Source: Bacteroidetes bacterium RIFCSPLOWO2_12_FULL_35_15
Lineage (GTDB): Bacteria; Bacteroidota; Bacteroidia; 2-12-FULL-35-15
Length of the DNA: 32,614 bases
NCBI GenBank assembly: GCA_001769385.1
Contig: MEPB01000011.1
Location: forward strand, 1 to 32,614
Reading direction: 5' to 3'
The notes beneath the pieces were generated by a model. It was not told where the DNA came from. It worked only from the letters and a program-made list of their open reading frames with translations, and searched no databases. A program made the translations under genes and the position numbers. Of the stretch, positions 1 through 32,614 are shown piece after piece. Position 1 is the stretch's first letter, and the number at the start of each line of letters is the position of its first letter.

Positions 1-13
1 ATATTTGAACTCT

Positions 14-78
14 TCCTCTATAATGCACTACTAACAAACAAAGTTAAACCAATTGCTACCTGTTAATATGACATTGCC
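14..78 (-). repeat. Left copy of a 65-bp terminal inverted repeat (probable end of a multicopy element)
   Basis: The reverse complement of this stretch matches 32550-32614 at 64 of 65 positions; the only difference is T at 53 (A on the minus strand) against G at 32575. Both copies begin with ggcaatgtcatattaacagg at their inner edge and run outward to the contig end, and similarity stops abruptly at the inner edge (79 and 32549). That is what is expected when a contig breaks on both sides at copies of the same mobile element. On the minus strand this copy also carries the open codons and TAG that end the right-hand ORF. Bases 1-13 lie further inside the supposed element. I cannot name the family; no transposase is in the window. 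Confidence 0.75.
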
Positions 79-221
79 CTTCAAAGGGGGACATGATCCT
101 GCAAGCATCAAAATTATCGTCATTTTATATTGTTTTTTTTCTATAAAATTACCCCTCGATTGACCACGCAATTTATGTTATACTATATTTTATTTTATGG
201 AAATTTAAACAGACTCTTAAT
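79..221. other. AT-rich intergenic stretch
   Basis: This stretch lies between the left repeat and the end of the PAS sensor gene. It holds a small perfect hairpin (ccctt-ca-aaggg near 79-90) and otherwise AT-rich DNA. On the minus strand it does not continue the upstream protein into a kinase domain in any frame I could read. Confidence 0.5.
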
Positions 222-2525
222 TTATTTTTTTTCTTCTTCCAGAACTTTTGATCCTTGCATTTTAAAACCTATTGCACGGTTTTTCGATTCACTGACTTTC
301 AGGGATTCCTGAAGCTCTGTGAATTTGGTAATATCTTTTAAGGTAGTAACTGCGGCTACGATATTATTTTTTTCATCTAAGATTGGTCGGCCATTAACAA
401 TAACATACTTCCTCTCTTTTGTTACCGGGTTCTGAATAACTATTTCAAGATTATCTGTTGATTCACCCCTCAATAATGCTTTTTCCAATGGCAGGTATTG
501 TGCAGGAAATATTTTGTCTTCATCAGGATAAAAAAGATCAAAATCTTTCGACCAGTCAACAGGTGTATATACCGTATCCTCTTCCCTTATACCCACAATT
601 TCTCCGGCCATCTGATTTGATAATATTATTTCACCATACTTATCGATCACAATAACTCCTTCTCCGATATTTTCAAGAATCAATTTCATCTGCAGAACAT
701 TCTGATGCAATAATTTTTCGGTTTCTTTCTTTTTTTCTTCAAGATTTTTTTGCTCCGTAATATTTTCAGAAATTCCCAACAAAAACTCAGGTTTGCCTTT
801 TTCATCCTTAAGAGGTATTTTTTTTGTATGCAACCAAAATTGCTTACCGTCTCCTGAAGCCAACTCTTCTTTGATATCAACGAATTCCCCTTTTGTGATA
901 ACTTCTCTATCTTGATTTGTATAAAGGTCAGCTTCCTCTTTTGAAAATAATTCGTAGGCATTTTTTCCGATCACCTGTTCCCGTTTTTTTCCGATCAAAT
1001 CTTCTGTGGACTTATTAATGAAAACATAGCGAAATTCTTTTGCATCTTTAAGGAAAATTAAACTGGGAATATTTTCAACAATTGAATTGAGGAATTTTTG
1101 GGAATCCTGTACTTTTTTTTCTAAAATTTTCCGTTCAGTTATATCTCTGATGAAAGCAATAAAAATGTATTTATCTTTTAACTTAGCAGGAGATACATTT
1201 AAATCAATATCAAACTCAATATTTTTATTATTGATCGCAGTAATTTCTATTGTTTTATTTAAAATTTTGCTTTCCCCTGTTTTCAGGAAATGAGTAAGCC
1301 CATTCAAGTGTTGCTCCCTGTATTTCAATGGCATAATTAATTCAGGCATATTCTTTCCGATTACTTCATTAGCTTTCCATCCAAATAAGATTTCCGATTT
1401 ATTATTCCATTTTATAATTTTACTTTCTTCGTTAATTACCACAATAGCATCAGGAGCAGAACTAAAAATAGATTGTGCCTCTGATTCGCTTTCTTTCAAT
1501 AAAAGCTCTAAGTTCGACCGGTCAGAAATATCTGTTGCTATTAATCCGATGGCATATAAGTTTTTTTCTGAATCCCATATAGGGAATTTTACAAAAATGT
1601 AATTATGAGTCTCTCCTTTGTACGAAATTTTTTCTTCAAATTTCATTTCCTTTTTTGCTTTAATAACTTCTGTGTCACCTGTCAAAAGCCTCTCGGCCAA
1701 TTCTTTTGGAAAAATATCGAAATCCGTTTTCCCGATCAATTGTTCCTTTGTACGATTGAATAAATTCTCTACTTGTTTATTAATAAGCAAATATTGTCCA
1801 TTCAGTTTTTTAATAAAAATAATGTTGTTTGTATTATCAAGTAAGGATTGCATTAATTGATGGTTCTCCTCAAGAAGTTGTTCGCTGCCTTTCTTTTCTT
1901 TTACCTGATGTCTTATAATAAAATATACTGCGAAGAGCAGGATAATCAAAAAGATCAATAAAATATAAAATGTAATTTCAAGGGTTCGTTCAAGTGAAGT
2001 CTTTTGATTTATATTTTTAATGAACTCAGAGTTCTCATTGCTTTTCAACTCATTGATCTTTTTAACTATGTTATTCTGGAGCTGAATTCTTTCTTCATCC
2101 TTAATAAAATCTCTTGCGGCCTCAAAATCTTTATATTTCCTGAGTTCAATGTATTGGTTTGTATTTTGAAATTTTTTTAGCAATAATTTTTCAAGTTCAA
2201 CAATTCTTTTCTTTTGTTCCGTATTATTTTTAAATCGGACCTTCAAAGCTTCAACTTCAGCTTCTATGGAATGACGGTTTATATTAAGCTCTTCCAGGTA
2301 TTTATCTTCCCCCGTTATGATATAGGTTTTTGAAATATTATCACTATTATTAAGGATGGCTAAACTTTTTGATGCAGAGAGAATGGTCTCCTGATGGTTC
2401 TTTTCTAAAAGACTTAAATCATCTTTATTTTTAATTCTTTTATAAGAAACCCAAATAAATACGATTGCAAGAAAAATATTTAAAATAAACCCAAAAAGTA
2501 TTTTTTTTTCTAAAGAAATTTTCAT
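222..2525 (-). CDS. Membrane-bound CHASE3/multi-PAS sensor protein without a kinase domain
   Basis: This 767-residue protein starts at ATG 2525. It has a transmembrane segment at residues about 10-27, an extracytoplasmic helical domain of CHASE3 type (about 30-180, motif KTYIITGEDKYLEEL), and a second transmembrane segment at 184-204. Four PAS/PAC modules follow at about 225-335, 345-465, 475-595 and 610-735; each ends near a D/N-I-T/S linker typical of PAC. In this family the PAS chain normally feeds a HisKA/HATPase, GGDEF or phosphatase domain. Here the protein stops at residue 767, soon after a linker (SLKVSESKNRAIG) that usually leads into another PAS or the kinase. No H-box or N/G boxes are present. 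It may be a genuine output-less sensor acting through a partner, or a 3'-deleted histidine kinase. No partner response regulator is adjacent. Confidence 0.85.
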   Translation of the reverse strand: MKISLEKKILFGFILNIFLAIVFIWVSYKRIKNKDDLSLLEKNHQETILSASKSLAILNNSDNISKTYIITGEDKYLEELNINRHSIEAEVEALKVRFKNNTEQKKRIVELEKLLLKKFQNTNQYIELRKYKDFEAARDFIKDEERIQLQNNIVKKINELKSNENSEFIKNINQKTSLERTLEITFYILLIFLIILLFAVYFIIRHQVKEKKGSEQLLEENHQLMQSLLDNTNNIIFIKKLNGQYLLINKQVENLFNRTKEQLIGKTDFDIFPKELAERLLTGDTEVIKAKKEMKFEEKISYKGETHNYIFVKFPIWDSEKNLYAIGLIATDISDRSNLELLLKESESEAQSIFSSAPDAIVVINEESKIIKWNNKSEILFGWKANEVIGKNMPELIMPLKYREQHLNGLTHFLKTGESKILNKTIEITAINNKNIEFDIDLNVSPAKLKDKYIFIAFIRDITERKILEKKVQDSQKFLNSIVENIPSLIFLKDAKEFRYVFINKSTEDLIGKKREQVIGKNAYELFSKEEADLYTNQDREVITKGEFVDIKEELASGDGKQFWLHTKKIPLKDEKGKPEFLLGISENITEQKNLEEKKKETEKLLHQNVLQMKLILENIGEGVIVIDKYGEIILSNQMAGEIVGIREEDTVYTPVDWSKDFDLFYPDEDKIFPAQYLPLEKALLRGESTDNLEIVIQNPVTKERKYVIVNGRPILDEKNNIVAAVTTLKDITKFTELQESLKVSESKNRAIGFKMQGSKVLEEEKK

Positions 2526-2703
2526 TTTTATAACGCTTTTTGCAATGTCACTATGAATTTTAGATGATTTTGAATAGGTTAAAAGTAAGTGAGGTGATAT
2601 TTCTATTGAATGACGTTGGTCACAAACCGGGATGATTAAAGCAATATGATTTTAAAAAAATTAAATAATTTAAAAACAGGAAAGATGTCTTTGAATTAAC
2701 GAA

Positions 2704-3195
2704 GTCATTTCGCACGGAATGAAATGCAGAGAGAAATCTGTTTATCGAGGATAAGATTTCTCCTTGCAGTCGAAATGACATTTTGGGACTGTCATTTCGA
2801 ACGGAATGAAATGCAGAGAGAAATCTGTTTATCGAGGATAAGATTTCTCCTTGAAGTCGAAATGACATTTTTGGACTGTCATTTCGAACGGAATGGAATG
2901 AAGAGAGAAATCTGTTTATGAGGATAAGATTTCTCCTTGCAGTCGAAATGACATTTTGGGACTGTCATTTCGAACGGAATGAAATGTAGAGAGAAATCTG
3001 TTTATGAGGATAAGATTTCTCCTTGCAGTCGAAATGACATTTTTGGACTGTCATTTCGAACGGAATGAAATGTAGAGAGAAATCTGTTTTCACGAAGATA
3101 AGATTTCTCCTTGCAGTCGAAATAACATTATCGGACTGTCATTTCGAACGGAATGAAATGTAGAGAGAAATCTGTTTATCGAGAATAACATTCGT
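2704..3195. repeat. Array of six tandem 86-89 bp hairpin units
   Basis: Units start at 2704, 2791, 2878, 2964, 3050 and 3139; the last is partial. Each begins gtcatttcgaacggaatg (cgcacgg in the first) and ends tcgaaatgac plus a short linker ending in ggact. The outer arms gtcatttcga/tcgaaatgac pair perfectly in most units, and an inner pair gagaaatct/agatttctc pairs too, so each unit can fold as a long hairpin. Short in-frame ORFs through the array are repeat artefacts. A single, more perfect relative of the unit lies at 4463-4521. The array fills most of the 728-bp gap between the PAS gene and the FKBP cluster. Similar REP-like palindromes occur between genes in many Bacteroidota (established knowledge, not checked here). 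Confidence 0.92.
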
Positions 3196-3232
3196 TTAAA
3201 AATAAAAACGTCCCGCAGAATGCAGGACGTTT
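3196..3232 (-). terminator. Rho-independent terminator of the FKBP cluster
   Basis: The arms aaacgtcccgca (3206-3217) and tgcaggacgttt (3221-3232) pair at 11 of 12 positions around a GAA loop. Read on the minus strand, the stem is followed by a T-rich run (ttttatttttaaa). It lies just downstream of the stop codon of the triple-FKBP gene at 3254, as expected for the end of this minus-strand transcript. Confidence 0.82.
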
Positions 3233-3253
3233 CAATTATTAAATTCAAAAAAA

Positions 3254-4435
3254 CTATTTTACTTCTATCAATTCAACATCAAAAGTCAGATCAGCTTTTT
3301 CAGGGATCATTGGCGGACGGCCTGGCTCCCCATACGCTAATACATAAGGAATGATCAAACGCAATTTATCGCCTACCGTCATTAATGCAATTCCTTCTTC
3401 CCAACCCGGAATAACCATTCCTTTTCCTAATTGAAATTCAATTGGTTCACCACGTTCAACTGAGGAATCAAACATTTTACCATCAGCAAGGTATCCTGAA
3501 TAATGTACTTTCACGGTTTTACCTGCTTCTGCTTTTACTACACTTGAACTTTTATTGATCACATAATATTTCAATCCCGAAGCTGTTGACTTCGCTTCTT
3601 TTCCTGTAATATCAAAAAGTGGTGGAGCAGCAATCGGTTGAATATCTGTAATTTCCACATCAAAAATTACATCTGCTTTTTCAGGAATCTGTGGTGGAAT
3701 TCCTTTTTCACCAAATGCAAGTTGATATGGAATAATGAATTTTGCTTTTTCACCTTTGTTTAACAGTTGAAGTCCTTCATCTAATCCCGGAAATAATTGT
3801 CCCTGACCAACCTTTACTGTTAAAGGTTTTCCTCTTTCAATGGACGAGTCAAACATTTTACCATCTATCAAAAAACTATTGTAATTAAAAGTTACTTTTT
3901 TCCCGGAAGCTACTTTCTCCCCATCTTTACGTTGGATCATAATATATTTCAAACCGCTTGCAGTTTTAATTGTATCTTTTCCTTTCACATCCCATGCTCT
4001 GATACCTTCCACCACATCTAATAATTCTATATCAAATATAAGTGTTGAATTAGCAGGGATCTTACCCATTTCCTGAGCACCATATCCCAATTCGGGACCA
4101 AATTTAATTGTTGCTTTATCACCTGCCTGTAGCAATTGAAATGCTTCATCCCAGCCTTTTATCACTTGCCCTGCTCCTAACTTAAAAGAAAATGGTTCTC
4201 CGCGTTTTACAGAACTATCAAATACTGTATCGTTGGTTAACTTTCCTGTATAATGCACTATAACTTTATCACCAACCAGTGGCTTTTTTCCATTTCCTTT
4301 TTCGGTAATGGTGTATTCTAGACCTGATGCTGTTTTCACTGTTTTAGGCTTTTTTACTTTTTGGCTTTTTGCTTTTTCCTGAGCACTTACAGCTAAAACT
4401 GTAAAAGTCAAAATGAGGGTTAATACTTTTTTCAT
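3254..4435 (-). CDS. Exported triple-domain FKBP-type peptidyl-prolyl isomerase
   Basis: This 393-residue protein has a Sec signal peptide (MKKVLTLILTFTVLAVSAQ, no lipobox Cys) and then three FKBP domains at about 38-140, 150-265 and 285-393. Domains 1 and 3 keep the usual pocket residues: HYTG or HYSG, FDSS, VIKGW or VIPGW, and YG before the IP loop. Domain 2 is altered: VIxGW is LFPGL and AYG is AFG, so its Trp floor and Tyr are lost. It probably binds substrate more than it catalyses (inference). It is the last of four consecutive FKBP genes, separated from the one before it by 102 bp with a hairpin, and followed by a clear terminator. The predicted location is periplasmic, where it would help fold exported proteins. 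Confidence 0.9.
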   Translation of the reverse strand: MKKVLTLILTFTVLAVSAQEKAKSQKVKKPKTVKTASGLEYTITEKGNGKKPLVGDKVIVHYTGKLTNDTVFDSSVKRGEPFSFKLGAGQVIKGWDEAFQLLQAGDKATIKFGPELGYGAQEMGKIPANSTLIFDIELLDVVEGIRAWDVKGKDTIKTASGLKYIMIQRKDGEKVASGKKVTFNYNSFLIDGKMFDSSIERGKPLTVKVGQGQLFPGLDEGLQLLNKGEKAKFIIPYQLAFGEKGIPPQIPEKADVIFDVEITDIQPIAAPPLFDITGKEAKSTASGLKYYVINKSSSVVKAEAGKTVKVHYSGYLADGKMFDSSVERGEPIEFQLGKGMVIPGWEEGIALMTVGDKLRLIIPYVLAYGEPGRPPMIPEKADLTFDVELIEVK

Positions 4436-4462
4436 CTGCGAATTTATTTTTTATTTTAAGCT

Positions 4463-4521
4463 ATTTCGACCGAAAAGAGAGATCTCTTTTTATTTTTGAG
4501 ATTTCTCTTTTCGGTCGAAAT
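4463..4521. repeat. Perfect 18-bp-arm hairpin between FKBP genes
   Basis: The arms atttcgaccgaaaagaga (4463-4480) and its exact reverse complement (4504-4521) flank a 23-base centre that itself contains gatctc/gagat. It lies between the stop of the 322-residue FKBP gene and the start of the triple-FKBP gene. The tttcga...tcgaaa ends match those of the 2704-3195 units, so it is a single copy of the same general repeat class. It could attenuate transcription between the two genes. Confidence 0.85.
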
Positions 4522-4537
4522 GAAACTAAGATTTTTT

Positions 4538-5506
4538 TTATTTACCGGGGTGTTTTACACTAACTAATTCTACTTCAAATACAAGTGGAGAAAATGGAGG
4601 GATTGGCCCTGCATTTTGCTCTCCATAGGCGATAGAAGAAGGCAAAACAAGTAGTGCTTTTGTTCCGGGTGTCATTAAGGCAATAGCTTCTTCCCAACCT
4701 TTTATAACTTGTTGTTGTCCCAATGGGAAAGCAATTGGTTCGTAAGGTCTTCTTTCATCATATACTCCCGCTTCTTTGGCAACCGATTCAACACTGGTAT
4801 CGAATACTTTTCCATCTAACAAACGACCGGTATAATTTACTTTTACTGTATCTCCGGAAACAGGTTTTGCTCCTTTACCTTTTGTTTTCTCAACATAATA
4901 CAAGCCGCTTTCTGTTGGCTTTACAGTAATTTTATTATCCTCTAAATATTTTGCAAGTGCTTTTGGCTCTTCGTTCTTTCTCAGCTCCAACAACACCTTT
5001 TGCTCTTCCATTTTTTTGTTTTGCTCCTTTTCAACTTCTTCTTTCGTAGTAACTTTTTCAAGTTTTGCTTCAAAAGTTAAAGTGCTTCCTTTTGTAATAT
5101 ATGGAGGAAGTTCTTTTACCTGAAATGTTTTGAAATAAACTGAATCCGCACTAACAATAAAACTGGCACTATCTCCAACAGACATCATAGCCAAAGCATC
5201 TTCAAAACTCCCTTTAAAAGTAGATTTCCCTAAAGGGAATTCAATAAAACTACTACCGTTCGGATTCTTTTTTGAATCGAATAGAATAGAATCCTTTCCA
5301 TTTTTGCTGACAGAATAGGACATGATAACTTTTACAACATCGCCTTCTTTGGGTTTAACACCATTTTCGTTTTGTTTATAAAACTTTGAATACAAACCAG
5401 ATTCTGACTTTTCGTAGCCGGGATATGGCGAGTTTTTACATGAAGTGATCGCTAACACAGCACCAATAGCTGTAAATGCAACTTTTTGAGTGAATGAAAT
5501 TTTCAT
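4538..5506 (-). CDS. FKBP-type peptidyl-prolyl isomerase lipoprotein (two domains)
   Basis: This is a 322-residue protein. The N-terminus MKISFTQKVAFTAIGAVLAITSCK carries a lipobox (ITSC), so it is a predicted lipoprotein. The N-terminal half (about 45-150) is FKBP-shaped but degenerate (FDSKKNPNG, FKGSFEDAL, GDSASFIV) with no Tyr/Trp pocket. A charged linker (EEVEKEQNKKMEEQK) leads to a canonical C-terminal FKBP domain (about 205-320) with NYTG, FDTS, VIKGW, AYGE and IPPFSPL. It lies 9 bp downstream of the next FKBP gene, so they are surely co-transcribed. The 298-residue neighbour has the same cryptic-plus-canonical layout and is a likely paralogue. Confidence 0.9.
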   Translation of the reverse strand: MKISFTQKVAFTAIGAVLAITSCKNSPYPGYEKSESGLYSKFYKQNENGVKPKEGDVVKVIMSYSVSKNGKDSILFDSKKNPNGSSFIEFPLGKSTFKGSFEDALAMMSVGDSASFIVSADSVYFKTFQVKELPPYITKGSTLTFEAKLEKVTTKEEVEKEQNKKMEEQKVLLELRKNEEPKALAKYLEDNKITVKPTESGLYYVEKTKGKGAKPVSGDTVKVNYTGRLLDGKVFDTSVESVAKEAGVYDERRPYEPIAFPLGQQQVIKGWEEAIALMTPGTKALLVLPSSIAYGEQNAGPIPPFSPLVFEVELVSVKHPGK

Positions 5507-5515
5507 TTTTTAATT

Positions 5516-6412
5516 TTATTTTTTGGTTAGGTTAAGTAATTCTATTTCGTAAATCACAGTTGAATATGGTGGAACTATATTTGTTGAAGAACCACTTTCT
5601 CCAAAAGCAAGTTGCGAAGGTATAATAAATTTTGTTTTGGAACCTTCATTCATTAAACTAATTGCTGTTTCAATTCCTTTAATAACTTGTTCCTGTTCAC
5701 CAATTATATATTCCAAAGGCTGAGCCCTGTCATAGGTAGATTCAAATTGTTTGCCATTAAGAAAAAAACCTTTGTATTGAATTTTTACCAGGTTTCCTGC
5801 TTCAGGGAATGCACCTGTACCTTGTTTTATCGGCAAATAAAACATTCCGTTTTCAATAGGAAAAAAGGAGGTACGACTCGTATCCAAAAATAATTGTAAT
5901 TTTCGCTGCTCCTCTATATCTCTGTCGGCAACTAATTGTTGATATTTCCTTAATTCCGATTCGTATGTTTTTTCAGTTAAAATAGAATGCAGTTTAACAT
6001 CCATTTTTACCATACTGCCGGGTTTTAAAAACAGGGGCAAATTCGTTTTAAAAAATTTTTCGAATAATGAATCGGCATTAACAATAAAAGAAACACTGTC
6101 GCCCGAATTCATATTGGTTAATCCTTCTTCAAAACTTCCAATGAATGAAGAATGTTTAAAAGGAAGAATTACTTTTCCTGTTTCATTTGTTGAATAGGTA
6201 TCAAAAAAAATGGAATCTTTTTCGGTTTTATAAGTAATGATCAATTGAAGGTAGTCCCCTAAAGAAGGTTTGGTCTTTCCATCACCTATAAATTGAAGTT
6301 TGTAAAACAGACCTGAATTGGTTTCTGTATATCCTTTATAGGTAGAATTATTCAAGCAAGAAGATAAAACTATTGCTATAATTAAAATATATAAACTACT
6401 GTTTTTAAGCAC
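5516..6412 (-). CDS. FKBP-type peptidyl-prolyl isomerase lipoprotein, divergent (two domains)
   Basis: This 298-residue protein has a short signal with lipobox (VLSSCLN). Like its neighbour it has an N-terminal cryptic FKBP-like domain (about 40-145; FFDTYSTN, SFIGSFEEGL, GDSVSFIV), a coiled linker, and a C-terminal FKBP domain (about 190-296). The C-terminal pocket is partly changed: VIKGW reads VIKGI and AYGE reads AFGE, so catalysis may be weak or absent while binding is kept (inference). Its start lies 1 bp after the stop of the upstream GldI-like gene, and 9 bp separate it from the next gene, giving a tight operon. Confidence 0.87.
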   Translation of the reverse strand: MLKNSSLYILIIAIVLSSCLNNSTYKGYTETNSGLFYKLQFIGDGKTKPSLGDYLQLIITYKTEKDSIFFDTYSTNETGKVILPFKHSSFIGSFEEGLTNMNSGDSVSFIVNADSLFEKFFKTNLPLFLKPGSMVKMDVKLHSILTEKTYESELRKYQQLVADRDIEEQRKLQLFLDTSRTSFFPIENGMFYLPIKQGTGAFPEAGNLVKIQYKGFFLNGKQFESTYDRAQPLEYIIGEQEQVIKGIETAISLMNEGSKTKFIIPSQLAFGESGSSTNIVPPYSTVIYEIELLNLTKK

Positions 6413-6413
6413 G

Positions 6414-6953
6414 TTATTTTAATGATAATAATTCTAGTTCATACAAAACAGAAGCATGAGGAGGTATTTTGCTTTCATCCCCGATTAAACCATGAGCAAG
6501 ATAAGAAGGGAGAATAATAGTTGCTTTATCACCAACATGCATATACTGAATTCCTTCATGCAAACCACTTTCTATATTATCTTTTCCGATTAAAAATTCT
6601 TTAGGGCCTGTTGAATCAGATGAATAACAAAGAGTTCCATCTAACAAACTAATTTTATAGTTTACTTTTGCCCGCTGATTTACTTGTGCCAATGCTCCAT
6701 CTCCCTTTTTAGTGATCATATAACGTAATCCTGTTCCGGTAGTAATCATTTTCCAGCCGCGATGAGCCACATATTGATCGATCTCATCACTTTCCTGTTT
6801 AACATACATTTTATTAGCCTCTACCAGTTTGTCCTGAAAATCTTTACTGTAAATATTGGTTTGCTTGGCTGTTTTCTTATGCGCATCACCACAGGCCAGG
6901 AATAGCCCTGAAGTCATCAAAAGGAAAAGGAAATAATGTAGTTGAGGGCGCAT
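6414..6953 (-). CDS. GldI-like FKBP-type prolyl isomerase lipoprotein
   Basis: This 179-residue protein starts MRPQLHYFLFLLMTSGLFLACG, with lipobox FLAC. One FKBP domain covers about 75-178 (VNYKISLLDGTLCYSS, ESGLHEGIQYMHVGDKA, YLAHGLIGDESKIPPHA). Length, lipoprotein signal, the helical stretch before the domain and the divergent pocket resemble GldI, an FKBP-like lipoprotein needed for gliding in Flavobacterium johnsoniae (established for that organism). A DHH phosphoesterase directly upstream is, to my recollection, also a common neighbour of gldI. It is the first gene of the tight FKBP operon. The orthology call is inference, so I give no symbol; the FKBP-family call is firm. Confidence 0.82.
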   Translation of the reverse strand: MRPQLHYFLFLLMTSGLFLACGDAHKKTAKQTNIYSKDFQDKLVEANKMYVKQESDEIDQYVAHRGWKMITTGTGLRYMITKKGDGALAQVNQRAKVNYKISLLDGTLCYSSDSTGPKEFLIGKDNIESGLHEGIQYMHVGDKATIILPSYLAHGLIGDESKIPPHASVLYELELLSLK

Positions 6954-6996
6954 TAAAATGGTTAAATACTTTTATTTTTAAACATGAATAAACTTT

Positions 6997-7081
6997 TTTT
7001 GCCGCAAAGTCGCTAAGACGCTAAGGTTTTACAACTTGTTTTTATTTTTTTTCTTTGTGCCTTTGCGACTTTGCGGCAAAA
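6997..7081. repeat. Inverted repeat with 17-bp perfect arms
   Basis: The left arm ttttgccgcaaagtcgc (6997-7013) is the exact reverse complement of 7065-7081; imperfect pairing continues inward (taagacgctaagg against ctttgtgcc). It lies between the DHH gene and the GldI-like gene, both on the minus strand. It may terminate or attenuate transcription, so the FKBP operon may not simply be read through from the DHH gene. Sequences of the form 'cgcaaagtcgctaagacgc' are common dispersed intergenic repeats. Confidence 0.85.
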
Positions 7082-7107
7082 TTTCTTTTTATTTCTAAAG
7101 AAGAATA

Positions 7108-8127
7108 TTATTGCTTTTTATTTAATTGCTTCTTATACTCCGGCAATAATGAAACAAATTTTATTACTGTTTCATCCAAGGTTAATTCGCTCATTCCTCC
7201 GGCAGCATTGGCATGTCCGCCACCGCTAAAATGTTTCCTGGAAAATAAATTCACATTAAAATCGCCTTTTGAACGGAACGATGTTTTTACTTCTCCATCC
7301 CGTTCAACAAAGAAAGCTGCAAACCGAATTCCTTTAATTGAAAGCGCATAATTTACAACACCTTCGGTATCTCCTTTTTTATAGTTAAAGTGCTTTAATT
7401 CATCACTGCGTAAACTAAAAAATGCAGTACTGTATTCATTTAATACTGTTAATTTTTCAGCTAAACAAAAACCTAATAATCTTAATTTATCTTCTGCATT
7501 GTCATCATAAATGCGATTATGGATTTCGGCATTTGCAGCACCTGCCGTAATCAATGCGGCAACAATACGATGTGTTTTTGCAGTTGTTGATGGAAAACGA
7601 AAAGACCCTGTATCGGTCATTATTCCGGTATAAAGGCAATTAGCAATATCTTTATGGATGAGTTTTTTATCACCCAGTAATTCAATAAAATCATAAATTA
7701 ATTCGCAGGTCGAACAAGCTTCTATGGTGTGCAATTGGAAATCAGCAAAATCTTCCGGCTGTAGATGGTGATCTATCATACATGTCAAAGCTTTTGATTT
7801 GGACACCTCATCACCTAAAGCATCAATCCGTTTTAGCGAATTAAAATCAAGGCAAAAGATCAGCTCAGCTTTTGCTACCGCTAATTTGGCAGGACGCGCA
7901 TTTAAAGAAAAATTAATCACTTTCTTATTCCCCGGCAACCAAAATAAAAATGAGGGGTAATCATTTGGGGTAATTACAGTAACCTTATGTTTCTTTTTGA
8001 TCAGATAATTGTATAAACCCAAGGAAGAACCCATTGCATCTCCATCTGGCGACCAATGTGTTACAATAACAATTTTCCTGGGAGTGCTTAATAGAGCTTT
8101 TATTTCTTTTGTCTGAGGTGCGTTCAA
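7108..8127 (-). CDS. DHH-family phosphoesterase, NrnA-like (oligoribonuclease/pAp phosphatase)
   Basis: This 339-residue protein is the full length for the family. It has the DHH core with H24, D28 and D30 (THWSPDGDAMGSS), D94 (FCLDFN), D119-H120-H121 (IDHH) and D172 (GIMTDTGSF), and the DHHA1 signature at 301-311 (SGGGHANAAGG). NrnA-type enzymes hydrolyse short RNA ends and 3'-phosphoadenosine 5'-phosphate with Mn2+. No signal peptide is present, so it is cytoplasmic. A box caaattta at 8151-8158 reads TAAATTTG on the minus strand and fits a -7 element about 18 nt upstream of the likely start of the leader, although I found no good TTG at -33. Activity towards particular nanoRNA, pAp or c-di-AMP-derived substrates cannot be decided from sequence. 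Confidence 0.92.
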   Translation of the reverse strand: MNAPQTKEIKALLSTPRKIVIVTHWSPDGDAMGSSLGLYNYLIKKKHKVTVITPNDYPSFLFWLPGNKKVINFSLNARPAKLAVAKAELIFCLDFNSLKRIDALGDEVSKSKALTCMIDHHLQPEDFADFQLHTIEACSTCELIYDFIELLGDKKLIHKDIANCLYTGIMTDTGSFRFPSTTAKTHRIVAALITAGAANAEIHNRIYDDNAEDKLRLLGFCLAEKLTVLNEYSTAFFSLRSDELKHFNYKKGDTEGVVNYALSIKGIRFAAFFVERDGEVKTSFRSKGDFNVNLFSRKHFSGGGHANAAGGMSELTLDETVIKFVSLLPEYKKQLNKKQ

Positions 8128-8459
8128 AATTTTTCCGGATTGTTGAATTGCAAATTTACAATAATTATTGAATTTGCATTTTGTAGTTCAGGATTTACGC
8201 GTCAAAATTAATTAACTTTTTAAACGTAAAGATGTTGCACACGGCTTATATTTTTTTATTATCATTAATAATTTTTTTTCCTGCAATTGTGAGAATAATA
8301 CCAATTGAATTTATAAAACAGTCCAATGTGTGCTGTCTTCAGAGTTTGTCGAAGACTGTGCGTGGAAATTTGTTGGACTAAAATATATTTATAAATGGTA
8401 TAATATAAAAGACATTCTTTTTCTATTTCGCTAAATGCACTTTGGCAGGATGAATATAT
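8128..8459. other. Intergenic region with an imperfect long palindrome (8295-8404)
   Basis: No gene is visible in this 332-bp stretch. Around a centre near 8349 lie symmetric pairs: tacca/tggta at the outer ends (8299-8303 and 8396-8400), gtccaa/ttggac (8321-8326 and 8373-8378), and, slightly off-centre, gtcttc/gaagac (8335-8340 and 8351-8356) around agagtttgtc. The whole could form a ~110-nt branched hairpin. It looks like a REP- or MITE-like dispersed element. It sits between the stop of... no convergent gene: both flanking genes are on the minus strand, so it is downstream of the TPR/SpoIIE gene and upstream of the DHH gene. Confidence 0.65.
8151..8158 (-). promoter_or_regulatory. Candidate -7 box for the DHH gene
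   Basis: On the minus strand this reads TAAATTTG, a perfect match to the Bacteroidota TAnnTTTG -7 consensus, ending 24 bp before the ATG at 8127. The matching -33 TTG is not evident 19-21 bp upstream, so the call is tentative. Confidence 0.4.
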
Positions 8460-10634
8460 TTAAATTCTAATACCAATAATGGTAATATCATCAACCTGTT
8501 CAAAATTTAGCATCCATTCATTTAATGTAATTTCAAGGTGTTTTTTTTGTTCAGAAAGCTTTTTATCTGAAATAGAAATTAATGTTTCTTTTAATTTTTT
8601 AGACATAAATTTTTTACCTTTTGGTCCTCCAAACTGGTCGGGAAAACCATCCGTAAAAGTAAAAATCATATCACCTTGTTGTAAATCAATTGTATGTTGT
8701 GTAAATGCAATAGTATCTTTATCGTGTTTCCCTACTGGCATTTTATCCGCTGTTAACTCTAAAATTTGATTTTCTCTGACAATCCAAACCGGATTATTTG
8801 CGGCAGCATAAGTAAGTTTACTATTTATAAAATCAAAACTAATTAAACTACAATCCATTCCATCTTTACCACCGTATTCACTACCATCATTTCTTAAACG
8901 TTCAATGATCGTTTTACGAGTTGAATTTAAAATATCCGAAGGATTGACAAAACCTTCTCTAATTGCAGACTCTATACTGGTAACATTTAACAAGCTCATG
9001 ATAGCACCTGGCACACCATGTCCGGTGCTATCAGCAGTTGCTAACACAAAGTTGCCGTTGTTTAATTTCTCCGCCCAATAAAAATCTCCGCTTACTATAT
9101 CTTTTGGTTGGAAAAGAACAAAGTAATCATTTAGGTTTTCATCAAGTAAACCGGTAGTTGCAAGAAAGCTACGTTGTATCCGTTCTGCATAATTTATACT
9201 ATCAGTTATCTCTTTGTGCTTTTCTTCTATTAATTCTTTTTGCTGTTGAGTTTCTTGTTCTTTTAATTCGATAACAATTTTTTGTTTTTGTGTTATTTTA
9301 AAACGATTGAAAACAAAACCAGAGAAAGCAATGAGTAATAACAATCCACCATAAAGTGCATAGCGCTGTGTTTTCTCCTGCTTTATTTGAGCTTGTTGCG
9401 CTACTAGTTGCGCATTCTTCACTTTTTGTTCTTCAGCATTTTTAATACTGTCTGCTGCCGTTTTCTTCTCATATTGATATTGAAATTGTTTTTTTATACT
9501 CGCCTTTTTAGTTTTTTCATTATTCGTGCTATCGCGCATTAGTATTTCTAATTCATGCATTTCCAATGCTTCTTTAAATTTATTTTGTTCCTTAAAAATG
9601 TTTTTAAGTATTGAAGCTGCGCTTTTAATATCATCGGGATATCCCAATTCCTTAGCCATAATTAAACTACGTTGAGCATAAACCTTAGCCTCTCTCATTT
9701 CACCTTGTTGCTGCATTGCAATGGCAATATTGATTAAAGATCTGGCAACCCCTTTTTTGTCCTCAATTTCTTCCTTAATTTTTAAACTCTTATGATAGTA
9801 TTCTAAGGCTTTAGAGATGTCACCCTTCTTATAATAAATTAAACCAATGTTATTTAAAGAAATAGCAATTCCCTTTTTGTAATTAATTTCTTCCCTTATT
9901 TTTAAACTCTTCTGAAAGTATTCTAATGCCTTAACGATGTCGCCCAGATTAGTATAAATCATCCCAATATTATTTAGAGAGGAAGAAAGCCCTTTTTTGT
10001 CATTAACTTCTTCCGAAATCTTTAAACTCTTATGATAGTATTCTAATGCATTGGGGGTATCACCCAGATTATCATAAATTAACCCAATATTGTTTAAAGA
10101 TTGAGCAACCCCTATTTTGTCCTCAAGATCTTCCCTTATTTTTAAACTTTTATGGTAATACTCTAAGGCTTGGGGAATGTCGCCCTCCTTTTCATAAACA
10201 TACCCAATGTTATTAAAAGATTCAGCCATTCCGGGTTTGTCCTTAATTGCTATCCTAATCCTTAACCCTTTTTGATAGTAGTCTAAGGCTTTTGAGTTGT
10301 CTCCCTGATTGTTAGAAAGATAGCCGATGTTACTAAGTGCGCCCGCAAGGTACTTTAAATAAAAAGACTTAGGAGGGATGGACGGGGCAGAGTTGGGCGC
10401 GGTGTATTTCGTACAGAGTTTTATAACATTAGTCCATAAATCTATGGCTAATTTCGAGTCTTGTTGATAGATTGTTTCTCCCAACTCGAAGGATAACTTA
10501 ATTATAGTCGTATCGTGCTTGGCATTTCTAAGTGATGCTTTTAAGGAGTCAATCGTTTTGTCCTGGGCTGTTAGGCTTAAACAAAAAGTTAAGAAACTTA
10601 ACAGTATAAATATGTTTCGTAATGGAATTCTCAT
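8460..10634 (-). CDS. TPR-repeat receptor with SpoIIE/PP2C-type phosphatase output
   Basis: This 724-residue protein has a signal peptide (to about residue 24, LSLTAQ), TPRs at about 95-335 in 40-residue steps (NNIGLIY...GD..KALEYYHKSLKI), a transmembrane segment at about 425-442, a coiled coil at about 445-485 (KEQETQQQKELIEEK), and a C-terminal PP2C/SpoIIE-like Ser/Thr phosphatase domain at about 500-724. The likely metal-binding acidic residues are present: D517 (SGDFYW), D535 (ADSTGHGVPGA), D662 (FTDGF) and D715/D716 (VDDITI). Such proteins are thought to sense via periplasmic TPRs and dephosphorylate an anti-anti-sigma partner, RsbU style; no such partner is next to it here. The TPR part is a DNA-level tandem repeat. 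A box TACTTTTG (minus strand, 10642-10649) is almost at the start codon. Confidence 0.92.
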   Translation of the reverse strand: MRIPLRNIFILLSFLTFCLSLTAQDKTIDSLKASLRNAKHDTTIIKLSFELGETIYQQDSKLAIDLWTNVIKLCTKYTAPNSAPSIPPKSFYLKYLAGALSNIGYLSNNQGDNSKALDYYQKGLRIRIAIKDKPGMAESFNNIGYVYEKEGDIPQALEYYHKSLKIREDLEDKIGVAQSLNNIGLIYDNLGDTPNALEYYHKSLKISEEVNDKKGLSSSLNNIGMIYTNLGDIVKALEYFQKSLKIREEINYKKGIAISLNNIGLIYYKKGDISKALEYYHKSLKIKEEIEDKKGVARSLINIAIAMQQQGEMREAKVYAQRSLIMAKELGYPDDIKSAASILKNIFKEQNKFKEALEMHELEILMRDSTNNEKTKKASIKKQFQYQYEKKTAADSIKNAEEQKVKNAQLVAQQAQIKQEKTQRYALYGGLLLLIAFSGFVFNRFKITQKQKIVIELKEQETQQQKELIEEKHKEITDSINYAERIQRSFLATTGLLDENLNDYFVLFQPKDIVSGDFYWAEKLNNGNFVLATADSTGHGVPGAIMSLLNVTSIESAIREGFVNPSDILNSTRKTIIERLRNDGSEYGGKDGMDCSLISFDFINSKLTYAAANNPVWIVRENQILELTADKMPVGKHDKDTIAFTQHTIDLQQGDMIFTFTDGFPDQFGGPKGKKFMSKKLKETLISISDKKLSEQKKHLEITLNEWMLNFEQVDDITIIGIRI
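9741..10260 (-). repeat. 120-bp in-frame tandem repeats encoding TPRs
   Basis: Near-identical 120-bp units lie at exact 120-bp steps: tttaaactct or a close variant recurs at 9781, 9901, 10021, 10141 and 10261. Each encodes one 40-residue TPR. The spacing is uninterrupted by indels and the nucleotide similarity is high, suggesting recent duplication or homogenisation, and the number of units could vary between strains. Confidence 0.88.
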
Positions 10635-10796
10635 TTAATTTCAAAAGTAAAACTTTTTAGGTTACTAAATCATGTGAACTATTAAAAGTAAGATGAATCC
10701 TTTCACAAAAATTGTTTGTTAGTTTGATACGTAAATCCTGTTTTGCAATTTAGAAGTTGTAAAAAACAAAAAAATAATTCCTAATCATATTTTTTC

Positions 10797-10804
10797 TAAT
10801 TTCG
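10797..10804 (+). promoter_or_regulatory. Possible -7 box upstream of ndk
   Basis: taatttcg differs from TAnnTTTG at one position and is followed by c, as in many Bacteroidota promoters. No good TTG lies 19-21 bp upstream. If used, it would give ndk a leader of roughly 80 nt. Confidence 0.3.
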
Positions 10805-10890
10805 CAACCAAAAATGCTCATATAAGGTAATTAAAATTAGAACATCACCAATATTTAAACTTTCGAACTTAAAACTTAAAACTAAATAAA

Positions 10891-11310
10891 ATGACAACAA
10901 ACAGAACTTTTACAATGATCAAGCCGGATGCTGTGGGAAACGGATACATTGGCGGAATTTTAAAAATGATGAATGAAGCTGGCTTTCGCATCGTAGCCAT
11001 GAAATATACCAAACTATCTTCCGAAATGGCAGGTAAATTTTATGAAGTACATAAAGACCGTCCCTTTTATGGCGAATTGGTTGAATTCATGTCATCAGGT
11101 CCGATTGTAGCTGCTATTTTAGAAAAAACAAATGCAGTAGCTGATTTCAGAACATTGATCGGTGCTACAGATCCTACAAAAGCGGATGCCGGAACGATTC
11201 GTAAAACATACGCAAAATCGATTTCTGCTAATGCAGTTCATGGTTCCGACAGCGATGAAAATGCACAGATCGAAGGAGATTTCTTTTTCTCGAAACTGGA
11301 AAGATTTTAA
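10891..11310 (+). CDS. ndk: Nucleoside diphosphate kinase
   Basis: This is a full-length 139-residue Ndk, which transfers the gamma phosphate between NTPs and NDPs through a phosphohistidine intermediate in the cytoplasm. The N-terminal [10 protein letters not shown] (K11), the [14 protein letters not shown] segment, and the signature NAVHGSDS with catalytic His117 are all present. It stands alone on the plus strand, divergent from the TPR/SpoIIE gene and convergent with the DUF2779 gene, with a strong hairpin between the convergent ends. Confidence 0.97.
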
Positions 11311-11323
11311 TTCGATCCCGGGA

Positions 11324-11404
11324 TTAAAGTTGGAAAGTTAAAAGTAGGATTGCTTCTTAACTTTGAACTTTTCAACTTTAAACTTTCTAACTTTCCAACT
11401 TTAA
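11324..11404. terminator. Bidirectional hairpin between convergent ndk and the DUF2779 gene
   Basis: ttaaagttggaaagtta (11324-11340) is the exact reverse complement of 11388-11404, with further A/T-rich pairing inside. The right arm overlaps the stop and last codons of the minus-strand DUF2779 gene (stop at 11387-11389). It lies 13 bp after the ndk stop. It has T-rich flanks on both sides, as expected for a terminator shared by two converging genes. Confidence 0.72.
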
Positions 11405-12880
11405 AACTTCTTTTTCAAGAACCTCAAACACCTTTACCATCGCTAAGGTATCCAACTTGCAATATTCCAGCAAATGATCGCGGGTATCCAGTATTTTAAA
11501 CATGTCTGTTTCTTTTTGCAATTTTTCAAAAGCGATCATAGCAATACTTCCGCTCGATATTTTTAAATTACTATAATTTAGTTCGGGAACCAAAGCAGGC
11601 AAAAGATTTTTCATAGAAAAAGAATTTTTCATTGCCGGATGATAATAGCTCCTCTCCTGAAAAGGTTGTACCAGATCAATGATCCGCTTTAAGCGCGAAT
11701 CAATAACTGCACTATATTCAGGGAAATCATTTTTTAATCCATTCAATACGTTACGTTCCATAAGTACATCATACACCAGAATAGTTCCTTCGGTTTCTGT
11801 ATCTTTTAAAAGACTTTCAATAAATGATCTACGAGGATCCACTCCTTGTTCGGCCAGAAACTCGAAATGTTCAACTGCGGCATTTTTATCTTTTTTAAAA
11901 TGTATGGAATATTGAAACGGAATATGTTGATACGGCTTGGTATTGTTAAATATGGGAACGGCAGGCATAAACGTTTCGAAATCCATAAATAAAAGAGGGT
12001 ACTTTACTTTTTCTAAAAACTTTTTAATCCCAACCAAATCAACTTTAACTTCTCCTGTTTTTATCGCTTCAATATGAATATTAGCATTCTTATCCAAGTC
12101 GTTTTTTTTAGGAATTTTTTTAATAGTTGTGAATCCCGCATTGTATAAATTAAATTGTTCTGATTTTGGAATCCCTGAAATTTCGAATACCGAATTTTTG
12201 GGAACATTTTTCCAACAAGTTTTCATAAAATCACAGGGATACGGACTAAAACAATGTTCGCCAATGGAAATATCAGGGATGGAAAAGCCTTCCAATACGT
12301 GTTTTGATCGATCGATGTTCTCTTTGATCATTTCCTGATTTTTGAGCGCATCTTTTTTAACTGAAGTAAAATTAAAAAGTTCATGGATCTTTAATTCTCC
12401 TCTTCTAATGTATTGGCTATTAACGGTGATCAAATTAATATCTTCCAAAGTCAAACCCGAATTTGTGATCACCCAATATTGCAGCGATGCATCCAATAAA
12501 TAGGTCTGTGAAATTTTGATGGAGCTTTTAACTTCATACGCATACCATTTGCCTTCTTTCTTTACCAGGATATCCAAAATGGCAAGCACCCGGTCATGCT
12601 GAAAGGCTGCTTCATAGATCACTTCAGAACCACTTGCTATTAACTCCTGCGTTCTTTTAACTGACTCCCCGTTATTTGAACGTTTACCTGAGGTGGCATC
12701 AACGCCACCCGGAAAAAGTTGTTGAGCCAATACACCAACATTATTTCCCCTGTTAAAAACAGCTTGTTGTTCGGCAGAAACAGCATCGCGCATTTGAATA
12801 AAATTTTTATACAAATACAGTGATTTGGAACATTGGAGTCCTCGCAAAAAGGTGGATTTACTTAAGATATGTTTTTCCAA
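11387..12880 (-). CDS. DUF2779 protein: Fe-S PD-(D/E)XK-like plus DEDD-exonuclease-like nuclease
   Basis: This is a 497-residue cytoplasmic protein. The N-terminal half has a nuclease-like core with D103 (ILDIL) and E116-V-K118 (YEVKSS), bracketed by Cys17 (LQCSKS) and Cys210, Cys216, Cys222 (C-x5-C-x5-C). The one-plus-three cysteine pattern is like the Fe-S cluster of Cas4/AddB-type nucleases. The C-terminal half (about 290-490, DUF2779) shows a DEDD-like exonuclease start (FMDFETF, D300/E302) and late acid D477 (YCKLDTLAMV). The biochemical role is not established to my knowledge; DNA processing or repair is inference. No CRISPR array or cas gene is nearby, so a Cas4 role is not supported. 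Confidence 0.82.
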   Translation of the reverse strand: MEKHILSKSTFLRGLQCSKSLYLYKNFIQMRDAVSAEQQAVFNRGNNVGVLAQQLFPGGVDATSGKRSNNGESVKRTQELIASGSEVIYEAAFQHDRVLAILDILVKKEGKWYAYEVKSSIKISQTYLLDASLQYWVITNSGLTLEDINLITVNSQYIRRGELKIHELFNFTSVKKDALKNQEMIKENIDRSKHVLEGFSIPDISIGEHCFSPYPCDFMKTCWKNVPKNSVFEISGIPKSEQFNLYNAGFTTIKKIPKKNDLDKNANIHIEAIKTGEVKVDLVGIKKFLEKVKYPLLFMDFETFMPAVPIFNNTKPYQHIPFQYSIHFKKDKNAAVEHFEFLAEQGVDPRRSFIESLLKDTETEGTILVYDVLMERNVLNGLKNDFPEYSAVIDSRLKRIIDLVQPFQERSYYHPAMKNSFSMKNLLPALVPELNYSNLKISSGSIAMIAFEKLQKETDMFKILDTRDHLLEYCKLDTLAMVKVFEVLEKEVLKLES

Positions 12881-13184
12881 AATTATTTTTTATTGAAGGC
12901 TGTAAGATACGGAATTCTGTTCGGGTTATTTACAAATGAATCTACCTTCAGGGAATTAATATTTATTGAAAACCTATTTAAACATAATCCCATACTAATT
13001 CACTCTAAAAATAGATTTTAATTTGAAACATAGAATAAATTTATCTTTAAATAGCTGTTTTTCATATAATTACCACTTATTCCTGAAATTATTTCAGTTA
13101 TGATTATTTGCAACCATTTATGTTGTTATTTCATCTGATTTGTATATTTTTGTAAGAACTAATAATTCGAAATTTCGAATACAC
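12881..13184. other. Promoter-bearing intergenic region
   Basis: This 304-bp AT-rich region lies between the divergent DUF2779 and adhesin genes. It contains the clear promoter at 13123-13152. I see no RNA gene or other structure in the rest. Confidence 0.6.
13123..13152 (+). promoter_or_regulatory. Bacteroidota-type promoter of the adhesin gene
   Basis: TTG at 13123-13125, a 19-bp spacer, then TATTTTTG at 13145-13152 match the -33 TTG / -7 TAnnTTTG consensus of the Bacteroidota primary sigma factor. The -7 box lies downstream of the apparent TTG start at 13140, so translation must begin later, at ATG 13185. Confidence 0.72.
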
Positions 13185-15875
13185 ATGGATAAAAACTACT
13201 TTCTCCAAAAAATTCTCTTAGTTATACTTTGTGCAATTTCATTGAATTCTATGACTTTTGCACAAAATGTCGGTATAAATAGCAATGGAGCAACACCTGC
13301 CGATTGCTCAATGCTTGACATTGTTTCTACTACTAAAGGATTACTAATCCCGCGAGTTGTTCTTACTGATGTAACGACCTGGGCGCCTCTAACCGGCACA
13401 GCTGTTGACGGGGTAATTGTATATAGTACCGCCAATCCAACAGGAGGCAGCGGAACAGGATATTATTATTGGAGCACTGTTGCAACGGCACATTGGGTAA
13501 ACCTTATTGATAATCTTAACCCCGGAACTCCATGGCTTACAATTGGTAACACAGGACTTACAAGCCCTGCTGCTCCCGCAACTTATGGTACTTCTTTAAT
13601 TGCTTCTACTGAAAACTGGATGGGACATACCGATGCAAAGGATATTGTTTTTGGAACAGATACAAAAGAACGGATGCGAATAATGAAAACTTCAGGCTTT
13701 GTTGGTGTAGGAACTGCTGCCCCATCCACACTTTTTCATATAGATGGCGGAACAGGATCCACCACTCAGACAATAGCAACAATAACAGGAAATTCGTTAA
13801 CCACAGGAACTGGACTAGCGATTACAGCTAATGCATTAACCAGTGGATCAGCAATTACTGTAGCAACAAGTTCAGCAATTACTGGAAATTTAATTAGTGT
13901 AACAGGCTCCAATGCAAGTTTTTCAGGTAACGGAGTAAAATCGGATATGCAGGGAACAAGTGGAGCCACTTATGCAATTTATGGTCTAACAGCAAGCACA
14001 ACCGGAAGAGGAGTTTATGGTTATGCTACTGCAACAACAGGAACAAATTGGGGGGGCTATGGTAGAAGCGCAAGTAATGACGGTTATGGCATAGTAGGAT
14101 ACCACTCAAGCACAACAGCTGCAACGAATGCCGCTTTTTTAGATCGGATTGCAGGAGTTTTTGGTCAAACAGATGCTGACAATACAATTGGTGTTATTGG
14201 TATAACCAAGACACATAGTGTATCACAAAGTATTGGGGTTTGGGGTTTTGGAAGCAGTTATAGTGCTGATATTGGGGTATTGGGTATTGGTAATGCCCAA
14301 ACCTATACGGCCCTTGCTGCAGGAGCAGGAGGATATTTTATTGGCTCCACGTATGGCTCTTATAGTAAAGCTAACACAGCTGCTAGCGGTAATGGTGTAA
14401 TTGGTGCAGGAAACAATTTAACTCCCACCGTGCCTGCAGGAGGTAGTGGAGGAGCATTCACAAGTACAAATGTAGGTGTTGCAGGTTATGGAGATGCCAC
14501 TGCTGCAAGTTGGGGAGTTTATGGTAAATCTATTGCTGCCAGTGGGGGATTAGGGGTTTATGGATTAGCTACTATTAATAATGGTGATGGAGTTAATGGA
14601 GACAACACCGCTGCTGCTGGTGCAGGAACAGGGTTTGGTGGATATTTTACAACACTTCAAACAGGAGGATGTGCTTTAGGAGGCTCATTAGGTGGATATT
14701 TTTATTATGCCGGTACTGGCACTTCTGGAATAACTAATTATGCATCAGGTTATGGTGTTGCCGGTAATAATTCTGCTGCTGCCGGAATTGGAGTTATTGG
14801 ATTTGGAAACAATACCTCTACTTATATGAATCCAAATTCTGCAGGTGCAGGCGGAGTTTTTTCAGGAACACGGTATGGATCTGTATCATCAACAACAAAT
14901 ACTGCAACAGCAGGAACAGGGTATAAATATGGTCAAAGTTATTCAGCCGCTGTTGCTGAAATGCAAACTAGCGTTGGAGTAAATACATCCCTGTATCATT
15001 TTGGAGTCCACGGCTCAAATAATGATTATGGTGCGGCTTATGGGTTAAGAACAGGGGGAGTATTGGGTAATGAAGAATATACCGGAGCCTGGGCTTGTTT
15101 AGGATATCAGAGTAGCACTACTACTAATAGATATGGTTGTTATAGTACTGCAACCGCATATAACGGAACTACAAATACCAATACTGGATTTATGGAAGGA
15201 AATAATACTGTATCAGGCATTGGAAATGGTTCTTATGGTGGAGTTATTGGAAGCTGGACAAGAGGCGAAGTGATGGGACATATTTCAGCTGGAGAATTAT
15301 TTGCTTCTTACAATTTGGGCAATGCCTACACTTCCGGTTATCAGGCTGAGATAGTGACCTTAGCCGAAAAAAGAGTTGCGACTTATTCAGTTACTTCCAC
15401 CGAAGTAAAAGTATATAATGATGGTATTGGAAAGCTCAGCATGGGCAAAACAAGAGTAAACTTTGAAACATCATTCAGCGAACTCATCGAAGACAGCAGA
15501 CCAGTTGTTACCATTACCCCTATGGGACAATGTAATGGTATTTATATCTCCAATGTAGATTCAAAAGGTTTCGATATAGTTGAATTAAATAATGGCAGTT
15601 CAAATGTGGAGTTCTCTTACATTGTTATCGGCAAACGAATAGATGGAGCCAATAAACCGGAACTACCTGAGGCACTTGCTAAAAAAGATTTTGATCAAAA
15701 AATGAAAGGTGTAATGTTCAACGAAAGTAATTTGGAACAAAGCGCTTTACCTGTTTGGTGGGACGGAAAACAAATAAGATTTGATGCAGCACCTGAAAAA
15801 CAAGCAAGCAATATAATTAAAGCAGAAGTTAGAAAACCGGAAGAAAAAAAGAATAGAAAGCCGAATAAAGATTAA
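13185..15875 (+). CDS. Exported glycine-repeat, tail-fibre-like adhesin
   Basis: This 896-residue protein is counted from ATG 13185, because the promoter overlaps the longer reading frame. The signal peptide ends at TFAQ. The N-terminal module (NVGINSNGATP..SMLDIVSTTKGLLIPRV..) is the tail-fibre-like start common in secreted Bacteroidota proteins. A long run of Gly-Val-Tyr-Gly-type repeats follows (GVYGYATATTGTNWGGYGRS, GYGIVGYHSSTT), suggesting a beta-solenoid or trimeric fibre. The C-terminal domain (about residues 720-870: GKLSMGKTRVNFETSF, VTITPMGQCNG, FDIVELNNGSSNVEFSYIVIGKRID) lacks the S74 chaperone motif. No T9SS-type terminal domain is visible; the protein ends in a basic, disordered tail (EEKKNRKPNKD). 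It begins a run of exported proteins. Confidence 0.82.
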   Translation: MDKNYFLQKILLVILCAISLNSMTFAQNVGINSNGATPADCSMLDIVSTTKGLLIPRVVLTDVTTWAPLTGTAVDGVIVYSTANPTGGSGTGYYYWSTVATAHWVNLIDNLNPGTPWLTIGNTGLTSPAAPATYGTSLIASTENWMGHTDAKDIVFGTDTKERMRIMKTSGFVGVGTAAPSTLFHIDGGTGSTTQTIATITGNSLTTGTGLAITANALTSGSAITVATSSAITGNLISVTGSNASFSGNGVKSDMQGTSGATYAIYGLTASTTGRGVYGYATATTGTNWGGYGRSASNDGYGIVGYHSSTTAATNAAFLDRIAGVFGQTDADNTIGVIGITKTHSVSQSIGVWGFGSSYSADIGVLGIGNAQTYTALAAGAGGYFIGSTYGSYSKANTAASGNGVIGAGNNLTPTVPAGGSGGAFTSTNVGVAGYGDATAASWGVYGKSIAASGGLGVYGLATINNGDGVNGDNTAAAGAGTGFGGYFTTLQTGGCALGGSLGGYFYYAGTGTSGITNYASGYGVAGNNSAAAGIGVIGFGNNTSTYMNPNSAGAGGVFSGTRYGSVSSTTNTATAGTGYKYGQSYSAAVAEMQTSVGVNTSLYHFGVHGSNNDYGAAYGLRTGGVLGNEEYTGAWACLGYQSSTTTNRYGCYSTATAYNGTTNTNTGFMEGNNTVSGIGNGSYGGVIGSWTRGEVMGHISAGELFASYNLGNAYTSGYQAEIVTLAEKRVATYSVTSTEVKVYNDGIGKLSMGKTRVNFETSFSELIEDSRPVVTITPMGQCNGIYISNVDSKGFDIVELNNGSSNVEFSYIVIGKRIDGANKPELPEALAKKDFDQKMKGVMFNESNLEQSALPVWWDGKQIRFDAAPEKQASNIIKAEVRKPEEKKNRKPNKD

Positions 15876-15903
15876 TAATAAAAAAAAATCAAATTAAGTA
15901 TTC

Positions 15904-16794
15904 GTGTTATTTAAAAATGTACTATTTATTATTCTGAATCTCCTTTTTTTTTCAGTTTTTTCGCAGAGTTATAAAAACTGTGAAAAATTTAAAACAATAA
16001 TATACACCCTTTCCGATGATTCAATGCAAGGAAGGGAAGCAGGAACAGAAGGCGCGGAAAAAGCAAAAAATTATTTAGTAAATTATTATAAAACAATAGG
16101 ATTAAAACCATTAAAGGATACATACATTCAAAAATTTGTTTTTCCAAAAGATTCAACACATACGGAAACGGCAATGAACATAAGTGGAATGATTGACAAC
16201 AAAGCGAATTCAACAATTGTTATAGGAGCTCATTATGACCACTTGGGAATGGGAGGTTTAAAGTCAAGATCTTTAACAACTAAAAAAATACATGCCGGAG
16301 CAGATGACAATGCCAGTGGAGTAGCAATGATGCTCCTGCTTGCTGAACAATTAAAAAAATCGGGAAACAAAAAATTTAATTATCTTTTTGTCGCTTTTTC
16401 AGCACATGAAAATGGTTTATATGGATCAGAAGCTTTTGTTAATGAAATAATAATTGATTTATCTAAAATAAAATTAATGCTAAATTTTGATATGGTTGGG
16501 CGACTTGATGTAACCAGTCCTATTTTAAAGGCTACAAAAAGCGAAAAAGATTTTTATCTTGATTCGTTGCTAAATAATGTGAATCATAAAAATTTTCAAA
16601 TTAAAATTCAGGATAATAGTTTATCAAAAAGTGATGCAACAGCTTTTACAAAAAATAATATCTCTTCAATTACTTTTTCAACTGGCATTCATGATGACTA
16701 CCACAAAGTCTCAGATACTGCAGAAAAAATAAATTATGACGGAGTGAATACTATTAAAGAATATCTTTTTGAGTTTCTTTTGAAGGTTAATTGA
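15904..16794 (+). CDS. M28-family zinc aminopeptidase-like protein, catalytic Glu replaced by His
   Basis: This 296-residue exported protein starts at GTG with a hydrophobic signal ending FSQ. M28 landmarks are present: H110 and D112 (GAHYDHLG), D135 (GADDNASG), E169, D196 (NFDMVG) and H267 (HDDYHKVSD). In characterised M28 enzymes the pair after the beta-strand is Glu-Glu (general base plus Zn ligand); here it is His168-Glu169 (FSAHENGLYGS), so the base appears missing while the metal ligands remain. The gene lies 28 bp after the adhesin and 15 bp before the T9SS cargo gene, so the three may be one operon. A start other than GTG is not obvious. Confidence 0.8.
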   Translation: MLFKNVLFIILNLLFFSVFSQSYKNCEKFKTIIYTLSDDSMQGREAGTEGAEKAKNYLVNYYKTIGLKPLKDTYIQKFVFPKDSTHTETAMNISGMIDNKANSTIVIGAHYDHLGMGGLKSRSLTTKKIHAGADDNASGVAMMLLLAEQLKKSGNKKFNYLFVAFSAHENGLYGSEAFVNEIIIDLSKIKLMLNFDMVGRLDVTSPILKATKSEKDFYLDSLLNNVNHKNFQIKIQDNSLSKSDATAFTKNNISSITFSTGIHDDYHKVSDTAEKINYDGVNTIKEYLFEFLLKVN

Positions 16795-16809
16795 AAATTA
16801 TTTTAAAAA

Positions 16810-18051
16810 ATGAAAAGACTTTATAGCTACCTTTTTTTATTTTTTTGTACGAACTTTATTTTCGCTCAAAACGCCCTGGTTATTAATGGAGCGGCATTTA
16901 TTACTATGAGTAACGGTACTGTTGCAAGTCCTGTTTATATTGTAGTTAACCAGCCAAATGTAGCAGGCATATCCCGTATAGGAACAACAGGATGGATCAT
17001 TTCCGAAGATGATGGTAATTTTGTTCAATGGAATTGCGGTGCTACTAATGCAGCTTATGTATTTCCTTTTGGAAAAAGCACCACTGATTACATTCCATTC
17101 ACTTTTAATAAAAGTGCCGGAGCAACAAATGTCTCTGTTTCTACTTACGGTACCATTAATGCCAACACTAACTTGTCCAGCACTGTTACAAATATGGGAA
17201 GCGTATGGGGAGGAAGTGCCATAGGAACGGTTATCGACCGATGGTGGAGAGTGAATGCTACCGGAAATACGGCAGACATGACTTTTTCTTACAAGGCATC
17301 TGAAAATACAACCACTGCTTCTCCCCTTTCTCTCACAAAATCTCAGCAATGGGATGCTGCAACCGATTGGCTTGCTCCTATCGGTGCTGGATCATTAGGA
17401 GTTAATGTTGGGATAGGAACAGTTAGTTCAGGTTCTACCAATTCTTTTTCAGCTACCAAAATCGCCTGGGTTCTTTCAAGAGCTGCTGCGCCATTACCTG
17501 TTGAATTAATTCGTTTCGATGGACAATGTTCAGGTAAAAATGTTGTATTGAATTGGACTACTGCTTCTGAACTAAATAACAATTTTTTTACGGTTGAACG
17601 AAGTGAGGATGGAACAACTTTTCAGACAATTGGAACTGTTAATGGTGCAGGCAACAGCTCTTCTACACTTTACTATATGTTCTCCGATAATACTCCTTTA
17701 ACAAATGGAGGCTATTACCGGTTAAAACAAACCGATTATAATGGCGATAATAAAACTTCCCCGGTAACCTTTATTGCTTCTTGTATTAATAATACCAATA
17801 CTATTGATGTTTACAATCAGGGAGGAAATGATTGTACTGTATTGATCAACTCGGCTTTTTCAGATAATTATTTTGTTACACTTTATACCACATTAGGACA
17901 AATTGTTTTCTCAAAAAATATTTCTGTTGCTGAAGGTATTAATAGATTTGTTATTCCATTGGAAAGTATTGATCCTGCCATTTATTTTATAACTCTCAGC
18001 AATGGCAAAGAAAACTCATTCACTAAAAAAATTGTTATCACCCACTATTAA
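16810..18051 (+). CDS. T9SS type-A-sorting-domain cargo protein
   Basis: This is a 413-residue protein. The signal peptide is MKRLYSYLFLFFCTNFIFAQ. A beta-rich N-terminal half is followed by the common FxxxxxxxNVVLNWTTASELNNNFFTVERS module (about 235-320, with YYRLKQTDYNG), which usually precedes a T9SS sorting domain. The last ~80 residues (TVLINSAFSDNYFVTLYTT..GQIVFSKNISV..GINRFVIPLESI..AIYFITLSNGKENSFTKKIV) are a type A sorting domain. It should be exported and then secreted or anchored by T9SS. It may be adhesive; no enzymatic motif is visible. Confidence 0.9.
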   Translation: MKRLYSYLFLFFCTNFIFAQNALVINGAAFITMSNGTVASPVYIVVNQPNVAGISRIGTTGWIISEDDGNFVQWNCGATNAAYVFPFGKSTTDYIPFTFNKSAGATNVSVSTYGTINANTNLSSTVTNMGSVWGGSAIGTVIDRWWRVNATGNTADMTFSYKASENTTTASPLSLTKSQQWDAATDWLAPIGAGSLGVNVGIGTVSSGSTNSFSATKIAWVLSRAAAPLPVELIRFDGQCSGKNVVLNWTTASELNNNFFTVERSEDGTTFQTIGTVNGAGNSSSTLYYMFSDNTPLTNGGYYRLKQTDYNGDNKTSPVTFIASCINNTNTIDVYNQGGNDCTVLINSAFSDNYFVTLYTTLGQIVFSKNISVAEGINRFVIPLESIDPAIYFITLSNGKENSFTKKIVITHY

Positions 18052-18066
18052 ATTAACAAAGAGAAT

Positions 18067-18110
18067 TTAAATACTATAAATTAGTCTGTATTTAAAATTC
18101 GCATTTTTTT
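18067..18110 (+). terminator. Weak terminator-like hairpin after the T9SS cargo gene
   Basis: The arms ttaaatac (18067-18074) and gtatttaa (18088-18095) pair around a 13-base loop, followed by a run of seven T. The stem is almost all A/T, so confidence is modest. Confidence 0.4.
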
Positions 18111-18499
18111 AACCGGAAAATCATTTCTCCTTTCTCTTTTTAGTTAAATTTTCTCTGAAAACTTCGTATTGTTGAAAACTTTTTTAAAAACACGAAAATT
18201 TTTTTAATGATCAAAACGCCACAAATAAAAAACCTGTAACCAATATGACGAATATCAGGTTTGTACCATTAAAAAAAATTACATTTTAAAATTCTATTTT
18301 TCAACTCATCTGATAAAAAACAAGTTTCCGTCTATAATATATGAAACTAAATCGAAAAAAGCTCGTATATTTATTTCGCATTATTAACCACTTTTTTTTC
18401 AAAAAACATTGCATTTATATTTAAAACACAACCCTTTTTATTGTAAATACATATAAAAAAACTATTCAGTACGGCAATTAAAAAAAATTACAAAACATC
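18111..18499. other. AT-rich intergenic region
   Basis: About 390 bp of very AT-rich DNA lies upstream of the giant adhesin gene. I found no convincing promoter or structured element, although a promoter for the next gene must lie here. Confidence 0.4.
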
Positions 18500-21400
18500 A
18501 TGAGAAAGACAATTACAAAAAAAATTATTTTCTTTTTCGCTTTTATTTTTTCTTTTGTTTTTGAGATCTCAGAAATAAAAGCACAATCCTCAGATTTTCC
18601 CACAACATATGAACTAAACCAAAAATTAGCTCATTTAGATAGTATAGCTTTTTACAAATCTTCACATCCGGAACTATTTAACATTCAGGATATTGACAAA
18701 AAGTTGTCTTTTGAAAAATTACAATTACCTCTTCAACTTAATTCATCGTTGACTACAAATCCGCTTTGGCAAAATTCGGAGGTCCCACAAATGCGTTCAC
18801 AAACTACACCTCTTTTGTTAATGACTACTGGTCCTGAACAAAATTGTGCATCCGGAATAAATGTTTGCTCCCAAACTTATACGCAAGCCGCTTCCTATAC
18901 CGGACATGGTAGTATTCAGGAAGTAAATGGTACCTGCCTTTCCACTCAGGAAACCAATTCTGTTTGGTATATTTTTACTGTTCAAACATCCGGTACATTT
19001 GGATTTACATTAGTAACCACAAAAGATTATGATTTCGCCTTGTATAATATTACTGCTATTGGTTGTGCAGGTGTTCCTTCTGCTAGTCCTGTACGATGCA
19101 ATTTTTCTGCTACTTACGGTAATACCGGGATGTCACCTGCAGGAACAAACCCTTCAGAAGGTGCAGGCGGAAGTAAATGGTCAACTGAACTTGCTGTTAC
19201 AGCAGGACAAACATACGCGCTCATCATTGATAATTTTTCGGCCGATGCCACAGGATACACACTTAATTTCACTAACACAGGCGGTTATGCTTCTATCTAC
19301 GATATTACTCCTCCTACCCTTTCATCAGTTGTAAATAATTGCAATAGCACAGTTACACTTACACTTTCCGAACAGATACTTTGTTCTTCCATTCAAACAT
19401 CAGCTGCATATGATTTTAATATCACCGGCCCTGCTGCAATGAGTGTTACTTCAGAAACAGGTACTGCCTGTACTTCAAGCAATATCAGTAATCAAATTAC
19501 ACTAGGAATAAGCAGCCCTGCTGTTTCCGGAACCTATACGATACATGTGCAAAATGGTGGGGATGGCAATACCCTACTCGATAAATGTGGAAATGCAATG
19601 TCCGCGGCACAAACCATTACATTTACCTATCTTGCACCTATAACAGCAACAGCAACACCAGCGGCCGTTTGCGCAAGCGGATCATCCACATTAACTGCTA
19701 CTAATATTGCAGGGGCCACTTATGCATGGACCCCTTCCGCAAGTTTGACAAACCCGGCAATTTACAATCCTGTTGCCACTCCAAATGCAACAAGTACTTA
19801 CCAATGCCTTGTTACCTACGGAGGTTGCACAAAAGTGGCAACAACAACATTAACTGTTTCTCCAACACCTATTGCAAGTATAAATCCTATGAATCCTGTG
19901 CTTTGCAGTGGAACAACAAGCCTTACTGCGTCTGCAACTAATTGTGCAGGATGTGTGTACAATTGGACAGGAGGTTATGTTGGAACAGCAAACCCCACTC
20001 CTGCTGTTGGTGCCGGCACATACAATGTTACTTCAACTTCCGCAACCGGCTGTGTAAGCAGTTCTGTTTCATCAACGGTTTCTCTTGCTTCTGCGCCTCC
20101 CGCCAACACTTGTAATATTTATTATGTTACTCCGGCCGGAGCTGGAACAATGGACGGAACAACAATTGCTAATGCAGGAAACGCAGCTACATTATCAACT
20201 ATTTTGAGCAATGTAGCATGTAACGGAGCTACTATTGAAATGGCAGTAGGCATTTATTCCATTACGGATGCACTTAATGTTAGCAGTAACACCACAATAG
20301 AAGGAGGATACAACAGTACATTTACAACCAAGACAAGTGATTTTAGTGGTGGAGCAAATTCCACAACTATTCAAAGAAATACCACTCCGGATGGTGGCAG
20401 CGGTTTGAATGTAACTGCCATAAAAATGGCTGCTTCGGCAACTAATTTCAGATTACAGGATATTCGCATCGAAATGCCTAATGAAGCGGCAGGTAGCGGA
20501 AAATCCAATTACGGTATTTATATGAATAATTGTTCTAACTACAATATAGTAAGGACGTATGTTTCAAGTGGAAATGCTGGCTCAGGAGCAAATGGTGCTG
20601 CTGGTGCTGCTGGTACTTCTGGAAATTCGCCTGTTACAGCACAAGCTGGTGCATCCGGAGGGAACGGATGGTCGGATCCTGGTACTTGGGGAGGATATGG
20701 GGATTCGGGATGGGGTGGTGATGGAGCAGGTACTGCAGGGTCTTCGGGAGCCGGGGTAGATTATCATGGTGGAGCAAATCTTGCAGGCGGTGCAGGAGGA
20801 AATGCAGCCTCTTTTAGAAACGGTGGTGGTGGTGGCGGTGGAGGTAGTGCTGGATATAATAGTGTAGACGGAGCAAATGGAGGCAATGGAGGTACAGGTG
20901 GTGGTGGAGCGGCAGGTGGCACAACAGCAGGCGCTGGAACTACAAATAATTGCAATTGCTCTGATGCTTCTTCAGGGGCAAATGGTACCGCAGGAGCTGT
21001 TGGCAGTGTGGGTTCAGCAGGAGCAGCTGGTTCAACAGCCAGCGGATATTGGGTGCCGGGTGCACAAGGTGGTACGGGAGGAGATGGAGCCGGTGGCGGT
21101 GGTGGAAAAGGAGGAGGAGGAGCCGGAGGAGAATGGGATAGTTTTATTTCTTGTGTAGCCGGAACTGGTGGTGGTGGTGCTGGAGCCGGTGGTGGAGGAC
21201 AAGGTGGAACCGGGGGGACCGGAGCATCTGGAGGCGGCTCAACCTATTGTATATTTATCTTTAATAATGGATCAACCGGAAAAGTTATAGATTGCCAACT
21301 AACAAATGGGACTGCAGGAACCGGTGGAACCGGTGGAACCGGTGGAAATGGAGGAACTGGAGGGGCTGGTGCCGGAGGCGGTAGCGGTAACGGTGGCGAA

Positions 21401-22870
21401 TGTAACGGGGGTGCAGGTGGTAACGGGGGTGCAGGTGGAGCAGGAAGTGCAGGTGAAAGTGTTGCTGTTAAATTTGTTAGCGGAACGGCTCTTACTACTA
21501 ATAGTGCCCTTACCTTAACAACTCAGCCAATAATTATTGCTGGCGATGGTACGAATAGTTATACAAATTGTACTACCATAAATATGAATATGACTACTGC
21601 TGCAGGCTCTCCTGATTGGACAACTTCAGCTGCTCCTTTGACTGGAACAGGTTCTCCAAAAACTGTCGCATATACTACCACAGGTAGAAAAGATGTTGTG
21701 CTTGCTTCTGATATAACAACAAATTATTCCGCACAAACATTTTCTAATACTGTTGCTACCGGGAATGTTACCGACAATTGCGGTGGGCAAATAAATAATA
21801 CTATTACTGCTAGTGGTTATGTAGGAAATGTTGCCACAAGTGGAATTGTAGTGAGAATTACCGCGAGCAACCATACTTGGTCAAATGATTTATCATATTT
21901 TCTTGTGGCACCTAATGGTACTACAATATTAGGTCTTACAAATAATAGAGGTAATGGTGCTGGTTGCTCCTGGTCTAATGTTGGATTTAGTGATTCCTAT
22001 GCAGGCGTTATGGGAGCAGCTTGTCCGGGTGCCGGAAGTAATTGGAAACCAGAAACCGCAACGTATACCGACTGCGCAGTCACTTCAAATGTCACTTCTT
22101 TCGGTGCCATTGGAGGTGGCTCAATGAACCCTAACGGTAATTGGACTCTTCGAATTGTTGACAATGTAAGTGGTGATGTTGGCGCAGCAATAGCAATTAG
22201 TGGATGGAATATTTCTTTCCCTGCCTATTCAACTACTTCCTCTGGAACTAATACTTACACAGGCTTTAATAACACCATTACTGCTGCCCCTGCAGCCGGA
22301 AGCATACTTGCTTCTCTGACTAGCGGCTGCCCGGGTACTTATTATTTCGCCAGCAGTTTAGGAAGCACACCTGGCTTTACTTATACCTGGTCAACTCCGG
22401 GTTTACCAGCAGGTGTTACAGCAAACATTGCTTCTTCAACTTCAACCGGAACCAATATTACATTTACTAACTCCAATGCAACCAATCAATCGGTAACTGT
22501 TCGCTTAACAGTTTCCAGTAAATGTTGTGGTGCCTTAGCTCCAATTGATATTACTTTTACGGTTGATGCCTTGCCGGCTGTTCCTACAGCATCTGCAACA
22601 GGTAGTCCTATTTGTCCGGGTGGCTGCGCTACCCTTAATGCAACGCTTCCGGCAGGTGCCAGCTTTGAATGGTATGATGCTGCTTCAGGTGGCAGTTTGC
22701 TCACTTCGGGTGCAACATATGTGGTGTGCCCTGCCTCTACTACAAATTATTATGTGCAGTCAATTAATGCAAACGGCTGTATTAGTGCCACCCGATTTAC
22801 ATTACCTGTTACCGTTACTGCCACTACTCCACCAACGGCAAAACCCTGTTTCACTATGTTCAGCCGCTAA
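18500..22870 (+). CDS. Giant multidomain T9SS adhesin, N-terminal part (frameshifted)
   Basis: This is 1456 codons in one frame, with a signal peptide to about residue 29. Domains in order: a CUB/PPC-like secretion-associated module (about 110-265, ending WSTELAVTAGQTYALIIDN); an SbsA-like Ig domain (about 270-380); two Ig/PKD-like domains (to about 535); a right-handed beta-helix segment (about 535-690: IYYVTPAGAGTMDGTTIAN, NTTIEGGYN); a ~300-residue Gly-rich stretch (about 692-990); a P-domain of the proprotein-convertase type (about 1057-1250: SNDLSYFLVAPNGTTI, NGNWTLRIVDNVSGDVG); and two PKD/Ig-like domains. The frame ends at 22870, soon after a shift near 22840-22846. The true product is about 2080 residues and continues in the next entry. 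Confidence 0.85.
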   Translation: MRKTITKKIIFFFAFIFSFVFEISEIKAQSSDFPTTYELNQKLAHLDSIAFYKSSHPELFNIQDIDKKLSFEKLQLPLQLNSSLTTNPLWQNSEVPQMRSQTTPLLLMTTGPEQNCASGINVCSQTYTQAASYTGHGSIQEVNGTCLSTQETNSVWYIFTVQTSGTFGFTLVTTKDYDFALYNITAIGCAGVPSASPVRCNFSATYGNTGMSPAGTNPSEGAGGSKWSTELAVTAGQTYALIIDNFSADATGYTLNFTNTGGYASIYDITPPTLSSVVNNCNSTVTLTLSEQILCSSIQTSAAYDFNITGPAAMSVTSETGTACTSSNISNQITLGISSPAVSGTYTIHVQNGGDGNTLLDKCGNAMSAAQTITFTYLAPITATATPAAVCASGSSTLTATNIAGATYAWTPSASLTNPAIYNPVATPNATSTYQCLVTYGGCTKVATTTLTVSPTPIASINPMNPVLCSGTTSLTASATNCAGCVYNWTGGYVGTANPTPAVGAGTYNVTSTSATGCVSSSVSSTVSLASAPPANTCNIYYVTPAGAGTMDGTTIANAGNAATLSTILSNVACNGATIEMAVGIYSITDALNVSSNTTIEGGYNSTFTTKTSDFSGGANSTTIQRNTTPDGGSGLNVTAIKMAASATNFRLQDIRIEMPNEAAGSGKSNYGIYMNNCSNYNIVRTYVSSGNAGSGANGAAGAAGTSGNSPVTAQAGASGGNGWSDPGTWGGYGDSGWGGDGAGTAGSSGAGVDYHGGANLAGGAGGNAASFRNGGGGGGGGSAGYNSVDGANGGNGGTGGGGAAGGTTAGAGTTNNCNCSDASSGANGTAGAVGSVGSAGAAGSTASGYWVPGAQGGTGGDGAGGGGGKGGGGAGGEWDSFISCVAGTGGGGAGAGGGGQGGTGGTGASGGGSTYCIFIFNNGSTGKVIDCQLTNGTAGTGGTGGTGGNGGTGGAGAGGGSGNGGECNGGAGGNGGAGGAGSAGESVAVKFVSGTALTTNSALTLTTQPIIIAGDGTNSYTNCTTINMNMTTAAGSPDWTTSAAPLTGTGSPKTVAYTTTGRKDVVLASDITTNYSAQTFSNTVATGNVTDNCGGQINNTITASGYVGNVATSGIVVRITASNHTWSNDLSYFLVAPNGTTILGLTNNRGNGAGCSWSNVGFSDSYAGVMGAACPGAGSNWKPETATYTDCAVTSNVTSFGAIGGGSMNPNGNWTLRIVDNVSGDVGAAIAISGWNISFPAYSTTSSGTNTYTGFNNTITAAPAAGSILASLTSGCPGTYYFASSLGSTPGFTYTWSTPGLPAGVTANIASSTSTGTNITFTNSNATNQSVTVRLTVSSKCCGALAPIDITFTVDALPAVPTASATGSPICPGGCATLNATLPAGASFEWYDAASGGSLLTSGATYVVCPASTTNYYVQSINANGCISATRFTLPVTVTATTPPTAKPCFTMFSR
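20575..21470 (+). repeat. Glycine-rich low-complexity coding region (PGRS-like)
   Basis: About 300 codons rich in GGT/GGA/GGC encode runs such as GGGGGGGGS and GGTGGTGGNGGTGG. Tandem DNA repeats include a ggaaccggt 9-mer repeated three times near 21318-21345 and an exact 18-bp repeat at 21403-21420 and 21421-21438. The region is strongly G-biased on the coding strand, unlike its neighbours. Confidence 0.9.
22840..22847 (+). other. +1 frameshift site (aaaaccct)
   Basis: In frame 0 the codons read GCA AAA CCC TGT and the frame soon stops at 22870. Reading AAA CCT GTT instead (one C skipped) gives AKPVSLCSAANATLSVNA, which continues seamlessly into an intact T9SS protein. The site is CCC-T, where slippage of tRNA-Pro into the +1 frame would give the same amino acids. 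A sequencing or assembly error, a real indel, or programmed frameshifting remain possible. Confidence 0.75.
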
Positions 22871-24743
22871 TGCAACTCTTAGTGTAAATGCACCTATTGC
22901 AGGTGCAAGCTATAATTGGTACAGCAGTAATTGTTCCGGGTTACTTGGATCAGGTCAAACATTTGCAACTTTTGTTGGTGCCACTACCACGTATTATGTA
23001 ACCGTTACGTTGCCCGGTTGTAATGAAAGTACGTGTACACCCGTTACTGTTACACTCACAGGTACGCCTGCAAGCGTAACCTGGAATGGAGCAAATACCG
23101 GTGGTTTGAATAACTGGTTCAACAATTTGAACTGGACACCTAACTGTCTTCCTTCTTGTGGTACTAATGTAAGTATCCCAAGTGGTACACCAAATTCACC
23201 TGACATTGGTTTTAGTGCCACATATGGAGCCGCAGGAAGCAAAACCCTAACTTTAGCAAGTGGTGCAACTTTATCATTTTCAGATCCCAAAGCTGAACTG
23301 GATGTTTGCGCGGACTTTATTCAGAATGGAACTGTCACCACGAACGGCAAAGGCAAAATCGTTTTCATGGGCAGTGTAACACAAAATTTTACGTGCAGTA
23401 CTACCGGCTCAGGCGACTTAAACGAAGTGGTACTTATAAATACAGCAACTCCTCCCCTGCTTAAAATTAAAGAAGCTGCAGGCGGTACTAATAAGGATAT
23501 GAATATTACTTCGGGATTCACTTTTCAAAGCGGAATAGTATTTACAGAAGGTATCCGAAAATTAGTAATAAAAAATTCATCCCCTGCATCCTTAAGTGGC
23601 GGAAGCGTTAGCGGATACGTTTGGGGAAGATTAAACCGCTATGTTATTAGCGGAAATGCCTATGATTTCCCAGTTGGAGAAACCCCTGTTACGGCTACAG
23701 CACCAAACTATCCGTATGAACTCCTGAATATTAATTTCACCTCTATTACCGGATTAAATGACCTTACTGTAAAATTTGAAAATCCGTCCACTAATGCAAT
23801 TAACACTATTGCAAGTAGCACTACGAGTCCTGGTTTATCATTAAATGGTGGTACAGAAGGGACCTTCTCCCCTTTAATTAATTGTGGTGGTACTAATGCT
23901 GGTGTTGGAGTTAACTCAATGGGTGGCGTTTGGACAGTATTACCGAATGCAGGAACAGCAACCTATGATATTACGCTATATGGAAGAAATTTCGATAATG
24001 CAGGTGCCGGACCAACCTACTGGTCGGTATTAAAGAGAAGCACCTATACTAATTGCGCAACTTCGCCTAGCTGGGCATTGGATGGAGTTTACTCAACCAA
24101 TGCTATTTCAGGAAATTTGGTTTCGGCTTCCCGAACCGGTATGTCAGGTTTTTCACAATTTGCTATTGCCCGAACAACGGTTGCTTTACCAATTGAATTA
24201 ATTGCTTTTGATGTTACTTGTACAAAAGAAAATGCAAAAATTTCATGGGCAACCGCTTCCGAAATTAATAATAATCATTTTACATTGGAAAGAAGTTGTG
24301 ATGATCTGAATAGCTTCACAACCATTGCCACTATACAAGGAGCAGGAAATAGCACCTCCCTGATGCACTATTCATTTACGGATACTGATTTCCCAGGAGC
24401 CATTTGTTACTACCGTTTATCACAAACTGATAATGATGGCACTACTACTTACTTTAATATAATTGCAGCAAGTTGTGAATTAAATTCAGTCTTTAATTTG
24501 AATAATGTATTGCCTAACCCAACAACGAATGAACTCCATGTATTATTTACCAATAATATGAACGAGCCTGTTTATATCACAATCACAGATATGCTTGGAC
24601 AGGAATTTTTGAACAAAGAAATTTTATGTGAAAGAGGTTTAAATTCGATCAGTCTGGATTTGAGCACTTATAGTGAAGGTGTATATTTCTTAAAAATAAA
24701 TAATGGCAAAAAATCATTTATTAAAAAGATTGTAAAAAATTAA
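22845..24743 (+). CDS. Giant multidomain T9SS adhesin, C-terminal part
   Basis: This is about 632 codons in the frame one base forward of the preceding entry; it has no start of its own. It opens mid-domain with PVSLCSAANATLSVN, an Ig-like repeat similar to the last repeats before the shift. A jelly-roll/beta-helix-like part follows (TPASVTWNGANTGGLNNWFN, ASGATLSFSDPKAELDVCADF). Then come the ELIAFDVTCTKENAKISWATASEI module and a type A sorting domain (about the last 80 residues: LPNPTTNELHVLFTNNMNEP, GVYFLKINNGKKSFIKKIV). The reading frame extended upstream from 22845 overlaps the N-terminal part but gives no plausible protein there. Confidence 0.82.
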   Translation, partial: PVSLCSAANATLSVNAPIAGASYNWYSSNCSGLLGSGQTFATFVGATTTYYVTVTLPGCNESTCTPVTVTLTGTPASVTWNGANTGGLNNWFNNLNWTPNCLPSCGTNVSIPSGTPNSPDIGFSATYGAAGSKTLTLASGATLSFSDPKAELDVCADFIQNGTVTTNGKGKIVFMGSVTQNFTCSTTGSGDLNEVVLINTATPPLLKIKEAAGGTNKDMNITSGFTFQSGIVFTEGIRKLVIKNSSPASLSGGSVSGYVWGRLNRYVISGNAYDFPVGETPVTATAPNYPYELLNINFTSITGLNDLTVKFENPSTNAINTIASSTTSPGLSLNGGTEGTFSPLINCGGTNAGVGVNSMGGVWTVLPNAGTATYDITLYGRNFDNAGAGPTYWSVLKRSTYTNCATSPSWALDGVYSTNAISGNLVSASRTGMSGFSQFAIARTTVALPIELIAFDVTCTKENAKISWATASEINNNHFTLERSCDDLNSFTTIATIQGAGNSTSLMHYSFTDTDFPGAICYYRLSQTDNDGTTTYFNIIAASCELNSVFNLNNVLPNPTTNELHVLFTNNMNEPVYITITDMLGQEFLNKEILCERGLNSISLDLSTYSEGVYFLKINNGKKSFIKKIVKN

Positions 24744-24755
24744 TAAAAAAAATAG

Positions 24756-26234
24756 ATGAAAAAACATTTATATATATTAAGTTTTATTTTTGTAATGCTG
24801 TTGGGTAGTAGTTCTGGGTTTGGGCAAACCTATACGCAAACAAATGGTATTGCTTATTCATGGTACTCCCCTGCCACTAATATTTCAACTACAAACGCTG
24901 ATGATGTAGGATTTACCTTAACTATCCCTTTTACTTTTGCCTTTTTTGGTACAAATTATACATCATGCTACGTTAGTACAAATGGTTTGATGTATTTTGG
25001 TGCAACAGGTACTGAATGGACTAATGCTTGTATGCCTGCTGCTGCTGCCCCAAACAATGTTATTGCAGCCTATTGGGATGATCTATACTTTGATTATGGT
25101 TGCGCTCCTACAGTTTGGAGATATGAAACAACAGGAAGCTCTCCAAACAGGGTATTTAATGTTGCCTGGGTGGGTTTTATATCAACTTCTGGATCCTGCG
25201 GGACTTATGTGTATACTGAAATTAAACTTTTTGAAACTTCAAATATCATTGAAGTTCATTTGCAATCAAATGCCCTTGGCTCTTCTGGAACTATTGGTAT
25301 TGAAAATGCAGCAGGTACCGTTGCTTATCAAGCAATATGTAATGGCGCCACTGCACCTCCTTACGCATGGCGCTGGAACCCTTGCTCCGCACCATCCACC
25401 CAGGCAAGCAATTTAACTTTTTCGGCAGTCACCTGCAGTGGCATGATTGCAAATTGGACCAATGGCACTGGCGCAAAAAGAATTGTAAAATGCAATACTT
25501 CAAATTCTTTTACTGCTCCTGTTGATGGAACAGATCCTGCAGCAAATGCCGTATTTGGTGGAAGCGAACAAGTTGTTTACAATGGAACAGGTACTAGCGT
25601 TGCCGTTACAGGCCTTACAGCAGGAGCGACATATTGGTACAGGGTATATGAAGCGAATTGTTCTGGTACCAGTATTAAATTTAATACCAGTACTTCAACA
25701 GATAACCCTTTGAGTCAGGCTGCAAACCCTGCTACCCCGGCAACACCGGGTGCAATAACCGGTACAATAACTCAATGCCAGAATGCAACCGGCCAAACCT
25801 ATAGTATTTCCGCGGTAAGCAATGCTTCTACTTATACATGGACACTCCCTGCCGGAGCATGGTCAGTTACAGGTGGCGCTGGAACTATATCCATTACTGC
25901 TACTGCAGGCAATGCAGGACAGAATGGAAATATTACTGTAACTGCCGGAAATTCATGCGGCACAAGTGCTGCTGCTACATTAGCTGTTACAGTAGCTGCA
26001 GCTTCCACTCCCATTGCTGGTCCTGATCAATATATCTGTTCAGCCACAACAAGCGCCACTATGGCTGCCTCAGGAACCGGAACATGGACCCAGGTTACAG
26101 GAGCGGCTGCAACCATTACTACTCCAACTAGTGCAAGCAGCACAATTACAGGCTTAGCAAGCGGCACCTATGTTTTTCGATGGACAGCTGGCTGCGGAGG
26201 GGTTTATGATGATGTGATAATTATTAGACAGTAA
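24756..26234 (+). CDS. Exported beta-domain protein without T9SS sorting domain
   Basis: This 492-residue protein has a signal peptide (to FGQ). Its N-terminal module (about 25-210: FTLTIPFTFAFFGTNYTSCY, STNGLMYFG, VIAAYWDDLYFD) resembles the NIDO-like start of the 28164 gene. An FN3/Ig-like domain follows (about 215-320), then two PKD-like domains (325-410 and 415-492). The protein ends abruptly at GGVYDDVIIIRQ, just where such domains usually lead into another. No C-terminal sorting domain is visible, so it may be 3'-truncated, or released without T9SS anchoring. It starts 12 bp after the giant adhesin's stop, so it is likely co-transcribed. Confidence 0.78.
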   Translation: MKKHLYILSFIFVMLLGSSSGFGQTYTQTNGIAYSWYSPATNISTTNADDVGFTLTIPFTFAFFGTNYTSCYVSTNGLMYFGATGTEWTNACMPAAAAPNNVIAAYWDDLYFDYGCAPTVWRYETTGSSPNRVFNVAWVGFISTSGSCGTYVYTEIKLFETSNIIEVHLQSNALGSSGTIGIENAAGTVAYQAICNGATAPPYAWRWNPCSAPSTQASNLTFSAVTCSGMIANWTNGTGAKRIVKCNTSNSFTAPVDGTDPAANAVFGGSEQVVYNGTGTSVAVTGLTAGATYWYRVYEANCSGTSIKFNTSTSTDNPLSQAANPATPATPGAITGTITQCQNATGQTYSISAVSNASTYTWTLPAGAWSVTGGAGTISITATAGNAGQNGNITVTAGNSCGTSAAATLAVTVAAASTPIAGPDQYICSATTSATMAASGTGTWTQVTGAAATITTPTSASSTITGLASGTYVFRWTAGCGGVYDDVIIIRQ

Positions 26235-26261
26235 TTTTTGTAAATATTTTGTAACCTGAAA

Positions 26262-26290
26262 AGCTCCTGAAATATTTCGGAGTTTTTTTT
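26262..26290 (+). terminator. Terminator after the exported-protein gene
   Basis: agctcc/ggag pair around gaaatattt with a bulged base, followed by eight T (26283-26290). It lies 28 bp after the stop at 26234 and between convergent genes, so it may serve both directions. Confidence 0.65.
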
Positions 26291-26302
26291 ATTTTACCTT
26301 CA

Positions 26303-27181
26303 TTATTTAACGATCCATTTCACAGCAGGATTAAGCCGGTGATATTCAACACCCAATAATAGCCAAAAGGCAAGAATTGTAGTATGTTCGTCTGTGATAG
26401 TAGTTTCAGGGGAATGAGCCCAGGAGCCGTTAGCTTTTTGAACTTTTAATACTTCCGAAATCATAAAAGGTTTTATTTTTTTGTAATTTCCGGAATAACA
26501 TAAAACAGCCATGGCTTCAATGCCAATATCTGTATTATACCTTTCTTTTTTCGCCAGCTCCAACAATAAATTTATGGATGTATTTATCATCCCTTTTGTT
26601 CTTTTTTCATTAATTATGCATTGGTTCTCCCTTAACCATATTAATGCAATAACTGCATGAGTGAGTTGATAACCTCCGCTATTAATCTGAGCCTCCAGAA
26701 AATCAAGAAATTTTTCATCAACTGGTTTTTCTTTGCATAAAAGGGCCCTTATTAAACTCTGTTCCATTGGATTGTTAAATGTATCCGGAACAACAGTCTT
26801 TATTGCTTCCGGCTCAATAATTCCATAAAAAAAATCAAAGGAACTATTCAAACCATTTTCATTAAAAGCATTTTTCACTTTGCTTTTATCAATACTTAAA
26901 GGAATTTCATATTTTCTAATTAAATAATCAAGTATAAGATAGGATTGAGCATCTATTTTATCTTTATTTTTAAAAAAATTAACAGATTTATCAATGGCCT
27001 TTTTTATACTATCAGAATAATAATTTAATTTATTTTTTTCTGAATAGTTTATATTTTCTGAATCAGAAATCAATTGTCTGAACTTCAATAAATTTTCATC
27101 AATTCCTAAACTATAATTTTTCTTGTGTACAAAAACAAGAACAATTGTAAAAGATATTAAAATAAAATATTTATTGCTCAT
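26303..27181 (-). CDS. Predicted exported or membrane-anchored alpha/alpha-toroid-like protein
   Basis: This 292-residue protein has an N-terminal hydrophobic segment (MSNKYFILISFTIVLVFVH). The rest is helical. The C-terminal half, with GGYQLTHAVIALIWLREN, MAVLCYSGN and KVQKANGSWAHSPETTITDEHTTILAFWLLL, resembles the QW-like repeats of terpene-cyclase or prenyltransferase alpha/alpha-toroids, but the catalytic DxDD motif is absent. I do not recognise a named family. It is transcribed opposite to its neighbours. Confidence 0.6.
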   Translation of the reverse strand: MSNKYFILISFTIVLVFVHKKNYSLGIDENLLKFRQLISDSENINYSEKNKLNYYSDSIKKAIDKSVNFFKNKDKIDAQSYLILDYLIRKYEIPLSIDKSKVKNAFNENGLNSSFDFFYGIIEPEAIKTVVPDTFNNPMEQSLIRALLCKEKPVDEKFLDFLEAQINSGGYQLTHAVIALIWLRENQCIINEKRTKGMINTSINLLLELAKKERYNTDIGIEAMAVLCYSGNYKKIKPFMISEVLKVQKANGSWAHSPETTITDEHTTILAFWLLLGVEYHRLNPAVKWIVK

Positions 27182-27691
27182 CTATTGATTTTAAAGGACT
27201 TTGCGAATATAGTTAAAAAAAACAAGAGTTACAGAAGATAAGAAATTAAGAATAAATTTTAAACGATATTTTTTTGTGCAACAAAAAAAATAACAATCAG
27301 AACATACAATTCAATTAGGTATAAATTCAATTTAATGGCTTTCGAAAATCAGTAAATTTTTTGATATTGAATTTCCAATTAAAAAACGGTGAAAAAAACC
27401 TTAAAAAGTTATCAACATAGTCATTTGTATTTTAATCTTATCAATTCGAGATTTAATCGAAAAAAAAAAGAAATAAATCGAAGATATTTAGTAAAAACAG
27501 TTTAAAAAACTAAAGGTTTATTTTCCAAAAGCAAGCAACTATTGCATAATTAGTCGTTTTACAATTTGTATTTCAAAAAAAAATAGTCTTTATTAGTCAA
27601 AAGTTTTACCGGTTAAATTCAAAAAAACTCTCATTTATTAAAAAAATGCAACCAACTATTCTTGTAGAGCATCTTAGATTAAATATTTAAC
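27182..27691. other. AT-rich intergenic region
   Basis: This 510-bp region separates divergent genes. The only structure I see is an A/T hairpin (tttttttgt at 27269-27277, gca loop, acaaaaaaa at 27281-27289). I found no promoter that fits the TTG/TAnnTTTG spacing well: tacaatttg at 27560-27568 has an extra base and an upstream ttg at 27542 that is too close. Confidence 0.4.
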
Positions 27692-28114
27692 ATGAAGAAA
27701 ATATTATTAATCCTTTTATTATTCTTAACTGCAAACAGTTTTTTAGCTCAATCAATTAATAGCCATGATATTATCGCAGGTGAGGAGTCAAAAAACAGTA
27801 AGTATTTTTCATATACTGATCCGGCATTCCCAATCTTCGATTTTTTTGCAAACAAAGGAGATTATAAAAGAGCCTTAGAAGCTTATGCAAAAAACCATCC
27901 TCCCATACCAAAGCCACATATTACCGGAAACAAGAAGGATGACGCTGCAAACTATAAAATTATTCTTGATAACTGGTTTAAGAATAACCCTTATTTTCCC
28001 CGATTCATAGAATACCATCTTTTTCAAAAAAATTTAACCCTTGAAGATGATATTGAGTATTACGAAAAGGCTGTGAAGGTTTGGTCAGAACATCAAAAAA
28101 CAGTGCAAAAATAA
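27692..28114 (+). CDS. Small secreted protein of unknown function
   Basis: This 140-residue protein has a signal peptide (MKKILLILLLFLTANSFLAQ). The mature part is helical, rich in Lys, Tyr and Asn, with a central Pro-rich stretch (KNHPPIPKPHITG) and a Glu/Lys C-terminal helix (LEDDIEYYEKAVKVWSEHQK). No enzymatic motif is visible. It lies 49 bp upstream of the large adhesin and could be its operon partner. Confidence 0.7.
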   Translation: MKKILLILLLFLTANSFLAQSINSHDIIAGEESKNSKYFSYTDPAFPIFDFFANKGDYKRALEAYAKNHPPIPKPHITGNKKDDAANYKIILDNWFKNNPYFPRFIEYHLFQKNLTLEDDIEYYEKAVKVWSEHQKTVQK

Positions 28115-28163
28115 TGAAAACAGAGATCTTTTGAGTTAAAAAAAACAGGCAAAAAACTCTCCG

Positions 28164-31100
28164 ATGAAAAAAATCTTACTAACAATTTTTACCATTGTAT
28201 TTCTGCTTTTGATAAGTTACTTTTCAAAAGCTCAGGTAAGTGGATATACATTTGCACCTTCTGCTGGAACTTACACCGCCATAACAGGAGGTACAATTTT
28301 AAGAGATGGTACGGCTGCTATGGACAGTTGGGTATCCGGTGCTATTACAATTCCTGCCTTCACGTTTAATTGTGTTTCTTATACAACTGTATATGTTACT
28401 TCAAATGGACTTTTAACTTTAGGAGCTCCTGCTCCAAGTTCTACTGCATATAACGGAATAAGTTCAGGCTCCGGCTCTGGAGTTTGCATTTGCCCCTTCA
28501 ATGCAGATATATTAAATGTAAATTCAACCGCTACTTCAGAAATTCGCTGGCAAACAGTAGCCCCTGAAGTTATTTTTCAATGGAAACAAATGAAGAGGTA
28601 TTTAGCAACTGAAAATTTTAGTTTTCAAGTTAGATTAAATACTACAACCGGAGCAATAAAATTTGTTTATGATGCGGTTACAGCTAACCCTGATAATAGT
28701 ACTTCGTATCAACCAGAAGTTGGAATTAGGACATCTTCAACAGATTACAAAAATATTAAAATTGGATCAGGAGCTGAAACGTGGGCCGCTCCATTAGCCG
28801 GTACAGCAAATACAGATATATGCAGGTTTACAAATACTGCTACCGCCAAAAAATTTTTAGATGGACAAACTTACACCTGGACCCCACCTGCAGCCTGTGC
28901 TGGTGCTCCTGCTGCCGGAACAGCTACACCATCTCCTGCTTCTGTTTGCACTGGAAGCACCTCCACCATAACTTTGACAGGTTATACTACCGGTTGTGGA
29001 ATTTCTTATCAATGGCAGTCTGCTTCAGCAATTGGCGGACCTTACACGGATATTGGCTCCGCCACTTCTACTTCTTACCTCGCAACTCTTTCAGCAACCA
29101 CCTATTATCGATGTATCACGACCTGCTCCAATGGCGGAGGCACCAATACTTCAAGTATAGCTACCGTTACTGTTACGGCTCCTACTTACGCAACCGTCCC
29201 GTATTCTGAAAGTTTTGAAGGCCCCTGGATAAGCAGTTGTGATACCAGGGAAATCCCTACTATAAACTGGTTAAATACACCCAAAACAGGGGACAGATCC
29301 TGGCGCAGGCATGATGATGGAGTTGCTGCAGCAGGATGGTCTTCCAATACAGGCCTTTATTCTCCGGTTAGTTCTGCCGGTTCCTACTCAGCTGAATTTA
29401 ACAGTTTTAATGCCGCATCTGGTACAACCGGATCTTTAGATTTATATATTGATATGAGCCCTGCCGGCACAAAAACATTGCTGTTCGATTATATTAATCC
29501 GGGCACAGCAACGGCTAACGATAAAATGGTGGTTCTTTTGTCAACCGATGGAGGTTCTACATTTCCTACCACCTTACTCACGTTGCCAGCACCAGTTGCA
29601 TCATGGACAACCCAATCAGTTAACATTGCCTCTACATCTGCGACCTGTGTAATTCGTTTCTTGGCGACTTCCGATTATGGATCTACAAACGAAAATACAG
29701 GGATTGATAATTTATTAGTTGTTTTACCTTGCGCAGGAACCCCGACAGCCGGTAATGCAGTTGCAACACCTGGGTCAATCTGCCCTGGGCTAACATCTGT
29801 TCTTACATTAAGCGGATCATCGGTATCAGGTGGATTAACATATCAATGGCAATCTTCCCCTAACCCAATTACAGTCTGGACAAATATTGGAGGGGCAACA
29901 TCATCTTCTTACAGTACCTCCCCAACAATCAGCACCAATTGCCGTTGTGTTGTCACCTGTTCGAATAGCGGATTATCCGCTAATTCTGCCAGTGCATTAG
30001 TAACTGTAGATATTGGTACTTATGCAACCTTGCCCTATACACAGGGTTTTGAAGGTCCCTGGTTAAGTGTTTGTAATACCCGCGATGCTCCTGATAATTC
30101 ATGGCGGGTGAGCCCACTTACAGGAAATCGTTCGTGGCGAAGGGATGATGATGGTATAGCGGGTGCCGCATGGAGTTCAAGTTTAGGAGCATATTCCCCT
30201 TTGTTTTCTGCCGGTGCCCATTCTGCCAGGTATCACGCATACAACACTTCCTTAACAGGTTCACTTGATTTATATGTGAATTGCAGCCCTGCTGGAACTA
30301 AAGTATTGTGCTTTGATTATATTCTTAATTCCTTAAGTTCAGCAAGCATGAGCGTATTACTTTCAACAGATGGTGGCGCTACATTCCCTATTACATTGGG
30401 AAGTATAACAACTGCTGATTCCTGGACTAATTTTTCTTATAATATAACTTCCACATCCGCAACATGTGTAGTGAGGTTTTTGGCCGACGGAGATAATGGC
30501 TCTTATGATATTGGCATGGATAATCTTTCTTTATCTGTACCTGGAGTTCCAAATTGTGCAACATACACCACACCGGCAAATGGAGCATCAGGCATTACTT
30601 GTGGAATTAACGCTTTGATGAACTGGACACCAAACGGCCCAACCTGCTACCCACCAACCAGTTACGATGTTTATTTCGGTACTGCGGCATCACCCCCTTT
30701 TGTGGTAAATCAAACAGGAACCCAGTATAACCCTGGTACCTTATTACCAAGTACCACTTATTATTGGAAAATTCTTCCCCGGAACGCATCAGGTGCTGCT
30801 GTTTGTGCCACCATCTGGTCATTCGCAACCGGTGCTTCATTCAACGCTGCTCAAACTTCACCCCCTATTACAGATGGTTTTGAAACCTGTACCGACTGGA
30901 CAATTGTTAATGGGGCCCAACCCAATATATGGCTCAGAGGTACTGCAACAGCATATACCGGTTCTCGTTCAATGTATATCAATAATACCGGATCGAACAA
31001 TAATTATAATGAAAACGCGGCTTCCACAGTCCATTTTTATAAAGACATTATTTTCCCGGCCGGAAATAATGATTTCTCCCTGAAATTTTATTGGAAGGGA

Positions 31101-32597
31101 GAAGGAGAAAGCACTTATGATTACTTAAGAGTATTTTTGGCTCCTACTTCTATTACTCCGGCAGCCGGAACAGAAGTAAGTTCAACTTATGAACTAACAC
31201 CTTATATTTACAACCAATCAGCTACCTGGCAATATTTTTCATATCCAATGCCTATTGCCTGTGGAGGCAATGAAACATGGCGTTTAATTTTTTCCTGGGA
31301 TAATGATGGGTCAGGAGGCACCCAACCGCCTATTGCTGTTGACGACATACAGGTAACTATGACGGCCCGTACCGGAAGCACTTGTGCAAATCCTGTAAAC
31401 ATCACTTTACCTTTCACCCGAACAGGAGAAACCACCAATTGCATGAATAATGATTATACCACTGCAAGTACTGCATCCTGTGGTTCCAGTTACGAATCAG
31501 GCAACGATAAAGTTTATAAAGTATTGGTTGGAGCAGCGGGTTGTATAACCGTTTCACTTACAAATACCAGTTCAACATCCCTCGGTTTTCAGATCTACAG
31601 CGGCTGTCCGGATGTAGGCGGAAGCACCTGTATTTTTAATTCTACCACAGGCGCTCCCGGCAATACATTAACAACAGATGTGAATATTCCTTCAGCAGGA
31701 TATTATTACTTAATCGTTGATAACTGGTCCGCACCAACTTATGTTGATTATGATATTTCCATCACCGCACCCGGAAGCAACACTGCCAGTGACCCTCCTT
31801 GCGGTGCCGTTCCTTTAACCCTTGGTATTGCAGCTGCAGGTGATAATACCTGTACAAATGGCAGTGGGGAACCTGCCGCACCGGGATGCTGGACAAACGG
31901 ATTGATCAACACCGTCTGGTACAAAGTAGTTTTACCTGCTTCCCAGGATATATCTATCCGTACAACAGCCGGCTCACTTTTAAATACACAAATTGCGCTT
32001 TATACCGTTGGTGCTTGTGGTACTCCCGGCACATTTACACTTAAAGGATGCAACGATGATGCCCCTAGTTGTAATACCGGTTATGATAATTCGGAACTCA
32101 CAGTACTTAATGTTGCCGCTGCCGGCACAACGGTATATATTGTAGTTGACGGGTTTCAGGACCAAGCAGGTACTTTTTCAATTTTAGTGGTTGATGGGAA
32201 TAATGGTTCCCCGGTCTGGCCACCAATTGTCGGACAAGATTGCGGGCCTGTATTAACTTATACTAACCCGGTTTGCGGGCAAACCACATCTATTGACAAT
32301 CCGGGGTATTTTGCTTTTGGAAATTTCTGTGATTTTGATGGTACAGGTATCTGCCTTACTTCCGGTGAAAAAAGTTCGGTATGGTACACCATCAATGTAA
32401 ATGCGAATGGCACCCTGGCATTTGATATTGTTCCGAATGATTATGGTAATCCTAATCCGCTTACAGGGCAAGTAAATACCGGCTGGACGACTTCCGGTGA
32501 TGAAACGGATTATGACTGGGCAATCTGGAAATGGGAATCGGCTTGTGATGGCAATGTCATATTAACAGGTAGCAGTTGGTTTAACTTTGTTTGTTAG
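28164..32597 (+). CDS. Large multidomain surface adhesin, truncated at the right end
   Basis: This is a 1477-codon ORF with a signal peptide to about residue 24. Order: a NIDO-like N-terminal module (about 25-245); an Ig-like domain (250-338); two homologous ~175-residue MAM/jelly-roll-like modules (about 340-523 and 615-792, sharing FEGPW..C.TR..P and SWRR.DDG.A) with an Ig-like domain between; an FN3-like domain (795-890); another jelly-roll (902-1070); then three PPC/CUB-like modules (about 1070-1205, 1209-1350, 1355-1462). The third breaks off after DYDWAIWKWESACD. The last 15 residues (GNVILTGSSWFNFVC) and the TAG come from the inverted-repeat copy at 32550-32614, not from the adhesin family. 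No sorting domain is present. Confidence 0.85.
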   Translation: MKKILLTIFTIVFLLLISYFSKAQVSGYTFAPSAGTYTAITGGTILRDGTAAMDSWVSGAITIPAFTFNCVSYTTVYVTSNGLLTLGAPAPSSTAYNGISSGSGSGVCICPFNADILNVNSTATSEIRWQTVAPEVIFQWKQMKRYLATENFSFQVRLNTTTGAIKFVYDAVTANPDNSTSYQPEVGIRTSSTDYKNIKIGSGAETWAAPLAGTANTDICRFTNTATAKKFLDGQTYTWTPPAACAGAPAAGTATPSPASVCTGSTSTITLTGYTTGCGISYQWQSASAIGGPYTDIGSATSTSYLATLSATTYYRCITTCSNGGGTNTSSIATVTVTAPTYATVPYSESFEGPWISSCDTREIPTINWLNTPKTGDRSWRRHDDGVAAAGWSSNTGLYSPVSSAGSYSAEFNSFNAASGTTGSLDLYIDMSPAGTKTLLFDYINPGTATANDKMVVLLSTDGGSTFPTTLLTLPAPVASWTTQSVNIASTSATCVIRFLATSDYGSTNENTGIDNLLVVLPCAGTPTAGNAVATPGSICPGLTSVLTLSGSSVSGGLTYQWQSSPNPITVWTNIGGATSSSYSTSPTISTNCRCVVTCSNSGLSANSASALVTVDIGTYATLPYTQGFEGPWLSVCNTRDAPDNSWRVSPLTGNRSWRRDDDGIAGAAWSSSLGAYSPLFSAGAHSARYHAYNTSLTGSLDLYVNCSPAGTKVLCFDYILNSLSSASMSVLLSTDGGATFPITLGSITTADSWTNFSYNITSTSATCVVRFLADGDNGSYDIGMDNLSLSVPGVPNCATYTTPANGASGITCGINALMNWTPNGPTCYPPTSYDVYFGTAASPPFVVNQTGTQYNPGTLLPSTTYYWKILPRNASGAAVCATIWSFATGASFNAAQTSPPITDGFETCTDWTIVNGAQPNIWLRGTATAYTGSRSMYINNTGSNNNYNENAASTVHFYKDIIFPAGNNDFSLKFYWKGEGESTYDYLRVFLAPTSITPAAGTEVSSTYELTPYIYNQSATWQYFSYPMPIACGGNETWRLIFSWDNDGSGGTQPPIAVDDIQVTMTARTGSTCANPVNITLPFTRTGETTNCMNNDYTTASTASCGSSYESGNDKVYKVLVGAAGCITVSLTNTSSTSLGFQIYSGCPDVGGSTCIFNSTTGAPGNTLTTDVNIPSAGYYYLIVDNWSAPTYVDYDISITAPGSNTASDPPCGAVPLTLGIAAAGDNTCTNGSGEPAAPGCWTNGLINTVWYKVVLPASQDISIRTTAGSLLNTQIALYTVGACGTPGTFTLKGCNDDAPSCNTGYDNSELTVLNVAAAGTTVYIVVDGFQDQAGTFSILVVDGNNGSPVWPPIVGQDCGPVLTYTNPVCGQTTSIDNPGYFAFGNFCDFDGTGICLTSGEKSSVWYTINVNANGTLAFDIVPNDYGNPNPLTGQVNTGWTTSGDETDYDWAIWKWESACDGNVILTGSSWFNFVC

Positions 32598-32614
32598 TAG
32601 TGCATTATAGAGGA
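32550..32614 (+). repeat. Right copy of the 65-bp terminal inverted repeat
   Basis: The sequence begins ggcaatgtcatattaacagg exactly at a codon boundary (32550) of the adhesin frame, supplies 15 codons and TAG (32595-32597), and runs to the last base. It is the inverted copy of 14-78 with one difference (32575). The preceding domain stops in mid-fold, so 32549/32550 looks like an insertion junction. Confidence 0.75.

Follow-up and report, generated by a model that had tools for sequence, protein, structure and literature searches.

The window analysed here, the whole stretch of 32,614 nt, is contig C11 of a draft genome (5.39 Mb in 110 contigs), and the question arose of why one short sequence is found at both of its ends in opposite orientation. 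The original prediction had described a 65-bp sequence, inverted and identical in 64 of 65 bases, and an inverted-repeat search of the window reproduced it: bases 14-78 (minus strand) match bases 32550-32614 (plus strand) in 64 of 65 positions (arms of 65 nt, 98% complementary). The next-longest inverted pair in the same search spanned only 46 nt with 72%, so the match at the ends is far beyond chance. It stops at base 14 because the contig end at 32614 truncates the right copy; the left copy runs to base 1. The two copies (loci L013 and L022) differ by a single base, A versus G. The features of both ends are compiled in Table 1.

Table 1 Features at the two ends of the window
Feature	Position	Strand	Basis
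3' end of an IS1595-family insertion sequence, truncated by the contig end, right tip at base 78	1..78	+	All 78 nt recur identically at 14 further places of the own genome; 88% identity to the complete copy (L024:1501-1578)
Transposase gene, final 21 codons and stop (IFELFLYNALLTNKVKPIATC*)	1..66	+	Translation; shares 95% identity with L024 transposase residues 283-303
Right terminal inverted repeat	56..78	-	Positioned as in the complete copy (L024), whose repeat has 23 bp
Presumed 8-bp target duplication (CTTTGAAG, reading towards the element)	79..86	.	Matching 8 bp at three left-end junctions, partner ambiguous
Half of a ~130-bp intergenic palindromic repeat, diverged copy, with the element inserted within	79..138	-	Match of the repeat probe to C11:77-138 (85%, E 9e-14); alignment
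Presumed secreted-protein gene, first 1462 codons, interrupted by the insertion	28164..32549	+	ORF list, junction flanks, joined frame
8-bp target duplication CTTGTGAT	32542..32549	.	Same 8 bp at a left-end junction, the end of contig C103
Second copy of the right end of the same insertion sequence, opposite orientation, truncated by the contig end	32550..32614	-	Inverted-repeat search and matches in the own genome

The 78-nt end was found in at least 26 places of the own genome, a lower bound since the best 40 of 63 candidates were scored; 25 of these are contig ends, each running outward, and one lies inside contig C98. The prediction of a multicopy element on both sides of the window, set against an occurrence at two places only, therefore survived. 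The sharp inner edges it had described (bases 78 and 32550) correspond to an insertion-sequence tip, whose first 17 bases are exact in the 25 contig-end copies and carry one mismatch in the C98 copy. Beyond the tip the DNA varies between copies, save where several copies sit in one intergenic repeat. An A-to-G variant near the tip is present in the right-end copy of the window and in the copy at the end of contig C28 (L017), which perhaps mark a minor sub-lineage. With the left end of the C98 copy as probe, the opposite tip was detected at no fewer than 24 further contig ends (25 matches including C98, after which E falls from 2e-15 to 0.04; best 40 of 79 candidates scored). The 110 contigs have 220 ends, and one element accordingly explains at least 49 of them; 25 right-end plus 24 left-end contig ends correspond to approximately 25 unassembled copies in addition to the complete one. 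Five more contig ends (C107, C93, C68, C102 and C48) halt 3 to 11 bases into the tip and may belong to the same element, with traces too short to give the side.

As had been anticipated, the assembly stops inside the element: 24 of the 25 contig ends carry 39 to 94 bases of it and C110 carries 26. The repeat would exceed what the assembler could span, so that nearly each copy would appear as two contig ends with a few dozen element bases. The sole internal copy, in C98, is 965 bp long (L024:1501-2465; right end at C98:2680-2757), and the right end of this copy is 88% identical to the 78-nt end of the window. It contains one ORF, encoding a transposase of 303 aa, between imperfect terminal inverted repeats of 23 nt (87%), and is flanked by an exact 8-bp direct repeat, CACGGAAA (8 of 8 positions matching). 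Hence both the transposase and the target duplication that the original prediction had proposed to look for are present in this single complete copy, from which the anatomy of the element is taken. The family was assigned with Pfam and NCBIfam profiles: the transposase matched the DDE domain PF12762 (DDE_Tnp_IS1595, E 1.3e-40), NF033547 (E 5.4e-64, 216 bits against a cut-off of 75) and, at residues 12-55, the N-terminal zinc ribbon PF12760 (E 4.6e-9). The traits that define the IS1595 family, that is, DDE domain, zinc ribbon, 8-bp duplication and inverted repeats around one gene, were all found and, judged by these profiles and this anatomy, the C98 copy is an additional member. It differs from the dominant version (88% identity over the 78-nt right end, 96-99% over left-end stretches). 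The assembly contains the dominant version in no complete copy, and its body is probably the same as that of this diverged copy. The near-identical ends suggest that the element is active now or was so recently.

Relatives were sought in other genomes. The exact 24-nt tip gave no match in viral_contigs and genome_contigs, collections outside which the own genome perhaps lies. A transposase protein scan of genome_contigs confirmed 6 loci out of 15 candidate stretches; the nearest relative (L136, from the Bacteroidota MAG C13_metabat.bin.23) has a transposase 89% identical. Among the 59 genomes searched, a transposase match at E <= 1e-30 was present in the own genome and 13 others, the best in the other 58 being 49% identical. 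A search for inverted repeats flanked by a nearly exact 8-bp direct duplication covered 20 of the 25 relative loci (all but L131-L134 and L141), and 18 of the 20 gave nothing; L129 and L137 yielded weak, implausible pairs only, and the C98 copy stood out clearly in the same search. At L136 (1461 onward, with loci L142-L146) the 8-bp flanks are inverted repeats of each other, each reading CTCTCAAG in the direction of its tip and each accompanied by C-rich DNA, and this locus therefore falls outside a search for direct duplications. Recombination between copies or an assembly merge possibly produced these inverted flanks.

The element would move by insertion catalysed by its DDE transposase, with duplication of 8 bp of the target. 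Each right-end junction was compared with the left-end junctions for an identical 8-bp flank. Exactly one partner was found for 14 of the 25 right-end contig junctions; another eight have shared partners, being ambiguous because several junctions carry the same 8 bp, and three have none. The 26th right-end junction, that of C98, pairs with its own left end. On the other side, the left-end junction L069, which has a variant tip, matches L025 and L026 in its 8 bp, both among the eight ambiguous ones, and L053 (C5) has no partner. An 8-bp match by itself can be due to chance, the more so as the sites look alike. The matched duplications nevertheless yield 14 candidate contig joins, and the one between C11 and C103 is additionally supported by a reading frame.

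The right end of the window has a single partner, the end of contig C103. The ORF as assembled stops at 32597, within the element. When the flanks were joined with one copy of the duplication, the frame was open for 2152 aa from the ATG at 28164, with the insertion after codon 1462. No Pfam match was obtained for the first 1462 codons, the part in the window; the part on C103 terminates in a Por_Secre_tail domain (E 1.5e-14). The insertion thus appears, on this predicted frame, to deprive a large protein of the tail that presumably sorts it for type IX secretion. The same domain was seen elsewhere in the window, at 18500-24743, where two long ORFs in different frames overlap at 22545-22870; Ig_7 was found in both, Por_Secre_tail in the second only, and a frameshift within a single gene could account for the pair.

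Near the other end of the window, six tandem copies with a unit spacing of 86-88 bp lie at 2654-3192, with a PAS/CHASE3 sensor ORF on one side and an FKBP-type isomerase ORF on the other. Four neighbouring ORFs for FKBP-type peptidyl-prolyl isomerases, one with three such stretches, occupy 3254-6953.

At the left end itself, the element lies in a palindromic repeat. The 8 bp next to the tip, CTTTGAAG, fit three left-end junctions (the start of C103, C91 and C96); C48, whose few tip bases could come from either side, may be a further partner. The start of C13 is a rival of the window for these partners. Of 26 right-end and 25 left-end junctions, 51 in all, eleven lie in or at the edge of one family of ~130-bp intergenic repeats. 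The 112-nt probe for this repeat was pieced together from flanks belonging to two separate junctions and may not represent a single locus. In these 11 the element is inserted in both orientations at the same point within <=1 base, at CCCCCTTTGAAG or, on the opposite side, at the corresponding CCCCCTTCAAAG; two of them (C28 and C91) match the probe across only 24 to 26 bases. Several contig ends terminate within the repeat. Intact copies are L087, L088, L089, L090 and L100, and alignment of five intact copies revealed approximately 20 additional bases that make a longer hairpin at the insertion point. As single-stranded DNA, the joined short form of 30 nt had a folding z of -0.41, with 66 of 200 shuffles equally good; the 122-nt long form, which is a composite of the intact copies rather than a single locus, gave a good fold (z -4.62). 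A requirement of the element for an extruded hairpin is not claimed, given the unremarkable folding of the short form.

We put at about 97% the probability that two copies of one multicopy IS1595-family insertion sequence flank the window in opposite orientation and that the assembly broke there. Each flanking copy would turn its right end, that is, the 3' end of the transposase gene and the right inverted repeat, towards the window. Inverted, near-identical copies such as those on either side of the window are able to recombine in principle, and the window might instead be an invertible segment, a 32-kb stretch flipped by recombination between the opposed copies. This is very unlikely: the right copy keeps its matching 8-bp duplication on C103 as well as the continuous frame, so that the present order there is the order before insertion, and no recombinase or invertase was named by Pfam scans of 18 ORFs of the window. 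Even less credit is due to a chimeric join or a palindromic assembly artefact as the source of the shared end, although contigs that terminate in inverted duplicates are a known type of artefact. The two copies differ in a base, the variant being common to the copy at the C28 end; moreover, each junction has a flank of its own, and 23 further contig ends bear this tip. Inversion and chimeric join, which had both been put forward as alternatives, are unneeded at the right end, where duplication and frame are restored via C103; at the left end, where several contigs fit equally, a local rearrangement is still formally compatible with the data.

C103 partners the right end of the window by its end and is by its start among the candidates for the left end, as expected if the window and C103 made up a single circular replicon, joined on either side through the element. 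We regard such a replicon as unlikely, since the 8 bp at the left end are equally those of C91 and C96, with C48 as a possible further fit and the start of C13 as a competitor. The window also contains a gene for a nucleoside diphosphate kinase, which is usually chromosomal. Contig ends with inverted copies of one short sequence are to be read here as an unassembled insertion sequence and not as signs of circularity or inversion.

This insertion-sequence reading describes an ordinary assembly effect; the target preference is moderately interesting. It was analysed at the 15 sites with matched duplications (14 contig pairs and C98). C was found at positions -12, -11 and -10 in 12, 14 and 11 of the 15 sites, respectively (background in the surrounding flanks 0.164), and G at the second and third base past the duplication in 14 and 13 sites (background 0.168). 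Across all junctions, 25 of the 26 flanks on the right-end side and 22 of the 24 on the left-end side had C at -11; these flanks are not independent of each other. The duplication leans to CTTNNAAG. None of the 15 sites matched the strict consensus; mismatches numbered 1 to 4, and 6 at the right site of the window, which lies in a gene and is the weakest. Two-fold symmetry around the duplication amounted to a mean of 6.0 of 14 pairs, compared with 3.9 at 612 control positions, and 6 or more pairs were symmetric at 10 of the 15 sites versus 18% of the controls. A two-fold symmetric target is expected from a transposase dimer.

The strict pattern CCCNCTTNNAAGNGGG had no match in the assembly, the backward control likewise none, and it matched none of the 15 joined sites, which lie outside the repeat, exactly (1 to 6 mismatches). 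With two mismatches it was found at 78 places per strand, several of them element junctions, compared with 102 for the control. Candidate sites are thus not over-represented and, as the backward control also gave zero, the zero is no proof of saturation. With the repeat probe, the junctions of the 15 sites gave nothing beyond a weak 22-nt match (start of C45, E 0.15). A strict REP-targeting insertion sequence, with all copies in the repeat, was considered and fails, since these 15 sites lie outside it, one of them in the gene of the window. The odds appear even that the transposase intrinsically prefers two-fold symmetric sites of approximately CCC-N-CTTNNAAG-N-GGG, with short C-run/G-run palindromes in intergenic repeats as landing sites and CCCCCTTTGAAGGGGG, the form of one repeat that fits best, present here only as occupied halves; the C-run/G-run target would then be read by the transposase itself. 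In the MAG of L136, all five junctions observed likewise have a C run just ahead of or at the start of the duplication, a small but independent replication. The choice of target, a C run, 8 bp and a G run with repeated use of one intergenic palindromic repeat, seems to be the sole mildly unusual trait of the element.

For the IS1595 family, PMC8101967 describes an 8-bp target duplication as usual and an N-terminal zinc ribbon in all subgroups except IS1016. The element resembles the non-IS1016 subgroups in its single transposase gene, zinc ribbon, ISXO2-like DDE domain, 8-bp duplication and tips starting with GG, and is placed here at the family level. PMC12561309 describes ISApl4, a member of the IS1016 subgroup, which has inserted 39 times in one genome, is flanked by 8-bp direct repeats and has 5' and 3' ends that map to many contigs of draft assemblies. 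Both elements are thus multicopy, with 8-bp direct repeats and ends scattered over draft contigs, but ISApl4 as described there has 712 bp and perfect 14-bp inverted repeats, whereas the C98 element has 965 bp and imperfect 23-bp repeats. The duplications of ISApl4 are preferably A/T-rich (PMC12561309), in contrast to the C-run/G-run sites of the present element with duplications tending to CTTNNAAG.

Use of palindromic intergenic repeats is reported in PMC1525189 for members of the families IS3, IS110, IS4, IS256 and IS5; IS1016 elements appear in its table with low ratios near REPs (2/17 and 1/3, both from a single Neisseria genome). Among the titles listed from the open-licence literature none dealt with palindrome targeting by IS1595 elements, which is no claim of its absence from print. 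If the palindromic preference is intrinsic, an IS1595-family case would join the insertion sequences that land in intergenic palindromes. There is a likeness to ISRm22 (IS4 family), which inserts right at the palindrome axis, and ISPsy8 (IS3 family), both of which hit one position in a palindromic intergenic repeat again and again (PMC1525189); unlike in these REP-targeting elements, just part of the junctions of the present element lie in the repeat.
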